Source of the DNA: Microbacterium ginsengiterrae
GTDB lineage: Bacteria; Actinomycetota; Actinomycetes; Actinomycetales; Microbacteriaceae
Direction of reading: 5' to 3'
DNA length: 64,000 nt
NCBI RefSeq assembly: GCF_014205075.1
Contig: NZ_JACHMU010000001.1
Location: 744,001-808,000, forward strand
The notes beneath the pieces were generated by a model, which was not told where the DNA came from, did not search any database, and saw nothing but the letters and a program-made list of their open reading frames with translations. The translations under genes were made by a program, and so were the position numbers. Below are positions 1 through 64,000 of the stretch, in pieces. The stretch's first letter is position 1, and every line of letters begins with the position of its first letter.

Positions 1-3000
1 CGCGTCGGCATTCTCGATGACCGGCATCACGCCTGCCTCACCGAGCCAGGACCGCACCGCGGCGGGCAGTTCCGTCGCCGAGCTGACGATGAGGCGCGCA
101 CCGGTGCGCAGCCCCGCCGCGAGGATGCGGATCGCCTGCACGACGGTCGCGTCCTCGATGCGGATCGTGACCGGAACGCTCTGGTAGCGCAGCGCGTTCT
201 GCTCGGTGGTGAGCCCGGTGACGTCACGTACGGCTCCGAACTCTTCCCGCCAGGCCGCGACATCGGTGGCGAGGGCGCCGCCGAGCCAGGCGATGTCAGC
301 GCGATCCAGGTCGGATGCCGCCGCCAGCGCCGCTGCGGACAGCGCATCGCTGGGTGCATCCGCCGCGACGGGGGCGTCGGTCCAGTCGGAGAGCCCGACG
401 AGATAGTTGGGGCCGCCTGCCTTGGTTCCGGCGCCCACCGCAGCCTTCTTCCAGCCGCCGAACGGCTGCCGCTGCACGATCGCGCCGGTGGTCCCGCGGT
501 TGACGTAGAGATTGCCGGCCTGGACGGTCGCCAGCCACTGGGAGATCTCGTCGTCGTCGAGTGAATGCAGGCCGCTGGTGAGGCCGTAGTCGATCGCGTT
601 CACGAGTGCGACCGCTTCGTCGAGCGTGCGCGCCGTCATGATGCCGAGAACAGGGCCGAAGTACTCGGTGAGATGGAACGGGCTGCCTGCTGCTACGCCC
701 TCGCGGATGCCCGGGTTCCACAGTCGACCGTCCTCGTCGAGCTGCTCGGGCTCGAGGACCCACGTCTCCCCCGGCTCGAGCGTCGTCAGCGCGTGGCGCA
801 GCTTGCCTTCTGCCGGTCCGATGAGCGGGCCGATGCGGCTCGCTCCGTCGCTGGGGTCGCCGACGCGGTACGAGCCGACGGCGTCGAGGAGCTGACGGCG
901 GAAGCGTTCGCTCGTCGCGACGGTGCCGACGAGGATGACCAGCGAGGCCGCCGAGCACTTCTGACCGGCGTGGCCGAACGCCGAGTACGCCACGTCCTTG
1001 GCAGCGAGGTCGAGGTCGGCGCTGGGTGTGACGATGATGGCGTTCTTGCCGCTCGTCTCGGCGAGCAGGGGCAGATCGGGCCGGAAGCTCCGGAACAGTT
1101 CGGCCGTCTCGTATCCACCGGTGAGGATGACGCGCTCCACGGCGGGGTCGGAGACGAGGCGCTGTCCGAGCTCGCGCCCGTCCAGTTGCACGTACTGGAG
1201 AACCTCGCGCGGGACGCCCGCCTCCCACAGCGCCTCGACCATCACGGCGCCGGAGCGGCGCGCCTGGCGGGCGGGCTTGATGATGACGGGAGACCCTGCG
1301 GCGAGCGCGGCGAGGGTGGAGCCGGCCGGGATCGCGACGGGGAAGTTCCACGGCGGCGTGACGACGGTGAGGCCGACGGGAACGTGGGATGCCCCGTCGA
1401 TCTGTTCGGCGCGCTTGGCGCTCTCGGCGTAGTAGTGCGCGAAGTCGATCGCCTCTGAGACCTCGGGGTCGCCCTGCTCGAGCACCTTCCCCGCCTCGGA
1501 CCCCATCACCTCGAGCAGATCCGCTCGCCGCGCTTCGAGGATGTCGCCGGCGCGGTGGAGGACCTCGGCGCGACCGGCGGCCCCGAGCGCACGCCACTCC
1601 TCGCCCGACGCGACGGCTCGTGCGATCACGGCATCCAGTGCTGCGGCATCCGAGAGCGTGTTCTCGCGCACCGTCGCATCCCCGAGCGACGAGGTGAGCA
1701 TGCGGGAGCGGATCGCGTCACCCCACGCGCGGTTGCCGGCCAGGCTCGGGTCGGTGTCCGGCGTGTTCGCGAACGCATCCCGCGGCGCCTCGGGCTGCGG
1801 CTCTCGGCGATCCTGAGTGCGGTTCGGGCCGGGGACCTCGTCCGGCATGGACGCGATCGAGGCGAGGAAGCGGTCGCGCTCTCGGGTGAACAGGGCCGGT
1901 TCGTCATCGAGCTCGAACACCGCCGACATGAAGTTGTCGCTCGATGCCCCCTCCTCCAGCCGGCGGATCAGGTACGCGATGGCCACATCGAACTCGGCCG
2001 GGTGCACCACCGGCGTGTACAGCAGCAGGGACCCGACAGTGCGGCGCACGACGGTGGCCTGCGCGGAGGCCATGCCGAGCAGCATCTCGAACTCGATGCC
2101 GTCCGTGACCTCCCGGCGGTCGGCGAGGAGCCACGCGAGGGCGATGTCGAACAGGTTGTGCCCTGCGATGCCGATGCGGACGTTGCGCACGTGCTCGGGC
2201 CGCAGGGCGTAGTCGAGGACCGCCTTGTACGAGGCATCCGACGCCTGCTTGCTGTGCCACGTGGCGAGCGGCCAGCCATGGGTCTCCGCGTCGACCTGCT
2301 CCATCGGGAGGTTGGCCCCCTTCACGACGCGCACCTTGATCGGCGCGCCTCCGGCGGCCACCCTCGCGGCGGACCACTCCTGGAGGCGGATCATGGCGGC
2401 CAGGGCGTCCGGCAGATACGCCTGCAGGACGATGCCGGCCTCGAGCCCGCGGAACTCCTCGCGGTCGAGGACGTCGGTGAAGACCGCGATCGTCAGATCG
2501 AGGTCCTTGTACTCCTCCATGTCGAGGTTGATGAACTTCCGGCCGGCGGCGGCGATGCGGAACAGCGGCACGAGCGCGTCAGCGGCGTGCCGGACGGCCT
2601 CATCGAACGCCCATGGACTGTGCGGTGCGACCGTGGACGAGACCTTGATCGAGACGTAGTCGACGTCGTCCCTCTCGAGGAGCCGGCGCGTGCCGGCGAG
2701 CCGACGAGCGGCCTCCTCCTCTCCGAGGATCGCCTCGCCGAGAAGATTGACGTTCAGATGCACGCCCTCGTCGGAGCGGATGCGTCGGATGGCATTGCCG
2801 AGCTTGCTGTCGGTGGCATCGACGATCAGGTGACGCACCATGCCGCGGAGCACTCGCCGGCTGATCGGCACGACCGCCCAGGGGAACGCCGGCGCGAGGG
2901 CGCCACCGACGCGGATGAGTCCGCGCAGAGCAGCCGGGAGGAAGCGCGGCGTCAGAGGGACGAGGTCGCGGAGGTTGCGCGCTGCGACCGCGAGGTCCTC

Positions 3001-3201
3001 AGGGCGGACGACGCCGTCGACGAAGCCGACCGTGAAGTCCAGGCCGTGCGGGTCGCTGAGGACGCCCGCCAACCGGGCCGCCGCAGCATCGGCCGGCACG
3101 TCACGGCTCTCGATGAGCCACTTCTCCACGAGCGCGATCGCGTCATCGGCGAGCGCGGCGATCTCGACGTGGCCGGTGGAGACGGGAGTCGTCTGAGTCA
3201 T
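1..3201 (-). CDS. putA: Bifunctional proline dehydrogenase / P5C dehydrogenase (PutA), 3' end beyond window
   Basis: This oxidises proline to P5C (FAD domain) and P5C to glutamate (NAD aldehyde dehydrogenase domain). The reading frame runs 1067 codons from ATG at 3201 to the window edge with no stop, so the C-terminus is missing. The N-terminal half has the PRODH barrel motifs KVRVVKGANLPMEQ and GIEFEMLLGMA. The second half has the aldehyde dehydrogenase blocks VTPPWNFPVAIPAG, ETSGKN and GHAGQKCSAAS, whose Cys (about residue 749) is the expected nucleophile. No N-terminal ribbon-helix-helix domain is seen, so it is probably not self-regulating. The adjacent divergent LysR gene is the likely regulator. 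P5C could also arrive from rocD, encoded at the other end of the window. Family assignment is secure; the regulation is inferred from position. Confidence 0.96.
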   Translation of the reverse strand, partial: MTQTTPVSTGHVEIAALADDAIALVEKWLIESRDVPADAAAARLAGVLSDPHGLDFTVGFVDGVVRPEDLAVAARNLRDLVPLTPRFLPAALRGLIRVGGALAPAFPWAVVPISRRVLRGMVRHLIVDATDSKLGNAIRRIRSDEGVHLNVNLLGEAILGEEEAARRLAGTRRLLERDDVDYVSIKVSSTVAPHSPWAFDEAVRHAADALVPLFRIAAAGRKFINLDMEEYKDLDLTIAVFTDVLDREEFRGLEAGIVLQAYLPDALAAMIRLQEWSAARVAAGGAPIKVRVVKGANLPMEQVDAETHGWPLATWHSKQASDASYKAVLDYALRPEHVRNVRIGIAGHNLFDIALAWLLADRREVTDGIEFEMLLGMASAQATVVRRTVGSLLLYTPVVHPAEFDVAIAYLIRRLEEGASSDNFMSAVFELDDEPALFTRERDRFLASIASMPDEVPGPNRTQDRREPQPEAPRDAFANTPDTDPSLAGNRAWGDAIRSRMLTSSLGDATVRENTLSDAAALDAVIARAVASGEEWRALGAAGRAEVLHRAGDILEARRADLLEVMGSEAGKVLEQGDPEVSEAIDFAHYYAESAKRAEQIDGASHVPVGLTVVTPPWNFPVAIPAGSTLAALAAGSPVIIKPARQARRSGAVMVEALWEAGVPREVLQYVQLDGRELGQRLVSDPAVERVILTGGYETAELFRSFRPDLPLLAETSGKNAIIVTPSADLDLAAKDVAYSAFGHAGQKCSAASLVILVGTVATSERFRRQLLDAVGSYRVGDPSDGASRIGPLIGPAEGKLRHALTTLEPGETWVLEPEQLDEDGRLWNPGIREGVAAGSPFHLTEYFGPVLGIMTARTLDEAVALVNAIDYGLTSGLHSLDDDEISQWLATVQAGNLYVNRGTTGAIVQRQPFGGWKKAAVGAGTKAGGPNYLVGLSDWTDAPVAADAPSDALSAAALAAASDLDRADIAWLGGALATDVAAWREEFGAVRDVTGLTTEQNALRYQSVPVTIRIEDATVVQAIRILAAGLRTGARLIVSSATELPAAVRSWLGEAGVMPVIENADA

Positions 3202-3267
3202 CGGAATCCTCACTTCGGGCGCGGCGGTGGCCGCGACGTCTGCTCACAGTGTGCGGCCTGGTGATCC

Positions 3268-3295
3268 TTCACGAAAAGCGTGCGTTTACGATGAA
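3268..3295. promoter_or_regulatory. Candidate LysR operator between putA and its divergent regulator
   Basis: The 129-bp divergent gap contains an imperfect inverted repeat, TTCACGAAA then 7-8 bp then TTTACGATGAA. LysR regulators often bind T-N11-A dyads in this position. A TACGAT -10 candidate for the regulator gene lies inside it (3287-3292). The function is inferred from position only. Confidence 0.4.
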
Positions 3296-3330
3296 TACCG
3301 TTCGGTTTGATCGATCTGTTGGAGGACGCG

Positions 3331-4221
3331 ATGTTCGAGCTGCGACGCCTGCGGTTGCTGCACGAGCTCGCCCTGCGCGGCACGATCGTCGAGGTGGCCC
3401 GTGCGCTGTCGTACAGTCCGTCGACGGTGTCCCAGCAGCTCGCTCTCCTCGAGCGGGAGGCGGGGGTCGCACTGTTGGAACCGGATGGCCGCCGGGTACG
3501 CCTCACGACGGAGGGACGATTGCTCGCCGCCCACGCGTCGCGCGCCATCGATCTCGATGAGGCTGTGCGCGCCGAGCTCTCCCACGCGCAGCACCTGCCG
3601 GCGAACGTGCGCCTCGCCGTGATGCCCACAGCCGCCGAGGCCCTCGTCCCCCGCGCGCTGACACTGCTGAGCGAGCACATGCCCGGCCTGCGGGTGGAGA
3701 TGGTGGAGTTGGCGCCGGAGCACGGCCTGTTCGAGCTGCAGGCGCACGGGTTCGATCTCGTCGTCGCCGAACAGTATCCCGGGCACACGCGGGAGCTCCG
3801 CGACGGAATCGACCGCACGCTGCTCGGCCACGACCCGATCCGCCTCGCCGTGCCGCCCTCCTCCCGGGCGACCCAGCTCGGTGACCTGCGCGAGGCGGCA
3901 TGGGCGATGGAACCGCAGGGAGCGGCCGTCCGTCAGTGGGCCGTGCAGCAGTGCAGGGCAGCAGGTTTCGAGCCCGACGTGCGCTTCGACGCGACCGACC
4001 TCGTCGCCCACGCGCGGCTCGTGGCAGCCGGCCACGCGGCGGCCATGCTGCCGGACCTGGTCTGGACAGGGGGGCGCGATTCGGTGCGTCTTCTCGAACT
4101 GCCGGGGAACCCTGTGCGCGAGATCTTCGCCGCGACGAGGACGTCATCGCGTGACAACCCCGCCGTGCAGGCCGTGCTCGGCGCGCTCACCGATGCACTC
4201 TCGGCCCATGTTCCGCGCTGA
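3331..4221 (+). CDS. LysR-family transcriptional regulator
   Basis: 296 aa. An N-terminal winged HTH (about residues 1-60, with VEVARALSYSPSTVSQQLALLEREAG) is followed by a LysR-type substrate-binding domain. ATG at 3331 was chosen because GGAGG sits at 3321-3325 with a 5-nt spacer; an upstream in-frame codon at 3307 has no such signal. It lies divergently next to putA, with a dyad in the gap, so control of proline catabolism is the simplest inference. The effector is not visible from the sequence. Confidence 0.92.
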   Translation: MFELRRLRLLHELALRGTIVEVARALSYSPSTVSQQLALLEREAGVALLEPDGRRVRLTTEGRLLAAHASRAIDLDEAVRAELSHAQHLPANVRLAVMPTAAEALVPRALTLLSEHMPGLRVEMVELAPEHGLFELQAHGFDLVVAEQYPGHTRELRDGIDRTLLGHDPIRLAVPPSSRATQLGDLREAAWAMEPQGAAVRQWAVQQCRAAGFEPDVRFDATDLVAHARLVAAGHAAAMLPDLVWTGGRDSVRLLELPGNPVREIFAATRTSSRDNPAVQAVLGALTDALSAHVPR

Positions 4222-4252
4222 CGGCGCGCGCGCCGTGCGGGACGATGGTCGG

Positions 4253-5083
4253 ATGAGACGTGCATCACTTCCGACGGCGGCGTTCGCCTGCGCCATGCTG
4301 GTCGCCCTCGCGAGCGGATGCTCCGTGACGCCCGAGCCGCCGGGCGACGGACCGACGGACTCCGTGCGGATGCCACCGGTGGGCGCCGCACCGGATTATC
4401 AGCTCGGAGGGGCGTACGGGCCTGCCGAGCAGGTGGGGATCGTCGGTCGGGATCGCACCGCGGAACCCGCCTCCGACGCCTACTCGATCTGTTACGTCAA
4501 CGCGTTCCAGACGCAGCCGAGCGAACTCGACCAGTGGCCGGAGGATCTGCTGCTCCGCATCGACGGGGACGTCGTGTTCGATCCGGAGTGGCCGGACGAG
4601 GCCCTGCTGGACACCTCGACGGATGCGCGGCGCGAGCGGATCGCTCGGATCGTCAGGCCGTGGATCGTCGGGTGCGCCGAGGCGGGTTTCGACGCCGTGG
4701 AGTTCGACAACCTCGACTCGTACACGCGTTCGGAGGGCCTGCTCGCCGGCGACGACAACCTGGCACTGGCGGCGGCGCTGGTCGACGCCGCCCACCGTGT
4801 CGGGCTCGCGGCAGGGCAGAAGAACGCCGCAGAGGACGCGTCGGTGCTGCGGGAACGAGCAGGGTTCGACTTCGCGCTCGTCGAGGAGTGCGCCGCATAC
4901 GAGGAATGCGATGCCTTCACCGCGGTGTACGGCGAGCACGTCATCGACATCGAGTACACCGATTGGATGCCGCGATCATTCGCCGAGATGTGCGCCGCCC
5001 CCTCCGCCCCGGCATCCATGGTCCTGCGCGATCGCGATCTTCTCCCCGCCGGCGAACCAGGGCACGTCTTCGCGGTCTGCTGA
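4253..5083 (+). CDS. Lipoprotein, endo-alpha-1,4-polygalactosaminidase-like (GH114/TM1410 family)
   Basis: 276 aa with a lipoprotein signal peptide: MRRASL start, hydrophobic core, lipobox LASGC. It is therefore predicted to be anchored outside the membrane. The mature part has the barrel motifs typical of the TM1410/GH114 family: CYVNAFQTQ, then FDAVEFDNLDSYTRS where Asp/Glu residues cluster, then GQKNA. The family cleaves galactosamine-containing polysaccharides, but the substrate here is unknown. ATG 4253 is chosen because it alone gives a proper signal peptide; a longer frame overlaps lysR and is rejected. It stands alone, 31 nt after lysR. Confidence 0.82.
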   Translation: MRRASLPTAAFACAMLVALASGCSVTPEPPGDGPTDSVRMPPVGAAPDYQLGGAYGPAEQVGIVGRDRTAEPASDAYSICYVNAFQTQPSELDQWPEDLLLRIDGDVVFDPEWPDEALLDTSTDARRERIARIVRPWIVGCAEAGFDAVEFDNLDSYTRSEGLLAGDDNLALAAALVDAAHRVGLAAGQKNAAEDASVLRERAGFDFALVEECAAYEECDAFTAVYGEHVIDIEYTDWMPRSFAEMCAAPSAPASMVLRDRDLLPAGEPGHVFAVC

Positions 5084-5173
5084 CCGAATGTTTCGCCCGG
5101 TGACGGGGAGATTCCCGCCTCGAACGGGGCGGACGTACTCTGGCGTGACCGCATCCAGAGTCAGGAGCTCATC

Positions 5174-5521
5174 GTGTCCACGCCGCTGCATCGCCCATCG
5201 CCCCTCGAGGTGAGCGAGCGTGCAGCCTGCATGTGCGACCACGGTGATGCCTGCTCCTCCTACGCGCCGGGCCACGCGCTGCACCTGATCCAGGCGCGCC
5301 TGGCCGCTGCGACGCCGAGTGAGTGGATCGACGCGATCGTCGAAAGCGTCGATGGCGCGTCGGGCGAACTGCGCGTGCGCACGCTCGAGGGCGTCGAGCG
5401 GTCGCTCTGGAGCGCCCAGGGCGCCGCGCTGGAGGCGACGCCGGGGGCACCGGTCGCGCTGCACGCGAAGTATCACGTCCTCGTCGTCGGACGCGTGCGG
5501 TTCAACGTCGCCGTGGCGTGA
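5174..5521 (+). CDS. Conserved small protein of unknown function with a CxCxHxxxC cluster
   Basis: 115 aa, GTG start preceded by CAGGAG at 5162-5167, with a TACTCT -10 candidate about 35 bp upstream. No signal peptide or membrane segment is seen. The N-terminus carries CMCDHGDAC, a cysteine/histidine group that could bind metal. The rest looks like a small beta-rich domain (ELRVRTLEGVERSLWS, LHAKYHVLVVGRVRFNVAVA). It is convergent with the Met/Cys-rich copper-storage-like gene 10 nt away, which makes a metal-related role possible but unproven. I do not recognise the family. Confidence 0.72.
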   Translation: MSTPLHRPSPLEVSERAACMCDHGDACSSYAPGHALHLIQARLAAATPSEWIDAIVESVDGASGELRVRTLEGVERSLWSAQGAALEATPGAPVALHAKYHVLVVGRVRFNVAVA

Positions 5522-5531
5522 GGCTCCGCGG

Positions 5532-5933
5532 TCAGGCGGCCGCCATCATCATGTTCTTCATGTCCATGCAGGCGTCCATGCACGCCTTGCAGGACTGTGC
5601 GCACATCCTGCACACCTCGCTGTGATCGGCGTGCTCCATGCATGCGTCCATGCACATCTGGCACATCGCGATGCACGCGTCGAGCATCGCCATCATCACC
5701 GCGGGTGTCATCCCCTGCATCCGCATCATCGAGCGCATCATCGTGTTGCACATGTCGGCGCAGTTCATGCACTCCGGTGCGCAGTCCATCAGCTGCATCG
5801 AACACACCGTGCAGGCCTGCTCGCACGCGGAACAGGCATCCATGCACGCCTGCATGACCGCCATGTCCATGTTCTCCATGCCGGCCATGGCCTTCATGTC
5901 GTCGGACATCGCACCCATCATCATCGAGTCCAT
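5532..5933 (-). CDS. Met/Cys-rich four-helix-bundle copper-storage-like protein (Csp / DUF326 type)
   Basis: 133 aa containing 18 Cys and 36 Met by direct count, about 40% of all residues. The Cys fall in repeated CxxC, CxxxC and CxxCxxxC spacings along predicted helices (for example CMDACSACEQAC, CIAMCQMCMDAC, CRMCAQSCKACMDAC). This is the pattern of Csp copper-storage bundles, where Cys line the core and bind many Cu(I). Csp members with a Tat signal are exported; none is seen here, suggesting a cytosolic form. ATG 5933 follows a purine-rich site (GGGCGAGG). A much longer upstream frame runs antisense through the MFS gene and is rejected. TACTCT at 6014-6019 is a likely -10 box. Confidence 0.85.
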   Translation of the reverse strand: MDSMMMGAMSDDMKAMAGMENMDMAVMQACMDACSACEQACTVCSMQLMDCAPECMNCADMCNTMMRSMMRMQGMTPAVMMAMLDACIAMCQMCMDACMEHADHSEVCRMCAQSCKACMDACMDMKNMMMAAA

Positions 5934-6013
5934 CGGTTCGCCTCGCCCTTCCTCGTGGCGCGAACCGGGAACGGATCGCGCCGGTGTCCGCGGGCAGGCG
6001 CCCGCCTTCGGCC

Positions 6014-6019
6014 AGAGTA
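6014..6019 (-). promoter_or_regulatory. -10 box for the Csp-like gene
   Basis: TACTCT on the minus strand, placing the transcript start near 6007 and giving a leader of about 70 nt. The divergent efflux gene has its own -10 (TAGTCT, 6062-6067). Confidence 0.45.
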
Positions 6020-6074
6020 AACCTCTCGTGCGCGCACGTCGATGCCTCTGCTCGGCGGGCGTAGTCTCATCACC

Positions 6075-7448
6075 GTGACCGCCTTCTCCGCCATGCAACG
6101 GCTCGTCATCGCCATCGCCGTCCTCGCGTCGTTCGTGACCTTCCTCGACGGCACCGTGGTCACGGTCGCCCTTCCGGCGATCAGGGACGAGCTGGGTGGA
6201 GGCATCACCACCCAGCAGTGGGTGGTCGACGCCTACCTCATCACGCTCAGCGCGCTCATCCTCCTCGCCGGCTCCCTGTCGGATGCCTACGGCCGCGTGC
6301 GGATCATGCGGATCGGGCTCATCGCGTTCGGCATCGCATCCGTGGCCGTCGCCGCCGCACCGGAGCCGGTCACCCTCATCATCGCCAGGGCTGTCCAGGG
6401 TGCGGCAGGAGCGCTGCTCGTGCCGAGCTCCCTCGCCCTCATCATGGCGACGATGCGCGGCGAGCTGCAGTCGCGGGCGATCGGTGTGTGGACGGCGTTC
6501 ACGACCGGCGCGCAGATCGCCGGCCCGCTTCTCGGCGGCCTGTTCGTGGATCTGCTCTCCTGGCGCTGGGTGTTCCTCATCAACGTCGTCCCGATCGGTG
6601 TCACCCTGGTCCTCCTCGCCCGTCTCCGGCTTCCCGACCGCCCCCGCGGCGTCCGCGTGGACTGGTGGAGCGGGGTGCTGTGCGCCGTGGGTCTCGGGGC
6701 GCTGGTGTTCGCGCTCATCGAGCAGCCGAACCTCGGGTGGGGATCGCCGGCGATCTGGACACCCGGGATCGTCGGGGTCGCCCTGTTCATCGGGTTCCTC
6801 GTGCGGCAGCGGCACTCCCCCACACCTCTGATGCCGTTGTCGCTGTTCTCGGCCCGGAACTTCGCGTGGGGAAATCTCGCCACCCTGTTCATCTATGCCG
6901 CGCTCTCCTTGAACGGGTTCGTCGTCGGCGTCTACCTCCAGGAAGGGGCAGGTCTCTCTGCGACGGCCGCTGGCCTGGCCAGCCTCCCGATCACGATCCT
7001 CATGATCCTGCTCAGCTCGCAGGCCGGTGCGTGGGCGGGCAGGCTCGGTCCTCGCCTGTTCATGACAGTGGGTCCGCTGCTGATGGCGGTCGGGGCTCTG
7101 CTCCTGCTCACCGTCGCGGAGGAGTTCGACTACTGGTGGCAGGTCCTCCCCGCGATGATCGTCCTCGGCCTTGGCCTCTCGCTCACGGTCGCACCGTTGA
7201 CGTCCGCTGTCCTCGGTGCGATCGACGAGGATCGCTCCGGCATCGCGTCAGCGGTGAACAACGCCATATCCCGTGTGGCCGGCCTCATCGTGGTCGCGAT
7301 GCTGTCGACCATCGTCGGCGGCAGCCTGAATCTCGACGGATTCCACAGCGCCGCCTGGGTGACGGCGGCTCTGATGGCCGCGGGCGGCGTGGTCTCGTGG
7401 ATCGGGATCCGCAAGACCGCTTTCGCGGAGCCGGCCCCGCCGAGCTGA
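6075..7448 (+). CDS. MFS transporter, DHA2 (EmrB/QacA-like) drug:H+ antiporter
   Basis: 457 aa with about 14 hydrophobic segments. Diagnostic motifs are FLDGTVVTVALPAIRDELG (motif D1 in TM1), LAGSLSDAYGRVRIMRIG (motif A) and the motif C region GPLLGGLFVD. The family expels toxic compounds across the cytoplasmic membrane. GTG 6075 is preferred over ATG 6042 because TAGTCT (6062-6067) lies exactly 7 nt upstream, the arrangement of a leaderless mRNA, and because the longer form only adds a non-hydrophobic tail. It is divergent from the Csp-like gene; a shared metal-stress role is possible but unsupported. Substrate unknown. Confidence 0.9.
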   Translation: MTAFSAMQRLVIAIAVLASFVTFLDGTVVTVALPAIRDELGGGITTQQWVVDAYLITLSALILLAGSLSDAYGRVRIMRIGLIAFGIASVAVAAAPEPVTLIIARAVQGAAGALLVPSSLALIMATMRGELQSRAIGVWTAFTTGAQIAGPLLGGLFVDLLSWRWVFLINVVPIGVTLVLLARLRLPDRPRGVRVDWWSGVLCAVGLGALVFALIEQPNLGWGSPAIWTPGIVGVALFIGFLVRQRHSPTPLMPLSLFSARNFAWGNLATLFIYAALSLNGFVVGVYLQEGAGLSATAAGLASLPITILMILLSSQAGAWAGRLGPRLFMTVGPLLMAVGALLLLTVAEEFDYWWQVLPAMIVLGLGLSLTVAPLTSAVLGAIDEDRSGIASAVNNAISRVAGLIVVAMLSTIVGGSLNLDGFHSAAWVTAALMAAGGVVSWIGIRKTAFAEPAPPS

Positions 7449-7453
7449 TCCGG

Positions 7454-8146
7454 TCACCTGCCCTCGATCGCGGCCCGGAACTGTCGGTACCGACGCTCCC
7501 CTTTCAGGCGCCAGGCCACTCGCGCGGGCCACGGCAGGTTCTTCTTCTTCCATGCACGGCCGCCGTCCGGCTGCGCGACGAGGATGGCCCCGATGACGTT
7601 CCACGTCTGGCCTTTCGGCGTCGCTGCACGGCCGTGCTTGGCGAACCAGGCGGCTTCCGACCGCTTCACCACATGCTCGACGACCGGAACGATCGTGTCC
7701 TCCTCGTCGGGAAAGTGCGCGGCGAGCGCGGCGATGATGCCGGCCAAAGCCTTGCGCACCGGCACGGCGGCGGCTCTGGTGGCGGTGAGCTCCCAGGGCG
7801 GCACTGCCGCGTCGAGCGCCCGCAGGTGGACCACCATCTCCGCGTGCTGCTGCTTCATGCGCTCCACGTGCAGCGCACATGCGGGCGCCCTGGTCTCGAG
7901 CATCGTCCACAGGCGCGCATCCTCACCCTCGTGATGCGCGTGGAGGGTGCCCGAGATGAGATCGAGCTGCACGCCGACCCACCGCGCGTGCCGCACGTCG
8001 CGTTCGGCGACGGACTCGACGAGCGGCAGCGCGTCCGTGAAGGCGTGCAGCAGCATCCGGTGGATCTCGATCATGCCGCTCGCATCGCAGGTCTTCGGCC
8101 CGTGCGCGGGGAACGGCCTGGCGGGCGGCGATGTGTGCGCCGACAT
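7454..8146 (-). CDS. Hemerythrin (HHE)-domain protein
   Basis: 230 aa. The region about 25-160 has the helical HHE pattern of iron-binding histidines and acids: IHRMLLHAF (His29), HAHHEGEDARLW (His71/72 with Glu75), a second histidine-rich helix ending in HAEMVVHL (His101, His107) and HFPDEED (His144, Glu148). Such domains carry a diiron site and bind O2, NO or related ligands. The basic C-terminal tail (WKKKNLPWPARVAWRLKGER) is additional. ATG 8146 has TATCGT (8154-8159) exactly 7 nt upstream, so it is probably leaderless. It follows the 95-aa gene on the same strand after a 76-nt gap. Confidence 0.87.
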   Translation of the reverse strand: MSAHTSPPARPFPAHGPKTCDASGMIEIHRMLLHAFTDALPLVESVAERDVRHARWVGVQLDLISGTLHAHHEGEDARLWTMLETRAPACALHVERMKQQHAEMVVHLRALDAAVPPWELTATRAAAVPVRKALAGIIAALAAHFPDEEDTIVPVVEHVVKRSEAAWFAKHGRAATPKGQTWNVIGAILVAQPDGGRAWKKKNLPWPARVAWRLKGERRYRQFRAAIEGR

Positions 8147-8222
8147 GGCATGCACGATACGCCTCGTCGTCCTTCGGGCGCGAGGGGTCGTCTGCAGCCG
8201 GGGTCGCAGCCCCGGCGATCGC

Positions 8223-8510
8223 TTACGCCGTGGCGGCCAGCGGAGGCAGGTGCGGGATCGGAACCGGCCGGCGGGAGCGCTCGCGGGCGTAGAACTGCTT
8301 GACGTCCTCGAGGACGTCGCCCGCCTCCATGTAGGACACCGCCAGCGGCAGATCGCGCAGCCACACGACCTCCACGAGATGCGGCTCCACCTGGTAGACG
8401 CAGGCAATGGTGCGACGCGCATCGTCAGACCCGTAGCGGCGATCGAGGATCAGCCACTCCGAGTCGGTGATCTTCTTCAGCTCGAACCGAGGACCGGGCA
8501 TCAGTGACAT
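8223..8510 (-). CDS. Conserved 95-aa protein of unknown function behind a consensus promoter
   Basis: 95 aa, soluble. It begins MSLMPGPRFELKKITDSEWL and continues with a compact alpha/beta pattern (CVYQVEPHLVEVVWLRDLPLA), ending in a proline-rich tail. ATG 8510 is set by GGAG 7 nt upstream; an upstream in-frame start at 8573 lacks one. The promoter at 8643-8671 is the closest to consensus in the window and would give a leader of about 125 nt, so the gene is probably highly expressed. I cannot name a family. Confidence 0.75.
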   Translation of the reverse strand: MSLMPGPRFELKKITDSEWLILDRRYGSDDARRTIACVYQVEPHLVEVVWLRDLPLAVSYMEAGDVLEDVKQFYARERSRRPVPIPHLPPLAATA

Positions 8511-8642
8511 CTCAACACTCCAATCAGACGGAACAAACTCGTCGCCCGAGAGGATCGATGGACCCGCCCGCATACGCGGAAGATCGAGCGTGACGAAGGC
8601 TCATCTGTGACGGGGTCTGCTCACCCATCAGGCGTCGATGTG

Positions 8643-8671
8643 ATTATAAGAAGACCGTCGCGGAGTTTCAA
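8643..8671 (-). promoter_or_regulatory. Consensus sigma-70-type promoter
   Basis: On the minus strand: TTGAAA (8666-8671), 17-bp spacer, TATAAT (8643-8648). This is a perfect -10 and a 5/6 -35 in a very GC-rich genome. It points to the 95-aa gene, with a predicted leader from about 8636 to 8511. Confidence 0.75.
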
Positions 8672-8801
8672 CGGAGGGGTCGCCGCCCCGCCACGTCTGC
8701 CCGTTGCCCCCGGCCTCACGGGAGTGGGGTGTTCCCGCTGATACTGTGACCTCGACAGGTGCTGCGCCCTCGGGCCGGCCGAGGTGGAGAGCACTCGACA
8801 T

Positions 8802-10124
8802 ATGAAGCGACGATCACGCCCGCGTCTCGCGCGGGTCATGGTGGCCCTCGTCGTGGCCGCCCTCATCGGCGCCATCGCGCCGTCGATCTCCACTCCACCG
8901 TCCGCCGTGGCCGCCACGGACGGGCAGATGGTCTACCCGGCATCCGGGATCATCCAGTCCAAGGTCGGCGACGGCTGCCGCTCGAACCACCGCGTGCACG
9001 ACGGCATCGACATCTCCGGGCAAGGTGGGACGCCGGTGCTCGCCGCGTACGACGGCACCATCCGAGCGCGTGCGTGGAGCAACTCCTACGGCAACTACGT
9101 CGACATCGAGCACCCCGGCGGGTACGTCACCCGCTACGCCCACATGGTCTCGCCCGGCCTCGTCGCCCCCGGTGGGACCGTCGTCCGCGGGCAGCAGATC
9201 GGCGTCGTCGGCAACACCGGAGCATCGACCGGCGCCCACCTGCACTTCGAAGTATGGCGGAACGGCTCGGTGTACTCGGCGATCAACGAGGGGTTCGTCT
9301 GCCTGAGCACCGTCGGCCGAGGGAATCCGCTCCCGCACACCTTCCCCGGGCTTCGCACCACGCCGACCTCCGCAGTGAACTCGGCGGACTACGACCGCGA
9401 CGGCAAGGCCGATCTGCTGGGCATCTCAGCGAAGAGTGACCTGACTTTCCTCGCGGGCACCGGTAACGGCGGCTTCCGGGCGGCCTCGCCGATCACGAGC
9501 GGTTGGAGCCTGTACCGGCACCTCACGCACGCCGATCTGAATGCCGACGGACGAGCAGACATGCTGGCCGTCCGTAGCGACGGACTGCTCGAGTTCTACG
9601 CGGGCGGTGCGAACGGCGGGTTCGACCAGCACCAGCGGCTGCAGACCGGTTGGGGCACGAAGCTGCACGTGGCCTCCGGCGCCGACTACACCGGCGACGG
9701 GCTGCAGGACGTGCTCGCCGTGTCATCGTCGGGCGTGCTCACCATCCACCGCGGGAACGGCACCGGGGCTCTGCCTGGGCCGCATACGACCCTCGGCAGT
9801 GGATGGAGCTCCATCACCCACATGGTCGGCGGCGACTTCAACGGTGACGGTATCGGCGACATCATGGCGGTCGCCAACGACGGAAACCTGTACTACTACC
9901 GCGGTCTGGGCAATCGGTTCAGCGCGCGCGTCACCGTCGGTGGCGGGTGGAAGACGTTCACGGGTCTCACCGGAGGCGTCGACTACACGGGAGACAAGAA
10001 GGCCGACCTCGTGGCACGCGCCGCGAACGGTGACCTGTATCTGTACGCCGGCACCGGGGCAGGAAAGTTCCAGACCGGCCGCCTCATCAGCTCCGGGTGG
10101 GGCGGGTACATCCAGCTCGAGTGA
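8802..10124 (+). CDS. Secreted M23 (LytM-type) peptidase with FG-GAP/VCBS repeats
   Basis: 440 aa. An N-terminal signal peptide (KRRSRPRLAR then a long hydrophobic run, ending near AVAA) is followed by an M23 zinc peptidase domain. Its ligand motifs are His66-x3-Asp70 in HDGIDISG and His146-x-His148 in GAHLHFEVW. The C-terminal half holds about five FG-GAP/VCBS repeats (DYDRDGKADLLG, DLNADGRADMLA, DYTGDGLQDVLA, DFNGDGIGDIMA, DYTGDKKADLVA) that form a calcium-binding propeller. The expected role is peptidoglycan cleavage at the surface. A GTG six codons upstream (8784) is an alternative start. TACTGT at about 8742 is a plausible -10. Confidence 0.9.
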   Translation: MKRRSRPRLARVMVALVVAALIGAIAPSISTPPSAVAATDGQMVYPASGIIQSKVGDGCRSNHRVHDGIDISGQGGTPVLAAYDGTIRARAWSNSYGNYVDIEHPGGYVTRYAHMVSPGLVAPGGTVVRGQQIGVVGNTGASTGAHLHFEVWRNGSVYSAINEGFVCLSTVGRGNPLPHTFPGLRTTPTSAVNSADYDRDGKADLLGISAKSDLTFLAGTGNGGFRAASPITSGWSLYRHLTHADLNADGRADMLAVRSDGLLEFYAGGANGGFDQHQRLQTGWGTKLHVASGADYTGDGLQDVLAVSSSGVLTIHRGNGTGALPGPHTTLGSGWSSITHMVGGDFNGDGIGDIMAVANDGNLYYYRGLGNRFSARVTVGGGWKTFTGLTGGVDYTGDKKADLVARAANGDLYLYAGTGAGKFQTGRLISSGWGGYIQLE

Positions 10125-10192
10125 CCGGATCCACCCGAGATCGGTCCCGGCCCGGGTCCACCTCGCCCTCCCCGCACACGAAGGAACTCATC

Positions 10193-10663
10193 ATGACCGG
10201 TTACGACGAGGCCTCCATGATCGCCGAGGCGATCGCCACGCTCGACGACGGCGACGAGGTGCTCGGGGCCGGGTTCTTCGGCGCACATGACCTCACGAAG
10301 GCGGCGACCCTCGGCTCTGCCGGCGGCGGCATCCTGTTCGGCTCGCTGGGCGCCATCGTCGGCATGCTCACCGCGAAGCACGTCACCGCTCAGGCGCAGG
10401 GCATGACACGGATGCTGCTCGTCGCGGTGACGCCGACCATGATCCACGTCATGAATCATGAGGGCGGCCCGGACATGCAGAAGGAGTTCATGTCGTTCCT
10501 ACGCGACAGCGTGGAGGCGTCGGTGTCGACGCTCGGCGCATCGAAGTACCTGCATCTGACGGACACCGAGACCGGGGCGAAGCTCGTGTTGCACGGCACC
10601 CTCAGCTCGCTGTCGCCGCAGGCCGAGGGCGACAGGATCGTGTTCGACCTCCTCACCGCATAG
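10193..10663 (+). CDS. Conserved protein of unknown function with a glycine-rich hydrophobic segment
   Basis: 156 aa. ATG 10193 is preceded by AAGGA with a 7-nt spacer. Residues about 35-58 (GSAGGGILFGSLGAIVGMLTA) are glycine-rich and hydrophobic, possibly one membrane-associated helix. The C-terminal half has beta character (MLLVAVTPTMIHVMNH, AKLVLHGTLSSL). It lies 68 nt after the M23 gene on the same strand and may be cotranscribed. Family not recognised. Confidence 0.72.
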   Translation: MTGYDEASMIAEAIATLDDGDEVLGAGFFGAHDLTKAATLGSAGGGILFGSLGAIVGMLTAKHVTAQAQGMTRMLLVAVTPTMIHVMNHEGGPDMQKEFMSFLRDSVEASVSTLGASKYLHLTDTETGAKLVLHGTLSSLSPQAEGDRIVFDLLTA

Positions 10664-10938
10664 GCGGGCCACGCGCCGTGACGCTCCCGCCTCGACGGGG
10701 CCGAGGTGGTCAGCCCGTGCATGGCGCGGAGAATCGAGACGAATCACGGTGGAGCCGGTCACGGGGAGGGTGCCGGCCCCACCGTGCCGCGAGATCCCCC
10801 CAACGGATGCTCGCGGTGTGGCACCACATGGATGAGACGTGACGACGAGCTCGAATGTCACAGATTCGTCGCTGCGACCAGGACAGGTCCCCCGAACGGG
10901 GGACGAATTCTCGCGCGTCACACGTCTAACATGGCCGG
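10664..10938. other. Non-coding stretch
   Basis: 275 bp without a credible gene, strong promoter or terminator. Short frames here lack ribosome sites and have shadow-like composition. Confidence 0.5.
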
Positions 10939-11706
10939 ATGTTCTTCACCCTGGGGCTCGTGTCGACGATCGTGATCGCGTTCGTCAGTCCCTACGTCTG
11001 GGACGGGTCTGCTGACTCATCCACGCTGACGGCGGTCACCACGGCCGCAGCAATCGTCGTGCTCGCCGGTGGTGGACACCTGCTCGATCACTTCCGGAAG
11101 CGGTCGGGGCGAGGGGACGCCGCAGCGCCCGCTCGCTCCCCCACCCCGGAAACGGAAAAACCCCCGATTTCTCGGGGGTTTTCTGTGGCGGTGACGGTGG
11201 GATTTGAACCCACGGTAGGGGGTTACCCTACACAACTTTTCGAGAGTTGCACCTTCGGCCGCTCGGACACGTCACCGTGGACAAGTTTACGACACCGTGA
11301 CGATGCGCGCGAATCGGCGCCCGCCGCCCCGGATGGGAGCGATCACCAGGCCGCCGCGACCTCGGCGTGGGTGCGGAGGATCCCCTCCGTCGACCCCGCC
11401 GGCGCGCGACCGATCCCGCACTCCGTCGCCACTCCGAACGCAGGCACGACCGTCGCCGCCGCAGCGATGCGACGTCGCGCACCCTCGACGCCGTCCTCTC
11501 GATGCACGAGGCCGAGATACAGCTCGCTCACCGGCGTGAGCCCGGCCAGCGGAGCAAAATACGCCTCGTCGTCGCGGTCGAGCGGCACAGGCAGGTGCAG
11601 CCAGTCGAGGTCGCGCGCGGATGCCGCGATGACGGCGTTCGCGAATCGTACGAGTGTTCCGGCATCCGTCGGTTCGATGAAGTGCCGCTCCCCCGCGTCG
11701 CCGTAA
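10939..11706 (+). CDS. Possible small membrane protein; frame improbably continues through a terminator and tRNA
   Basis: The first 60 or so codons look real: MFFTLGLVSTIVIAFVSPYV and LTAVTTAAAIVVLAGGGHLL are two likely membrane helices followed by a basic tail (HFRKRSGRG). TAACAT (10927-10932) sits 6 nt before the ATG, as in a leaderless gene. The frame then has no stop until 11706, crossing a terminator hairpin, tRNA-Ser and the antisense of the next gene, which cannot be genuine protein. Only about 10939-11150 is credible. A lost stop or a small frameshift near 11150 is the likely explanation. Confidence 0.28.
   Translation: MFFTLGLVSTIVIAFVSPYVWDGSADSSTLTAVTTAAAIVVLAGGGHLLDHFRKRSGRGDAAAPARSPTPETEKPPISRGFSVAVTVGFEPTVGGYPTQLFESCTFGRSDTSPWTSLRHRDDARESAPAAPDGSDHQAAATSAWVRRIPSVDPAGARPIPHSVATPNAGTTVAAAAMRRRAPSTPSSRCTRPRYSSLTGVSPASGAKYASSSRSSGTGRCSQSRSRADAAMTAFANRTSVPASVGSMKCRSPASP
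11156..11182. terminator. Bidirectional rho-independent terminator after tRNA-Ser
   Basis: The stem CCCCCGA/TCGGGGG with a 4-nt loop is flanked by AAAAA on the left and TTTT on the right. It works for the minus-strand tRNA and for anything arriving from the plus strand. Confidence 0.85.
11186..11276 (-). tRNA. tRNA-Ser (anticodon CGA)
   Basis: 91 nt on the minus strand, with a 7-bp acceptor stem GGTGACG/CGTCACC, discriminator G and encoded CCA. The anticodon arm is CAACT-CTCGAAA-AGTTG, giving anticodon CGA (codon UCG). A long variable arm (GTAGGGTAACCCCCTAC) and the T-arm GGGTTCAAATCCC mark it as a class II serine tRNA. A terminator follows immediately. Confidence 0.97.
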
Positions 11707-12389
11707 CAGAGATGCACACCCACCTCGACGCCGGTGGGAACCGCGTCGACCAACGCGGCGAGGCGGGACACGAGCCCGTCGAACGGGTCGCCCGCCCACC
11801 AGGCATCCATGAGTTTCCCGTATCCCGACGCCCGCTCGATGATGCCCAGTTCGCTGGCCACGTCCCACTGGATCGCGAGCTCGTCTGGCGGGATCACGGC
11901 GACGATGGCGTCGAGCTCGGCGAGCAGGGCGCGCGCATACACCGGCTCGATCGCGGCGCGGTCCTCGCCCGAGAAGAAGGACGAGACCACGGCCACGGGG
12001 GTGGGCAACGACACCTGGAACCGCACGCCGCCCGGGATCACTCCGGCATCCCGGAGACGCGTGAACACACGGTACGAGTCGGCTGCGGCATCCGCGTACC
12101 CGAGGGGCGGAAGCGTGATCGTCGCGGCATCCACTCGTTCGGCGATCCGCAACGGCCGCGCGTCCAGCCCTGCGCCGAACGGGATCGGCTCGTCCCCGAC
12201 CCGCTCGATTCCCTCCGCCTGGCCGAGCACATCCGGCTGGAACATGATCCAGTGGAACCTCCTGCCCACCTCGCCGTCCGGGATGCGACGGAGGCGCCCG
12301 CCGAGCACGGATGCCGCGGTGCGGAAAGTCGTCTCGGCGTCGTCGTAGTTCACGCTGCCCACGAGGAGGGCGCCCTGCGGTTCTGACAT
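11343..12389 (-). CDS. MetE-like (UROD/MetE superfamily) zinc methyltransferase-like protein
   Basis: 348 aa, the size of single-domain MetE C-terminal-like proteins such as Bacillus YxjG/YxjH rather than full MetE. It keeps the zinc ligands of cobalamin-independent methionine synthase: HxC in GVEVGVHLCYGD and a later Cys in FGVATECGIG. The N-terminal folate-like domain of MetE is absent. A methyl transfer to a thiol is therefore plausible; donor and acceptor are unknown. ATG 12389 follows TACTCT by 6 nt, so it is probably leaderless. Confidence 0.75.
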   Translation of the reverse strand: MSEPQGALLVGSVNYDDAETTFRTAASVLGGRLRRIPDGEVGRRFHWIMFQPDVLGQAEGIERVGDEPIPFGAGLDARPLRIAERVDAATITLPPLGYADAAADSYRVFTRLRDAGVIPGGVRFQVSLPTPVAVVSSFFSGEDRAAIEPVYARALLAELDAIVAVIPPDELAIQWDVASELGIIERASGYGKLMDAWWAGDPFDGLVSRLAALVDAVPTGVEVGVHLCYGDAGERHFIEPTDAGTLVRFANAVIAASARDLDWLHLPVPLDRDDEAYFAPLAGLTPVSELYLGLVHREDGVEGARRRIAAAATVVPAFGVATECGIGRAPAGSTEGILRTHAEVAAAW

Positions 12390-12463
12390 GCCCTCAGAGT
12401 AGGCTCCGGCGACCCATCTGAATATCCCCGGCGTCACGTCGCGTCATCCGCGCACCCTCGTGG

Positions 12464-12477
12464 TTAGGATTGCCTAA
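12464..12477. promoter_or_regulatory. Candidate DtxR/IdeR iron box overlapping a -10 element
   Basis: TTAGGATTGCCTAA is a 14-bp palindrome with 5-bp arms. It matches about 14 of the 19 positions of the DtxR/IdeR consensus. It contains TAGGAT (12465-12470), a good -10 for the downstream gene, so a bound repressor would block transcription. The regulator is inferred. Confidence 0.5.
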
Positions 12478-12491
12478 ACGGAGGTTGTTCC

Positions 12492-13265
12492 ATGAGCTTC
12501 ATCACGTCGGCGGCGCTGGCGGAGACGGGTTACGTCGTCCTTCCCCCGCACGGAGACCCGATCGACCCCGCAGAGTGGCACGACCTCAAGTACGTCGGCT
12601 GGCGTTCCTCGGGAGTGACGCGCTTCGCCCCGCTGGCAAGCTACGCCGGCGACATCGAGTGCAACGGTTTCTGGAACCACACCCCGCCCCGCACCGACAA
12701 GGACGGCGTCTGGATCGAATCCCAGACCGCTAAGGCGCCGACCCTCACGCGTCTTGCACAGGAACCCGGTGCGAACGTCGGCCGCTGCCGGGTCATCGAA
12801 CTGCAGCCGAACACCTACGCCGACGCGGTCTACAACCTGCACCAGGACGACAACAACCGTCTCAACGACGACGGCACCGGATGGGTCGTGCGGGCGTGGG
12901 TGAACCTCACCGACGACCCGGATTCGCTCCTCATCCTGCGCGAGGACAGGTTCGACCCCGCCACCGAGATCCGCTTCCCGCTCGCCGCCGGGACGCGCAT
13001 GATCGTCGACACGCAGAGGTTCTGGCACGCGGTCTGGCACAACGGTGAGGCGCCGCGCTACTCGCTGATCACGTCATTGACGTCGGGCCCGGAACTCGAC
13101 GCCTACATCACCGCGCAGGGCGGAGATCCGCACGCCGCGAGCATCGAGCTCGATCAGCAACTGGTCGAGGAGGCGCAGACCGAGATGCATCGACGCATCG
13201 AGGAACGACGTCGCCTGTTCGAGGCGCAGGGCATCGTGATGGAGCCACCGGTCGACCTCTACTGA
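12492..13265 (+). CDS. Putative Fe(II)/2-oxoglutarate-type dioxygenase, possibly iron-regulated
   Basis: 257 aa, cytosolic. The core has the double-stranded beta-helix signature of non-heme iron dioxygenases: His117-x-Asp119 in YNLHQDDNN, a distal His (179 or 183) in QRFWHAVWHNG, and Arg189 in PRYSLITSL about 10 residues on, where 2-oxoglutarate would bind. The C-terminal 50 residues form a charged helix (EEAQTEMHRRIEERRRLFEAQG). ATG 12492 has GGAGG 6 nt upstream. An iron-box-like palindrome sits over the promoter. The enzymatic class is inferred from motif geometry only; substrate unknown. Confidence 0.68.
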   Translation: MSFITSAALAETGYVVLPPHGDPIDPAEWHDLKYVGWRSSGVTRFAPLASYAGDIECNGFWNHTPPRTDKDGVWIESQTAKAPTLTRLAQEPGANVGRCRVIELQPNTYADAVYNLHQDDNNRLNDDGTGWVVRAWVNLTDDPDSLLILREDRFDPATEIRFPLAAGTRMIVDTQRFWHAVWHNGEAPRYSLITSLTSGPELDAYITAQGGDPHAASIELDQQLVEEAQTEMHRRIEERRRLFEAQGIVMEPPVDLY

Positions 13266-13290
13266 CTCCGCGGAACAGTGGACCTGCCGA

Positions 13291-13788
13291 TCAGCGACTG
13301 AGCGACCCGAGAAGCTCCACGAAGTGGTCGAGGTCGGCAGGCGACCAATCGCGCAGGCGCTCTCCGATCCGCCCCTCGTACTGGGCGCGGGCGATCGCGA
13401 TGCGCTCCTGCGCGAGTTCGGTCGCGACGAGCACGCGCGCCCGGCGATCCTCCGGATCGGGCAGGCTCTCCACCAGCCCGAGCTCCTCGAGCTGCCGCAC
13501 CTGGCGGCTCACGCCCGACTTGTCTGTCTGCAGGCGATCGATGATCGCTCCGGCAGACGTGGCCTTTCCGCTCGCGATCGATGTCAGCACCTGGTAGCCG
13601 AGCGGCTGCAGGTCCGGATGAACCGTGGCCGCCGCCTCACGCCATCCGACGCGGATCCGCGCGAACAGACGACCGAGCTCGTGCTCGACCCGCGCCACGG
13701 CCTGATCGAGTTCGGACGCCCCCTCCTCCGGATCGCCGGAGCCGCTCACCACGGACTCGGCTGCGGGATCGACGGAGGGCACGCTCAT
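13291..13788 (-). CDS. MarR-family transcriptional regulator (second of a tandem pair)
   Basis: 165 aa with a winged HTH (DRLQTDKSGVSRQVRQLEELGLVESLPDPEDRRARVL), the MarR recognition helix and wing. It is clearly paralogous to the regulator at 13847-14302 (shared LQPxGY, TDKSxVSRQVRxLExLGLVES). ATG 13788 has TAAACT exactly 7 nt upstream, so it can be transcribed on its own as a leaderless mRNA in addition to read-through from the pump operon. The effector is probably an aromatic or drug-like ligand by family; this is not shown here. Confidence 0.9.
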   Translation of the reverse strand: MSVPSVDPAAESVVSGSGDPEEGASELDQAVARVEHELGRLFARIRVGWREAAATVHPDLQPLGYQVLTSIASGKATSAGAIIDRLQTDKSGVSRQVRQLEELGLVESLPDPEDRRARVLVATELAQERIAIARAQYEGRIGERLRDWSPADLDHFVELLGSLSR

Positions 13789-13846
13789 GCTCGTCAGTTT
13801 ACGGCGTGCGCCCTGCGGGAGACTTCCCCGGGCGCACGCCGCATCG

Positions 13847-14302
13847 TCACATCTCGGCGAGGAGGCGGAACGCCCGCGAGGCCGCCTGCACCTCGTCGAC
13901 ACTCAGTTCGGCGAGGATGCCGCGCAGCCGCGCGACGTTGTCGCACTTGAGCTCATCGAGCGCCGTGCGCGCGGCCGGCGTCACCGTCAGCACTCGCTGG
14001 CGGCCATCCTGGTCGTCGGGGCGGGACTCGACGAGACCGAGATCCTCCAGCATCCGCACCTGGCGACTGACGACGGACTTGTCCGTCTCGAAACGCTCCG
14101 CCAGATGGTGCGCGTTCGCGGTACCGGCGTGGGCGATGAACGTCAGCAGCTTGTATCCGGAGGGCTGCAGGTCGGAATGGATGCGCGCAGCGGAGTCCTT
14201 CCAGAGCGAACGGGCCCTGACGAACATCAGGTTCAGCTGCTCCTGGAACTCAGCGAACGCCTCCTCGATCTCTCCAGCGGGCTCCGCCTCCACGATGGCC
14301 AT
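13847..14302 (-). CDS. MarR-family transcriptional regulator of the adjacent efflux pump
   Basis: 151 aa, MarR winged HTH (ERFETDKSVVSRQVRMLEDLGLVESRPDDQDGRQRVL). The pump stop codon and this ATG are one base apart (TGA-C-ATG), so the two are translated from one message. An autoregulatory loop is expected: this protein or its paralogue binds the TTAGTTGC/GCAACTAA repeats at the pump promoter and is released by the pump substrate. Confidence 0.92.
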   Translation of the reverse strand: MAIVEAEPAGEIEEAFAEFQEQLNLMFVRARSLWKDSAARIHSDLQPSGYKLLTFIAHAGTANAHHLAERFETDKSVVSRQVRMLEDLGLVESRPDDQDGRQRVLTVTPAARTALDELKCDNVARLRGILAELSVDEVQAASRAFRLLAEM

Positions 14303-14303
14303 G

Positions 14304-16010
14304 TCAGTTCTCGCGCTCCGACTCATCGCGCTCGAGAACCTTGACGGATCCCGTGGACGGCGATGCGGCCTCCCCGTCGACGACGCGGATGGTGCCCGTC
14401 GAACCGCCGACCTCGGCCTCGGCGAGGTCGATCGCGGATTCCTCGGCCTGCTCCTGGAGCTGCTCGGCAGCGGTCTTCGTCGAGAGGGGCTTGTTCTTGA
14501 TGAACGCGATCGCGAGGAGACCGAGCACGGCGAGCGGGACCGCGATGATGAACGAGTCCGCGATGCCGATGCCGTAACCCGCCTCGACGATCTTCCGGAT
14601 CGTCTCCGGCAGTTCGGCGACCTTCGGGACGTTGCCGGAGGCCAGACTCTCCAGAGCGGTGATCTCCTCCGGCGTCGTCGGGGTGAAGCCCGTGAGCCGG
14701 TCGCTGATGTAGCCCGAGACGTTCGAGGACAGCAGCACACCCATGACCGTGACGCCGATGGTTCCCGCGATGGTGCGGAAGAAGTTGACGTTCGAGGATG
14801 CGGCACCCAGCTGCGTGGGCGGGGTGTCGTTCTGGACGATGAGCGTGAGGTTCTGCATCACCATTCCGAGACCGGCGCCGAGCACGATCATGTACACGGC
14901 GACGAGCGGGAAGGGCGTGTCGTATCGGAGGGTCGCCATGAGGGAGACGCCCACCGTGACGAGCACGGCTCCGGTGATCATCCAGCCCTTCCACTTGCCG
15001 AAACGGCTCACCAGCTGACCGATGATGATCGACGCACCCATCTGACCGACGATCATCGGGATGGTCATGAGCCCGGACTCGGTCGGCGTCGCGCCTCGGG
15101 CGAGCTGGAAGTACTGCGCGAGGAACACCGAGGTGGCGAACATCGACACACCGATCGCGATCGATGCGATGACCGACAGCGTGAAGGTGCGATTGCGGAA
15201 GAGCGACATCGGTACGATGGGCTCCTTCACGAAGAACTCCACCGCGACGAACCCGAGGATCGCGACGACGGCGATGGCACCGAGGATCCAGCTCGTCGCC
15301 GAGTCCCACTCGAACTGGCTGCCACCCATGGACACCCAGATGAGCAGCGTCGAGACGCCGACGGCCAGCAGCACGATCCCGAAGTAGTCGATCGACACCT
15401 TCGCGCGAGCGGGCTTGGGCAGGTGCAGCGTGACCTGCAGGAGGACGAGGGCGACGAGCGCGAACGGCACACCGATGAAGAAGTTGGAGCGCCAGCCCCA
15501 CACGTCGGTGAGCAGACCACCGAGCAGCGGACCGCCGATGGTTCCGAGCGCCATGATGCCTCCGACGACACCCATGTACTTCCCGCGCTCACGCGGCGAG
15601 ATGATGAGTGCGACAGCGATCATGACGAGCGACATGAGTCCGCCGACCCCGATTCCCTGGACGACGCGGACTGCGATGAGCATGTTCGTGTCGGTCGAGA
15701 ATCCGGCGATCACGGTTCCCACCGTGAACAGGATGAGGGAGAGCTGCACGAGGATCTTGCGGTCGACGAGGTCGGCGAGCTTTCCCCAGATCGGGGTCGA
15801 CACCGCGGTCGCCAGGAGGCTCGCCGTGATGACCCAGGTGTACTGGGACTGCGTGCCGCCGAGGTCCGCGATGATGACGGGCATCGACGTGGCCACGACG
15901 GTACCGGAGAGGACGGCGACGAACATGCCGACGACGAGGCCGGAGATCGCCGTGAAGACCTCGCGTGCCGAGCGCGTGGCGCCGGCCGCGGGTGGGGTGG
16001 TCGAATTCAA
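14304..16010 (-). CDS. MFS multidrug efflux transporter, DHA2 (EmrB/QacA) family
   Basis: 568 aa with 14 membrane segments and a long acidic C-terminal tail (about 60 residues, EQLQEQAEESAIDLAEAEVG). Family motifs: AVLSGTVVATSMPVI in TM1, LADLVDRKILVQLS (motif A) and GTIGGPLLGGLLTD (motif C). The start is TTG at 16010, since CAGGAG lies about 9 nt upstream and no in-frame ATG or GTG gives the first helix. It is the first gene of an operon with the MarR gene behind it. The promoter carries paired inverted repeats suited to MarR control. Confidence 0.92.
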   Translation of the reverse strand: MNSTTPPAAGATRSAREVFTAISGLVVGMFVAVLSGTVVATSMPVIIADLGGTQSQYTWVITASLLATAVSTPIWGKLADLVDRKILVQLSLILFTVGTVIAGFSTDTNMLIAVRVVQGIGVGGLMSLVMIAVALIISPRERGKYMGVVGGIMALGTIGGPLLGGLLTDVWGWRSNFFIGVPFALVALVLLQVTLHLPKPARAKVSIDYFGIVLLAVGVSTLLIWVSMGGSQFEWDSATSWILGAIAVVAILGFVAVEFFVKEPIVPMSLFRNRTFTLSVIASIAIGVSMFATSVFLAQYFQLARGATPTESGLMTIPMIVGQMGASIIIGQLVSRFGKWKGWMITGAVLVTVGVSLMATLRYDTPFPLVAVYMIVLGAGLGMVMQNLTLIVQNDTPPTQLGAASSNVNFFRTIAGTIGVTVMGVLLSSNVSGYISDRLTGFTPTTPEEITALESLASGNVPKVAELPETIRKIVEAGYGIGIADSFIIAVPLAVLGLLAIAFIKNKPLSTKTAAEQLQEQAEESAIDLAEAEVGGSTGTIRVVDGEAASPSTGSVKVLERDESEREN

Positions 16011-16047
16011 AATGGATGCTCCTGCGTCAGAAAGTTGATCTGGAGCA

Positions 16048-16076
16048 ACGATACGCCTTTAGTTGCTTCGCGTCAA
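16048..16076 (-). promoter_or_regulatory. Promoter of the DHA2 pump-MarR operon
   Basis: On the minus strand: TTGACG (16071-16076), a 17-bp spacer and TATCGT (16048-16053). Confidence 0.75.
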
Positions 16077-16097
16077 CTGTCCGCTTATGGCAACTAA
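16059..16097. promoter_or_regulatory. Inverted repeats, probable MarR operators
   Basis: TTAGTTGC (16059-16066) and GCAACTAA (16090-16097) form a perfect 8-bp inverted pair across the -35 region. A GTCAAC half-site lies between them, and with the first arm it makes a second, tighter dyad (GTTGC-N6-GTCAAC). Two overlapping sites would suit two MarR paralogues. Confidence 0.6.
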
Positions 16098-16123
16098 TCT
16101 TCCTGGTCTGGGATAATCTGCCG

Positions 16124-17794
16124 TCAACTCGTTCGCCCGGCCACCATCCTCACGACGCGGTCGATCGTCCCGGGCGGCGGGACGACATGGGAGATGAGCA
16201 CGACCGACTGCTCGCCGGCCGCTCCGAGCAGGTCGCGCAGCAGCGCGTCGGACGCCTCCGGGTCGACCCCCGCCGTCGGCTCGTCGAGCACGAGGACAGG
16301 GAAGCCGCGCAGCAGTGCCCGCGCCAGCGCGATGCGCTGCGCCTGGCCACCGGACACGAGGGCGCCTCTGTCACCCACCCGCGCGCTCAGGCCGCCGCGC
16401 TCACGCAGCCACCCGCCGAGCCCCACTCGCTCCAGCACCTCGATGAGCTCCTCATCCGTCGCCGTGTCGCGGGCGAACAGGAGGTTCTGCCTGATGTCCT
16501 CGTCGAAGAGCTGCGGATGCTGCTCGCACAGCCCGATCGTCCTCCGCAGCGCGGGCCCGCCGATCGCGTCGGCGTCCACGCCGCCGACGGTGAGCTCCCC
16601 CTCGGCGCGGAGGAATCCGACCAGTACAGCGGCCAGTGCGCTCTTGCCTGCACCGCTCGGGCCCGAGACGAGCACCCGCTCCCCCGGAGCGACATCCAGC
16701 GACACCCCACGCAGCGCGGCGGCGCCACCCGGCCACGATGCCCGGACATCCCGCAGGTGCAGTGCGGTTCCCTCAGTGGCCTCGTCCGAACCGGCATCCG
16801 ATCGCAGCTGCGGCGGCATCGACGCCGGCAGCACGTCGACCACCCGCTGCGCGCTGGCACCCACGCTGCGCCACGATGCGGCGGCGATCGGGACCGCGCC
16901 GAAGACCTCGAAGACGACCATCGGCACGAGCACGACCACCGCGAGCCACGGCCCGTCGACCGTGCCGGTCGAGAGCCCGGGGGCCGCCGCCACCAGCGCC
17001 CACGCCGACGCGACTCCGGCGAGCACCGAGACCGCTCCGGCGGCGACAGCCGAGGCGAACGAGGCGCGGGTGACCGTGCGGCGGACCGCGGCATCCGCCC
17101 GTTCGATGCGCTCGCGCGCCTGCGGCTCGGCTCCGTAGGCGAGGAGGACGTCGAGACTGCCGAGGTAGTCGACGAGCGCGGCCGAGAGCTCCGCGCGCTC
17201 GCGCGAGACACGCTGCTCGGCACGCGACCCGAACAGCCACCCGAGTCCGACCGCGACGCCCGCGGCGACGACGAGGCAGATCGCGAGCGTGAGCGCCGCC
17301 GCCGGAGAGACGAACGCGACGAAGCCCACCGCCCCCACGGCGACGACGCCGGCGACGGCGAGCGGCTGCACGACACGAAGAGGAAGGTTCTGCAGGTTGT
17401 CCACATCATCGACGAGCGCGGAGAGCAGTTGCCCTCGATCCGTGCGCCCGAGGCCGGCCGGCGACAGCGGCACGAGCCTCCGCACCATCTCCGACCTCGT
17501 GGCGGCGAGCTGGCGCAGTGCCGCGTCGTGCCCACTCAGCCGTTCCAGGTAGCGGAACACCGCGCGGGAGACCGCGAAGAACCGCACACCGACGACGGCG
17601 ACAGACAGCGGGACGAGCGAGTCCACGATCGACGCGCTGACGATCAGCCAGCCGCTGACGGCAAGGAGCGACACCGCGGCACCCGCCGACAGCACACCCC
17701 AGACAAGTCCGGGAAGGAACCGGCGCACGGGCGGCTGCGCGAGTCGCAGCACGTCCGCCGCGGTCCAGGCCGATCCGGTCTCCGCGCGGCTCAT
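16124..17794 (-). CDS. cydC: CydC, ABC exporter subunit for cytochrome bd assembly
   Basis: 556 aa. About six membrane helices, then a nucleotide-binding domain with Walker A GPSGAGKS, signature VSGGQAQRIALARAL, Walker B VLVLDEPTAGVD and switch ISHV. CydDC is a heterodimeric inner-membrane exporter of cysteine/glutathione-type thiols or heme-related substrate needed for cytochrome bd maturation. The start overlaps the cydD stop (ATGA), showing coupling; the start was chosen for that overlap and because upstream codons are antisense-like. It is the last gene of cydABDC. Confidence 0.93.
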   Translation of the reverse strand: MSRAETGSAWTAADVLRLAQPPVRRFLPGLVWGVLSAGAAVSLLAVSGWLIVSASIVDSLVPLSVAVVGVRFFAVSRAVFRYLERLSGHDAALRQLAATRSEMVRRLVPLSPAGLGRTDRGQLLSALVDDVDNLQNLPLRVVQPLAVAGVVAVGAVGFVAFVSPAAALTLAICLVVAAGVAVGLGWLFGSRAEQRVSRERAELSAALVDYLGSLDVLLAYGAEPQARERIERADAAVRRTVTRASFASAVAAGAVSVLAGVASAWALVAAAPGLSTGTVDGPWLAVVVLVPMVVFEVFGAVPIAAASWRSVGASAQRVVDVLPASMPPQLRSDAGSDEATEGTALHLRDVRASWPGGAAALRGVSLDVAPGERVLVSGPSGAGKSALAAVLVGFLRAEGELTVGGVDADAIGGPALRRTIGLCEQHPQLFDEDIRQNLLFARDTATDEELIEVLERVGLGGWLRERGGLSARVGDRGALVSGGQAQRIALARALLRGFPVLVLDEPTAGVDPEASDALLRDLLGAAGEQSVVLISHVVPPPGTIDRVVRMVAGRTS

Positions 17795-19431
17795 GCCGGC
17801 ACCCCCAGCCCGACGATCCGGTCCGCGATCTCCCGCGCCGACCGACGGTGCGACACGAGCAGCACGGTGGCGCCGGCATCCGCCCTCGCCCGCAGGGTCG
17901 CCCACAGGCGGGCCTCTGTCTCGGCATCCAGCGCGCTCGACGGCTCATCGAGAACGAGCACCCGCCGGGGGTCTGCGGCGTGCCGGTACAGCGCGCGGGC
18001 GACTCCCACCCGCTGCGCCTGGCCGCCGGACAGCCCGCTGCCCTGGACTCCGAGCTCCTGCGCCGGGTCCACGTCGTCCGCGCAGGCCGCGGCGAGCGCC
18101 TCGCGGACGCGCGCCTCGTCCGGCTGCGCCCCGAGCGCCACGTTCTGCGCGATCGTGCCGCGGATGAGTCCCGGCGCCTGCCCGGCCCAGGCGAGCCAGT
18201 CGGACGCAGCGAGCGTCGCGACCTCGACGCCGGACCAGGTCGCCGAGCCGTCGTACTCGGCCGCGCCCGTGAGCGCAGCGATGATGCTCGACTTCCCCGA
18301 CCCGCTCGGCCCCTCGATGAGGGTGATCGACCCGGGCGACGCCGTGAACGTGACGGCCGGGAGGTCGCGGATGCGGAGGTCCGTGACGCACAACTCCGGA
18401 GATTCTGCGGATTCCGGCCCCTCTGCCGCCGAGAATCCGGGGTTCTGCGAGGAACCTCCGGAGTTGTGCCCGGCGGCGGGGCGGGATGCCGCGGCGTCGA
18501 GCACCTGGAAGACGTCCTCAGTGGCGGCGACGCCCTCCGCGGCGGCATGGAACTGCACCCCCACCTGGCGCACGGGGAGGAACGCCTCGGGGGCGAGGAG
18601 CAGGACGAACAGGCCGATCTCCAGCGAGAGATCACCGGCGAGCAGCCGGAATCCGACGGCCACGGCGATCAGCGCGACGGCGAGGGACGACAGCAGCTCC
18701 ATCGCGAAGCCGGAGAGGAACGAGAACCGCAGCACGGTCATCGTCTCTCGGCGGTACTGATCGGCGGTGGTCTCGATCTGACGCGCCGCGCGCGCATCGC
18801 GTCCGAACAGCCGAAGAGTCGCGAGCCCCTGCACGGTGTCGGCGAAACGCGCGGCCAGCCGTTGCAGCGTCTGCCACTGTCGGCGCTGCACGGTCCGCGT
18901 GGCGAGGCCGATGAGGATCATGAAGATCGGGATCAGTGGCAGGGTGATGACCGCGGTCAGCCCGCTCGGCCAGTCCTGCCACCACATCACCGCGACGATG
19001 ACGGGGGTCGCGACGACGGTGAGCACCAGCTGCGGAAGATACCGGGCGAAGTAGGCGTCGAGCGCCTCGAGACCGCGCCCTGCGGTGACGGCGAGTACAG
19101 ACCTGTTGCGCGCCGCCAGCCAGCCCGGGCCGAGCGCACCGATCGCCCTGATGAGCGCCGCTCGCAGTTGTGCCCCCGTCCGCGCTGCCGCGCTCATCGC
19201 CGCCGCGTCCGATGCGGCGATGAGGATGCCGCGCACGAGAGCGAGCACGAGCACCCACAGGACGGATGCCGCCACCGGGCGACCGGCGATGGCACCGGTG
19301 AGCGCGTCGGTGAGGAACCAGGCGAACGCGATGACGACCCCGGTCTGGAGCACGCCGATCGCCGCGGCGAGGACGAAGAATCCCCGTGCGGCGCCGGCGT
19401 ACTTCAGCAGCCTCGGATCGACGGGTTTCAC
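17791..19431 (-). CDS. cydD: CydD, ABC exporter subunit for cytochrome bd assembly, with an 80-bp repeat insertion
   Basis: 546 aa. Six-helix membrane domain (about 1-300), then a nucleotide-binding domain with Walker A GPSGSGKS, signature LSGGQAQRVGVARAL and Walker B VLVLDEPSSALD. GTG 19431 overlaps the cydB stop (GTGA). Residues about 322-348 (starting HNSGGSS, ending SPELC) are encoded by an 80-bp palindromic element inserted in frame between the two domains. The linker is Ser/Gly/Pro/Glu-rich and probably flexible, so both domains are likely intact. It acts with CydC. Confidence 0.93.
   Translation of the reverse strand: MKPVDPRLLKYAGAARGFFVLAAAIGVLQTGVVIAFAWFLTDALTGAIAGRPVAASVLWVLVLALVRGILIAASDAAAMSAAARTGAQLRAALIRAIGALGPGWLAARNRSVLAVTAGRGLEALDAYFARYLPQLVLTVVATPVIVAVMWWQDWPSGLTAVITLPLIPIFMILIGLATRTVQRRQWQTLQRLAARFADTVQGLATLRLFGRDARAARQIETTADQYRRETMTVLRFSFLSGFAMELLSSLAVALIAVAVGFRLLAGDLSLEIGLFVLLLAPEAFLPVRQVGVQFHAAAEGVAATEDVFQVLDAAASRPAAGHNSGGSSQNPGFSAAEGPESAESPELCVTDLRIRDLPAVTFTASPGSITLIEGPSGSGKSSIIAALTGAAEYDGSATWSGVEVATLAASDWLAWAGQAPGLIRGTIAQNVALGAQPDEARVREALAAACADDVDPAQELGVQGSGLSGGQAQRVGVARALYRHAADPRRVLVLDEPSSALDAETEARLWATLRARADAGATVLLVSHRRSAREIADRIVGLGVPA
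18389..18468. repeat. 80-bp palindromic element, copy 1 (inside cydD)
   Basis: It begins CACAACTCCGGAG and ends CTCCGGAGTTGTG, a perfect 13-bp terminal inverted repeat, and is exactly 80 bp long. It is read in frame by cydD as about 27 residues. About 60% identity by eye to the copy at 56463-56542. Confidence 0.8.
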
Positions 19432-20438
19432 GCGTGCGCCGGAGCTCCCTCGATCGACACCCTGGTGACGCGCTTGCGGAAGACCCAGTACGTCCACCCC
19501 TGATACAGCAGCACGAGCGGAAGAGCGACCAGCGCCGTCCAGGTCATGATCTGCAGCGTGTAGTCGGTGCTCGACGCGTTCTCCACCGTCAGGCTGAACG
19601 CGGGGTCGATCGTCGACGGCAGCACGTTCGGGAACAGTGCGGCGAACAGTGCGACGACGGCGAAGAGCACCGTGGACGCCCCGAACGTGAAGGCCCAGCC
19701 CTCCCGGTCGCGCAGGTTGGACGCCAGCGACAACACGAGGGAGACCGCGGCGAGCGCGGCCAGCGCCAACACGATGAGCGAGAAGTGCGTGAGGACAGTC
19801 CATGCCAGGAACACGGCGGCCACCACCAGCGTCAGCAGTCCTGCCCGGAACGCCAGGCGCCGCGCCTCTGCCCGCAACGGCCCGTCGGTCTTGAGGGCGA
19901 CGAACGTCACGCCGTGCGTGAAGAACAGCAGCAGCGTCGTCAGGCCGCCCACCAGCGCGTACGGGTTCAGAAGATCGAAGACGGTGCCGACGTGGATGTG
20001 CTGCTCGTCGAGGGCGACGCCGCGGACGATGTTCGCGAAGGCGACACCCCACAGGAACGCCGGGACGGCGGAGCCGATGATGATCATGCGATCGAAGCCG
20101 GCCTTCCACCGCTCACTGCGGCCCTGGTGGCGGTATTCGAACGACACCCCTCGTGCGATGAGCGCCAGCAGGATGAGCAGCAGCGGAAGATAGAACCCAC
20201 TGAACAGCGACGCGTACCACTCGGGGAACGAGGCGAACAGGCACGCACCGGCCACGATGAGCCAGGTCTCGTTGAGGTCCCAGACCGGTCCGATGGTGTT
20301 GATGATCTGCCGACGGGAGATGTCGTCCTTACCCAGGAAGGGGAGGGACATCCCGACGCCGAAGTCGAAGCCGTCGAGCACGAAGTAGCCGACGAAGAGG
20401 AAGGCGATGATGCCGAACCACAGAGTTGCCAGATCCAT
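19428..20438 (-). CDS. cydB: Cytochrome bd ubiquinol/menaquinol oxidase subunit II
   Basis: 336 aa with about eight to nine membrane helices. The N-terminus MDLATLWFGIIAFLFVGYFVLDGFD is the family hallmark, as is GPVWDLNETWLI. With CydA it reduces O2 to water using quinol at high affinity. ATG 20438 is chosen over 20444 because GAGAGG lies 7 nt upstream of it but only 1 nt from the other. It is separated from cydA by 11 nt and overlaps cydD. Confidence 0.95.
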   Translation of the reverse strand: MDLATLWFGIIAFLFVGYFVLDGFDFGVGMSLPFLGKDDISRRQIINTIGPVWDLNETWLIVAGACLFASFPEWYASLFSGFYLPLLLILLALIARGVSFEYRHQGRSERWKAGFDRMIIIGSAVPAFLWGVAFANIVRGVALDEQHIHVGTVFDLLNPYALVGGLTTLLLFFTHGVTFVALKTDGPLRAEARRLAFRAGLLTLVVAAVFLAWTVLTHFSLIVLALAALAAVSLVLSLASNLRDREGWAFTFGASTVLFAVVALFAALFPNVLPSTIDPAFSLTVENASSTDYTLQIMTWTALVALPLVLLYQGWTYWVFRKRVTRVSIEGAPAHA

Positions 20439-20449
20439 GTCCATGCCTC

Positions 20450-21865
20450 TCAGTACACGACCGACGACAGTTGCGCCGTCTCGTCCTCGGGTTGCTCATC
20501 GGTGTCCGGCCCCTTCTGGGCGGCCGCGACGATGAGCCGGATCTCGACCACGGCGAGCGCCGCATAGATCGCGGTGAACGCGATGAGGGAGATCAGCACC
20601 TCGAGTCCCGATGTCCCTGGAGACACACCGTCGCGTGTGCTCATCAGGCCGAACACAATCCAGGGCTGCCGTCCCATCTCGGTGAACACCCAGCCGACGA
20701 TGTTCGCGAACAGGGCGAGCGGGAAGGACCAGATCGCGACCTTCCACATCCACGGCGCCGGCGGGTTCTTCGCGCTGCGGCGCGTGACCCACAGGCCCAC
20801 GAGCGCGATGAACGCGTGCAGCATCCCGAGCCCGATCATCCAGCGGAAGGACCAGTAGGTGATCCACAGGACGGGGGCGAAGTTGTCGATGCCGAGGTCG
20901 GCGTACTGCAGTGCGTACTCGGCGTTGAGGTCGTTGATGCCGTGCACGCACGCGTCGAGCGAGTGCGTCGACAGCAGCGAGAGCAGGTATGGGACCCGGA
21001 TGGAGAACAGCTCGGATGAGCCGTCCGGGGTGCCGAGCGTGAACAGGCTGAACGACGCGTCCGCACCGCAGACGGTGTCGAAGGTCGCCTCGGCGGCGGC
21101 CATCTTCATCGGCTGGGCCGCGTACATCGCCAGGCCGAGCTGGTCACCGGTGAGGGCGACACCGGCCGTGGAGACGAGCATCGCCCAGAGTCCGAACTTC
21201 ATCGACACGCGCATCGTGTCGATGTGCTGTCCGCGGTACAGGTGCCAGGCCGACACCGAGATGATCACTCCCGCGGCGAACATGAACGCACCGAAGATCG
21301 TGTGCGGGAACGCGGCGAGCGCGACGGGGTTCGTCAGCAGCGCCCAGAAGTCGACGAGCTCCGCCCTGTTCGCGACGGGGTTGTACTCGTACCCGACCGG
21401 GTTCTGCATGAAGGCGTTGGCGGCGATGATGAAGTACGCCGACAGGGTGCTGCCGATCGCGACGCACCAGATGGAGGCGAGGTGGAGCTTCTTGGGCAGC
21501 TTGTCCCACCCGAAGATCCACACCCCGATGAAGGTCGCCTCGAAGAAGAACGCCAGCAGTCCTTCGAACGCGAGCGGGGCTCCGAAGACGTCGCCGACGA
21601 AGCGCGAGTAGTCCGACCAGTTCATGCCGAACTGGAACTCCTGCACGATGCCCGTCACGACGCCCATGGCGAAGTTGATGAGGAAGATCTTCCCGAAGAA
21701 CCGGGTCAGGTGCAGGTAGTGGACCTTCGCGGTCCGCACCCACGCCGTCTGGAAGATCGCCGCCGCCAGGGCCATTCCGATCGTCAGTGGCACGAAGAGG
21801 TAGTGATACACGGTCGTGAGACCGAACTGCCATCGCGCCAGGATCAGAGGATCCAGCCACTCCAT
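20450..21865 (-). CDS. cydA: Cytochrome bd oxidase subunit I
   Basis: 471 aa with about nine helices. His21 in TTVYHYLFVPLTIG is the heme b595/d ligand region, GMNWSDYSRFVGDVFGAPLA is the conserved quinol-side block, and GWVFTEMGRQPW is the C-terminal signature. The Q loop is of the short type usual in actinobacteria. ATG 21865 has AGAGGG about 9 nt upstream. It is the first gene of cydABDC, 50 nt downstream of the HTH regulator on the same strand, so the two may share a transcript. Confidence 0.96.
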   Translation of the reverse strand: MEWLDPLILARWQFGLTTVYHYLFVPLTIGMALAAAIFQTAWVRTAKVHYLHLTRFFGKIFLINFAMGVVTGIVQEFQFGMNWSDYSRFVGDVFGAPLAFEGLLAFFFEATFIGVWIFGWDKLPKKLHLASIWCVAIGSTLSAYFIIAANAFMQNPVGYEYNPVANRAELVDFWALLTNPVALAAFPHTIFGAFMFAAGVIISVSAWHLYRGQHIDTMRVSMKFGLWAMLVSTAGVALTGDQLGLAMYAAQPMKMAAAEATFDTVCGADASFSLFTLGTPDGSSELFSIRVPYLLSLLSTHSLDACVHGINDLNAEYALQYADLGIDNFAPVLWITYWSFRWMIGLGMLHAFIALVGLWVTRRSAKNPPAPWMWKVAIWSFPLALFANIVGWVFTEMGRQPWIVFGLMSTRDGVSPGTSGLEVLISLIAFTAIYAALAVVEIRLIVAAAQKGPDTDEQPEDETAQLSSVVY

Positions 21866-21915
21866 CCGTTGACACCCTCTCTCGAGCGGCCGGATGCCGC
21901 TCTCTCAGGCGGCCT

Positions 21916-22536
21916 TCAGGCCGCGCCAGCCAGCCGCAGCTGCACGGTGCACTCCTCTGGCACGGCTGGCTCCTGCACGAAGTCGGCCGCGAGCGGACCG
22001 CCTGCCTGCGTGAGCACCCCCTGCATGAGTCCGAGGTGCACCCGGCACAGCACCGGCCGGTCCTCCGGCCGTGCCGCGGCATGCGGGCACGGCGTGAGGT
22101 CTACGGTGAGCTGGTCGTCGTCGATGACGGGCTCGAATCCACTCTCCTCAAGGTGTTCGATGAGGGCGTCGAGTTGATGAGCTGCCTCGGTGCCGAGGTC
22201 GGATGCCGTCTGCGGCAGAGCGCGCCGCATGAGGTCTCCGCGGCGGGCGGCAGCGCTGATCTTCTCCCTGGCGACGTCGCTGGATGCCTCCGGCGTCCCG
22301 GTCGCGGCGCTGTACAGGGTGCGGGGACGGCCCCGGGTCGTCCGCCGTTCGGTCGAGGCGATGATGTACCCACCCTCGATGAGACGCTGCAGGTGCTCGC
22401 GGATCGTGTTCTGGTGCAGACCGGTGGCATCGCACAGGTCGCCGATCGTCCGCGGGGATCGCGACTGGACGAGATGCAGGATCTGCACCCGCGAGTAGGT
22501 CGAGATCGGGCCGCATGCGGGCCGGGCGGAGGACAT
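21916..22536 (-). CDS. SufR-like HTH regulator with three C-terminal cysteines, likely regulator of cydABDC
   Basis: 206 aa. The N-terminal winged HTH (residues about 15-75, TIGDLCDATGLHQNTIREHLQRLIEGGYI) is of the ArsR/SufR type. The C-terminal half has Cys150-Pro-His, Cys164-x2-His167 and Cys196. The Cys-x13-Cys step and the CRVHLGLMQGVL block resemble SufR, an Fe-S repressor. An Fe-S redox or O2 sensor controlling the oxidase is the natural inference. ATG 22536 has GATAAT 6 nt upstream (probable leaderless start). Near-direct repeats of CCCGAGAT at 22548 and 22565 are candidate binding sites. Confidence 0.8.
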   Translation of the reverse strand: MSSARPACGPISTYSRVQILHLVQSRSPRTIGDLCDATGLHQNTIREHLQRLIEGGYIIASTERRTTRGRPRTLYSAATGTPEASSDVAREKISAAARRGDLMRRALPQTASDLGTEAAHQLDALIEHLEESGFEPVIDDDQLTVDLTPCPHAAARPEDRPVLCRVHLGLMQGVLTQAGGPLAADFVQEPAVPEECTVQLRLAGAA

Positions 22537-22547
22537 GACTCAATTAT

Positions 22548-22575
22548 CCCGAGATCCTGATCAGCCCGAGATTCC
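22548..22575. promoter_or_regulatory. Direct repeats upstream of the cyd regulator
   Basis: CCCGAGATCC (22548-22557) and CCCGAGATTCC (22565-22575) are repeated 17 bp apart, just upstream of the GATAAT -10 of the regulator. Candidate autoregulatory site; weak evidence. Confidence 0.3.
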
Positions 22576-22692
22576 AGGGCCGTGAATAATCATCCCCGGC
22601 GATACGGATGTCGGATCCGGTCGATAGCCGGCCGACATCGAGCTGCTGCGGCGCTGACGTCCGGTGTCGGATGCCGCGATTAGCCTTGCATC

Positions 22693-24060
22693 ATGGCCAC
22701 CCGTAAACCTGCTCCCCCGGCGTTCGTCTGCACCGAGTGCGGGTGGACGACGTCGAAGTGGGTCGGCCGCTGCGGCGAGTGCCAGCAGTGGGGCACGGTT
22801 CAGGAGCAGGCGGCGAAGACGGGCATCCTCCGACAGGTGAGCCCGATCGCACCCGGCGCCGATCGTGCGGCACGCCGGATCACCGACATCACCACGACGG
22901 AGACCCCGCGCCGCACGAGCGGTGTGGCGGAGTTCGACCGCGTCCTCGGCGGTGGGATCGTGCCGGGGGCGGCGATCCTCCTCAGCGGCGAGCCGGGCGT
23001 CGGCAAGTCCACGCTGCTGCTCGAGGTCGCCGCCCAGGCGGCGCGCGGCGGGCGACGGGTGCTGTACGCCAGCGGCGAGGAGTCGCAGGCGCAGGTCCGA
23101 TTGCGCGCCGAACGCACCGGCGCTCTCCACGAAGAACTGTTCCTCGCGAGCGAGACCGACCTCGCGACGATCCTCGGGCACATCGACGAGGTCTCCCCCG
23201 AACTCGTCATCGTCGACTCCGTGCAGACTGTGGCGTCCTCACTCTCCGACGGCGCGGCGGGCCAGCCGAGCCAGGTGCGGGAAGTGGCAGCGACGCTCAT
23301 CCGCGTCGCCAAGGAGCGGCACCTGCCCATCATCCTCGTCGGGCATGTGACGAAGGACGGACAGGTCGCCGGCCCCCGCATCCTCGAACACCTCGTCGAC
23401 GTCGTCTGCCACTTCGAGGGCGACCGGCAGACCGCGCTGCGGTTCATCCGCGCGTTGAAGAACAGGTTCGGGCCGACCGACGAGGTCGGCTGTTTCGAGA
23501 TGACAGGCGACGGCATCGCCGAGGTGCCCGATCCGTCGGGGCTCTTCCTCGGGCACGGATCGACCGAGCCCGGCACCTGCGTGGCGATCGCGATGGAGGG
23601 CCGCCGCGCCCTTCCGGTCGAAGTGCAGGCGCTGACGGTCGAGTCGACGGCGCCGAACCCGCGCCGGGTCGTGTCGGGGCTCGATTCCGCCCGCGTGGCG
23701 ATGGTGCTGGCCGTGCTGGAGAAGCGCGGCGGCATCCCCACCGGCAAGCTCGACGTCTATGTCTCCACCGTCGGCGGGGTGAGGTTCACCGAGCCGGCGG
23801 CCGATCTGGCGATCGCGATCGCCGTGGCCGGCTCGATCCGTCAGGTCTCCGTCCCCCGCACGGTCGCGGCGGTCGGTGAATTGAGCCTGGCCGGCGAGGT
23901 GCGTGCGGTGACGCAGGCCGCACAGCGGCGATCGGAGGCTGCCCGCCTCGGTTACGCGCAGGTCATCGATGAGCGATCAGGCACCCTGAAGGCAGCACTC
24001 GGCGACGTGCGCGCACGCAGCACCGCGCGGCGCCGGGAGGACGACATCCCGCCGTTCTGA
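22693..24060 (+). CDS. radA: DNA repair protein RadA
   Basis: 455 aa, typical length. It has an N-terminal C4 zinc finger (CTECGWTTSKWVGRCGEC), RecA-like Walker A GEPGVGKST, the RadA-specific KNRFGPTDEVGCFEM motif and a C-terminal Lon-protease-like domain (GGIPTGKLDVYVSTVGG). It drives branch migration of recombination intermediates. TAGCCT lies 6 nt before the ATG, suggesting a leaderless transcript. It is divergent from the cyd regulator. Confidence 0.97.
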   Translation: MATRKPAPPAFVCTECGWTTSKWVGRCGECQQWGTVQEQAAKTGILRQVSPIAPGADRAARRITDITTTETPRRTSGVAEFDRVLGGGIVPGAAILLSGEPGVGKSTLLLEVAAQAARGGRRVLYASGEESQAQVRLRAERTGALHEELFLASETDLATILGHIDEVSPELVIVDSVQTVASSLSDGAAGQPSQVREVAATLIRVAKERHLPIILVGHVTKDGQVAGPRILEHLVDVVCHFEGDRQTALRFIRALKNRFGPTDEVGCFEMTGDGIAEVPDPSGLFLGHGSTEPGTCVAIAMEGRRALPVEVQALTVESTAPNPRRVVSGLDSARVAMVLAVLEKRGGIPTGKLDVYVSTVGGVRFTEPAADLAIAIAVAGSIRQVSVPRTVAAVGELSLAGEVRAVTQAAQRRSEAARLGYAQVIDERSGTLKAALGDVRARSTARRREDDIPPF

Positions 24061-24087
24061 TCCGATACGGCGCCGACCGCGTCGTAC

Positions 24088-24501
24088 CTAGGCCTCGAGA
24101 GCGACGAGGAGATCCTCCGGCGAGGCCTGCATCGGGTGCGGACCGGCGATGTCGAGGAACACGGTCGTGATCGTCTCCCGGTGCGTGGTGAGGAAGTTCT
24201 TCAGCCACGTCGGCGAGTAGATGCCGACGCCGGGGGGCAGATTCGCCGGCTTGTTCTTCGCATCGCTGAACAGCAGCAGGGCGACGTCCCCGGTTCCCGG
24301 GTCGCGGAACGTCCACACCTCACCGCCGTCGAGCGGGTTGTCGCGATCTCCCGCACGCAGGAGCGGGACCACTGTGTTCCCGTGGCGCAGCGCCAGGGCG
24401 ACGGCCGCGACGTCCTGCTTCTCAAGGGCCTGGGCGAGGGCTTCCGAACGGAACTCCTCGGCGGCGGGCGCACCCGCGGACTTCGACTTCTTCGCTGCCA
24501 T
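24088..24501 (-). CDS. SseB-like domain protein
   Basis: 137 aa. It begins with a lysine-rich MAAKKSKSAGAPAAE, followed by a compact alpha/beta domain (LAQALEKQDVAAVALALRHG, VWTFRDPGTGDVALLLFSDAKN, STWL-like YSPTWLKNFL) that resembles the SseB N-terminal domain. ATG 24501 is selected because TATGCT sits exactly 7 nt upstream; ATG 24513 is an alternative. Convergent with radA at 27 nt. Function unknown. Confidence 0.7.
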   Translation of the reverse strand: MAAKKSKSAGAPAAEEFRSEALAQALEKQDVAAVALALRHGNTVVPLLRAGDRDNPLDGGEVWTFRDPGTGDVALLLFSDAKNKPANLPPGVGIYSPTWLKNFLTTHRETITTVFLDIAGPHPMQASPEDLLVALEA

Positions 24502-24519
24502 GTCTTCCAGCATAAAGTG

Positions 24520-24567
24520 GGGCCCTCTCGAGTCGTCCATTGGGGACTGGAGTACTCGAAAGGGCCC
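24520..24567. repeat. Long near-perfect hairpin upstream of the SseB-like gene
   Basis: GGGCCCTCTCGAGT (24520-24533) pairs with ACTCGAAAGGGCCC (24554-24567): 13 of 14 positions match, with a 20-nt loop that holds its own GTCC/GGAC step. No U tract follows, so it is not an ordinary terminator. Confidence 0.7.
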
Positions 24568-24688
24568 TCGAGCTCCCGACCGGCGAACGTCGAAGCGCTG
24601 GGGACGCTGTGTACGACGCCACTGGGGATGGCTTTCGCCGGGATATACCGGGAGCCTTTCTATGGTATCCCAAAGAATCGACGGGCAG

Positions 24689-25333
24689 CTAGTAGAGGAG
24701 GATCTGACTGCTGTTGAGCGCATCGAAGCCGCCGATCGACACATCGACGTGGTACGAGGCCCCTCCACCGGGCGCCCGAGGGCGGTTCTCCTGATCACAG
24801 GTGGAGATGTCGGACCGGGTGCGATCCCACGTCACGGGTTCCGCGCTGGTCACGTTCTGCCCGGCTTCGAGGGTGACGACCATGCTGCTGGGGTTCTCCT
24901 GGCAGTCGGTCGAGCGCCACCAGACGTCGTCACCGCTCGTCACCACGAACACCTGCGTCGCCGACCCGACATCCAGCGTGCACGCGGTCGAGCCGGTGTT
25001 CGTCAGCGAGATCGACAGCTGCGGGAGAGCACCCTCGGGGTAGGTGTCCGCGTCGGTGATCGCCTCCACCACGATGTCGATCGGGCGGCAGGGGCCGGGG
25101 GCATCGGCGTCGTCAGCGTCGTCCTCATCATCGGCGGGCGCAGTGGTGGCGCCGGGCGACGGCGTGCCGGTCGGCGCCGGAGAGGACGTGGAGGTGGGTG
25201 ACGCCGCGGGCGCAGCCGCCCATGGCTGGGCGATGAGCAGCCAGATGCCACCCGCGATCAGTCCGGCGACGAGGAGAAGACCGAGGACGAAGACGATCCG
25301 GCGGCGCCGGTAGACAGCCTTGCTCGGCGACAT
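24689..25333 (-). CDS. Membrane-anchored DUF4232-like protein
   Basis: 214 aa. A basic N-terminus (SKAVYRRRR), one membrane helix (residues about 12-35) and a low-complexity Ser/Thr/Pro/Asp linker precede an extracytoplasmic beta domain. This has the DUF4232 features: LSISLTNTGSTACTLDVG, VWWRSTDCQ, and an end-strand near the C-terminus, with paired cysteines. ATG 25333 overlaps the argA stop (TGATG), so it is coupled to argA. Function unknown. Confidence 0.75.
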   Translation of the reverse strand: MSPSKAVYRRRRIVFVLGLLLVAGLIAGGIWLLIAQPWAAAPAASPTSTSSPAPTGTPSPGATTAPADDEDDADDADAPGPCRPIDIVVEAITDADTYPEGALPQLSISLTNTGSTACTLDVGSATQVFVVTSGDDVWWRSTDCQENPSSMVVTLEAGQNVTSAEPVTWDRTRSDISTCDQENRPRAPGGGASYHVDVSIGGFDALNSSQILLY

Positions 25334-25830
25334 CACAGGTTCTTCAGCATCCTCGTGTTGCCGAGGGTGTTCGGCTTCACGTGCGCGAGGTCGAGGAACT
25401 CCGCCACGCCCTCGTCCGGGCTGCGAAGGAGTTGCGAGTACACGTCGGGGTCGACGACCTGCTCCCCGATCGGGGCGAAGCCCCGGCGCGTGAAGAAGTC
25501 GACCTCGAAGGTGAGGCAGAACAGGCGTGAGAGGCCCAGCTCGTGGGCCCGCTCCTCCAGACGACCGACGATCGCGCGACCGACGCCCTTGCGCAGCCAG
25601 TCATCGCGGACAATCAGTGTGCGGATCTCGCCGAGGTCCTCCCACATCACGTGCAGCGCACCGCAGCCGATGAGTTCGCCGTCCTGTTCGGCGACGACGA
25701 ACTCCTGCACGGCGCCGTAGAGCACGACGAGGTCCTTGCCCAGCAGGATGCGGCGCTCGACCAGTGGAGCCAGCAGGCGGTGGATGCCGGCGATGTCGGC
25801 GCTGCGCGCGGGGCGGACGGTGTAGCTCAC
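25333..25830 (-). CDS. argA: Amino-acid N-acetyltransferase, short ArgA (N-acetylglutamate synthase) of the Rv2747 type
   Basis: 165 aa single GNAT domain. The blocks GKDLVVLYGAVQEFVVAE, IGCGALHVMWEDLGEIRTL, FCLTFEVDFFTRRGFAPIG and the tail VAEFLDLAHVKPNTLGNTRML match the mycobacterial short ArgA very closely. It makes N-acetylglutamate from acetyl-CoA and glutamate, the first step of arginine synthesis. GTG 25830 has TAAGCT exactly 7 nt upstream (leaderless); the longer frame upstream runs through a terminator. Followed with overlap by the DUF4232-like gene. Confidence 0.9.
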   Translation of the reverse strand: MSYTVRPARSADIAGIHRLLAPLVERRILLGKDLVVLYGAVQEFVVAEQDGELIGCGALHVMWEDLGEIRTLIVRDDWLRKGVGRAIVGRLEERAHELGLSRLFCLTFEVDFFTRRGFAPIGEQVVDPDVYSQLLRSPDEGVAEFLDLAHVKPNTLGNTRMLKNL

Positions 25831-25903
25831 GGGTCCCAGCTTAGAACTCGGAGCCTGGGGACCCGCTCCGGCGTGCCGCATCCGCGCCCGGGCGAACATA
25901 CAG

Positions 25904-25935
25904 AAAGGGGCGGATGCCGCAGCATCCGCCCCTTT
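25904..25935 (-). terminator. Rho-independent terminator after clpC
   Basis: A perfect 14-bp stem AAAGGGGCGGATGC / GCATCCGCCCCTTT with a 4-nt loop, lying 15 nt past the clpC stop. It has A and T runs on either side, so it can act in both directions. Confidence 0.85.
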
Positions 25936-25949
25936 TCCGGTCAATCAGG

Positions 25950-28481
<2,532 letters not shown>

Positions 28482-28534
28482 GTTGACTCCTTATCGCACG
28501 ATCCCGAATACAGGGATGAAGCGCTCGTACATCG

Positions 28535-28584
28535 AGAGTAACGACCGAGATGCGCGCTCAAGGCCGTGTTCGCCGTCGGCATAC
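28535..28584 (-). promoter_or_regulatory. clpC promoter with ClgR-like activator site
   Basis: On the minus strand, TACTCT (28535-28540) is a probable -10. About 30-45 bp further upstream, GTTCGC-N5-GCATAC (plus strand 28568-28584) resembles the ClgR dyad GTTCGC-N5-GCGAAC with one intact and one degenerate half. ClgR activates clpC in other actinobacteria. Confidence 0.42.
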
Positions 28585-28591
28585 CTCGCAC

Positions 28592-28620
28592 TTGACGCTG
28601 TTATCGATAGTCGTTACGTT
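28592..28620 (+). promoter_or_regulatory. Promoter of the DUF2975-Xre operon
   Basis: TTGACG (28592-28597), 17-bp spacer, TACGTT (28615-28620). Confidence 0.7.
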
Positions 28621-28636
28621 AACGATCATCGATAAC
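28600..28636. promoter_or_regulatory. 37-bp palindromic operator over the DUF2975-Xre promoter
   Basis: Outer arms GTTATCGAT (28600-28608) and ATCGATAAC (28628-28636) are perfectly inverted, and inner TCGTTA/TAACGA arms extend the dyad. It covers the spacer and -10. A third related half-site, TGTCGATAAG, follows at about 28643. Likely site of the Xre protein encoded in the same operon. Confidence 0.68.
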
Positions 28637-28661
28637 AACGACTGTCGATAAGGAGTGTGAG

Positions 28662-29282
28662 ATGAACAATCGGACCGGACGGATGCGGATGATCGAGGCC
28701 GTCACCCTGGGGGTGGTGGCCACCGGAGCGGTGAGCATCGCGATCGCATCGATCGTCAGCACGGTCGCCGACGCGGTGGAGATCTTCGGATCGCCCGTGA
28801 CGGTGTCCCTCCCCGTCCACGGGGCCGACATGACGACACTGCAGGATGCTGCGGGCGTGGACTCGGCCGAGTACACGGAGGCGGCAGTGTCGCTGGCGAC
28901 CGTGGATCCGGGCACCCGCTGGCTCCTGCTGCTGGAGACGGCCCTTCCCGCCCTCGCCACGGTGATCGTGTGCATGGCGCTCTGGTGGCTCGGCCTGTCG
29001 TTGATCCGACAGCGGACGTTCCGTCGCTCGATGCCCCACATCATCGGTGGCGCGGCGATCGGGCTCATCGTGGTCGGGATGATCGGCCCTCTCCTCGGCG
29101 GCTTCGCCCGCGCGCAGGCCGTCGAGCAGCTGACGGCGAGCGGTGCGGATACCGGCGAGTTCTGGTCGTTCCTGTTCCAGGTGGATCTCTCCCCGATCGG
29201 GTGGGGCATCGCCCTCGCGCTGGTGGCGACAGCGTTCGAGGTCGGCCAGCGGCTGCAGCGCGAGACGGAAGGATTGATCTGA
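28662..29282 (+). CDS. DUF2975-like four-helix membrane protein (first)
   Basis: 206 aa with four predicted membrane segments (about 12-35, 85-108, 125-148, 178-198) and an extracytoplasmic loop after the first. The C-terminal LQRETEGLI resembles the tail of the next protein, suggesting paralogy. ATG 28662 has AAGGAG upstream. First gene of a three-gene coupled operon ending in an Xre regulator, the usual context of DUF2975 proteins. Role unknown. Confidence 0.8.
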   Translation: MNNRTGRMRMIEAVTLGVVATGAVSIAIASIVSTVADAVEIFGSPVTVSLPVHGADMTTLQDAAGVDSAEYTEAAVSLATVDPGTRWLLLLETALPALATVIVCMALWWLGLSLIRQRTFRRSMPHIIGGAAIGLIVVGMIGPLLGGFARAQAVEQLTASGADTGEFWSFLFQVDLSPIGWGIALALVATAFEVGQRLQRETEGLI

Positions 29283-29881
29283 TGGACACGAAGCAGGCTA
29301 AATCCGAACGGAACGACCTGAACAGCGCGATCGTCACGGGTGCACTGGTCGTGGGCTGGCTGCTCTACGACGGCATCCGTCGCATCGCCGCCCTGTTCGC
29401 CGCGCCCGGCGCCGTGACGGTGTCGACGCCCGTGCCCGCACAGGACGTGACCATCTCCGTCGGAGCGGGCGCTCCGGCGACGGTGGATGCGGCGACGCTC
29501 ACGGTCGCCGACGTGAACATGATCAGCGTGATCTCTCTGGTCCTCGCCGTCGCGCTGCCGGCGCTGTGCCTGATCGCCGTCGCCGTCATCGGGGTGCTCG
29601 TGTGCCGCCGGTTGCTGCGCGGCGTCGTCTTCGATCGGGTCAACACGAATCTGATCTTCACGATGTCGATGGGGATGCTCGCGGCCGGCCTCATCGCGTC
29701 GGCCTTCACGATCATGGGCCTCAACGGGGTCTTCGCCGCACTCGACGGCGAGTTCGACGACCAGTGGCTGATGTTCGCTGAGCAGATCCCGCTCCTTCTC
29801 GCCGCGCTCGCCCTCGGCGTGCTCGTGATCGTCTTCCGCCGGGGCACGGCACTGCAGAAGGAAACCGAGGGACTCGTATGA
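29282..29881 (+). CDS. DUF2975-like four-helix membrane protein (second)
   Basis: 199 aa with four membrane segments and a Val/Thr-rich external loop (VTVSTPVPAQDVTISVGAG). It ends LQKETEGLV, like its upstream neighbour. The start overlaps the previous stop (TGATG) and its own stop overlaps the next start (ATGA), so the three genes are translationally coupled. The pair may form a hetero-oligomer; function unknown. Confidence 0.8.
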   Translation: MDTKQAKSERNDLNSAIVTGALVVGWLLYDGIRRIAALFAAPGAVTVSTPVPAQDVTISVGAGAPATVDAATLTVADVNMISVISLVLAVALPALCLIAVAVIGVLVCRRLLRGVVFDRVNTNLIFTMSMGMLAAGLIASAFTIMGLNGVFAALDGEFDDQWLMFAEQIPLLLAALALGVLVIVFRRGTALQKETEGLV

Positions 29882-30126
29882 GCCCGGCCGCTGATGAGGA
29901 GGAGACCGGCATCCACTGCCGACTCGATGAACTGCTCAGCGAGCGCGGTATGACGCTCACGCAGCTGAGCGCGATCGTCGGGGTGAGCATCGTGAATCTC
30001 TCCGTGCTGAAGAACGATCGGGCGCGGGCCATCCGCTACTCGACGCTCCGGGCGATCTGCGATGCCCTGGAGTGCGAGGTGGGCGAGCTGCTGGTGCTCG
30101 CTCCGCCCGCTGAGCAGCCGCACTGA
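29878..30126 (+). CDS. Xre-family HTH regulator (YozG-like)
   Basis: 82 aa, almost entirely an Xre/Cro HTH: LDELLSERGMTLTQLSAIVGVSIVNLSVLKNDRARAIRYSTLRAICDALECEVGELL. It overlaps the preceding membrane gene (ATGA). Small HTH proteins of this type commonly accompany DUF2975. It probably binds the 37-bp palindrome at the operon promoter. Confidence 0.88.
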   Translation: MSPAADEEETGIHCRLDELLSERGMTLTQLSAIVGVSIVNLSVLKNDRARAIRYSTLRAICDALECEVGELLVLAPPAEQPH

Positions 30127-30251
30127 GTTCCGCCGTCCGGGAGGTCGGTCCGCCACCGTCATGGTTCGTCATCTCCGCCCAAGGAATGAATGAGGGCTCG
30201 TAGCGTTTCCTGTCGTGGCGCACCCACCAGCGCCCCTCGACTTGGAGACCC

Positions 30252-31664
30252 ATGAGCACCACTGCACGCGCCGCCAAGGCGCCGGACACCCGCGGCCCTG
30301 TCCGCAAGCTGTTGACCTCGTTCGGATTCCAGATCCTCGCCGCCCTCGTCCTCGGGATCGCCGCCGGCCTCATCGGTCGACAGCTCGGCGCGACCGCGGA
30401 GAACCCGAACGGCTTGTCGGCGACACTGGACACCATCGGCAGCTCGTACGTCACGCTGCTGCGCGCCGCCGTCGTCCCCCTCATCTTCACCGCGATCGTC
30501 GCGAGCATCTCCAATCTCCGCCGCGTGCAGAACGCCGCGCGCCTCGCGGGGCAGACGCTGCTCTGGTTCGCAATCACCGCATTCATCGCGGTGAGCATCG
30601 GCATCGCCCTCGGCCTCGTCATCCAGCCGGGCGCCCGCGCCGGCGACGGACTGGAGCCGGGAGAGCCGTACGCCGTCGGCACCTGGTGGAACTTCCTCCT
30701 CGGCCTGATCCCGCAGAACTTCCTCGGGATCGGCGTGAGCAGCTCCTTCGACGCCGAGGCCGGCGCCGTGGCATCCACCGTGAACTTCAACATCCTCCAG
30801 GTCATCGTCGTCGCGGCCGTCGTCGGCATCGCGGCGCTCAAGGCCGGAAAGAAGGCGGAGCCCTTCCTCGCCTTCACCGAGTCCCTCCTCAAGGTCATCC
30901 AGCGCGTGCTGTGGTGGATCATCCGCATCGCGCCGCTGGGCACCTTCGGCCTCATCGGATCCGCCGTCATCAAGTACGGCTGGGAGAAGCTCGCCTCACT
31001 GGCATGGTTCGCCGCGGCCGTCTACATCGGTCTCGCGCTGGTCATCTTCGTCGTGTACCCGATCCTCGTCCGCGCCCACGGCCTGTCGATCACGCAGTAC
31101 TTCACCGGCGTCTGGCCTGCCGTCCAGCTCGGCTTCGTCAGCCGATCCTCCATCGGGACGCTCCCGCTCACCGAGCGCGTGACCGAGCGCAACCTCGGCG
31201 TGCCGAGCTCCTACGCGTCGTTCGCCGTGCCGTTCGGCTCGACGACGAAGATGGACGGATGCGCCGCGATCTACCCGGCCATCGCCGCCATCTTCGTGGC
31301 GCAGTTCTTCGGGATCGAGCTCAACCTCATCCAGTACCTGCTGATCGTGCTCGTGTCCGTCGTCGGATCGGCCGCCACCGCCGGCACGACCGGCGCCACC
31401 GTGATGCTCACACTCACGCTCTCCACGCTCGGACTGCCCCTCGAGGGCGTCGGTCTGCTGCTCGCGATCGACCCGATCCTCGACATGGGCCGCACCGCCG
31501 TCAACGTCGCCGGTCAGGCCCTGGTCCCGACCATCGTCGCCAAGCGCGAGGGCATCCTCGACGAGGAGCTGTACAACGCGCCGCGCGAAGGGCTGCCGTT
31601 CGCCGACGACTCCGGTGACGACGAGGCGGATGCCGTGGCGCCCGAGCCCGCCACCGCACGCTGA
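30252..31664 (+). CDS. Dicarboxylate/amino-acid:cation symporter (DAACS/GltP family)
   Basis: 470 aa with eight helices and two re-entrant hairpins. Family signatures: the serine-rich hairpin SRSSIGTLPLT, FGSTTKMDG and DMGRTAVNVAGQALVPTIVAK, which hold the substrate and Na+ sites. It imports glutamate, aspartate or C4-dicarboxylates with Na+ or H+. ATG 30252 has TTGGAG upstream, and TAGCGT at about 30200 is a possible -10. Monocistronic; a hairpin follows. Confidence 0.93.
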   Translation: MSTTARAAKAPDTRGPVRKLLTSFGFQILAALVLGIAAGLIGRQLGATAENPNGLSATLDTIGSSYVTLLRAAVVPLIFTAIVASISNLRRVQNAARLAGQTLLWFAITAFIAVSIGIALGLVIQPGARAGDGLEPGEPYAVGTWWNFLLGLIPQNFLGIGVSSSFDAEAGAVASTVNFNILQVIVVAAVVGIAALKAGKKAEPFLAFTESLLKVIQRVLWWIIRIAPLGTFGLIGSAVIKYGWEKLASLAWFAAAVYIGLALVIFVVYPILVRAHGLSITQYFTGVWPAVQLGFVSRSSIGTLPLTERVTERNLGVPSSYASFAVPFGSTTKMDGCAAIYPAIAAIFVAQFFGIELNLIQYLLIVLVSVVGSAATAGTTGATVMLTLTLSTLGLPLEGVGLLLAIDPILDMGRTAVNVAGQALVPTIVAKREGILDEELYNAPREGLPFADDSGDDEADAVAPEPATAR

Positions 31665-31686
31665 GCCGCGACCACTCGCACGACCG

Positions 31687-31721
31687 GACCCCCGTCCCAT
31701 CCGCTCGGATGCGACGGGGTC
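31687..31721. terminator. Bidirectional hairpin between convergent genes
   Basis: GACCCCCGTC (31687-31696) pairs with GACGGGGTC (31713-31721), and CATCCG/CGGATG extends the stem to a 2-nt loop. It serves the symporter gene and the convergent sugar operon. U tract weak. Confidence 0.7.
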
Positions 31722-31737
31722 TCGTCGTTCCTCGGTC

Positions 31738-32871
31738 CTACCTCGTCGAGCCGGCCATCGCGCCTTCCAAGACGGAATCGGGCGTCGAGTCGACCGACTC
31801 CCAGCCGTCGGAGCGCGCAGCGGCCAGCACGGCCTCCGTCACCGCGGCCGCCCGTGCGCCGTCGGCGAATCGCGGCAGCCCGTCGGGCGCCTCGCCTCGG
31901 ATGGCCGCGTAGCTGTCGCGGGCGAAGGCCGAGAAGGCGTCCAGATACCCCATCGGATGCCCGGCGGGCACGACCGAGAGCCGGGCGGCATCCGGCGAGA
32001 GCAGGGCGTCGTCACGCGCGATCGTCACCGACCCGTCAGCCCTGCCCCACCAGAGCTCGTTCGGCGTCTCCTGGGCGAACGCGACGGCGCCCTCGGCTCC
32101 GGACACCTCGAAGCTCAGGGCGTTCTTGCGTCCTGCTGCGACCTGCGACACGAGCACCGTGCCGACCACTCCCCCTGCTGTTTCGACGACGACCGCGGCG
32201 GCATCCTCGGTGTGCACCCGTTCCCCGTCCCGCTCCTCGTGCGCGGTCGACGTCCGCGCAGCGACCCGGACGATCCGCTCGCCGATGACGAACTCGAGGA
32301 GGTCGACGAGGTGCGAGCCGATGTCGGCGAAGGCCCTGGACCGGCCGCCGACCGCGGCATCCACCCGCCAGTTGCGCTCTGCGGCTCCCAGCATCCAATC
32401 CTGCAGATACTCGCCGCGGAGGGTGAAGAGGCGACCGATCCCGCCGGAGCGGACGCGTGCACGCGCCTCGCGCACCATCGGGTGGAAGCGGTACACGAAC
32501 GGGACCGTGGCCACCCTCCTCGACTCGCCGGCGCGGGCGGCGAGCGCGTCGGCATCCGACAACGACGTCGCCAACGGCTTCTCGCAGACCACGTGCCGTC
32601 CGGCATCCAGCGCCGCGAGCGACTGCGGGAGGTGCAGCGCGTTGGGTGTGCACACGTGCACGACGTCCGCGCGGTCGATCAGTTCCTCGAGCGAACGAGC
32701 CGGCGCGGTGCCGAGATGGTGCGCCGCGCGCGCCGTGCTCTCCGGCGAGGAGGACAGCAGGGAGACGACCTCAGCCCCTGCGACGCGCGCCGCGTGGGCG
32801 TGCGTGCGGGCCATGAATCCGCCTCCGATGATCCCGACGCGGAGGCCGGCGCCAGGGTGCAGACCGCTCAC
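31738..32871 (-). CDS. Gfo/Idh/MocA-family oxidoreductase (distal gene of sugar operon)
   Basis: 377 aa. N-terminal Rossmann motif GIIGGGFMARTHAHA, then CEKPLA (the catalytic Lys of the EKP motif) and GRSRAFADIGSHLVDLLEF (downstream Asp/His). The C-terminal beta-sheet domain binds the sugar. It oxidises or reduces a sugar or cyclitol with NAD(P). GTG 32871 overlaps the permease stop (GTGA). Substrate unknown. Confidence 0.92.
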   Translation of the reverse strand: MSGLHPGAGLRVGIIGGGFMARTHAHAARVAGAEVVSLLSSSPESTARAAHHLGTAPARSLEELIDRADVVHVCTPNALHLPQSLAALDAGRHVVCEKPLATSLSDADALAARAGESRRVATVPFVYRFHPMVREARARVRSGGIGRLFTLRGEYLQDWMLGAAERNWRVDAAVGGRSRAFADIGSHLVDLLEFVIGERIVRVAARTSTAHEERDGERVHTEDAAAVVVETAGGVVGTVLVSQVAAGRKNALSFEVSGAEGAVAFAQETPNELWWGRADGSVTIARDDALLSPDAARLSVVPAGHPMGYLDAFSAFARDSYAAIRGEAPDGLPRFADGARAAAVTEAVLAAARSDGWESVDSTPDSVLEGAMAGSTR

Positions 32872-33707
32872 TTGACCGCCCCCGCCGAGAGCCCGGAGAT
32901 GAGATGCCGCTGCACGATCAGGAAGGCGATGAGCACCGGGAGCGAGATCACGACCGAGGCGGCCATCATCTGATTCCAGTACACATCCGTCTGCGACGCG
33001 TACGCCCTGAGCCCGATCGAGAGCGTCCTGGTGCTCTTGTTCGTCATGACGCTCGCGAAGAGGACCTCACTCCACGCGGTGATGAAGCAGTAGACCGTGA
33101 CGGCGACGATGCCGGGGCGCGCGACGGGAAGTACCACTCGCCAGAGCGCTCCCCAGCGGCCGAGGCCGTCGATCATCGCCGCCTCCTCGAGCTCTCGCGG
33201 GATGGAGGCGAAGAACCCGGCCAGCATCCAGATCGAGAACGGCAACGAGAACGTCATGTACGTGATGACCAGCCCGAGATGCGTGCCGACCAGTTCCAGC
33301 CCGACGCCGCGCTTGATCTGGGAGAAGATCAGGAACAACGGCAGGAGGAACAGGATGCCGGGGAACATCTGCGTCGCCAGCACCGCGAAGCGGAACTGGC
33401 GGACTCCGGGGAAGTCGAACCGCGCCACCGCATAGGCGGCGAGGATCGCGAGCGCCACGGAGCACGCCGTCGCGCTCACCGTCACGATCAGGCTGTTCAT
33501 GAAGTAGTGCGCCAGCGGCACGGTGTTCCAGATGTCGATGTACGGCTGGAACGTGATCTCGGTCGGGATCCATTCGAACAGCCCTCGGACGGCCGTGTTG
33601 GGCTTGATCGAGGTCGTGAGGATCACATACAGCGGGAGGATCACGAGCGCGCTGAGGAAGGTCAGCCCGACCGCGCGGAGGATGCGGAATCCGCGTGTCT
33701 CAATCAT
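32868..33707 (-). CDS. Carbohydrate ABC transporter permease (MalG type)
   Basis: 279 aa with six helices and the EAA loop ELEEAAMIDGLGRWGALWRVVLPVARPG, which contacts the ATPase. It overlaps the upstream permease by 8 bp and the downstream dehydrogenase by 4 bp. No ATPase gene is in the operon, so it probably relies on a shared MsiK-type ATPase encoded elsewhere. Confidence 0.94.
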   Translation of the reverse strand: MIETRGFRILRAVGLTFLSALVILPLYVILTTSIKPNTAVRGLFEWIPTEITFQPYIDIWNTVPLAHYFMNSLIVTVSATACSVALAILAAYAVARFDFPGVRQFRFAVLATQMFPGILFLLPLFLIFSQIKRGVGLELVGTHLGLVITYMTFSLPFSIWMLAGFFASIPRELEEAAMIDGLGRWGALWRVVLPVARPGIVAVTVYCFITAWSEVLFASVMTNKSTRTLSIGLRAYASQTDVYWNQMMAASVVISLPVLIAFLIVQRHLISGLSAGAVK

Positions 33708-34689
33708 CGACGGTCTTCCCCTTCGGCATCACGAGGCGGATGTAGAAGATCGACGCGATGAGGAGCACGATCAGCAGCAGAGTGCTGAGGGCGCCTCCGA
33801 CGCCGAAGTTCCAGATGTTGAAGGACTGCTGGTAGATGAGCGGGGAGATCAGCTGCGCCTCCTCGGGCGAGACGGGGCCGAACAGCAGGTACGGCACGTC
33901 GAACTGGTTGAACACCCACAGGCCGATCATGAGGAGCAGCACGACGTTGGCGTGCTTGATCATCGGCAGGGTGATGGTGCGGAACTGCCGCCACAGACTC
34001 GCCCCGTCCAGCGCCGCCGCCTCGTAGACCTCTTTCGGCACGGACTGCACCGCGGCGAGGAGCATGAGGAAGGCGAACGGCCAGAACTGCCAGATCGTCA
34101 CGACGATCACGACGAACAGCGCGTTGCCGCCCAGCAGCCAGAAGGGCCGACTGTCGAGGATGCCGAGGTCGTCGACGAGGAGGCGGTTGATGACACCGTC
34201 GCGCTGGTTGAACATGAACATCCACGCGATGGTGGTGATGTAACCGGGCAGCGCGTACGGCACGAGGAAGAGGGTGCGGAAGAAGCCGTTGCCGCGGAAC
34301 GAGTTCGCGAGCATCACCGCGGCGAACATGCCCATCGACCAGGCGATGCCGACGACGATCACGGTGAACACCCCGGTGCGCAGCAGCGCCGGCCAGAACT
34401 GCGACCCGACGGGGCCCGCGGGGTCGAGGCCCTCGATGAAGTTCCCGAGGCCGATGAACGGCGCCTTGAGCCAGTTGGCGATGTTGAACTGGTCCAGCGC
34501 GATGAACGCGATCCAGACACCCAGCACCATCGGGATGATGTGGATGAGCAGCTCCATGAGCGCTGCCGGGGTGATCAGCGCAAAGGGGAACCCGTATCCC
34601 TTGCTGCGGCGACGGTTGATGCGCCCGGTCGTGATGAGCTCGGTGTCGCGCGCCGACTCCCGGGATTCCTTCGATGCGAACAGGGTCAT
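33700..34689 (-). CDS. Carbohydrate ABC transporter permease (MalF type)
   Basis: 329 aa with six to seven helices and the EAA loop EVYEAAALDGASLWRQFRTITLP. It has a long cytoplasmic N-terminus (about 35 residues). Pairs with the following permease. A 13-bp hairpin lies just upstream, between it and the binding-protein gene. Confidence 0.94.
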   Translation of the reverse strand: MTLFASKESRESARDTELITTGRINRRRSKGYGFPFALITPAALMELLIHIIPMVLGVWIAFIALDQFNIANWLKAPFIGLGNFIEGLDPAGPVGSQFWPALLRTGVFTVIVVGIAWSMGMFAAVMLANSFRGNGFFRTLFLVPYALPGYITTIAWMFMFNQRDGVINRLLVDDLGILDSRPFWLLGGNALFVVIVVTIWQFWPFAFLMLLAAVQSVPKEVYEAAALDGASLWRQFRTITLPMIKHANVVLLLMIGLWVFNQFDVPYLLFGPVSPEEAQLISPLIYQQSFNIWNFGVGGALSTLLLIVLLIASIFYIRLVMPKGKTVDD

Positions 34690-34708
34690 CCTGTCGTCCC
34701 TTCTGAGA

Positions 34709-34738
34709 GAGCCGGCCGGGCGCGAGCCCGGCCGGCTC
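34709..34738 (-). other. Intra-operon 13-bp hairpin between binding protein and permeases
   Basis: A perfect stem GAGCCGGCCGGGC / GCCCGGCCGGCTC with a GCGA (GNRA) tetraloop. No U run follows, so it more likely protects the upstream mRNA or attenuates than terminates fully. This would raise binding protein over permease. Confidence 0.65.
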
Positions 34739-34758
34739 CGAGAAATTCCTCGGATCGG

Positions 34759-36090
34759 TCACATCTGGGCTTGCGCGGCCTCGAGGGCCTTCCGGATCTC
34801 CTCCTCGCCCACGGTCTGCCCCTGCGCGACCTTCGCGAACAGATCGCTGACCGCCTGGCCGACCACGGTCTCCATCTGCGCCTCACTCGGGTACAGCGGC
34901 ATCGGCTTGGCGTGATCGAGAAGCGTCTCCTGCTTGCTCTTGATCAACTCCGTGTCGAACGCGGGGTCGTCGTAGCCGTCGGTGACGACGGGAAGGGCGG
35001 CGAACTCCTTGTTCAGGTACGCCTGCTCTTCCGCGCTGGTGAGATGGGCGACGAAGTCGATCGCCGCCTCCTTGTTGTCGGAGTCGTCGAAGACGCTGAT
35101 GTTGATGCCGGCCACGTGGCTCTGCGTCGCCTCCAGCCCTGTCGCGTCGGCGGTGAGCATCGGGATGGGCGCGACGCCCCAGTCCTCGAAGCCCTCGGCG
35201 ATGAAGTTCTTCTCGGCACTCTGGTCGAACAGCATCGCCACCCGGCCCGAGACGAGGTCCGGCGGGACCATGTTGCCCTCGGTGAGTTCGGCGTTGGACG
35301 GGTCGACGACCTCGTGCACCGCCATCAGGTCGACCCAGTCCTGGACCCCGGCGACGATGGCGTCGTTCGCGAAGTCGGGGTTGCCGTCCTCGTCGTAGAG
35401 CTCTCCTCCGTGCTGCGCGCCGCGGATGAACGCCTGGTGGACGTTGTTCGCCACTCGCGCACCCGCAAGACCGAAGCCCCACTGGTCGATCGTGCCGTCG
35501 CCGTCGACGTCCTTCGTCAGCGCCTTGGCGTCCTCGACGAACTCGTCCCAGGTGGCGGGCGGCTCGGTGATCCCGGCCTCCTCGAACAACTTGGTGTTGT
35601 AGTACATGGAGTAGGTGAGGCCGTACAGCGGGACGGATGTGGGTGCCTCGCCCTCCGCGCCACCGGTGGCCCAGCTGGCCTCGACGAAACGGTCCTGGCC
35701 GCCGAGCGCCTCGAGCGCCTCACCCTCCCACGGCATGAACGCGCCGGTCGCCTGCATCGAGACCGCCCAGGTGTTGCCGATGTTCAGCACATCAGGAGCG
35801 TCTCCGGAGGAGATCGCCGCGAGGATGCGGTTCTGCAGGTCGGGCCACGGGATGACCTCGAGTTCGACTTCGACGCCGGTCTCCTCTGTGAAGCGGGCGA
35901 TCGACTCGGCCAACACCTCCTCGTCGTTCTCAACGGACGTGCCCTGGTTGCTGGCCCAATAGGTGATCGTGCCGCCGGAGCCGTCACCTCCCCCGTCCGA
36001 TGAGGCGGAGCAGCCGGCCAGGCCTGCGCCGAGGACGGTGACGGCGCCGAGGGCGATCCATCTCTTCCACTGCGATGCGTTCAATGCCAT
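34759..36090 (-). CDS. Extracellular sugar-binding lipoprotein of an ABC importer
   Basis: 443 aa. Lipoprotein signal (KRWIALGAVTVLGAGLAGC) with Cys as the lipidated residue, a Ser/Gly linker, then a family 1 solute-binding fold (TITYWASNQGTS, GDAPDVLNIGNTWAVSM, YNTKLFEEAGITEPPATWDEF). It captures the substrate and delivers it to the two permeases encoded next. ATG 36090 has AAGGAAG upstream. Sugar unknown; the neighbouring dehydrogenases and isomerase suggest a sugar or polyol with keto intermediates. Confidence 0.93.
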   Translation of the reverse strand: MALNASQWKRWIALGAVTVLGAGLAGCSASSDGGGDGSGGTITYWASNQGTSVENDEEVLAESIARFTEETGVEVELEVIPWPDLQNRILAAISSGDAPDVLNIGNTWAVSMQATGAFMPWEGEALEALGGQDRFVEASWATGGAEGEAPTSVPLYGLTYSMYYNTKLFEEAGITEPPATWDEFVEDAKALTKDVDGDGTIDQWGFGLAGARVANNVHQAFIRGAQHGGELYDEDGNPDFANDAIVAGVQDWVDLMAVHEVVDPSNAELTEGNMVPPDLVSGRVAMLFDQSAEKNFIAEGFEDWGVAPIPMLTADATGLEATQSHVAGINISVFDDSDNKEAAIDFVAHLTSAEEQAYLNKEFAALPVVTDGYDDPAFDTELIKSKQETLLDHAKPMPLYPSEAQMETVVGQAVSDLFAKVAQGQTVGEEEIRKALEAAQAQM

Positions 36091-36142
36091 GTTCTTCCTT
36101 GCTCTTCTTCGAGGTTTCGGACTACGGGCGGGACGCTGTGTC

Positions 36143-37240
36143 TCACAGGCTCGGCGCGGCCGGGTCCCATGCCGCGTCGAGGGTTTCGGGAAGCGTGACG
36201 GTGCTGTCGACCTGCACCGGCTGACCGCTCTCCGCGGAGGCCGCGATCGCGATCATCACTTCGAGGACGTGGAATGCCAGCTCTCCCGGCACGCGCTCCT
36301 GGCGCCCCGACCGGATCGCCTGGGCGAGTTCGACCACACCCGTACCACGGCTGTAGGTGGAGCCCTCGGCCGGGATGACGCGCTCACCCTCGATGGAGTG
36401 GATGACGGTGTCGCCGTCGAACATGTTGGGGTCGGGGAGCACGGCGGTACCGGTCTCTCCGGCGATCTCCACGAAGCCGGCGCGCTTGAGGTGCGAGTCG
36501 AAGCTCAGCACGAGCTGGGCGCTCCCGCCGTCGCGGAACTCCACCAGCGCGCCGATGTGCGTCGGCACCTCGACGGGGAACTCCGTGCCCGCCTTCGGCC
36601 CTGATCCGATCGTGCGGGTCTTCCGGCTCTGCGAACCCGTCGCGAAGACCCGGCTGACCGATCCGAACACCTGCACGAGCGTGGTGAGGTAGTACGGCCC
36701 GACGTCGAACAGGGGCCCGGCGCCGAAGGCGAACAGGAACTCGGGGCTCGGATGCCACGACTCCGGCCCCGGCGACTGCAGCAGCGCGATCGCCGTCAAC
36801 GGGGTGCCGATCTCACCGGAGCGGATCGCGCGGAACGCGGTCTGCAGACCTGCTCCGAGGATCGTGTCGGGGGCGACGGCGACCCGCACGCCGGCGGCGT
36901 CCGCCGCCTGCGACAGCTCACGAGCACTGGCGAGGTCGAGCGCGTACGGCTTCTCGCCCCAGACGTGCTTGCCCGCCGCGACCGCCTGCAGCGCCACGTC
37001 GACGTGCACGGCGGGAATCGTCAGGTTCACGACGATCTCGATGTCCTCGTCGGCGAGCAGCTGCTCGTACGAGCCCGATGCGCCGACTCCCCACTTGGCC
37101 GCCTGCGCTGCGGCACGTTCGGTGTCGAGATCGGCGACGAAGCGCACCTCGAGGTCGGAGAACGCCGTGAGGTTCTCCAGATACTGGTCGCTGATCGTTC
37201 CGGCGCCGACGATGCCGACGCCCACACGTGACCCGGTCAT
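36143..37240 (-). CDS. Gfo/Idh/MocA-family oxidoreductase (proximal gene of sugar operon)
   Basis: 365 aa. Rossmann motif GIVGAGTISDQYLENL, GEKPYALDLASA with the catalytic Lys, and GAGPLFDVGPYYLTTLV. The start overlaps the isomerase stop (ATGA). It is distinct from the other dehydrogenase of the operon (31738-32871); two such enzymes plus an isomerase often act as an oxidation-epimerisation-reduction sequence on glycosides. This is inference. Confidence 0.92.
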   Translation of the reverse strand: MTGSRVGVGIVGAGTISDQYLENLTAFSDLEVRFVADLDTERAAAQAAKWGVGASGSYEQLLADEDIEIVVNLTIPAVHVDVALQAVAAGKHVWGEKPYALDLASARELSQAADAAGVRVAVAPDTILGAGLQTAFRAIRSGEIGTPLTAIALLQSPGPESWHPSPEFLFAFGAGPLFDVGPYYLTTLVQVFGSVSRVFATGSQSRKTRTIGSGPKAGTEFPVEVPTHIGALVEFRDGGSAQLVLSFDSHLKRAGFVEIAGETGTAVLPDPNMFDGDTVIHSIEGERVIPAEGSTYSRGTGVVELAQAIRSGRQERVPGELAFHVLEVMIAIAASAESGQPVQVDSTVTLPETLDAAWDPAAPSL

Positions 37241-37983
37241 CCCTCGAGCTCCTTCAAGTGGTCGAAGCTGGCGCGCAGCGCCTCGAACACGTCGCCGGCG
37301 TGGTCGTCGAGCTCGATGACGCGCATCGACCGCGGCGAGGCGGCGAGGATGTCGGCGATGGGGAGGACTCCGGCCCCGACGGCCACCTGGTCGCGATCGA
37401 CCTTCGTGCGAGGTCCGTCCTTCACATGGATGAACCGGACGCGGTCGCCCAGTCTCGTCAACAGCTCGGCGGCGGGCTCTCCCCCCACCTCCGCCCAATA
37501 GGTGTCCACCTCGAGGATGATGTCCTCCGGTGCCTCCTCGGCGAAGACCTCGAGCGCGGAGACACCGTCGATCCGCGTCTCCAGCTCGAAGGCGTGATTG
37601 TGGTACCCCACGGTGAGCCCACGGTCCGCTGCGCGCGCCGACACGTCGGCGAGTTCGCGGGCGATCAGGCGGATGTCCTCACGCGTGCCCCACCGCTCGA
37701 CCGGCACGTGCGGGTCGATCACGGTGGTGACGCCGACGCGATCGGCGGCATCGAACACCGCATCCACGTCGGCATCAGCTCCGATGAGGTGCTCGTGCGC
37801 GCTCGGCGCGACGAGACCGGCCGCCGGAAGCAGCTCCGCGTACTGGTCGGCTCGCCGCACGAGCGCCCACGGTTCGACTCGACGGAACCCGATGTCCACG
37901 AGCCGCGCCAGAGTACCGGCGAGGTCCTGATCGACGTGATCTCTCACGGTGTAGAGCTGGACGGACAGTTCGTCTGCTGCCAC
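37237..37983 (-). CDS. Sugar phosphate isomerase/epimerase (xylose isomerase-like TIM barrel)
   Basis: 248 aa. It begins LSVQLYTVRDHVDQDLAGTL, with barrel motifs GLTVGYHNHAFELE, IILEVDTYWAEVGG and VRFIHVKDG, whose Glu/Asp/His bind the divalent metal. GTG 37983 follows GAAGGAG by 6 nt. First gene of the six-gene sugar operon, divergent from the ROK regulator. Confidence 0.9.
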   Translation of the reverse strand: MAADELSVQLYTVRDHVDQDLAGTLARLVDIGFRRVEPWALVRRADQYAELLPAAGLVAPSAHEHLIGADADVDAVFDAADRVGVTTVIDPHVPVERWGTREDIRLIARELADVSARAADRGLTVGYHNHAFELETRIDGVSALEVFAEEAPEDIILEVDTYWAEVGGEPAAELLTRLGDRVRFIHVKDGPRTKVDRDQVAVGAGVLPIADILAASPRSMRVIELDDHAGDVFEALRASFDHLKELEG

Positions 37984-38060
37984 GGAAGACTCCTTCGAAA
38001 TGTGCCGAGAGGGGATGAGTCGCTGCGTCACATTCGTCGTGTCGCCGCTGACCGCCACTC

Positions 38061-38089
38061 ACACTAGGATGACTTCTGTCGCCCGTCAA
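38061..38089 (-). promoter_or_regulatory. Promoter of the sugar operon
   Basis: On the minus strand: TTGACG (38084-38089), 17-bp spacer, TAGTGT (38061-38066). The divergent ROK gene has TATGGT at 38137-38142. The 47 bp between the two promoters would hold the ROK operator. Confidence 0.7.
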
Positions 38090-38153
38090 CATAAGTTCGC
38101 AAAGTCGTCGACACCCTTCTTCAGGTGCGCCGCGAATATGGTTGACTGACGTC

Positions 38154-39341
38154 ATGATGCCGCCGACTGAACCCGCGTCGAGCGACCCGAGCGGACTGAT
38201 CCGCCTCCTGCGCGACGGTCGCCAATGGTCCGTGTCCGAGTTGGCCGCGACGACGGGGGTCGCCCGCTCGACGGTCAGCCAGCGACTCGACATGCTCTCA
38301 GCGCTCGGTCTCATCAGCCGCGCCGAGCCCGGTTCCTCGACCGGAGGCCGCCCACCCAAGCGCGTCGCGCTGCTCGCCGATGCCCGTCTCGTGCTGGCGT
38401 TCGACATCGGCGCAAGTCACGCGCACGTCGGGGTGGCCTCGATCACCAGGGAGATCCTGGCGCACCGCCGCATCGCGATCGACATCGCCGCGGGTCCCGA
38501 CCACGTTCTCGGCCAGGTCACCGAGGTCGCGGACGACCTGCTGGACGGTCTCGGGCGCGACCGATCGGTCGTCCTCGCGACCGGTGTCGGCCTGCCCGGC
38601 CCCGTCCACGCGGCCACCGGGCGCCCCGTGCGCCCGCCGATCATGCCGGGCTGGGACGGCTACGACGTGCCCGGGTGGCTGCATTCGCGCGATGGCATCC
38701 CGGCGTTCGTCGACAACGACGTGAATCTCGCCGCGCTCGGGGAGCACGACCGGTTCGGAGTCGGCGTCGACAACTTCCTCTACGTCAAGGTCGCGACCGG
38801 CATCGGCGCCGGCATCATCTCCGGAGGGATGCTGCTGCGCGGCGCACAGGGCATCGCGGGCGACATCGGGCACGTGAGGGTGTCGAGGGGCGAAGGCGTG
38901 TTCTGCTCGTGCGGCAACGAGGGATGCCTCGAGGCGCTCGCCGCCGGCCCCGCGATCGCACGCTCTCTGCGCGAGGCCGGCATCGAGGTGACCTCGTCGC
39001 GCGAGGTCGTCGCGCGAGTGGACGCCGGCGACGTCAACGCGATCCAGGCCGTCCGCCAGGCAGGCCGGGATCTCGGCGAGGTGCTCTCTGCGAGCATCAG
39101 CTTCCTCAACCCCTCAGTCATCGCGATCGGAGGACGAATGGCCGGGGCCGGCGAACACCTCATCGCCGGCGTGCGCGAGGTCGTCTACCGCCGGGCCATG
39201 CCGCTCGCCACGGTGGGACTGGAGATCCGCACCGCCCGCTCAGGCGAGCGGGCGGGCCTGATGGGTGCGACGGCGCTGGCGGCCGATCACGCACTCTCCC
39301 CCGCCGGGCTGTTGGCCCTGGCCGCACGACAGCACGTGTAG
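38154..39341 (+). CDS. ROK-family transcriptional regulator
   Basis: 395 aa. An N-terminal winged HTH (WSVSELAATTGVARSTVSQRLDMLSALGLI) joins a ROK sugar-kinase-like domain. It has the zinc motif CSCGNEGCLEA after GHVRVSRGEG, and FVDNDVNLAALGEH at the kinase active site. NagC/XylR-type members bind a sugar and repress. ATG 38154 (followed by a second ATG) is preferred over TTG 38142. Divergent position makes it the regulator of the 37983-31738 operon. Confidence 0.93.
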   Translation: MMPPTEPASSDPSGLIRLLRDGRQWSVSELAATTGVARSTVSQRLDMLSALGLISRAEPGSSTGGRPPKRVALLADARLVLAFDIGASHAHVGVASITREILAHRRIAIDIAAGPDHVLGQVTEVADDLLDGLGRDRSVVLATGVGLPGPVHAATGRPVRPPIMPGWDGYDVPGWLHSRDGIPAFVDNDVNLAALGEHDRFGVGVDNFLYVKVATGIGAGIISGGMLLRGAQGIAGDIGHVRVSRGEGVFCSCGNEGCLEALAAGPAIARSLREAGIEVTSSREVVARVDAGDVNAIQAVRQAGRDLGEVLSASISFLNPSVIAIGGRMAGAGEHLIAGVREVVYRRAMPLATVGLEIRTARSGERAGLMGATALAADHALSPAGLLALAARQHV

Positions 39342-39358
39342 CGCCCGCGCCGTCGGCG

Positions 39359-41071
39359 CTATGCCCTCGACTGCGGCCGCGTGGCCCCCCGGGTGTCCAG
39401 CGCGAGCTCTTCCGCGTCGATCGCGGCCAGGAGCTCACGCATCAGCTCCTCGTCGAGGTTGTCCGCGTCGCGCTCGGCGAGCAGCACCTCCCGGCGCACG
39501 TGCAACCACCCTCGTGACAGTGCGACGAGGTCGTCGTACGAGGGCCGCGGCACCGAGTCCTCGACCTCCTGCGCACGGTCGGTGTCGTTCTCGACCCTCA
39601 TCATCCGCTGCCGGAACGTGTCGAACGCCTTCAGCTCGGATTCGCCGTACTTCGCGGCCCAGAGCTCGCGCTGCTCGGAGAGGAACGCCGCGCCGGCCTC
39701 GCGGCTTCGCGCCCGCACCGACGCGATCGCCTTCGCGTCCTCCTTCTCGTCGACGTCCGCGGCGACGCCGAGACCGCGGATGAGCAGCGGAAGGGTGAGC
39801 CCCTGGAGCAGGAGGGTCGCGACGGTGACGATGAAGGCGACGACGACGATCGCATGCGAGGACTGCGAATCCAGTGCGGCGAGATCCGAGGCGGCGAGCG
39901 CCGTCGCCAGGGTGACCACCCCGCGCATGCCCGCCCAGGAGATGACCGCGTTGTCCTTCCAGACCAGCGCCGGTTCCGTCAGCCGGCGGCGCATCTGCTC
40001 CGCCGTGAGCGGTCGGCGCCCCGGCCGCGACCGGCGCACCTCGAACCGGCCGGATGCGACCATCCTCTCCCAGCGCTGCAGGCGCGCCCGTTCTCGCACG
40101 CGGGCCCAGGCATGGACGGGGTAGATGAAGGCCGGCCGCACCACGAGCACGACCGCCAGGACCGCCGCGGAGAGCAGGAGGATGTGCTCCACCGACTCCG
40201 ACCCCAGGTCGCTGAGCACCCGGCGGAACGTCAGACCGATGTAGGCGAACACGAAGCTCTCCAGCAGCAGATCCGCCGAGAGCCAGAGCGGAGCCTCCTG
40301 CTGTCGCGTGGTGTAATCCGTGCGCGGCGCATTGAAGCCGACGTACAGCCCCATGGCGACGACGGCCAGCACACCGGAACCGCCCAGATGCTCGGCGATC
40401 GCGTACGCGCCGAACGGCACGAGAAGCCCGAAGGTGCCGATGACGACGGGGTCGGCGACGCGCATGCGCAGCTGATGCAGGACGAGCCCGAACACGAGGC
40501 CGATCACGACGCCCACCACGACCGCGACCACGAACTGCCAGACCCCGTCCCACACGGTGATCGTCGCCCCCGCGACGACGGCAGCGAACACGCGGTAGAG
40601 CGTCAGCGAGGTCGCGTCGTTGATGAGGCTCTCGCCGGAAAGCACCGTCATGATGCGCCGAGGCAGGCCGAGCTTCCGACCGATGGCGGCCGCCGAGACG
40701 GCGTCGGGCGGCGCGACGATCGCCCCGAGCAGCAGGGCACCCGGCAGGGTCAGCGACGGCAGGATGAGCCAGGCGACAAGGCCCACGACGACCGCGGTGA
40801 GCAGGACCAGCCAGATCCCCAGCCGCCGGATCTGGGGCAGACTGCGCTTGAATCCCACGAAGGAGACGTCGAGCGCCGCCGAGTACAGCAGCGGAGGCAG
40901 CACGATGTTCAGCAGCAGATGCCCGTCGATCTCCATCTCGGGGATGAACGGCAGGAACGACGCGGCGAGCGCGACGACGGTGACCAGCAGCGGCGCGGGC
41001 CACCCCCGCCATCGGGCGATCGCCGCCACCACGACCGCGCCGACGAGAACGAAGAAGAGCATCGCTTCCAT
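39359..41071 (-). CDS. Na+/H+ antiporter, CPA1 (NhaP/NHE-like) family
   Basis: 570 aa. About 12 helices with the ion-site motif GAIVAPPDAVSAAAIG and GESLINDATSLTLYR, then a cytoplasmic tail of about 130 residues rich in charged residues. It exchanges Na+ for H+ for pH and salt balance. ATG 41071 has TACGAT exactly 6 nt upstream, a leaderless pattern. Convergent with the ROK gene 17 nt away. Confidence 0.93.
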   Translation of the reverse strand: MEAMLFFVLVGAVVVAAIARWRGWPAPLLVTVVALAASFLPFIPEMEIDGHLLLNIVLPPLLYSAALDVSFVGFKRSLPQIRRLGIWLVLLTAVVVGLVAWLILPSLTLPGALLLGAIVAPPDAVSAAAIGRKLGLPRRIMTVLSGESLINDATSLTLYRVFAAVVAGATITVWDGVWQFVVAVVVGVVIGLVFGLVLHQLRMRVADPVVIGTFGLLVPFGAYAIAEHLGGSGVLAVVAMGLYVGFNAPRTDYTTRQQEAPLWLSADLLLESFVFAYIGLTFRRVLSDLGSESVEHILLLSAAVLAVVLVVRPAFIYPVHAWARVRERARLQRWERMVASGRFEVRRSRPGRRPLTAEQMRRRLTEPALVWKDNAVISWAGMRGVVTLATALAASDLAALDSQSSHAIVVVAFIVTVATLLLQGLTLPLLIRGLGVAADVDEKEDAKAIASVRARSREAGAAFLSEQRELWAAKYGESELKAFDTFRQRMMRVENDTDRAQEVEDSVPRPSYDDLVALSRGWLHVRREVLLAERDADNLDEELMRELLAAIDAEELALDTRGATRPQSRA

Positions 41072-41098
41072 CCCGGAATCGTATATCCGGCCGGTCGG

Positions 41099-41377
41099 TC
41101 ACCGTCCGTCGGCGGCGTCGCGGAGGCTCTGATTCTCATCCTGCAGCTCGAGCACGCGGGCGATCCCGACGATGTTGATCCCGTCGCTGCGCAGTCGAGC
41201 AGCTCGACGGAGCCGGTCGATGTCATCGTCGCTGTATCGGCGCGTCCCCCCTTCGCTGCGCGCCGGTGTGAGCAGCCCCTTGCTCTCGAACAGTCGCAGC
41301 GTCGCCTCCGGCAGATCGACGAGCTGGGCGGCGACCGCGATGCCGTACACGGGGGTCCGGGAATCTCTCTTCGTCAC
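41099..41377 (-). CDS. MerR-family regulator, HspR-like
   Basis: 92 aa: a single MerR HTH (VYGIAVAAQLVDLPEATLRLFESKGLLTPARSEGGTRRYSDDDIDRLRR) and a short helix. This matches HspR in layout, a heat-shock repressor. GTG 41377 has AAGGA 5 nt upstream, better than the first codon at 41410. Divergent from an Hsp20 gene, which it probably represses. No full HAIR (CTTGAGT-N7-ACTCAAG) element is present; only a CTTGA half is seen. Confidence 0.85.
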   Translation of the reverse strand: MTKRDSRTPVYGIAVAAQLVDLPEATLRLFESKGLLTPARSEGGTRRYSDDDIDRLRRAARLRSDGINIVGIARVLELQDENQSLRDAADGR

Positions 41378-41395
41378 GAAAATCCTTCGATCGAC

Positions 41396-41424
41396 TTGAA
41401 ATCTGATCACGCGTGTTCTATAAA
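41396..41424 (+). promoter_or_regulatory. Strong promoter of hsp20
   Basis: TTGAAA (41396-41401), 17-bp spacer, TATAAA (41419-41424). Confidence 0.78.
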
Positions 41425-41439
41425 AAATCTACAGCAATC

Positions 41440-41458
41440 GATGCAGATTATCTGCATC
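41440..41458. promoter_or_regulatory. 19-bp perfect palindrome in the hsp20 leader
   Basis: GATGCAGAT-T-ATCTGCATC, 9-bp perfect arms around one base, about 10 bp past the predicted transcript start. A repressor here would act as a roadblock. The HspR-like neighbour is the leading candidate. Confidence 0.6.
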
Positions 41459-41497
41459 ACCGTCAGCCCGTCCAGGGCCGCAAGAAAGGAGAAACAC

Positions 41498-41920
41498 ATG
41501 GCACTCACCTTCGATCCGTTCAGTCAGCTCGACCGCTTCGCCGCGAGCGTGCTCGATTCCGTTCGCGCACCGCGGCTGATGCCGGTGGATCTCTACCGCG
41601 ACGGTGATCGGTACATCCTGCATGCCGACCTGCCCGGCATCGATCCCGGCTCGATCGATGTCGACCTCGACGGCACGCAGCTGTCGATCCGCGCGCAGCG
41701 CACGGCCGACTCCATGGAGGGCGTGCGCTGGCTCGCGCGAGAGCGCGGCGCCGGCGCGTTCCTCCGGCAGTTCACACTCGGCGAAGGCGTCGATCTCGAT
41801 GGCATCAGCGCGTCCTACGAGAGCGGCGTGCTCTCCGTGATCATCCCGGTGAGCGAGCGCGCCAAGCCGCGCAAGATCGCCGTCGAGTCCGTCGAGCAGC
41901 CTCAGGCCATCAACGCCTGA
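41498..41920 (+). CDS. Hsp20/alpha-crystallin small heat-shock protein
   Basis: 140 aa. The alpha-crystallin domain spans about 25-125 (MPVDLYRDGDRYILHADLPGIDPGSIDVDLDGTQLSI, then YESGVLSVIIPV with the GVL signature and a following PRKIAVE strand). It holds unfolding proteins as an ATP-independent oligomer. AAGGAG lies 7 nt before ATG 41498. Its promoter is near consensus and a hairpin follows the stop. Confidence 0.94.
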   Translation: MALTFDPFSQLDRFAASVLDSVRAPRLMPVDLYRDGDRYILHADLPGIDPGSIDVDLDGTQLSIRAQRTADSMEGVRWLARERGAGAFLRQFTLGEGVDLDGISASYESGVLSVIIPVSERAKPRKIAVESVEQPQAINA

Positions 41921-41926
41921 GCCGTT

Positions 41927-41954
41927 CGGGGTGGGGCCGCCGCGCCCCACCCCG
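41927..41954 (+). terminator. Hairpin after hsp20
   Basis: Perfect 11-bp stem CGGGGTGGGGC / GCCCCACCCCG, loop 6 nt, starting 7 nt after the stop. No T run, so termination efficiency is uncertain. Confidence 0.6.
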
Positions 41955-42080
41955 CCGACGTGAGCGAATCCCCGTCGGGCAGACGCTGACGGTCGCCGTC
42001 GCAGCCTGACCGCCGGTGCGACGGGCACGGGATCGACGGAACGGGGAATGCCGCGCACCCGTGCTCGGTTGCAGAGTTCG

Positions 42081-43121
42081 ATGAACGACGTCGCGCTCTC
42101 CGTCCTCGACCTCGTGCCCGTGCGCACCGGTCAGACCAGCCCCCAGGCCGTATCGGCCTCCCTCGAACTCGCCGAGACCGCGGATCGGCTGGGATACCGC
42201 CGATACTGGTTCGCCGAGCACCACAACATGCCGGCCGTGGCATCCACCACTCCACCGGTCCTCATCGCCGCCGCCACCGCGCGGACGAAGACGATGCGGC
42301 TCGGGTCGGGCGGTGTGATGCTCCCCAACCACGCCCCGCTGATCGTCGCCGAGCAGTTCGCCGCGCTCGAGGCCATCGCGCCCGGCCGCATCGACCTCGG
42401 GCTCGGTCGCGCACCGGGCAGCGACCCCGTGATCACCCAGTTGCTCCGGGGATCCGGCACGACGAGCGACGTCGAGCAGTTCCCCCGTCACGTGCAGGAC
42501 ATCTCACTGCTCCTCGGCGGGGAGGGCGCCACCGTGCGCTTCACCTCCGGCGGCGAGTACGTCGTCCGCGCGACGCCGTCCGCCGTGAGCACTCCGGAGG
42601 TGTGGCTGCTCGGATCGAGCGACTACTCCGCGCAGCTCGCCGCATCCCAGGGCCTGCCCTACGTGTTCGCCAACCACTTCTCCGGCCACGGGCTCGAGCG
42701 CGCCCTGGACCTCTACCGCTCCGGATTCCAGCCGAGCGAGGCCTACCCGGAGCCGCGCACGTTCCTCACGATCAATGCCGTCGCCTCCCCCACGCAGGAA
42801 GAGGCGGAGGCGCGCGCCCTCCCCCAGCTGCGGATGATGTCGCGACTCCGGTTGAACAAGCCGCTCATCGCGCTCGAGACCGTCGAGGAGGCGTCGGGCG
42901 CGGAGCGCGACCCCGCGACGGAGCAGATCGTCGCCGAGGCGCGCTCGCGGTGGGTCGTCGGAACAGGCGACTCGGTCGCGGCAGAACTGCGAGAGTTCGC
43001 CGCCAAGCACGGCGTGGACGAGGTCATGATCTCCCCTGTCGCCGGCGCATACGCCGCCGAGGCGATGGATGCCGCGACCGGCCGAGCCCAGACGCTCGAG
43101 CTCATCGCCGCCGCGATGTGA
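42081..43121 (+). CDS. Luciferase-like (LLM-class) flavin-dependent oxidoreductase
   Basis: 346 aa. It begins VALSVLDLVPVRTGQTSPQAV, with YRRYWFAEHHNMPAVAS and GSGGVMLPNHAPLIVAEQFA, which mark the MsnO8-type LLM subfamily. It uses FMNH2 or F420; the substrate is unknown. ATG 42081 is chosen over 42048 because the family N-terminus begins here. No close partner gene. Confidence 0.9.
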   Translation: MNDVALSVLDLVPVRTGQTSPQAVSASLELAETADRLGYRRYWFAEHHNMPAVASTTPPVLIAAATARTKTMRLGSGGVMLPNHAPLIVAEQFAALEAIAPGRIDLGLGRAPGSDPVITQLLRGSGTTSDVEQFPRHVQDISLLLGGEGATVRFTSGGEYVVRATPSAVSTPEVWLLGSSDYSAQLAASQGLPYVFANHFSGHGLERALDLYRSGFQPSEAYPEPRTFLTINAVASPTQEEAEARALPQLRMMSRLRLNKPLIALETVEEASGAERDPATEQIVAEARSRWVVGTGDSVAAELREFAAKHGVDEVMISPVAGAYAAEAMDAATGRAQTLELIAAAM

Positions 43122-43213
43122 CCGTCCCGTCCCCGAGGGTGGCCGAATCCGTCGGGGGCGAGTACGGTCGGGCTCATCGGAGTGCCATCGGCGGCATCGA
43201 GAGGAGTTCAGTG

Positions 43214-43423
43214 GTGAGCAGCACGCGTACGCGCGGTCTCTGGGTCGCGCACGGGACGAATGGCGTGGTGGGCAGCATCCGCCACGATGAGGACGACTAC
43301 GTCGTCGTGATGGCCGGAGCGGATGCCGAGACGGGCCGCTACCCGAGCCTCGAGGTCGCCAAGGGCGCCCTGCACTCGCACATGCCACCGGGGAGCTCCT
43401 GGCCGCGATACGCCCAGCACTGA
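43214..43423 (+). CDS. Small conserved protein of unknown function
   Basis: 69 aa, soluble. SSTRTRGLWVAHGTNGVVGSI, then DDYVVVMAGADAETGRYPSLEVAKGALHSHMPPG: a short beta-rich domain. GTG 43214 has GAGGAG 7 nt upstream; an adjacent GTG (43211) is too near. TACGGT at about 43162 is a possible -10. I do not recognise it. Confidence 0.62.
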   Translation: MSSTRTRGLWVAHGTNGVVGSIRHDEDDYVVVMAGADAETGRYPSLEVAKGALHSHMPPGSSWPRYAQH

Positions 43424-43465
43424 CGACCCGACCGTACGCCGGGTTCGATCATCGTCGCGCGGGTC

Positions 43466-44407
43466 TCAGACCTCGGGTTCACCGGAGATGAGCGCGCGCA
43501 GCCAGTCGCGCGCCTCGACGAACACCTCGTCGGCGTACCGGTCGGGGTACTGCACGATCCGCCGGTCGGCCCGAGGGTAGGACCCCAGGAACACCACCCG
43601 CGGGCTGAACCGGCGGATGCCGAGCAGCGCGTCCGCCATCCGCTCGTCGGCGATGTGTCCGTCCGCATCGATGACGAACCGGTACCGGCCCAGCGCGTCG
43701 CCGATCGGGCGCGACTCGATGAGCGAGAGGTTGATGCCACGGGTGGAGAACTGCTCGAGCATGTCGAGCAGTGCACCGGGGTGATCGTGCGGGAGTTCCA
43801 CGATCAGGGAGGTCTTGTCCGCACCGGTGGGCTCCGGCGGCATGGTCGTGCGCGTCACGAGCACGAACCGGGTGACCGCCGAGGTGTTGTCACCGATCTC
43901 GGATGCCAGCACGTCGACGTCGTGATGCTGGACGATCCCCGGCGGGGCGATCGCGGCCTGCGCGGGGAGCGAGCCGTCGAGCACGCCGATCGCGGATGCC
44001 ACGTTGCTGGCCGCCGGCACGTGCGAGTGCGCGGGAAGGTGCTCGCCGAGCCAGCCGTGGCACTGGGCGTACGCGACGGGGTGCGCCGCGATCACCGAGA
44101 CGTCCTCGAGGGAGGTCCCCCGCGGAGCGACGAGCACGAAGTTCACGTTGACCAGGTATTCACCGATGATCCGGAGTCCGGGAAGCGTGGCGAGCGCATC
44201 CTGCGTCGTCGACACCCCGCCCTCGATGGAGTTCTCGATCGCGATCATCGCGGCGTGGCTGCGTCCCTCCAGGACCTCGGCCAGCGCCTCGCCGACGTTG
44301 TGGACAGGGCGCCAGTCCTGGCCTCGCGCCTCCGCCACCTGATCCAGTGCCGCTTCGGTGAAGGTGCCCGCAGGGCCCAGATAGCTGTATGTGCGCCGTT
44401 CAGTCAC
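43466..44407 (-). CDS. pheA: Prephenate dehydratase
   Basis: 313 aa, monofunctional. [15 protein letters not shown] at the N-terminus, [16 protein letters not shown] with the catalytic Thr/Gln region, [11 protein letters not shown], and a C-terminal ACT domain ([34 protein letters not shown]) that senses phenylalanine. It converts prephenate to phenylpyruvate. GTG 44407 has TAAGGT exactly 7 nt upstream (leaderless). The long upstream extension of the frame is antisense to pgm and is rejected. Confidence 0.95.
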
Positions 44408-44473
44408 GCGTTTCACCTTAGCCCTGTGCCTCCATGCGTGCGCGGGCGGCCGGATCGGGGCAGACTTGGTTCC

Positions 44474-46117
44474 ATGACCAGCCGCGCCGGCCTCCCTGCC
44501 GAGGACATTGACCTCATCGACGTCGACGAACTCATCGCCGCCTATTACGATCGACACCCCGATCCCGCCGACCCGGCGCAGCGCGTCGTCTTCGGCACGA
44601 GCGGCCACCGCGGTTCCTCGCTCTCCGGCAGCTTCAACGAGAACCACATCCTGGCCACAACGCAGGCGATCGTCGACTACCGCCGCGCCCAGGGCATCAC
44701 CGGGCCGCTGTTCCTCGGACGCGACACCCACGCGCTCTCGCTCCCCGCCGAGCGCAGCGCGATCGAGGTCCTCGTCTCCAACGGCGTCGACATCCGCGTC
44801 GACTCCCGCGACTCCTGGGTGCCGACGCCAGCCCTCAGCCACGCGATCCTGACCTACAACCGCGAGCTCGCGCCCGATGCGCCGGAGCGCGCGGACGGCA
44901 TCGTGGTGACCCCCTCGCACAACCCGCCCCGTGACGGCGGGTTCAAGTACAACCCCCCGCACGGCGGGCCGGCCGACACCGACGCCACCGGCTGGATCGC
45001 CGCGCGGGCGAACGAACTCATCGAGGGCGGGCTCGCCGACGTCCGCCGTGAGAGCTTCGCCGACATCGACTGGGACGCGCTGCCGAGTTACGACTTCCGC
45101 GACGCCTACGTGCGCGATCTCCTCTCGATCATCGACATCGACGCGATCAGGAGCGCGGGCGTGCGCATCGGCGCCGATCCGCTCGGCGGGGCCTCGGTGG
45201 AGTACTGGCAGCTCATCAAGGAGATGCATGGCCTCGACCTCACCGTCGTCAACCCCGAGGTCGACCCGACATGGCGCTTCATGACCCTGGACTGGGACGA
45301 GAAGATCCGGATGGACCCGTCCTCCCCCAACGCCATGGCATCGCTCGTCGCCAAGCGCGGCGACTTCGACGTCCTCACCGGGAACGATGCCGACGCCGAC
45401 CGGCACGGCATCGTCACCCCGGACGCCGGCCTCATGAACCCCAACCACTACCTCGCCGTGGCGATCGACTACCTCTTCTCGCACCGCGCCGACTGGCCGC
45501 GGGATGCCGCGATCGGCAAGACGCTCGTGTCGTCGATGATCATCGACCGGGTCGCCGAGTCGCTCGGGCGGCGCCTGTTGGAGGTTCCCGTCGGCTTCAA
45601 GTGGTTCGTACCCGGGCTGCTCGACGGCTCCGTCGCCTTCGGCGGCGAGGAGTCCGCCGGTGCGTCGTTCCTCCGCCGCGACGGCAGCGTCTGGTCCACG
45701 GACAAGGACGGCATCCTGCTCTGCCTGCTCGCCGCGGAGATCATCGCCGTGACGGGCAAGTCGCCGTCGGAGCGCTACGCGGAGCTCGAGCAGGCCTTCG
45801 GCTCCTCGGCCTACCAGCGCGTCGATGCACCGGCGACCCCCGAGCAGAAGGCGACGCTGTCGCGGCTGTCGCCCGATGCGGTCACGGCGACGTCGATCGC
45901 CGGCGAAGAGATCACCGCCCGCCTCTCGCACGCGCCGGGCAACGGCGCAGCCATCGGCGGCCTCAAGGTCCAGACGGAGCACGCGTGGTTCGCCGCGCGC
46001 CCCTCCGGTACCGAGGACGTCTACAAGCTGTACGCCGAGAGCCTCAAGGGCCCCGACCACCTCGCCGAGGTGCAGGAAGAGGCCCGCGCCGTCGTGACGG
46101 CCGCCCTCGAGGCCTGA
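44474..46117 (+). CDS. pgm: Phosphoglucomutase (alpha-D-glucose phosphate-specific)
   Basis: 547 aa, matching the usual 546-550. [20 protein letters not shown] at the N-terminus, catalytic phosphoserine Ser148 in [15 protein letters not shown], metal loop [12 protein letters not shown], sugar loop [15 protein letters not shown], and phosphate loop [10 protein letters not shown]. It interconverts glucose-1-P and glucose-6-P, linking the gal genes to glycolysis. ATG 44474 has a CAGACT -10-like hexamer 7 nt upstream. Divergent from pheA across 66 bp. Confidence 0.96.
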
Positions 46118-46127
46118 TCGGGCGGCG

Positions 46128-46811
46128 TCAGGAGCGGGGTCGGGCGGCCCACAGGAGCCCTCGGCGGATCATCTCCGCCGTCTCCGGCACGTCGAAGTCG
46201 GACACCTGATGTCCGAGGGTGCACACGAACACGCGCCCTGCGCCCCATCGCCGCGTCCAGGTCACCGGCATCCGCACCGGCTCCGCCCACTCGGACTCGG
46301 GTGCGGGCTCGAACACCGAGTGCGCCAGCTCGATGCTGTGGCTGTCCGAGAGGATCCAGTACTGCTCGGTGCACACGCGGAAGTCCTGCAGACCCGCCGT
46401 GATCTCGGCATCCGCTGTCGGCGCAGGGTCGATCCGGATGGTGTGGTCGACGGATCCATCCGGGTGATGCAGGAACCGGGCACCGACCATGCGGAGGTAG
46501 GCAGGATTCGCGACGTTCGTACCGATGACACCGCCGTGCCACCCGGCGAACCCCGTGCCCGCACGCACGGCGGCGACGAGGTTCGCCTCCTGCGGCGCCG
46601 TCAGAGACCCCATCGACCAGCAGTGCACGATGAGATCGATCGCAGCGATGCGTTCCGCATCGTCGTAGACGGTGAGGTCCTCGACGACGGACACGATGAA
46701 TCCGGCGGAGCGCAGTGCGGGGATGAATCGCTCCGTCGTCCCTACCGGATCGTGCCCCTTCCAGCCGCCTCGGACGACGAGCGCGGTCCGGGTGGACGCT
46801 CCGGCGTTCAT
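46128..46811 (-). CDS. ThuA-like (trehalose utilisation) domain protein
   Basis: 227 aa with a flavodoxin/GATase1-like fold: ALVVRGGWKGHDPVGTTE, FIVSVVEDLTVYDD, GTGFAGWHGGVIGTN, and WTRRWGAGRVFVCTLGHQVSDFD. ThuA proteins oxidise or process trehalose-derived sugars in rhizobia; the activity is poorly defined. ATG 46811 overlaps the dehydrogenase stop (ATGA). Confidence 0.87.
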   Translation of the reverse strand: MNAGASTRTALVVRGGWKGHDPVGTTERFIPALRSAGFIVSVVEDLTVYDDAERIAAIDLIVHCWSMGSLTAPQEANLVAAVRAGTGFAGWHGGVIGTNVANPAYLRMVGARFLHHPDGSVDHTIRIDPAPTADAEITAGLQDFRVCTEQYWILSDSHSIELAHSVFEPAPESEWAEPVRMPVTWTRRWGAGRVFVCTLGHQVSDFDVPETAEMIRRGLLWAARPRS

Positions 46812-47791
46812 GCGAGCACCTCCTGGTCGCGGAAGGGCTTGCCCTCGACGAACCGGCGAACCTCATCGACCGCGTGGCGACCCATGCGGTGCAGCTCGGT
46901 TCCCAGGGAACCGGCGATGTGCGGCGTGAGGACGACGTTCGGCAGCGTGCGGAGTGGATGATCGGCGGGAAGCGGCTCCGGTTCGGTCACATCGAGGATC
47001 GCCCGGATGCGCCCCTCGCGCAGCCGGGCGAGCAGCGTGTCCTGATCGACGACGCCCCCACGAGCGGTGTTGAGCAGCGTCGCTCCGTCGCGCATCAGCG
47101 CGAGCAGGTCGCCGTCGATCTGACCGCGCGTGTCCGCCGTCAACGGCTGGTGCAGCGAGACGATGTCACTGCCCGCCATCACTTCCTCGAGGGTGCACGC
47201 CCGCACGCCGAGCTCCTCGGCCGCCTCCGGGGTCAGCTCCGGGCTGTACACGCGCACGTCGAGCTCGTGGGGGCGCAGGAGAGCGATGAGCGCCCTGGCG
47301 GTCTGCGAGAGGCCGACGATGCCCACCTTTCGGCGGAGGTTGCCGGGGTGCGCGTGCGGTGTCTGCGGGTTCCCCCTGCCGGAACGCGAGAGGGCGAAGG
47401 CATCCTTGCCGTCGAGAAGGATCATGGCCAGGGCGTACTCGGCGACCGGGAACGCGTTCACGCGGCGCGCGTTCGCGAGCGCCAGACCGCGGTCGATCCA
47501 TCCTCCGACGTCCTCCAGACACAGGGCGGCGACACCACCGAGGTAGACGAGCGCGCGCAGACCCGGCGCATCCGCCGGTGCGATGCGCGGTGCGCCCCAC
47601 CCGGCGATGACGATGTCGGCGCCGCGGAGGGCCCGACGCCCTCGTTCGTCGCCGAGGTCGGTGATCACCTCGTCGTCGAGGGCGGCGAGCGCGCGCAACT
47701 CCTCGCGCATGGCAGCGGTGAACAGTTCGTCGGCGAGCGACGCCGGCGACATCATCAGTACGGCGGACGGGCGGATGTTCGGCCTCCTCAT
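46808..47791 (-). CDS. D-isomer-specific 2-hydroxyacid dehydrogenase
   Basis: 327 aa. Catalytic Arg in NTARGGVVDQDTL, Glu in VTEPEPLPADHPL and His in TPHIAGSLG. The nucleotide loop reads VGIVGLSQTARALI, which replaces the usual GxGxxG with GLSQTA; the fold motif is still evident and the family tolerates variation. It probably acts on hydroxypyruvate, glyoxylate or a sugar acid, since it is next to ThuA and glycerate kinase genes. Confidence 0.9.
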   Translation of the reverse strand: MRRPNIRPSAVLMMSPASLADELFTAAMREELRALAALDDEVITDLGDERGRRALRGADIVIAGWGAPRIAPADAPGLRALVYLGGVAALCLEDVGGWIDRGLALANARRVNAFPVAEYALAMILLDGKDAFALSRSGRGNPQTPHAHPGNLRRKVGIVGLSQTARALIALLRPHELDVRVYSPELTPEAAEELGVRACTLEEVMAGSDIVSLHQPLTADTRGQIDGDLLALMRDGATLLNTARGGVVDQDTLLARLREGRIRAILDVTEPEPLPADHPLRTLPNVVLTPHIAGSLGTELHRMGRHAVDEVRRFVEGKPFRDQEVLA

Positions 47792-47796
47792 CGAGG

Positions 47797-47818
47797 GCGT
47801 GGGGACGGTCCCACGCTA
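47797..47818 (-). promoter_or_regulatory. Promoter with palindromic operator for the dehydrogenase-ThuA pair
   Basis: TAGCGT on the minus strand (47813-47818) is a likely -10. The perfect 7-bp dyad GCGTGGG-N6-CCCACGC (47797-47816) overlaps it and the start site, so binding would repress. Confidence 0.5.
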
Positions 47819-47866
47819 TCCCAGCGCATCCGCGGCGTACCCGGACGCACGCCGCGACGCCGACGA

Positions 47867-48973
47867 TCAGTCCGACAACGACCGAGCGAGCGCGGCCCCC
47901 GCCTGCCGGAGATGACGCGCCGGCTCCGCCAGTGCGGCCTCCGCCGAACCGGCGATCTCCGTCAGCGACGCCACACCCGCGAAGAGGCCGATGTCCGCAT
48001 CCGCGGTGATCCGCCCAGCCACCAGAGCCGCACGGGCTCCGGCCGAGGCGGCGAGACCGGCCACGAACGACGGCACCTTCCCGTCTCCGGATTGGCCGTC
48101 GTACGATCCCTCACCGGTCACCACGACGTCCGCGCCCTCGATCGTCGCCGCGAGGTCGAGGAGCTCGGCGACCTCCTGCGCCCCGGGGGTGAGTCGGGCA
48201 CCCCAGGCGACGAGGGCTCCGCCGACACCGCCGGCGGCTCCTGTGCCGGGATGCTGCGCGTCCAGCCCGAGCAGGTCGGCGAGCCGGAGCAGTGCGTCGT
48301 CGACGCTCTCGATGTCGGAGGGCTCTGTCAGCCCCTTCTGCGGCCCGAACACCGCGGCCGTGCCCCGCGGACCGGTCAGCGGGTTCGTCACGTCGGTGAG
48401 CACGAACGTCTCCGGCGGGGGCCGCAGGCCGCTCATGTCGACCGAGGCGATCGCGAGGACACCGCGCGCACCGGCCGCGACCGGCGCGCCGCCGTCGTCG
48501 AGGAACCGCGCTCCGAGGGCGCGCAGCAGTCCGGTGCCGCCATCGGTCGATGCGCTCGATCCGATCCCCAGCACGAGACGGGAGACCCCGTGCTCGAGCG
48601 CCGCGGCGATCGCCTGTCCGAATCCGGTCGTGTCGGCTTCCCACGGCCGGAGCCGATCCATGAGTTCGATCCCGGACGTCGAGGCGAGATCGATGACGGC
48701 CGTACCGGCGGGGGCATCCTCGGTCGGCGGGAGCAGCAACCATGAGGTCCGCACCGACGCTCCCGCCGGCCCGTCCACCGTGATCGGCATCCGCTTCGCG
48801 TCGGCGACCGCAGCGGCGAACGCGTCGACCGTGCCCTCACCGCCGTCGGCCATGGGACGCCGCACGATCTCGGCCGCGGGGTCGACGCTCGCCCAGCCCT
48901 CGGCGATCGCCGTGGCGGCGTCCGTCGCGGTGATGGACCCCTTGAAGCTGTCGGGAGCGATGACGACCTTCAT
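47867..48973 (-). CDS. glxK: Glycerate kinase
   Basis: 368 aa. MKVVIAPDSFKGSITATDAA and the conserved RPMADGGEGTVDAF, GIGSSASTDGGTGLLRALG and VVVTGEGSYDGQSGDGKVP are the glycerate kinase I signatures. It phosphorylates glycerate into lower glycolysis. Start 48973 overlaps a 25-codon ORF (ATGA). It fits the upstream-to-downstream chain of hydroxyacid reduction and phosphorylation with the two following genes. Confidence 0.94.
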   Translation of the reverse strand: MKVVIAPDSFKGSITATDAATAIAEGWASVDPAAEIVRRPMADGGEGTVDAFAAAVADAKRMPITVDGPAGASVRTSWLLLPPTEDAPAGTAVIDLASTSGIELMDRLRPWEADTTGFGQAIAAALEHGVSRLVLGIGSSASTDGGTGLLRALGARFLDDGGAPVAAGARGVLAIASVDMSGLRPPPETFVLTDVTNPLTGPRGTAAVFGPQKGLTEPSDIESVDDALLRLADLLGLDAQHPGTGAAGGVGGALVAWGARLTPGAQEVAELLDLAATIEGADVVVTGEGSYDGQSGDGKVPSFVAGLAASAGARAALVAGRITADADIGLFAGVASLTEIAGSAEAALAEPARHLRQAGAALARSLSD

Positions 48974-49047
48974 GCGGCGCGCTCCCAGCCGGGGGCGACG
49001 CTCGGCGCGTGGTCCTCGGGGCTGAGACGAGCGATCTCCTGGGGCAT
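48970..49047 (-). CDS. Possible 25-residue leader peptide coupled to glycerate kinase
   Basis: ATG 49047 is preceded by GGAGAGG. The frame MPQEIARLSPEDH..ERAA stops on the glxK start as ATGA. Length and coupling resemble a regulatory or leader peptide, but it could be a remnant of a longer gene. Confidence 0.3.
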   Translation of the reverse strand: MPQEIARLSPEDHAPSVAPGWERAA

Positions 49048-49190
49048 CGACGACGACCTCTCCGTCCGTGCGCGCGGGCGCGAATCCTGCCGCGAGCATT
49101 CTCGGGCACGATCGCCTGACACCGACACCGTAGCAACATCGCTCGCCGGCACACGCTGCATCGACCCGCCGGGTGCTCGATGTGCGTGAC

Positions 49191-50219
49191 CTACCGCGTG
49201 CTCGACCTGTCGACGAGCCGCGTCGCGATCACGACGCGTTCCGGTGTCCGCGCCGCTCCGCCGTCCGCGGTCAGCGCCGTCACCGCCGCTTCGGCGAGCG
49301 CGGTGAAGTCCTGTCGGATCGTGGTGAGCGGGGGCTGATAGTTCGCGGCATCCGGCACGTCGTCGAACCCGATCACGCTCACCTCCTGCGGGACTCGCCG
49401 CCCCTGCTCCGTCAGAGCCCGGATCAGACCGAGCGCCATCTGGTCATTGGCGCTGAAGACCGCCGTCGCGTCTGCGAGCGACGCCGCCGCCGCGTGCCCG
49501 GAGTCCGCCGACCAGTCCCCCCGGACGAGCTCGGGAACCGGGGCGCCGGCATCCTGCAGAGCCTCTCGCCATCCGCGCTCCCGCTCGGACGCGGCGAACG
49601 AGTCGCCCGGGCCCGCGACGTGGTGCACGGTGTCGTGACCGAGGGCGAGGAGATGGCGGGTCGCCTCCGCGGCACCGCCCGCGTGATCGCTGCTCACGGC
49701 CGTGAAGCCGTGCGCGGCCGGGGCGTCGACGACGACGAGCCGGAGACCGTCGGGCAGGTCCGCGGCACGGGTGAGCGCCGATGCCTCGTTGAGTACGACG
49801 GCACCGTCCACACCCTGGTCCTGCAACCGCGCGAAGGCCTCTGCGATGTCGCCGACGGCGGTGACGACCATGAGGGCGTATCCCCGTCGTTCCGCGGCCT
49901 CCGCCGTCGCCTGCAGCATCCGGGAGTTGCCGACGGTCGCCAGAGTCGTGGCGACGAGGCCGAGTGTCTGCGAACGGCCGGTCCGGAGCGCGCGGGCCGC
50001 AGGATGCGGGCGATAGCCGAGCTCGGCCATGGCCTGTTCGACACGCGCGCGCGTCGCGGGGTCGACGCGGGGGCTCGCGTTCACCACGCGCGACACCGTC
50101 TGGCCGGAAACACCGGCACGACTGGCGACCATCGCCATCGACACCCGTCCGGTGGGTGGGCGGCGGGATCCTCGACGGTGCTCGGAGCGGAGCAGCTCGT
50201 CGAACGGTTCGTCGGTCAT
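49191..50219 (-). CDS. LacI/GalR-family repressor of the gal genes
   Basis: 342 aa. N-terminal LacI HTH (VSMAMVASRAGVSGQTVSRVVNASPRVDPATRARVEQAMAELGYRPH) with hinge, then a periplasmic-binding-like effector domain (TLGLVATTLATVG, GVDGAVVLNEA, SANDQMALGLIRAL). ATG 50219 has GGAGAGG upstream; GTG 50243 is an alternative that would lie inside the 80-bp element. Divergent from galT, with two palindromic operators in the gap. Galactose or a derivative is the likely inducer. Confidence 0.93.
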   Translation of the reverse strand: MTDEPFDELLRSEHRRGSRRPPTGRVSMAMVASRAGVSGQTVSRVVNASPRVDPATRARVEQAMAELGYRPHPAARALRTGRSQTLGLVATTLATVGNSRMLQATAEAAERRGYALMVVTAVGDIAEAFARLQDQGVDGAVVLNEASALTRAADLPDGLRLVVVDAPAAHGFTAVSSDHAGGAAEATRHLLALGHDTVHHVAGPGDSFAASERERGWREALQDAGAPVPELVRGDWSADSGHAAAASLADATAVFSANDQMALGLIRALTEQGRRVPQEVSVIGFDDVPDAANYQPPLTTIRQDFTALAEAAVTALTADGGAARTPERVVIATRLVDRSSTR

Positions 50220-50253
50220 CGGCTGTTCCTCTCCGTCGGTCACAACTCCGGTG

Positions 50254-50267
50254 TGTTGACGTTATCA
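50254..50267. promoter_or_regulatory. GalR operator O1
   Basis: TGTTGACGTTATCA, an imperfect dyad. It contains the TTGACG -35 of galT (50256-50261). Confidence 0.65.
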
Positions 50268-50284
50268 TCGCGCCGCAGGTACCG

Positions 50285-50298
50285 TGTTGACGTGAACA
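50285..50298. promoter_or_regulatory. GalR operator O2 over the galT start
   Basis: TGTTGACGTGAACA, 12 of 14 symmetric, of the TGTTNACGTNAACA LacI type. It is 31 bp (three turns) from O1 and covers the leaderless GTG of galT. Confidence 0.7.
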
Positions 50299-51476
50299 CG
50301 CACCATTCTCCGGAGTTGCGCACGACGGAACTCGGTGGCGGCGTCGTCAAGCGCGCCACGACTCTCGCCGACGGGCGCGACCTCATCTACTACGACGACC
50401 CGGGCACCACCCTCGGCCCCGAGCGCTCCGTCGACGCCCGCACCCTCGGGCCGCGCCCCGACACCGCGAGCATGCGCCTCGATGTGCTCACCGGTGACTG
50501 GATCACGGTCGCCGCGAACCGACAGAACCGCGTCATGATGCCCGGCGCGGATGCCGATCCACTCGCCCCGCAGACGCCGGGCAACCCCTCCGAGGTCCCG
50601 TCGAACTACGACGTCGCCGTGTTCGAGAACCGCTCCCCCGCATTCGGCCCCGCACTCACCGAGGCCACCGGCGGAGCACCGGCCGCATCAAACCGCCCGC
50701 GTGGCCTGGACGACCTCGACGCACTCGGGCTCGGACGCACCCGCACGGCGGTCGGCCGCTGCGAGGTCGTCTGCTTCAGCCCCGACCACTCCGGCTCCTT
50801 CGGCACCCAGTCCGTCACCCGCGCCCGCACCGTGATCGAGGCCCTGGCCGACCGCACCGCCGCGCTGTCGCAGCTCCCCGGCATCCAGCAGGTGTTCCCG
50901 TTCGAGAACCGCGGTGAGGCGATCGGCGTCACGCTCCCCCACCCGCACGGTCAGATCTACGCCTACCCGTACGTCACTCCGCGCACGGCCCGCACGCTGG
51001 AGAGCATCGACCGCACCGCCCCTGACCTCTTCCAGCGCATCCTCGACCACGAGCAGACGTCCGAGCGCGTCGTGCTGCAAGGAGAGCACTGGACCGCGTT
51101 CGTCCCCTTCGCCGCACGCTGGCCCCTCGAGGTGCACCTCATGCCGCATCGGCACGTGCCCGACCTCGCCGAGACGACCGCGGCCGAGCGCGATGAGCTC
51201 GCCCCGCTGTACCTCACGCTGCTCCGAGGCGTGGATGCGATGTACGACACCCCGACGCCGTACATCGCCGCCTGGCATCAGGCACCGGTGAACATCGGGC
51301 GCGACACCGCGCGCCTGCACCTGCAGCTGACGAGCCCGCGCCGAGGAGCGGACAAGCTCAAGTTCCTGGCCGGCTCCGAGGCCGCCATGTGGGCGTGGGC
51401 GGCCGAGGTCACCCCCGAGCAGGGGGCCGAGCGGCTCCGAGAGGCCATCGCACGCACCGAGGCGGTGACACAGTGA
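50292..51476 (+). CDS. galT: Galactose-1-phosphate uridylyltransferase
   Basis: 394 aa. His217-Pro-His219-Gly-Gln in LPHPHGQIYAYP is the active-site HPHGQ, whose second His is uridylylated. Other family blocks are FENRSPAFGP and LEVHLMPHRHVPDL. GTG 50292 has TACCGT (50280-50285) 6 nt upstream, with TTGACG 18 bp before that, so it is leaderless and its start lies inside operator O2. First gene of galT-galK (GTGA overlap). Confidence 0.95.
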   Translation: MNTHHSPELRTTELGGGVVKRATTLADGRDLIYYDDPGTTLGPERSVDARTLGPRPDTASMRLDVLTGDWITVAANRQNRVMMPGADADPLAPQTPGNPSEVPSNYDVAVFENRSPAFGPALTEATGGAPAASNRPRGLDDLDALGLGRTRTAVGRCEVVCFSPDHSGSFGTQSVTRARTVIEALADRTAALSQLPGIQQVFPFENRGEAIGVTLPHPHGQIYAYPYVTPRTARTLESIDRTAPDLFQRILDHEQTSERVVLQGEHWTAFVPFAARWPLEVHLMPHRHVPDLAETTAAERDELAPLYLTLLRGVDAMYDTPTPYIAAWHQAPVNIGRDTARLHLQLTSPRRGADKLKFLAGSEAAMWAWAAEVTPEQGAERLREAIARTEAVTQ

Positions 51477-52663
51477 ACGGCGACGCGTCCGGACGGCCGG
51501 AGGATGCGGCCGTCGCGCTGCTGCGCGACCTGACCGGCCGCGCACCGGAGGGCGTGTGGTCCGCGCCGGGGCGCGTGAACCTCATCGGTGAGCACACCGA
51601 CTACAACGACGGGTACGTGCTGCCCTTCGCGATCCCGCACCGCACGTACGCCGCGGTCGCGCGACGCGATGACGGCCGCATCCGCGTCGCGTCGACGTTC
51701 GCGGATCGGCCGGTCGAGGTCGCCGTCGCCGACCTCCCCGGCCTCTTCCCCGCCTCGACCCCGTGGGCGGCGTCGGACGAGTGGGCCGCCTACCCGATCG
51801 GGGTCGCCTGGGCCCTGCACCTCGCGGGCGCCGCGGCCACAGGGGTGGACATCGCGATCTCCTCCGACGTCCCCGTCGGCGCCGGCCTGTCCTCCTCCGC
51901 GGCGATCGAGGGGGCGACGGCATCCGCGCTGAACGACCTCTGGGGCGCGGCTCTGGACGGCACCGCGCTCGCCGGAATCGGTCGTCGCGCCGAGAACGAG
52001 GCGGTCGGCGCACCGACGGGCATCATGGACCAGATGGCGTCGATGCTCGGCGAGACCGACTCCGCGCTCTTCCTGGACTGCCGCACGCTCGAGGCGCGGG
52101 CCGTCCCGCTCGGCATGGCCGATGCCGGTCTCGCCATCCTCGTCATCGACACCCGCGTGACCCACGCGCACTCGAGCGGCGGGTACCGCGAACGACGCGC
52201 GTCGTGCGAAGAGGGAGCGCGTCTCATGGGGGTCGCGGCGCTCCGCGACGTCTCCGTCGGCGATCTCGGCCGTGCGTCCGCTCTCATGAACGATGTGACC
52301 TTCCGCCGAGTGCGCCACGTCGTCACCGAGAATCAGCGTGTGCTCGACACCGTGGCGGCCGTGCACGCGAGCTCGCTCGAGGCGGTCGGTGACCTCCTCA
52401 CCGCCTCGCACGCATCGATGCGGGACGACTTCGAGATCTCCGTCCCCGAGCTGGACACGGCGGTGCAGACGGCGCTGGATGCCGGGGCGATCGGCGCCCG
52501 CATGACCGGCGGAGGATTCGGCGGCGCCGCGATCGCGCTGGTCGCGCACGCGGCCGTTCCTGCCGTGTCGGATGCCGTGACGGCCGCGTTCGCGCAGTCG
52601 GGCTTCACCGCACCGCACATCTTCGAGGTCACACCGTCGGCCGGAGCGCGCCGCGACATGTGA
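51473..52663 (+). CDS. galK: Galactokinase
   Basis: 396 aa GHMP kinase. Galactokinase signature GRVNLIGEHTDYNDGYVLPFAI, ATP loop VPVGAGLSSSAAIEG, and GARMTGGGFGGAAIAL near the end. It phosphorylates galactose at C1. GTG 51473 overlaps the galT stop, so it is coupled. Confidence 0.95.
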   Translation: MNGDASGRPEDAAVALLRDLTGRAPEGVWSAPGRVNLIGEHTDYNDGYVLPFAIPHRTYAAVARRDDGRIRVASTFADRPVEVAVADLPGLFPASTPWAASDEWAAYPIGVAWALHLAGAAATGVDIAISSDVPVGAGLSSSAAIEGATASALNDLWGAALDGTALAGIGRRAENEAVGAPTGIMDQMASMLGETDSALFLDCRTLEARAVPLGMADAGLAILVIDTRVTHAHSSGGYRERRASCEEGARLMGVAALRDVSVGDLGRASALMNDVTFRRVRHVVTENQRVLDTVAAVHASSLEAVGDLLTASHASMRDDFEISVPELDTAVQTALDAGAIGARMTGGGFGGAAIALVAHAAVPAVSDAVTAAFAQSGFTAPHIFEVTPSAGARRDM

Positions 52664-52706
52664 GAGGGGATGCGAGGATGGAACCCTTGTGAGCGAGAGG
52701 AACCAC

Positions 52707-53684
52707 ATGTCCTGGATCGTCACCGGCGGCGCCGGCTACATCGGGGCGCACGTCGTCCGTGCACTCGCGGATGCCGGGCTGAGCCCGGTCGTCCTGGACG
52801 ATCTCTCCAGCGGCGCCCTGTCGTTCGTCCCCGAGGGCGTGCCGTTCGTGCAGGGCAGCATCCTGGATCGGGAGCTCGTCGAGCGCGCCCTGCGTGAGCA
52901 CGACGCGAACGGGGTCATCCACGTCGCCGGATTCAAGTACGCCGGCGTCTCGGTGCAGCGGCCGCTGCACACCTATGCGCAGAACGTCGAGGGCACCAGG
53001 GTGATCCTCGAGGCCATGGAAGCGGCGGGCGTCCACAACATCGTGTTCTCGTCATCGGCCGCGGTCTTCGGCACGCCGGATGAGCCGCTCGTCGTCGAGG
53101 ACACCCCCAAGCGACCGGCGAGCCCCTACGGCGAATCGAAGCTCATCGGCGAGTGGATGCTGCGCGACCAGGCGATCGCGACGGCGGATTCGGAGCATCC
53201 TCTCCGCCACACCTCGCTGCGCTACTTCAACGTCGTCGGTTCGGCGGACCCCACCGTCTACGACGTCAGCCCGCACAACCTCTTCCCGATCGTGTTCGAG
53301 GCGCTGCTCGCCGGCCGCACGCCGCGCATCTTCGGCGACGACTACGACACCCCCGATGGCACGAACGTCCGCGACTACGTGCACGTCGGCGACATCGCCG
53401 CAGCGCATGTCGCCGCGGCGCAGCGTCTCGCCGGCGGGCAGAGCATCGAGCCGGCGTACAACCTCGGCTCCGGCGACGGCCTCTCCGTGAAGCAGATCAT
53501 GGACGCCATGGTTCGCGTCACCGGGATCGACTTCACCCCCGAGATCGGCCCCCGCCGACCGGGAGATCCCGACCGCATCGTCGCCACCGGAGAACTCGCC
53601 GCGCGCGACCTGGACTGGAAGATGCGCTACACGGTCGACGAGATGGTGCGGACCGGCTGGGAAGCCCGCCGCAACGCGGAATGA
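52707..53684 (+). CDS. galE: UDP-glucose 4-epimerase
   Basis: 325 aa extended SDR. GGAGYIGAHVVRAL binds NAD; SSSAAVFG and the catalytic SPYGESK Tyr-x3-Lys follow; RPGDPDRIVATGELAARDLDW is the C-terminal block. ATG 52707 has GAGAGG 6 nt upstream; the earlier GTG (52689) lacks one. Completes the Leloir pathway with galT and galK 43 nt upstream. Confidence 0.95.
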   Translation: MSWIVTGGAGYIGAHVVRALADAGLSPVVLDDLSSGALSFVPEGVPFVQGSILDRELVERALREHDANGVIHVAGFKYAGVSVQRPLHTYAQNVEGTRVILEAMEAAGVHNIVFSSSAAVFGTPDEPLVVEDTPKRPASPYGESKLIGEWMLRDQAIATADSEHPLRHTSLRYFNVVGSADPTVYDVSPHNLFPIVFEALLAGRTPRIFGDDYDTPDGTNVRDYVHVGDIAAAHVAAAQRLAGGQSIEPAYNLGSGDGLSVKQIMDAMVRVTGIDFTPEIGPRRPGDPDRIVATGELAARDLDWKMRYTVDEMVRTGWEARRNAE

Positions 53685-53694
53685 CGGTCCGCCC

Positions 53695-55161
53695 ATGACC
53701 GATTCCCCCGTCGTCACCACCGCCTCCGGCCCCGTGCGCGGCTTCTGGCGCGACGCGGGCACGCCGGACGTCTCAGCGGCGTTCCTCGGCATCCCCTTCG
53801 CGAAGCCGCCGACGGGACAGCGTCGATTCGCCGCACCCGTGCCCCCTGAACCGTGGACCGAGCCGCTCGACGCCACGCAGTACGGCGCGACGCCGCTGCG
53901 CATCTCCGGTGACGACAACCTGATCCCGGAGCCGGCCGTCCCCGGCAAGAGCACGCTGAACGTCAACGTGTTCACGCCCGACCCCGACGGGTCGCGGCCG
54001 GTGCTCGTCTGGATCCACGGCGGCGGCTTCACCGAGGGGTCCCCCGCGAGTCACTGGTACGACGGGGCGCGGTTCAACCGGGACGGCGTCGTGACGGTGT
54101 CGATCTCGTACCGACTCGGGTTCGACGGGTTCGGGGAGATCGCCGGCGCGCCGACGAACCGCGGCGTGCGCGACTGGATCGCGGCCCTCGAGTGGGTGCA
54201 GCAGAACATCGCCGCCTTCGGCGGCGACCCGTCACGTGTCACGATCGGCGGACAGTCCGCCGGCGGCGGGGCGGTGCTCACCCTGCTCGGGATGCCGTCG
54301 GTGCAGCACCTGTTCCACCAGGCGATCGCGATCTCCGCCGCCCTCGGCGACGTGCCCCGAGAGACCGCCCGCGAGAGGGCCGAGCGACTCGCGGCCCTCG
54401 GAGGCGTCTCCGCCGACGTCGAGGGGTACCGCTCGCTCACCGAGAAGCGCATCCGACAGCTGCAGCCACAGGCGGCGACGCCTCGCAAGGGCATCGGATT
54501 CCTGCAGGACGTCCTCACCGTCGGCCTCCCCTGGGGACCGGTCATCGACGGCGAGCTCATCGAACGCCCCACCGTCGACTCGCTCGCCCGCGGCATCGGG
54601 GCCGACAAGCCGTTGCTGCTGGGAGCGACGGATGACGAGTTCACGATGGTCGCCGACGACGACGCCTCGAAGTTCTGGTGGGTTCCGGCCGGGCTCCTGC
54701 TGTGGCCCTTCCTCCGGGACCGTGGCGTCCGACGCGCCTGGCTGAGGGCGAACAAGGCGCAGCGCGCCAAGGGCAGCGTCGCCACGGCGGGGCGCTATGT
54801 CAGCGACAAGGTCTTCCGTGTGCTGGTTCCCCGGGTCGCCGAGGCACGGCGCGGCGACGGAGCGGACACGTGGGCATACGCGTTCTCATGGGTGTCCCCG
54901 GTGAAGAAGTGGGCATGCCACTGCCTCGATGTGCCCTTCTGGTTCGACGGGCTCGACCGGGACAAGGTCGCGAACCTCGCCGGCCCCCACCCGCCGCAGA
55001 CGCTGGCGGATCAGATGCATGCGGCAGCGGTCGCGATGGTCACCTCAGGGGAACCGGGGTGGCCTGCATGGTCCACGACGCCCGGCACGGCGCGGGTGTT
55101 CGGCGGCAGCGGCCCTGATGTCACCGTGGACGCCTACGACAGCACCCTCGCCCTGCTCTGA
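53695..55161 (+). CDS. Carboxylesterase, type B
   Basis: 488 aa. Nucleophile elbow GGQSAGGGAVLTLLGMP, oxyanion HGGGFTEGS, and GLRWDWIAALEWVQQNIAAFGGDP-type family block (here GVRDWIAALEWVQQN). It is cytoplasmic: no signal peptide. It hydrolyses esters; substrate unknown. It follows galE by 10 nt and may be cotranscribed. Confidence 0.9.
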   Translation: MTDSPVVTTASGPVRGFWRDAGTPDVSAAFLGIPFAKPPTGQRRFAAPVPPEPWTEPLDATQYGATPLRISGDDNLIPEPAVPGKSTLNVNVFTPDPDGSRPVLVWIHGGGFTEGSPASHWYDGARFNRDGVVTVSISYRLGFDGFGEIAGAPTNRGVRDWIAALEWVQQNIAAFGGDPSRVTIGGQSAGGGAVLTLLGMPSVQHLFHQAIAISAALGDVPRETARERAERLAALGGVSADVEGYRSLTEKRIRQLQPQAATPRKGIGFLQDVLTVGLPWGPVIDGELIERPTVDSLARGIGADKPLLLGATDDEFTMVADDDASKFWWVPAGLLLWPFLRDRGVRRAWLRANKAQRAKGSVATAGRYVSDKVFRVLVPRVAEARRGDGADTWAYAFSWVSPVKKWACHCLDVPFWFDGLDRDKVANLAGPHPPQTLADQMHAAAVAMVTSGEPGWPAWSTTPGTARVFGGSGPDVTVDAYDSTLALL

Positions 55162-55170
55162 GCCGGGCGC

Positions 55171-55680
55171 TCAGTCCTGCGGGGCGGCCAGCCGCTCGGC
55201 GATCTCCGCGACGAGCACGTCCGGCGTGCGATCCACGGTGACCACGAAGCCCGTCTCATCGGCGCCCAGCGGCTCGAGGGTGTCGAGCTGGGAATCCAGC
55301 AGGGACGGCGGCATGAAGTGATCGACGCGCGCCGTGGCGCGGGCGAGCAGAAGCTCCCTCGGCCCGTGCAGGTGTGCGAAGACGACGTCGGGTGCCGCAG
55401 CGCGGATGCGGTCCCGGTACGCCCGCCGCAGCGCACTGCACGCCATGACGAGCCCGGTGTCGGCAGCAGCGGCGAACCCCGCGCCGACCGCGTCGAGCCA
55501 CGGCCAGCGGTCATCGTCGACGAGCGGGATCCCCGCGTTCATCTTGCTGCGGTTGGCCTCGGAGTGGAGGCTGTCGGCATCGACGAACGGCACACCCAGC
55601 GCGTCGGAGAGGGCGATGCCGACCGTGGACTTCCCCACGGCCGACACCCCCATGACGCAGACCAGCGGTGCGGCGTTCAC
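55171..55680 (-). CDS. gntK: Gluconokinase
   Basis: 169 aa, P-loop GVSAVGKST, then ADSLHSEANRSKMNAGIPLVDDDRWPWL and DHFMPPSLLDSQLDTLE, the GntK signatures. It makes 6-phosphogluconate. GTG 55680 is set by CCAGGA 5 nt upstream and by GTGA overlap with a 22-codon ORF; ATG 55716 would add 12 basic residues. Convergent with the esterase. Confidence 0.93.
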   Translation of the reverse strand: MNAAPLVCVMGVSAVGKSTVGIALSDALGVPFVDADSLHSEANRSKMNAGIPLVDDDRWPWLDAVGAGFAAAADTGLVMACSALRRAYRDRIRAAAPDVVFAHLHGPRELLLARATARVDHFMPPSLLDSQLDTLEPLGADETGFVVTVDRTPDVLVAEIAERLAAPQD

Positions 55681-55745
55681 CAGTCCTGGACCGTTCCGTC
55701 GAGCAGGCGGTCGCATGGCAGGACTTCCGGCATGTGGATGATCAC
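55677..55745 (-). CDS. Possible 22-residue coupled ORF ahead of gntK
   Basis: GTG 55745 has TAGGAG 5 nt upstream, a very good ribosome site. The peptide (MIIHMPEVLPCDRLLDGTVQ, then DW) ends in TGGTGA, whose TGA overlaps the gntK GTG. Its translation would feed ribosomes to gntK. Function unknown. Confidence 0.35.
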   Translation of the reverse strand: MIIHMPEVLPCDRLLDGTVQDW

Positions 55746-55761
55746 GATTGCTCCTACGGTC

Positions 55762-56736
55762 TCAGACGACGCTCACCTGTGCGTGCGGCATCCGCTGCTG
55801 CATCACTCTGATCGCCTCGGGGTTGTCGTCGACGAGGACGGCGTCCCGTCCGAGCGCGGATGCGACGGCCCCTGTGGTCCCTGAGCCGGCGAAGAGATCG
55901 AGCACCTTGTCTCCCGGACGGCTGGAGGCCTGCACGATGCGGCGCAGGATCCCCTCCGGCTTCTGGGTCGGGTATCCGGTCTTCTCTCGGCCGGTCGTTG
56001 GGACGATCGTGTGCCACCAGACGTCGGTCGGGAGCTTGCCGCGCGCGGCCTTCTCCGGCGTCACGAGCCCCGGGGCCATGTACGGCTCCCGATCGATGTC
56101 GTCGGCGTTGAAGACGTGCCCGCCCGGCGTCTTCACGTACACGAGGATCGTGTCGTGCTTGGTGGGCCAGCGCCGCCGGGACTTCGCGCCGTAGTCGTAC
56201 GCCCAGATGAGTTCGTTGAGGAAGGCGTCGCGACCGAACAGGGCGTCGAGCATGACCTTGGCGTAGTGCGCCTCGCGGTAGTCGAGGTGGAGGTACAGCG
56301 TGCCGTCGTCCGCGAGCAGCCGCCACGCCTCCTCCAGCCGGGGCATGAGGAAGGCTCCGTAGTCGTCGAACCGGTCGTCGTAGGTGCGCAGCATCCCCCG
56401 TACCCGCTCGTACTCGTGTCCGTGGAATCCGTAGCGGACCTCGCGTGGGCCGTCCGCCGGAGCATGACTCCGGAGATCTTCGCCGGATCCGCGTGTTTCC
56501 GGCGCCGAATCGGCGGATTCGTCCGGATTCTCCGGAGTTGTGCGCATGCGGCGGGCGGTGACCACCTGACGCTCCTGCGCGCGGCCGGTGTTGAACGGCG
56601 GATCGAGGTACACGAGCGTGAAGGACGACGACGGCAGCGTCCGCGCGACCGCGAGGTTGTCGCCCTGAAGGATCGACACCGTCCCGGCCGCCGACTCGTG
56701 CGCCTCCACGGCGTCAGCGACGGGCACGGACGTCAC
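55762..56736 (-). CDS. Orphan DNA methyltransferase (beta-class N4-cytosine/N6-adenine type), with repeat insertion
   Basis: 324 aa. Motif IV DPPF (45-48) near the N-terminus and AdoMet motif I DLFAGSGTTG near the C-terminus, the circular order of beta-class methyltransferases. LLADDGTLYLHLDYREAHYAKVMLDALFG and TGYPTQKPEGILRRIV complete the family. No endonuclease gene is beside it, so it may be a solitary epigenetic or repair-related enzyme. Residues about 65-92 come from an 80-bp palindromic element. GTG 56736 overlaps the lipoate ligase stop (GTGA). Confidence 0.9.
   Translation of the reverse strand: MTSVPVADAVEAHESAAGTVSILQGDNLAVARTLPSSSFTLVYLDPPFNTGRAQERQVVTARRMRTTPENPDESADSAPETRGSGEDLRSHAPADGPREVRYGFHGHEYERVRGMLRTYDDRFDDYGAFLMPRLEEAWRLLADDGTLYLHLDYREAHYAKVMLDALFGRDAFLNELIWAYDYGAKSRRRWPTKHDTILVYVKTPGGHVFNADDIDREPYMAPGLVTPEKAARGKLPTDVWWHTIVPTTGREKTGYPTQKPEGILRRIVQASSRPGDKVLDLFAGSGTTGAVASALGRDAVLVDDNPEAIRVMQQRMPHAQVSVV
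56463..56542. repeat. 80-bp palindromic element, copy 2 (inside the DNA methyltransferase)
   Basis: Begins CATGACTCCGGAG and ends CTCCGGAGTTGTG (11 of 13 inverted). Exactly 80 bp and in frame with the gene. The reading frame relative to the element differs by one base from that used in cydD. Confidence 0.75.
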
Positions 56737-57782
56737 GGCACACGATGCAGCCAGGCGTCCGTCGCGAACTTCGACTCGACGAGTGCCTCCGCATCGGCAT
56801 ACTCGTCCGGCGTGATCGAACCGTCCTCCGCGCCGGTGAGCGAGCGGAACGTGGTCTTGAAGCTGTCGATGATCTCCGCGCGGCTGAGCCCGGTCTGGGT
56901 GCGCAGCGGGTCGACGCGCTTGGCGGCGGACGTGGTGCCCTTGTCGCTGAGCTTCTCGCGCCCGATCCGCAGCACCTCGGTCATGACCTGACCGTCGATG
57001 TCGTACGAGATCGTCGCGTGGTGGAGGACTCCGCCGTTGGCGAGCCGCTTCTGCGCGGCGCCGCCGATCTTGCCCGTGGGGCTCGCGATGTCGTTGAGGG
57101 GCTGATAGGTCGCGTCGACGCCGACCGAGCGGAGCGCCTGCAGCACCCAGTCATCGAGGAACGCGTACGAGTCGGCGAAGGTGAGACCCTGCACGAGGGA
57201 TGCCGGAACGTACAGCGAATAGGTGATGATCTGCCCTGCGGCCATGAGCATGGCGCCACCGCCGGAGATGCGGCGGACCACGTCGAACCCGTGCCGTGCG
57301 GCGCCCTCCGGGTCGACTTCGTTCCGGTACGACTGGAAGGAGCCGATGACGACGGCGGACTGCTCCCATTCCCAGATGCGCAGCGTCGGCCTGCGACGCC
57401 CTTCGCCGACGCGGGACGTGAGCACCTCGTCGAGCGCGAGGTTCATCCGAGGGGAGACCGCCTTCTCGTGCACGATCTCCCAGTCGAAGTCGCGCCAGCC
57501 CGGGGCGGTGACGAGAGCCCGTCGCACGGCGGTGCCGACGGACTCCGGCGTGAAGCCGAGCAGCTGCGCACCGGCCGGGAGCGCCCCGCGCACGGCATCC
57601 GCGATCACCGTGGCGTCCGACTCCGCCGGCAATCCGTTCACGGCCGCGTTGATGTCGTCCAGCGCCGAATCGGGCTCGAGGAAGAAGTCGCCGGCGAGGC
57701 GGAAATCCTTCAGACGACCGCCTGCGACCTCGACGTCGACGACGACGAGCTTTCCACCGGGGACCTTGTACTCACCATGCAC
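56733..57782 (-). CDS. Lipoate--protein ligase family protein
   Basis: 349 aa. An N-terminal accessory domain (about 1-95, VPGGKLVVVDVEVAGGRLKDFRLAGDF) is fused to a lipoate/biotin ligase domain with RRISGGGAM and the KIGGAAQKR (KxxGxAQ) lysine. This is the lplB-lplA order fused in one chain. It attaches lipoate to E2 and GcvH subunits, or transfers octanoyl. GTG 57782 has TAGGCT exactly 6 nt upstream (leaderless). Confidence 0.9.
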   Translation of the reverse strand: MHGEYKVPGGKLVVVDVEVAGGRLKDFRLAGDFFLEPDSALDDINAAVNGLPAESDATVIADAVRGALPAGAQLLGFTPESVGTAVRRALVTAPGWRDFDWEIVHEKAVSPRMNLALDEVLTSRVGEGRRRPTLRIWEWEQSAVVIGSFQSYRNEVDPEGAARHGFDVVRRISGGGAMLMAAGQIITYSLYVPASLVQGLTFADSYAFLDDWVLQALRSVGVDATYQPLNDIASPTGKIGGAAQKRLANGGVLHHATISYDIDGQVMTEVLRIGREKLSDKGTTSAAKRVDPLRTQTGLSRAEIIDSFKTTFRSLTGAEDGSITPDEYADAEALVESKFATDAWLHRVP

Positions 57783-57807
57783 GATCCCAGCCTAACGACC
57801 TCGGCGG

Positions 57808-58662
57808 TCAGCGGGCCGGGATGTGCGTGTCGAGCCACGCGAGAAGGTCGGCGCGGACCTCCTGCTGCTGCCGTTCGTTGAAGATCTCGTGACGGGCGTC
57901 CGGGTACACGAGGGTCGTGACATCGGTGAGGCCGGAGCGCTGCCGGTACTCGTCGGCGAGCTTGTGCACGCTGTGCGGCCCGCCGACCGGGTCGTCGCGC
58001 CCGACCATGAGCAGCATGGGGATGTCGCGTCCGAGGTTCTTCGCAGGGCGACCGTAGAGTTTGAGCGCCTCGACAGGGCCGAACAGCTTCAGCAGCGGCA
58101 CATTGGTGGTGAGGGGGTCCTCGTCGAACTCCCTCCACACGGTCTCGTCGCGGCTGAGCCACTCGTAACCGGTCGCCTCCGCGCCCTCCCAGCGCGCGTT
58201 CAACGGCGCGGCATTGAGATCGCGGATGGTGCGCAGCGCAGAGCCGGACAGGATGACGGCATCCCATGCGTCGGGGTGGTCGTTGACGAGCATCTGCGCG
58301 AGGAAGGATCCCCAGGAGTGCCCGAGCAGCACGAGAGGAAGGTCGGGGTGCGCGGCGCGGATGATCCCGGTCAGCTGCCAGATCGCCTCCTTCGCCGCTC
58401 GCAGACCGCCCTTGCCCAGCCGGCCCAGCTTCGCCGGATCCCCGTGCTGGCGGATGCCGGTGCGACCGTGCCCTCGGTGATCGTCGGCGTAGACGGTGAA
58501 TCCGGCCGCGGTGAGGGCGGCGATGAGCTTGCCGTATCGTCCGGCGTGCTCCCCCACCCCGTGCAGCAGCTGCACGACTCCGCGTGCCGTCCCCTCCGCG
58601 GCGTGGACGTCGTAGACGATGCTCACGCCGTGCGCGTCGACGAACTCCGAGGTCTGGGACAT
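57808..58662 (-). CDS. Alpha/beta hydrolase, monoacylglycerol lipase-like
   Basis: 284 aa. LLHGVGEHAGRYGKLIAALTAAGFTVYADDHRGHGRTG and the nucleophile GHSWGSFLAQML, with Asp (VGRDDPVGG) and His (DARHEIFNE) completing the triad. No signal peptide. It hydrolyses monoacylglycerols or related esters. ATG 58662 has TAGACT exactly 6 nt upstream. Divergent from a MarR gene. Confidence 0.92.
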   Translation of the reverse strand: MSQTSEFVDAHGVSIVYDVHAAEGTARGVVQLLHGVGEHAGRYGKLIAALTAAGFTVYADDHRGHGRTGIRQHGDPAKLGRLGKGGLRAAKEAIWQLTGIIRAAHPDLPLVLLGHSWGSFLAQMLVNDHPDAWDAVILSGSALRTIRDLNAAPLNARWEGAEATGYEWLSRDETVWREFDEDPLTTNVPLLKLFGPVEALKLYGRPAKNLGRDIPMLLMVGRDDPVGGPHSVHKLADEYRQRSGLTDVTTLVYPDARHEIFNERQQQEVRADLLAWLDTHIPAR

Positions 58663-58725
58663 GGGATGAGTCTACGGTCGCCGCGCCGTCGACGTCAGCG
58701 GACTTTTCGGCCTCCGTCCAGGAAA

Positions 58726-58746
58726 ACTTAGTTAGACTACCTAAGT
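58726..58746. promoter_or_regulatory. MarR operator overlapping the regulator's promoter
   Basis: ACTTAG-N9-CTAAGT (58726-58731 and 58741-58746) is a perfect 6-bp dyad, containing TAGACT (58733-58738) as -10. It ends two bases before the start ATG at 58748. Confidence 0.65.
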
Positions 58747-58747
58747 A

Positions 58748-59188
58748 ATGACTGATCTGGACGACCTCCTCCACGACACGGCCGTCGATCTCCGGATGGC
58801 CACTTTCCGCCTCACCAGGCGCCTGCGTCGCGAGCGCGCCGGTGACAACCTCAGCGATGCGCATTTCGCCGTCCTCGGCAACCTCAATCTGCACGGGCGC
58901 CTCGCCATCGGCGAACTCGCCCAGCGCGAGCGCGTCAGCGCTCCGACGATGTCGAACACCGTCGACGCGCTGGTCGAGAGCGGCCTCGTGGTGCGCGTCC
59001 CGTCCGAGGAGGACCGCCGGCGGGTCTACATCGAGATCACGGGTGCGGGCACGTCCGTCGTCACCGCGACCGTCCACAAGCGCGATGCCGCCCTGGCCGA
59101 CGCCCTCGCCGACCTCGACTTCACCGACGAGGAGCTGCGCGTGCTGCGGGAAGCTGCAGCCCTGATGCGGAAGGTGGCCGAACGATGA
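58748..59188 (+). CDS. MarR-family transcriptional regulator
   Basis: 146 aa winged HTH (IGELAQRERVSAPTMSNTVDALVESGLVVRVPSEEDRRRVYIEIT). The start codon is within a few nt of the predicted transcript start. It overlaps the MFS gene (ATGA), so it is a regulator-pump pair. The dyad over its promoter suggests autorepression. Confidence 0.93.
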   Translation: MTDLDDLLHDTAVDLRMATFRLTRRLRRERAGDNLSDAHFAVLGNLNLHGRLAIGELAQRERVSAPTMSNTVDALVESGLVVRVPSEEDRRRVYIEITGAGTSVVTATVHKRDAALADALADLDFTDEELRVLREAAALMRKVAER

Positions 59189-60519
59189 CGGCGATGTTCC
59201 GCTCCTTCTCGACGTTCAACTACCGGATCTGGTTCCTCGGCGCCCTCGTCTCGAACGTCGGCGGCTGGATGCAGGCCACGGCTCAGGACTGGGTCGTCCT
59301 CACCGAGCTCACCGATAACGACGCGACCGCGATGGGCATCACCATGGCGCTGCAGTTCGGTCCGCCCCTCGTGCTCGTGAGCCTCACCGGATGGGTCGCT
59401 GACCGGTTCGACCGCCGCAGGATCCTGCTGGTGACGCAGACCGCCCTCATGGCCCTCGCGCTCGGCGTCGCCGCTCTCCTCCTCAGCGGCATCATGACGC
59501 TGCCGCTGATGTTCCTGTTCGCCCTCGGGTTCGGCATCACCAACGCATTCGACGCACCTGCCCGCCAGGCCTTCGTCTCCGACATGGTGTCGCTCGAGGA
59601 TGCCTCGAACGCCGTCGCCCTGAACTCCGCGTCGTTCAACATGGCGCGCCTCATCGGACCGGCAGTGGGCGGGGTGCTCATCGTCGCCGTCGGCAGCGGG
59701 TGGGTGTTCGTCCTCAACGCCGCCACGTTCCTCGCGATGCTCATCGCCCTGCTCCTCATCCGTCGGAACGAGCTGCTCCCCCGCGTCAAGAGCCGCGGAC
59801 GCAACGGCCTGGCCGACGGTTTCCGCTACGTGTGGGGACGCAGCGACCTCAAGGTCGTCTTCATCATGGTGTTCCTCATCGGCGCGTTCGGCATGAACTT
59901 CCCGATCTTCGCCTCGACGATGGCGATCGAATTCGGACGAGGCGCCGACGGCTACGGGCTGCTGAGCTCCGTCCTCGCGATCGGTTCGCTGGCCGGGGCG
60001 CTCCTCGCCGCGCGTCGCGATCGCGCCCGCGTGCGAGTGCTCATCGCCGCCGCCGGCCTGTTCGGCGTGGCGTCGATCGTCTCGGCGGCGATGCCGAGCT
60101 ACTGGTCCTACGCCGCCGTCCTCGTCGTCGTCGGCTTCTCCACCGTCACGATGCTGACCACCGCCAACGGGTACGTGCAGACCACGACCGACCCGCTGCT
60201 GCGCGGTCGCGTCCTCGCGCTCTACATGGCCGTGGTCATGGGGTCGACGCCGATCGGCGCCCCGATCGCCGGCTGGGTCACCGACATCGCAGGCCCCCGT
60301 GCGGCGATCATCGTCGGTGGTGTCGCCGGGCTGCTCGCCATGGGGACTGGCCTCGCCTGGATCATCGGTTCCGGCCGCCTCCGCCGCCGCGAGAACACCC
60401 GCTTCCGGCTCACGCTCGACGAGACGACACCGATCACGGTTCCGCGTGTCGATCCGGTGGAGTTCAGCGATGAGGTGGCCGCGGCGACGACGCCGATCCG
60501 GACGGAACGCGCGGACTGA
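59185..60519 (+). CDS. MFS transporter (EntS/MFS_3-like)
   Basis: 444 aa with about 12 helices. FSTFNYRIWFLGALVSNVGGWMQATAQDWVV at the start, GWVADRFDRRRILLVTQT (motif A), and NAFDAPARQAFVSDMV, blocks of the MFS_3/EntS branch of efflux proteins. Coupled to the MarR gene. Substrate unknown. Confidence 0.92.
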   Translation: MTAMFRSFSTFNYRIWFLGALVSNVGGWMQATAQDWVVLTELTDNDATAMGITMALQFGPPLVLVSLTGWVADRFDRRRILLVTQTALMALALGVAALLLSGIMTLPLMFLFALGFGITNAFDAPARQAFVSDMVSLEDASNAVALNSASFNMARLIGPAVGGVLIVAVGSGWVFVLNAATFLAMLIALLLIRRNELLPRVKSRGRNGLADGFRYVWGRSDLKVVFIMVFLIGAFGMNFPIFASTMAIEFGRGADGYGLLSSVLAIGSLAGALLAARRDRARVRVLIAAAGLFGVASIVSAAMPSYWSYAAVLVVVGFSTVTMLTTANGYVQTTTDPLLRGRVLALYMAVVMGSTPIGAPIAGWVTDIAGPRAAIIVGGVAGLLAMGTGLAWIIGSGRLRRRENTRFRLTLDETTPITVPRVDPVEFSDEVAAATTPIRTERAD

Positions 60520-60556
60520 TTCTGCGTCTCCGGCGGGTTCTGACTAGCGTTGTCCC

Positions 60557-62428
60557 ATGAGCTCATCGGGGGAAGACCAGATCCAGGACACCGCCGCAGC
60601 CGCCGGGTCGCCGACGGGGGCGTCCGCTGCCGTCCCGGCCGCACGCGGATCGGCGGTGCAGAGATGGGTGTTCTGGCCCTCGGCGGTGATCGTCATCGCC
60701 TTCGTCGCGTTCACCCTGATCATGCCCGCGGCAGCCGAACAGCTCTTCCTCGGCATCCAGAGCACCATCGTCAACGCCTTCAACTGGTACTACGTGCTGA
60801 TCGCGGCGTTCTTCGTCGCCTTCAGTCTCTTCCTCGGCTTCAGCCGGTTCGGTGACATCAAGCTCGGCAGGGACGACGACGAGCCGGAGTTCTCGTTGAT
60901 GAGCTGGTTCTCCCTGCTGTTCGCCGCGGGGATGGGCATCGGGCTGGTGTTCTACGGGGTCTCCGAACCTCTCACGCACTTCGTCAACCCTCGCCCCGGC
61001 GTCGAGGGGACGCCGCAGCAGCTCGCCCAGGCCGCACTCGGACAGACCTACCTGCACTGGGGCGTGCACGCCTGGTCGATCTACGTCGTCATCGGACTGG
61101 CACTGGCATACGCGATCCACCGCCGCCGACGCCCCATCTCGATCCGTTGGACGCTCGAGCCGCTGCTCGGCAAGCGCGTGGAAGGCGGATGGGGTCACGC
61201 GATCGACGTCATCGCCCTCGTCGGCACGCTGTTCGGCGTGGCCACCTCGCTCGGCCTGGGAGTGCTTCAGATGAGTGCGGGGCTCGACGTGGCGGGGATC
61301 GCCGAACCCGACGAGTTCACCCAGATCATCCTCATCCTCATCATCTCGGTGTTCGTGCTCGCCTCGGTCCTGTCCGGGGTCACGAAGGGCATGAAGTGGC
61401 TGTCGAACTTCAACCTCGTCATGGCCGGCATCCTCGTGCTGTACCTGCTCGTGGTCGGACCGAGCGAGTTCCTGCTGCGCGACTTCGTGCAGTCGATCGG
61501 GTACTACATCCAGAACTTCGTCGGGCTCTCGTTCAACGTCAGCGCGTTCCAGGGGACCGCGGGCGAGGAATGGCAGGCGAGCTGGACCTCGTTCTACTGG
61601 GGCTGGTGGATCTCGTGGGCGCCGTTCGTCGGCATCTTCATCGCACGCATCTCCAAGGGGCGGACGGTGCGACAGTTCGTCGCCGGCGTCATCCTCGTGC
61701 CCACCCTGCTCGGCATCCTCTGGTTCGCCGTGCTCGGCGGCTCCGCCCTCGCGATCGAGCTCGCCGAACCTGGCGCGCTGCTCGATGCGGAGGGCGAGGT
61801 CGACCTGCAGGGCGCCCTGTTCCAGATGCTGCAGCAGGTACCAGGATCGGCGATCGTCAGCATCGGTGTGCTGCTGCTCATCGCGATCTTCTTCATCACC
61901 TCGGCCGACTCCGGCGCGCTCGTGATGGGCATGATCGCGACCGGCGGGCAGCAGGAGCCCAAGCGGTGGATCCGCACCTTCTTCGTCGCCGTCACTGCGG
62001 CGCTCGCGATCGCCCTTCTGCTGTCCGGAGGGCTCACGGCCCTGCAGACGGCGGCGATCACGATCGCCCTGCCGTTCAGCGTCGTGATGCTGCTGATCTG
62101 CTGGTCGACGGTGGTGGCGTTCACGCGCGAACGCCGTGCCTACGCCAGGGCGGAGCGCGCGCAGCTCATCGACAAGATCGGCGAGTACTACGGCCTGGAG
62201 GTCGAGTCGAGGGACGGTGTGCTGGGCGCGCAGCCGCGCTGGCTGCGCGGACTGCGTCGGCGGCTGGGGCTGCACGAGGCGGTTCCCGCGCCCGCGCCGA
62301 GCACACCGGCGTTCGCGGAGACCGCGCCGACACCGGATGCCGGTACCGCAGGGCTCGATGCGACGCTGCCCGCGCATGAGGAGGCCGCGCAGGGCGGCAT
62401 GGAGGATCAGGCTCCGCCGGAGAGGTGA
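60557..62428 (+). CDS. BCCT-family osmolyte (betaine/choline/carnitine) transporter
   Basis: 623 aa with 12 helices. Signature FAAGMGIGLVFYGVSEPLTHF, whose GMGIG run is typical of Na+-coupled betaine carriers, and SFYWGWWISWAPFVGIFIARISKGRTVRQFV. The long C-terminal tail (about 100 residues, Ala/Pro/Glu-rich) could sense osmotic stress as in BetP. ATG 60557 has TAGCGT exactly 6 nt upstream. Confidence 0.94.
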   Translation: MSSSGEDQIQDTAAAAGSPTGASAAVPAARGSAVQRWVFWPSAVIVIAFVAFTLIMPAAAEQLFLGIQSTIVNAFNWYYVLIAAFFVAFSLFLGFSRFGDIKLGRDDDEPEFSLMSWFSLLFAAGMGIGLVFYGVSEPLTHFVNPRPGVEGTPQQLAQAALGQTYLHWGVHAWSIYVVIGLALAYAIHRRRRPISIRWTLEPLLGKRVEGGWGHAIDVIALVGTLFGVATSLGLGVLQMSAGLDVAGIAEPDEFTQIILILIISVFVLASVLSGVTKGMKWLSNFNLVMAGILVLYLLVVGPSEFLLRDFVQSIGYYIQNFVGLSFNVSAFQGTAGEEWQASWTSFYWGWWISWAPFVGIFIARISKGRTVRQFVAGVILVPTLLGILWFAVLGGSALAIELAEPGALLDAEGEVDLQGALFQMLQQVPGSAIVSIGVLLLIAIFFITSADSGALVMGMIATGGQQEPKRWIRTFFVAVTAALAIALLLSGGLTALQTAAITIALPFSVVMLLICWSTVVAFTRERRAYARAERAQLIDKIGEYYGLEVESRDGVLGAQPRWLRGLRRRLGLHEAVPAPAPSTPAFAETAPTPDAGTAGLDATLPAHEEAAQGGMEDQAPPER

Positions 62429-62456
62429 AGGCTGTGCTTCGCCTGCGGCTCGCTCA

Positions 62457-62667
62457 GCCCGTTTCGTCTCGCTCCGCTCGCTCAACGACCCGCAAGAGAA
62501 GCAACACGTCCTTCGCACGGTGGTAGCGGGTCGTTGAGCGAAGGACCCCGCAAGAGAAGCAACAGGTCCGCTCGCTCAACGACCCGCAGAGAGGTAACGG
62601 GTCCTTCGCACGGTGATAGCGGGTCGTTGAGCGAAGGCGGCGAAGCCGCCGAAGACGAAACGCGCTG
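62457..62667. repeat. Nested and tandem inverted repeats between convergent genes
   Basis: TCGCTCAACGACCCGC pairs with GCGGGTCGTTGAGCGA twice: 62478-62493 with 62526-62541, and 62572-62587 with 62619-62634. The spacers, 32 and 31 bp, share CACGGTG-type sequence. An outer pair CAGC-GTTTCGTC / GACGAAAC-GCTG encloses both (62457-62468 and about 62653-62667). There is no gene in 62429-62701. It probably acts as a terminator region and is a repeat-family locus. Confidence 0.85.
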
Positions 62668-62701
62668 AGGGAGCGGAGCGCGCCGAAGCGTCGAAGCGGG
62701 A

Positions 62702-63898
62702 TCAGCCCTCGAGGACGAGGCGGAGCTGCTCCAGCGCCCAGTCGATCTCCGTCGCGCGGATGACCAACGGCGGGGCGATGCGGATCGTCTGCCCGTGGGT
62801 GTCCTTCACGAGCACCCCGCGCTCCATGAGCCGCTCGCTGACCTCGCGTCCGGTGCCCTTGGCGGGGTCGATGTCCACTCCGGCCCACAGCCCCGCGACG
62901 CGGATACCGGTCACGCCGTGGCCGACGAGCTTCTCGAGCCCCTGCGCGAGGTGCGCGCCGAGCTGACGCGCTCGCTCCTGGAACTCGCCGGTCTCGAGCA
63001 TCTCGACCACGCGCAGACCGACCGCGGCGGCGAGCGGGTTGCCGCCGAACGTCGAGCCGTGTTCGCCGGGGCGGATGACGCCGAGGACGTCGCGGTCGCC
63101 GACCACGGCGGAGACGGGGAGCACCCCGCCGCCGAGCGCCTTGCCGAGGAGGTACAGGTCGGGGACGACACCTTCCCGATCGCACGCGAAGGTCTCTCCG
63201 ACACGGCCGAGGCCCGCCTGGATCTCGTCGGCGATGAACAGCACGTTCCGCTCGTCGCAGATCTCACGGATCCGCCGCAGGTATCCCTCGGGCGGGATGA
63301 CCACTCCGGCCTCCCCCTGGATGGGCTCGACGAGCACGGCCGCGGTCTCATCCGTGATGGCGGCAGCGATGGCATCCGCGTCACCGTACGGGACCGCGTC
63401 GAAACCGGGCGTGAACGGGCCGAACCCCTCGCGCGCGGTGTCGTCATCGCTGAAGCTGACGATCGTCGTCGTGCGGCCGTGGAAGTTCCCCGCGGCGACG
63501 ACGATGCGCGCGCGCTCCGGCGCGATCCCCTTGACGCGGTAGCCCCAGGCTCGGGCGACCTTGATACCGGTCTCGACAGCCTCGGCGCCGGTGTTCATCG
63601 GCAGGACGAGCTCCTTGCCGCACAGGCGAGCCAGCGCAGCGGCGAACGGCTCGAGCTGGTCGTTCATGAACGCGCGGCTGGTGAGCGTGACCCGGCCGAG
63701 CTGAGCGACGGTGGCGTCGATGAGCGCGGGATGCCGGTGGCCGAAGTTGACCGCGGAGTACGCCGCGAGGAGGTCGAGGTAGCGCTTGCCCTCCGTGTCG
63801 GTGACCCACACGCCCTCGCCGGAGGTGATGGTCACCGGCAGCGGGTGGTAGTTCTCCGCGACGTGCGGCTCTGCGGCTGTCATCTGCGTGGTGCTCAT
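62702..63898 (-). CDS. rocD: Ornithine--oxo-acid aminotransferase
   Basis: 398 aa class III aminotransferase. LAAYSAVNFGHRHPALIDA, MNTGAEAVETGIKVARAWGY, the PLP region LFIADEIQAGLGRVG and LLGKALGGG with the Schiff-base Lys. It converts ornithine and 2-oxoglutarate to glutamate semialdehyde (then P5C) and glutamate. ATG 63898 overlaps the stop of the upstream gene (ATGA); an upstream frame start is rejected as it lies inside that gene. Confidence 0.95.
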   Translation of the reverse strand: MSTTQMTAAEPHVAENYHPLPVTITSGEGVWVTDTEGKRYLDLLAAYSAVNFGHRHPALIDATVAQLGRVTLTSRAFMNDQLEPFAAALARLCGKELVLPMNTGAEAVETGIKVARAWGYRVKGIAPERARIVVAAGNFHGRTTTIVSFSDDDTAREGFGPFTPGFDAVPYGDADAIAAAITDETAAVLVEPIQGEAGVVIPPEGYLRRIREICDERNVLFIADEIQAGLGRVGETFACDREGVVPDLYLLGKALGGGVLPVSAVVGDRDVLGVIRPGEHGSTFGGNPLAAAVGLRVVEMLETGEFQERARQLGAHLAQGLEKLVGHGVTGIRVAGLWAGVDIDPAKGTGREVSERLMERGVLVKDTHGQTIRIAPPLVIRATEIDWALEQLRLVLEG

Positions 63899-64000
63899 GC
63901 GCTCGCGCTTCCCGACGCCGCGCGCAGCTCGAGCGTGCAGCACTTAATGCCGCCGCCGCCGAGCAGCAGCTCGGACAGGTCGACGGTGATCGGGTTGTAT
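63895..64000 (-). CDS. ddaH: Dimethylargininase-like amidinotransferase, 3' end only
   Basis: The last 34 codons: PITVDLSELLLGGGGIKCCT and a short LELRAASG tail. GGGIKCCTLEL is the C-terminal block with the catalytic Cys of dimethylarginine dimethylaminohydrolases and arginine deiminase-like enzymes. It overlaps rocD by 4 bp. The 5' part lies beyond the window, so the exact substrate cannot be judged. Confidence 0.8.
   Translation of the reverse strand, partial: YNPITVDLSELLLGGGGIKCCTLELRAASGSASA

What the first reader, a model, noticed from the sequence alone, without database searches (positions are those of the whole stretch)
18389..18468. In-frame 80-bp palindromic element inside cydD: member of a possible protein-inserting repeat family
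Two further sites in this window (56463-56542 and 50241-50320) have the same CACAACTCCGGAG-type ends in inverted orientation and the same length of exactly 80 bp. Here the termini are a perfect 13-bp inverted repeat, and the element adds about 27 Ser/Gly/Pro/Glu-rich residues between the membrane and ATPase domains without breaking the frame. An 80-bp unit shifts the frame unless its boundary compensates, so in-frame retention implies selection or a duplicated base. Rickettsial palindromic elements are the only protein-inserting analogue I know; I know of no description in Microbacteriaceae.
Basis: partly seen in the sequence, partly recalled or inferred. Interest (0 to 1): 0.82.

Follow-up and report, generated by a model that had tools for sequence, protein, structure and literature searches.

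The report
Wrapped-DNA elements in Microbacterium chromosomes
The 80-base segment inside a transporter gene belongs to a family of short DNA elements scattered through chromosomes of the bacterial genus Microbacterium, whose fixed ends, fixed length and ten-base rhythm look like a signal for wrapping DNA around a protein rather than a protein insert or an ordinary jumping gene.

Summary
The window's genome has at least 28 copies. Variants with other inner end sequences occur in the genus, and the same ends occur in Agromyces and Galbitalea. Each copy has two inverted ends (CACAACTC plus a subtype such as CGGAG), mostly 78-81 bp apart, more rarely about 69 or 92 bp, with almost nothing between these classes. 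Interior letters are weakly conserved, but A/T content peaks every ~10 bp across the element and the rhythm stops at its ends. The interior halves do not covary as a hairpin. Copies at one site in several genomes keep exact length and 90-95% identical ends while interiors are near random. The cydD copy is one of these, in a predicted disordered linker. Copies lie mostly at gene 3' ends, about a fifth inside genes, with an excess towards oriC. No RAYT transposase was found in 13 element-rich genomes. Best reading: duplex DNA sites where a protein grips both ends and wraps the DNA between. The protein is unknown; chromosome organisation is my inference.

The parts
18389..18468 (.). type-1 element (ends CACAACTCCGGAG / CTCCGGAGTTGTG), in frame inside cydD; codes HNSG...PELC
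18389..18401 (+). left terminal inverted repeat, 13 bp, predicted protein-contact end
   Evidence: end conservation
18456..18468 (-). right terminal inverted repeat, 13 bp, predicted protein-contact end
   Evidence: end conservation
18402..18455 (.). 54-bp interior; letters weakly conserved, A/T peaks about every 10 bp (predicted bent or wrapped segment)
   Evidence: phase correlation 0.52 for this copy
17791..19431 (-). cydD (ABC_membrane + ABC_tran); the insert lies in a linker predicted disordered (pLDDT < 50 at residues 319-342)
50241..50320 (.). 80-bp element just before galT; one mismatch in each end; interior of promoter/operator type by eye
   Evidence: similar interiors by eye in three other genomes
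50331..51476 (+). galT (GalP_UDP_transf); exact start codon not determined
56463..56542 (.). 80-bp element in frame inside a DNA methyltransferase gene; same site and length in four further genomes
55762..56736 (-). DNA methyltransferase gene (N6_N4_Mtase) carrying the element

Best explanation
Each element is a double-stranded DNA site for a nucleoprotein complex. A protein (not identified) binds the two inverted end sequences. The DNA between them is bent around it, with A/T-rich minor-groove faces turned inward about every 10 bp. The two ends must therefore lie on one face of the helix, which fixes the length at 78-81 bp, or about one turn less (~69) or more (~92). The interior letters are largely free and can carry other functions (codons, perhaps a terminator or a promoter). 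About 30 such sites in the window's genome, mostly at gene ends on the origin side of the chromosome, would fold or mark that part of the chromosome. SHOWN: ends, length classes, A/T phasing confined to the element, no hairpin covariation, persistence at shared sites, excess near oriC. INFERRED: wrapping, the protein, and the role in chromosome organisation. The same 80-bp unit has also been copied to a second site at least once, so it had or has a way to spread.
For: Ends: the right 13 bp is near-invariant in 18 own copies (the left end was the search key there, so its invariance is by selection). Length: 83 listed places in 18 other genomes are 72 (1), 79-81 (72), 90 (1) and 92 (9) bp, although 71-101 was allowed. 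Subtypes in G042 and G068 are 68-71 bp, with 91-92 bp forms in several genomes (listed places). In 208 distinct elements: 57 (1), 69-70 (7), 78-81 (189), 89-93 (11); letter-reversed control 3 hits. A/T phasing: 49 elements, period-10 power of the mean profile 0.83 against 0.005 shuffled. In 62 other elements from named species, none shared with the first set, per-element power 0.59 against 0.19 +- 0.024. Phase correlation is positive in 97% of 188 elements against 49% of 3509 control windows, p = 6e-90; for elements not used to set the template, 143 of 148. It stops at the element ends (power 0.41 inside, 0.02 in flanks). No hairpin: pairing within copies 0.341, between copies 0.338 +- 0.011. 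Shared sites: ABC-F five genomes all 79 bp; methyltransferase 1 five, methyltransferase 2 four, HrpA four and CydD three genomes all 80 bp. Ends 0.90-0.95 identical, interior 0.40-0.56, random 0.33. DNA-level constraint: in CydD the end keeps TTG or TTA for Leu, which are 3.3% and 0.12% of Leu codons in the window's genes. oriC side: own 25 sites, mean distance 0.24 of the half-chromosome, KS p = 1.2e-6; seven other genomes, 38 sites, p = 5e-5. Context: 56 convergent, 10 divergent, 82 tandem.
Against: No binding protein was found and no bending was measured. Shared-site copies were found by their ends, so decayed ones are under-counted: a decayed copy is seen in HrpA of G084 and in CydD of G014 and G001, and G004 and G002 have none. 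Steps between length classes (11-12 bp) are slightly longer than the ~10-bp A/T period. One genome with many copies (G106) shows no significant origin bias on its own (p = 0.17). The exact patterns are missing from many species: 195 of 247 lack type 1, and 35 of 60 lack the exact outer ends. A universal housekeeping role would not predict that, unless their ends have drifted. Two own copies share 85% of the interior with unrelated flanks, so the unit can be copied. Phasing is weak in two of four HrpA copies (-0.03, 0.12) and one of three CydD copies (0.06).
Confidence: 0.62

Rival explanations
1. A miniature mobile element moved by a transposase acting in trans. Very short elements can only bring their ends together if the DNA is bent and the ends are in helical phase, so transposition itself selects ends, length classes and phased A/T.
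For: Two copies 12 kb apart share 85% of the interior with unrelated flanks. Tandem copies occur. Copy number runs from 0 to more than 20 per genome. Several end subtypes can coexist in a genome. The HrpA copy is absent from 9 of the 11 relatives whose linker could be read, and decayed copies exist.
Against: Copies at one site in 3-5 genomes keep ends and exact length although their interiors are near random; transposition alone does not protect a resident copy. In the own genome only 2 of 29 exact CACAACTCCGG matches lack a partner end, and no full-length element with these ends was seen. Y1 transposase: 0 of 13 genomes; other transposase families were not tested. Concentration near oriC is not expected of random insertion.
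Confidence: 0.22
2. A REPIN: two inverted REP sequences forming a single-strand hairpin, spread by a RAYT transposase.
For: Same layout: conserved inverted ends, a less conserved spacer, and length as the critical feature (passages of PMC3116915).
Against: No RAYT (0 of 13 genomes, while the control rings in E. coli). No compensatory pairing in the interior, whereas REPINs are reported to show it. About a fifth lie inside genes. Length classes and A/T phasing point to duplex DNA.
Confidence: 0.04
3. Strong DNA gyrase sites that absorb supercoils at gene 3' ends, as BIME-2 does in E. coli; gyrase wraps DNA with periodic A/T.
For: The gyrase motif has arms with 10.75-bp GC periodicity compared to nucleosomes (passages of PMC6379681). 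The elements prefer convergent and 3' sites.
Against: The gyrase motif is 130 bp with a 36-bp centre between its periodic arms. Here phasing runs through the centre and stops at +-40 bp. Sequence-specific inverted ends, several end subtypes and apparent restriction to one family are not gyrase traits that I know of.
Confidence: 0.07
4. Protein-level feature: a selected linker peptide in CydD and other proteins.
For: In-frame copies at conserved sites in HrpA, ABC-F, two methyltransferases and CydD.
Against: Three unrelated peptides depending on frame; most copies are intergenic; ends preserve rare codons; the CydD linker is predicted disordered.
Confidence: 0.03

Closest known systems
REPINs (Bertels and Rainey 2011, PMC3116915; passages read)
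   Same: Inverted conserved ends, fixed spacing, less conserved spacer, many dispersed copies, occasional tandem clusters
   Different: No RAYT, no hairpin covariation, duplex phasing, helical-turn length classes, copies inside genes, persistence at shared sites, bias towards oriC
Rickettsia palindromic elements (passages of review PMC10969869)
   Same: Short elements inserted in frame in unrelated genes
   Different: RPEs are given as ~150 bp in ten families; here mostly 78-81 bp, mostly outside genes, interior not palindromic, A/T phased
E. coli BIME/RIB elements bound by gyrase or IHF (BIME-2 passages; RIB recalled, not read)
   Same: Intergenic repeats bound by DNA-bending or DNA-wrapping proteins
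   Different: No REP units; two specific ends with a largely free interior; a different phylum; no IHF-type site was searched for
DNA gyrase motif / strong gyrase sites (PMC6379681, passages)
   Same: A degenerate, phase-coded A/T signal read by DNA wrapping
   Different: No paired specific ends described in the passages read; 130 bp, 10.75-bp period, a separate 36-bp centre
Chromosome-domain sites such as matS/MatP, parS/ParB, Noc sites (recalled, no call)
   Same: Tens of sites with a biased position relative to origin or terminus
   Different: Those are single short sites of 13-16 bp; here paired ends with a fixed interval; no protein known

Membership tests
REPIN | two conserved inverted ends separated by a spacer of set length | tested here: met
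REPIN | spacer pairs with itself; compensatory changes across the hairpin | tested here: not met
   0.341 within against 0.338 between copies (116 elements); (18 elements)
REPIN | RAYT tyrosine transposase in the genome | tested here: not met
   PF01797 in 0 of 13 element-rich genomes; control positive in E. coli
REPIN | extragenic | tested here: not met
   47 of 208 called inside genes; 40 of 208 with an open coding-like frame through the element
MITE of a DDE-type insertion sequence | terminal inverted repeats | tested here: met
MITE of a DDE-type insertion sequence | target-site duplication | tested here: inconclusive
   no direct repeats seen by eye at element borders; no close empty site available
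MITE of a DDE-type insertion sequence | a full-length partner with the same ends and a transposase | tested here: inconclusive
   in the own genome 2 of 29 exact end matches are unpaired; other genomes not examined for this
Rickettsia palindromic element | in-frame insertion in many genes | tested here: met
Rickettsia palindromic element | sequence similarity to an RPE family | not tested
   RPE sequences were not fetched
DNA gyrase motif | 130-bp motif with periodic arms either side of a 36-bp centre | tested here: not met
   phasing runs through the centre and is nearly absent in flanks
protein-wrapped DNA site | A/T content phased with the helix over the whole site | tested here: met
protein-wrapped DNA site | spacing of end sites in whole helical turns | tested here: met
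   about 69, 80, 92 bp (one element of 57)
protein-wrapped DNA site | bound protein, measured bending | not testable with these tools
   needs footprinting, gel shift or ChIP

The most novel reading that the evidence does not exclude
Microbacteriaceae have an undescribed chromosome-organising system: a dedicated protein builds a single-turn, nucleosome-like DNA wrap at about 30 coded positions, mostly on the origin side of the chromosome, and the wrap's code (two specific ends, a helical-turn length and a 10-bp A/T rhythm) is strict enough to be kept in frame inside housekeeping genes.
Probability: 0.35. Interest if true: 0.95.

Novelty: categorically new. Interest (0 to 1): 0.85.

Why it matters
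It would be a bacterial DNA element that codes for wrapping rather than for sequence: conserved ends, quantised length and phased A/T with a largely free interior. It gives a ready test bed (tens of natural variants per genome, more than 200 collected here) for how a protein reads DNA shape. It may also reveal an origin-side chromosome organiser in this family, where I know of none (recalled). In addition, it explains odd linkers in CydD, HrpA, ABC-F and methyltransferase proteins as DNA-level constraint leaking into protein sequence.

Tried and rejected
RNA or DNA hairpin as the function: single copies fold well, as the paired ends alone would give, but covariation tests were negative. Nine of 116 interiors do hold a perfect stem of 9 bp or more, against 0.3% of shuffles; I take these as terminator-like reuse. 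Rfam: only a tRNA in the window at the gathering threshold. Phage origin: one viral contig matched, an unrelated tandem repeat. Recurrent neighbour gene as the cognate protein: the neighbour clusters that I could recognise were mostly metabolic or RNA-related genes at shared sites, with one LacI-type regulator cluster that I did not follow further. Exact insertion boundary and target duplication: relatives are too divergent in the linkers. Distribution outside the family: 0 of 202 other-family genomes of the order carry the exact CACAACTC pair (one control match), against 7 of 16 in the family. With the type-1 pattern one genome of another family (G026) had a single match of 88 bp, a length outside all classes and so probably chance; the control gave two matches in G032. 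Other end subtypes could be missed.

Counts and rows dropped. HrpA: of 20 relatives the linker could be read by my pattern in 11, 2 with an element (one decayed) and 9 without; two more carry one by the element finder; 7 were not read. CydD: 8 of 29 loci carry a recognisable pair and two more a decayed one. ABC-F group: locus L170 holds a second 80-bp element with unrelated flanks, which I left out of that group. Element counts from loci are biased by the patterns that fetched them; the less biased length evidence is, both from listed places only. The finder required matching ends. Origin-bias counts use only listed places (G106: 15 of 17; G086: 11 of 12; G008: 3 of 4), and genome sizes other than the own are rounded. 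Gene calls are my own codon-usage calls, not annotation. Neighbour genes other than the six proteins were named by eye. The PDB fold search failed and was not repeated.

Full report
WHAT IS THERE. A search of the window's genome (3.04 Mb, one contig) with exact paired ends gives 24 places and 0 for the backwards control. A model built from 18 copies finds 28 copies with best-strand E <= 4.3e-10, the next hit being at 0.15; only 150 of 6134 first-look candidates were scored.

FAMILY. In the same genus, 52 of 247 genomes have at least one type-1 pair, with 0 control matches in all rows. Searching only for the outer CACAACTC...GAGTTGTG pair in 60 genomes (5 with known type-1 copies, 55 without) gives 25 with matches, 21 of them among the 55, with other inner subtypes: CTCA, AGCA, CTGC/CGGC. 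In the order, 7 of 218 genomes match, all in the window's family.

LENGTH IN HELICAL TURNS. In one search lengths of 71-101 bp were allowed; the 83 listed places outside the own genome are 72 (1), 79-81 (72), 90 (1) and 92 (9). In one search (66-96 allowed) the listed lengths fall at 68-71, 79-81 and 91-92. Over 208 distinct elements in the loci held at that point: 57 (1), 69-70 (7), 78-81 (189), 89-93 (11). These steps are about one helical turn.

PHASED A/T. In 49 modal-length copies A/T peaks recur about every 10 bp across the interior, although single letters are weakly conserved. The result repeats in 62 elements from named species, none shared with the first set. Per element, 97% of 188 have positive phase correlation against 49% of 3509 control windows from the same loci (p = 6e-90); of the elements not used, 143 of 148. 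Flanks show almost none of it. The interior halves do not pair with each other beyond what unrelated copies do, so a hairpin is not what is conserved.

OLD AND KEPT IN PLACE. Site-sharing groups, one copy per genome: ABC-F gene (5 genomes, all 79 bp), DNA methyltransferase (5, all 80), a second methyltransferase (4, all 80), HrpA helicase (4, all 80), CydD type 1 (3, all 80). Ends are 90-95% identical, interiors 40-56% against 33% for random pairs. These copies were recognised by their ends, so the end identity is somewhat inflated; decayed copies exist (G084 HrpA; G014 and G001 CydD). In CydD the right junction is at the same base in the own genome, G162, G111 and G229. There the end holds TTG or TTA for leucine, 3.3% and 0.12% of leucine codons in the window's genes, so the constraint is on DNA. 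In the own genome, copies at 1403879 and 1416004 share 85% of the interior with unrelated flanks, so the unit can be copied.

WHERE. Of 208 elements, by my own gene calls: 47 inside genes, 56 between convergent genes, 82 between tandem genes, 10 between divergent genes, 13 at locus edges. By a stricter test 40 have an open coding-like frame through the element, using all three frames. In CydD the insert falls in a predicted disordered linker (pLDDT < 50 at residues 319-342). With dnaA as origin marker, own sites lie at a mean 0.24 of the half-chromosome from the origin (25 sites after merging neighbours under 5 kb; KS p = 1.2e-6). Seven other genomes pooled give 38 sites, mean 0.35, p = 5e-5; of these G086 and G008 are significant alone and G106 is not (p = 0.17). 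Some interiors look, by eye, like terminators (L164, L185, L239) or a promoter/operator before galT.

MECHANISM. Specific inverted ends, whole-turn spacing and phased A/T that stops at the ends are what a protein-wrapped duplex site would need. I infer a complex gripping both ends with the DNA bent between them. The protein is unknown. A role in origin-side chromosome organisation is my inference from position and conservation. The main rival is a miniature mobile element whose transposition needs the same geometry; it explains the copying event but not the persistence of ends in resident copies.

COMPARISON AND LITERATURE. REPINs are closest in layout (passages of PMC3116915), but no RAYT was found in any of 13 element-rich genomes and hairpin covariation is absent. 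Gyrase's motif is phase-coded but 130 bp with a separate centre (passages of PMC6379681). RPEs also insert in frame (passages of PMC10969869). Searches for a description in this genus or family (listings only, open-licence papers only) found none; the 2025 REP survey PMC12306157 has no match to 'Microbacter' in its main text.

Held-out phasing was added; the 28 copies were marked as a lower bound; the selection of shared-site copies by their ends, the dropped L170 element and the G026 match were added.

Noticed in passing
L164 about 4395-4474, L185, L239; L217 about 5990: Some elements enclose a G+C-rich inverted repeat resembling an intrinsic terminator (by eye), so the free interior may be reused as a terminator.
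   Followed up: partly
window 50241-50320; similar in G086 C1:2793292, G127 C12:86952, G106 C1:2208201: The element before galT encloses a promoter/operator-like sequence with GTGTTGACGT-type half-sites; by eye the same interior type recurs in three other genomes, whose gene context was not checked.
   Followed up: no
G000 C1:1990027, 1990211, 1990396 (L063): Three tandem copies about 184 bp apart beside a gene that looks by eye like an integrase-core transposase.
   Followed up: partly
L119, L122, L239, L256: Elements of two end subtypes (CTCA and CGGAG) lie close together, in L119 and L122 within the CydD linker (in L122 only a left half of the CGGAG type).
   Followed up: no
G042 and G068: Two genomes use mainly the 69-bp class with CTGC/CGGC ends, a natural one-turn-shorter variant.
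   Followed up: no
L149, L160, L190, L219, L246: One cluster of recurrent neighbour genes includes a LacI-type regulator (by eye), with members in Microbacterium and Agromyces loci.
   Followed up: no
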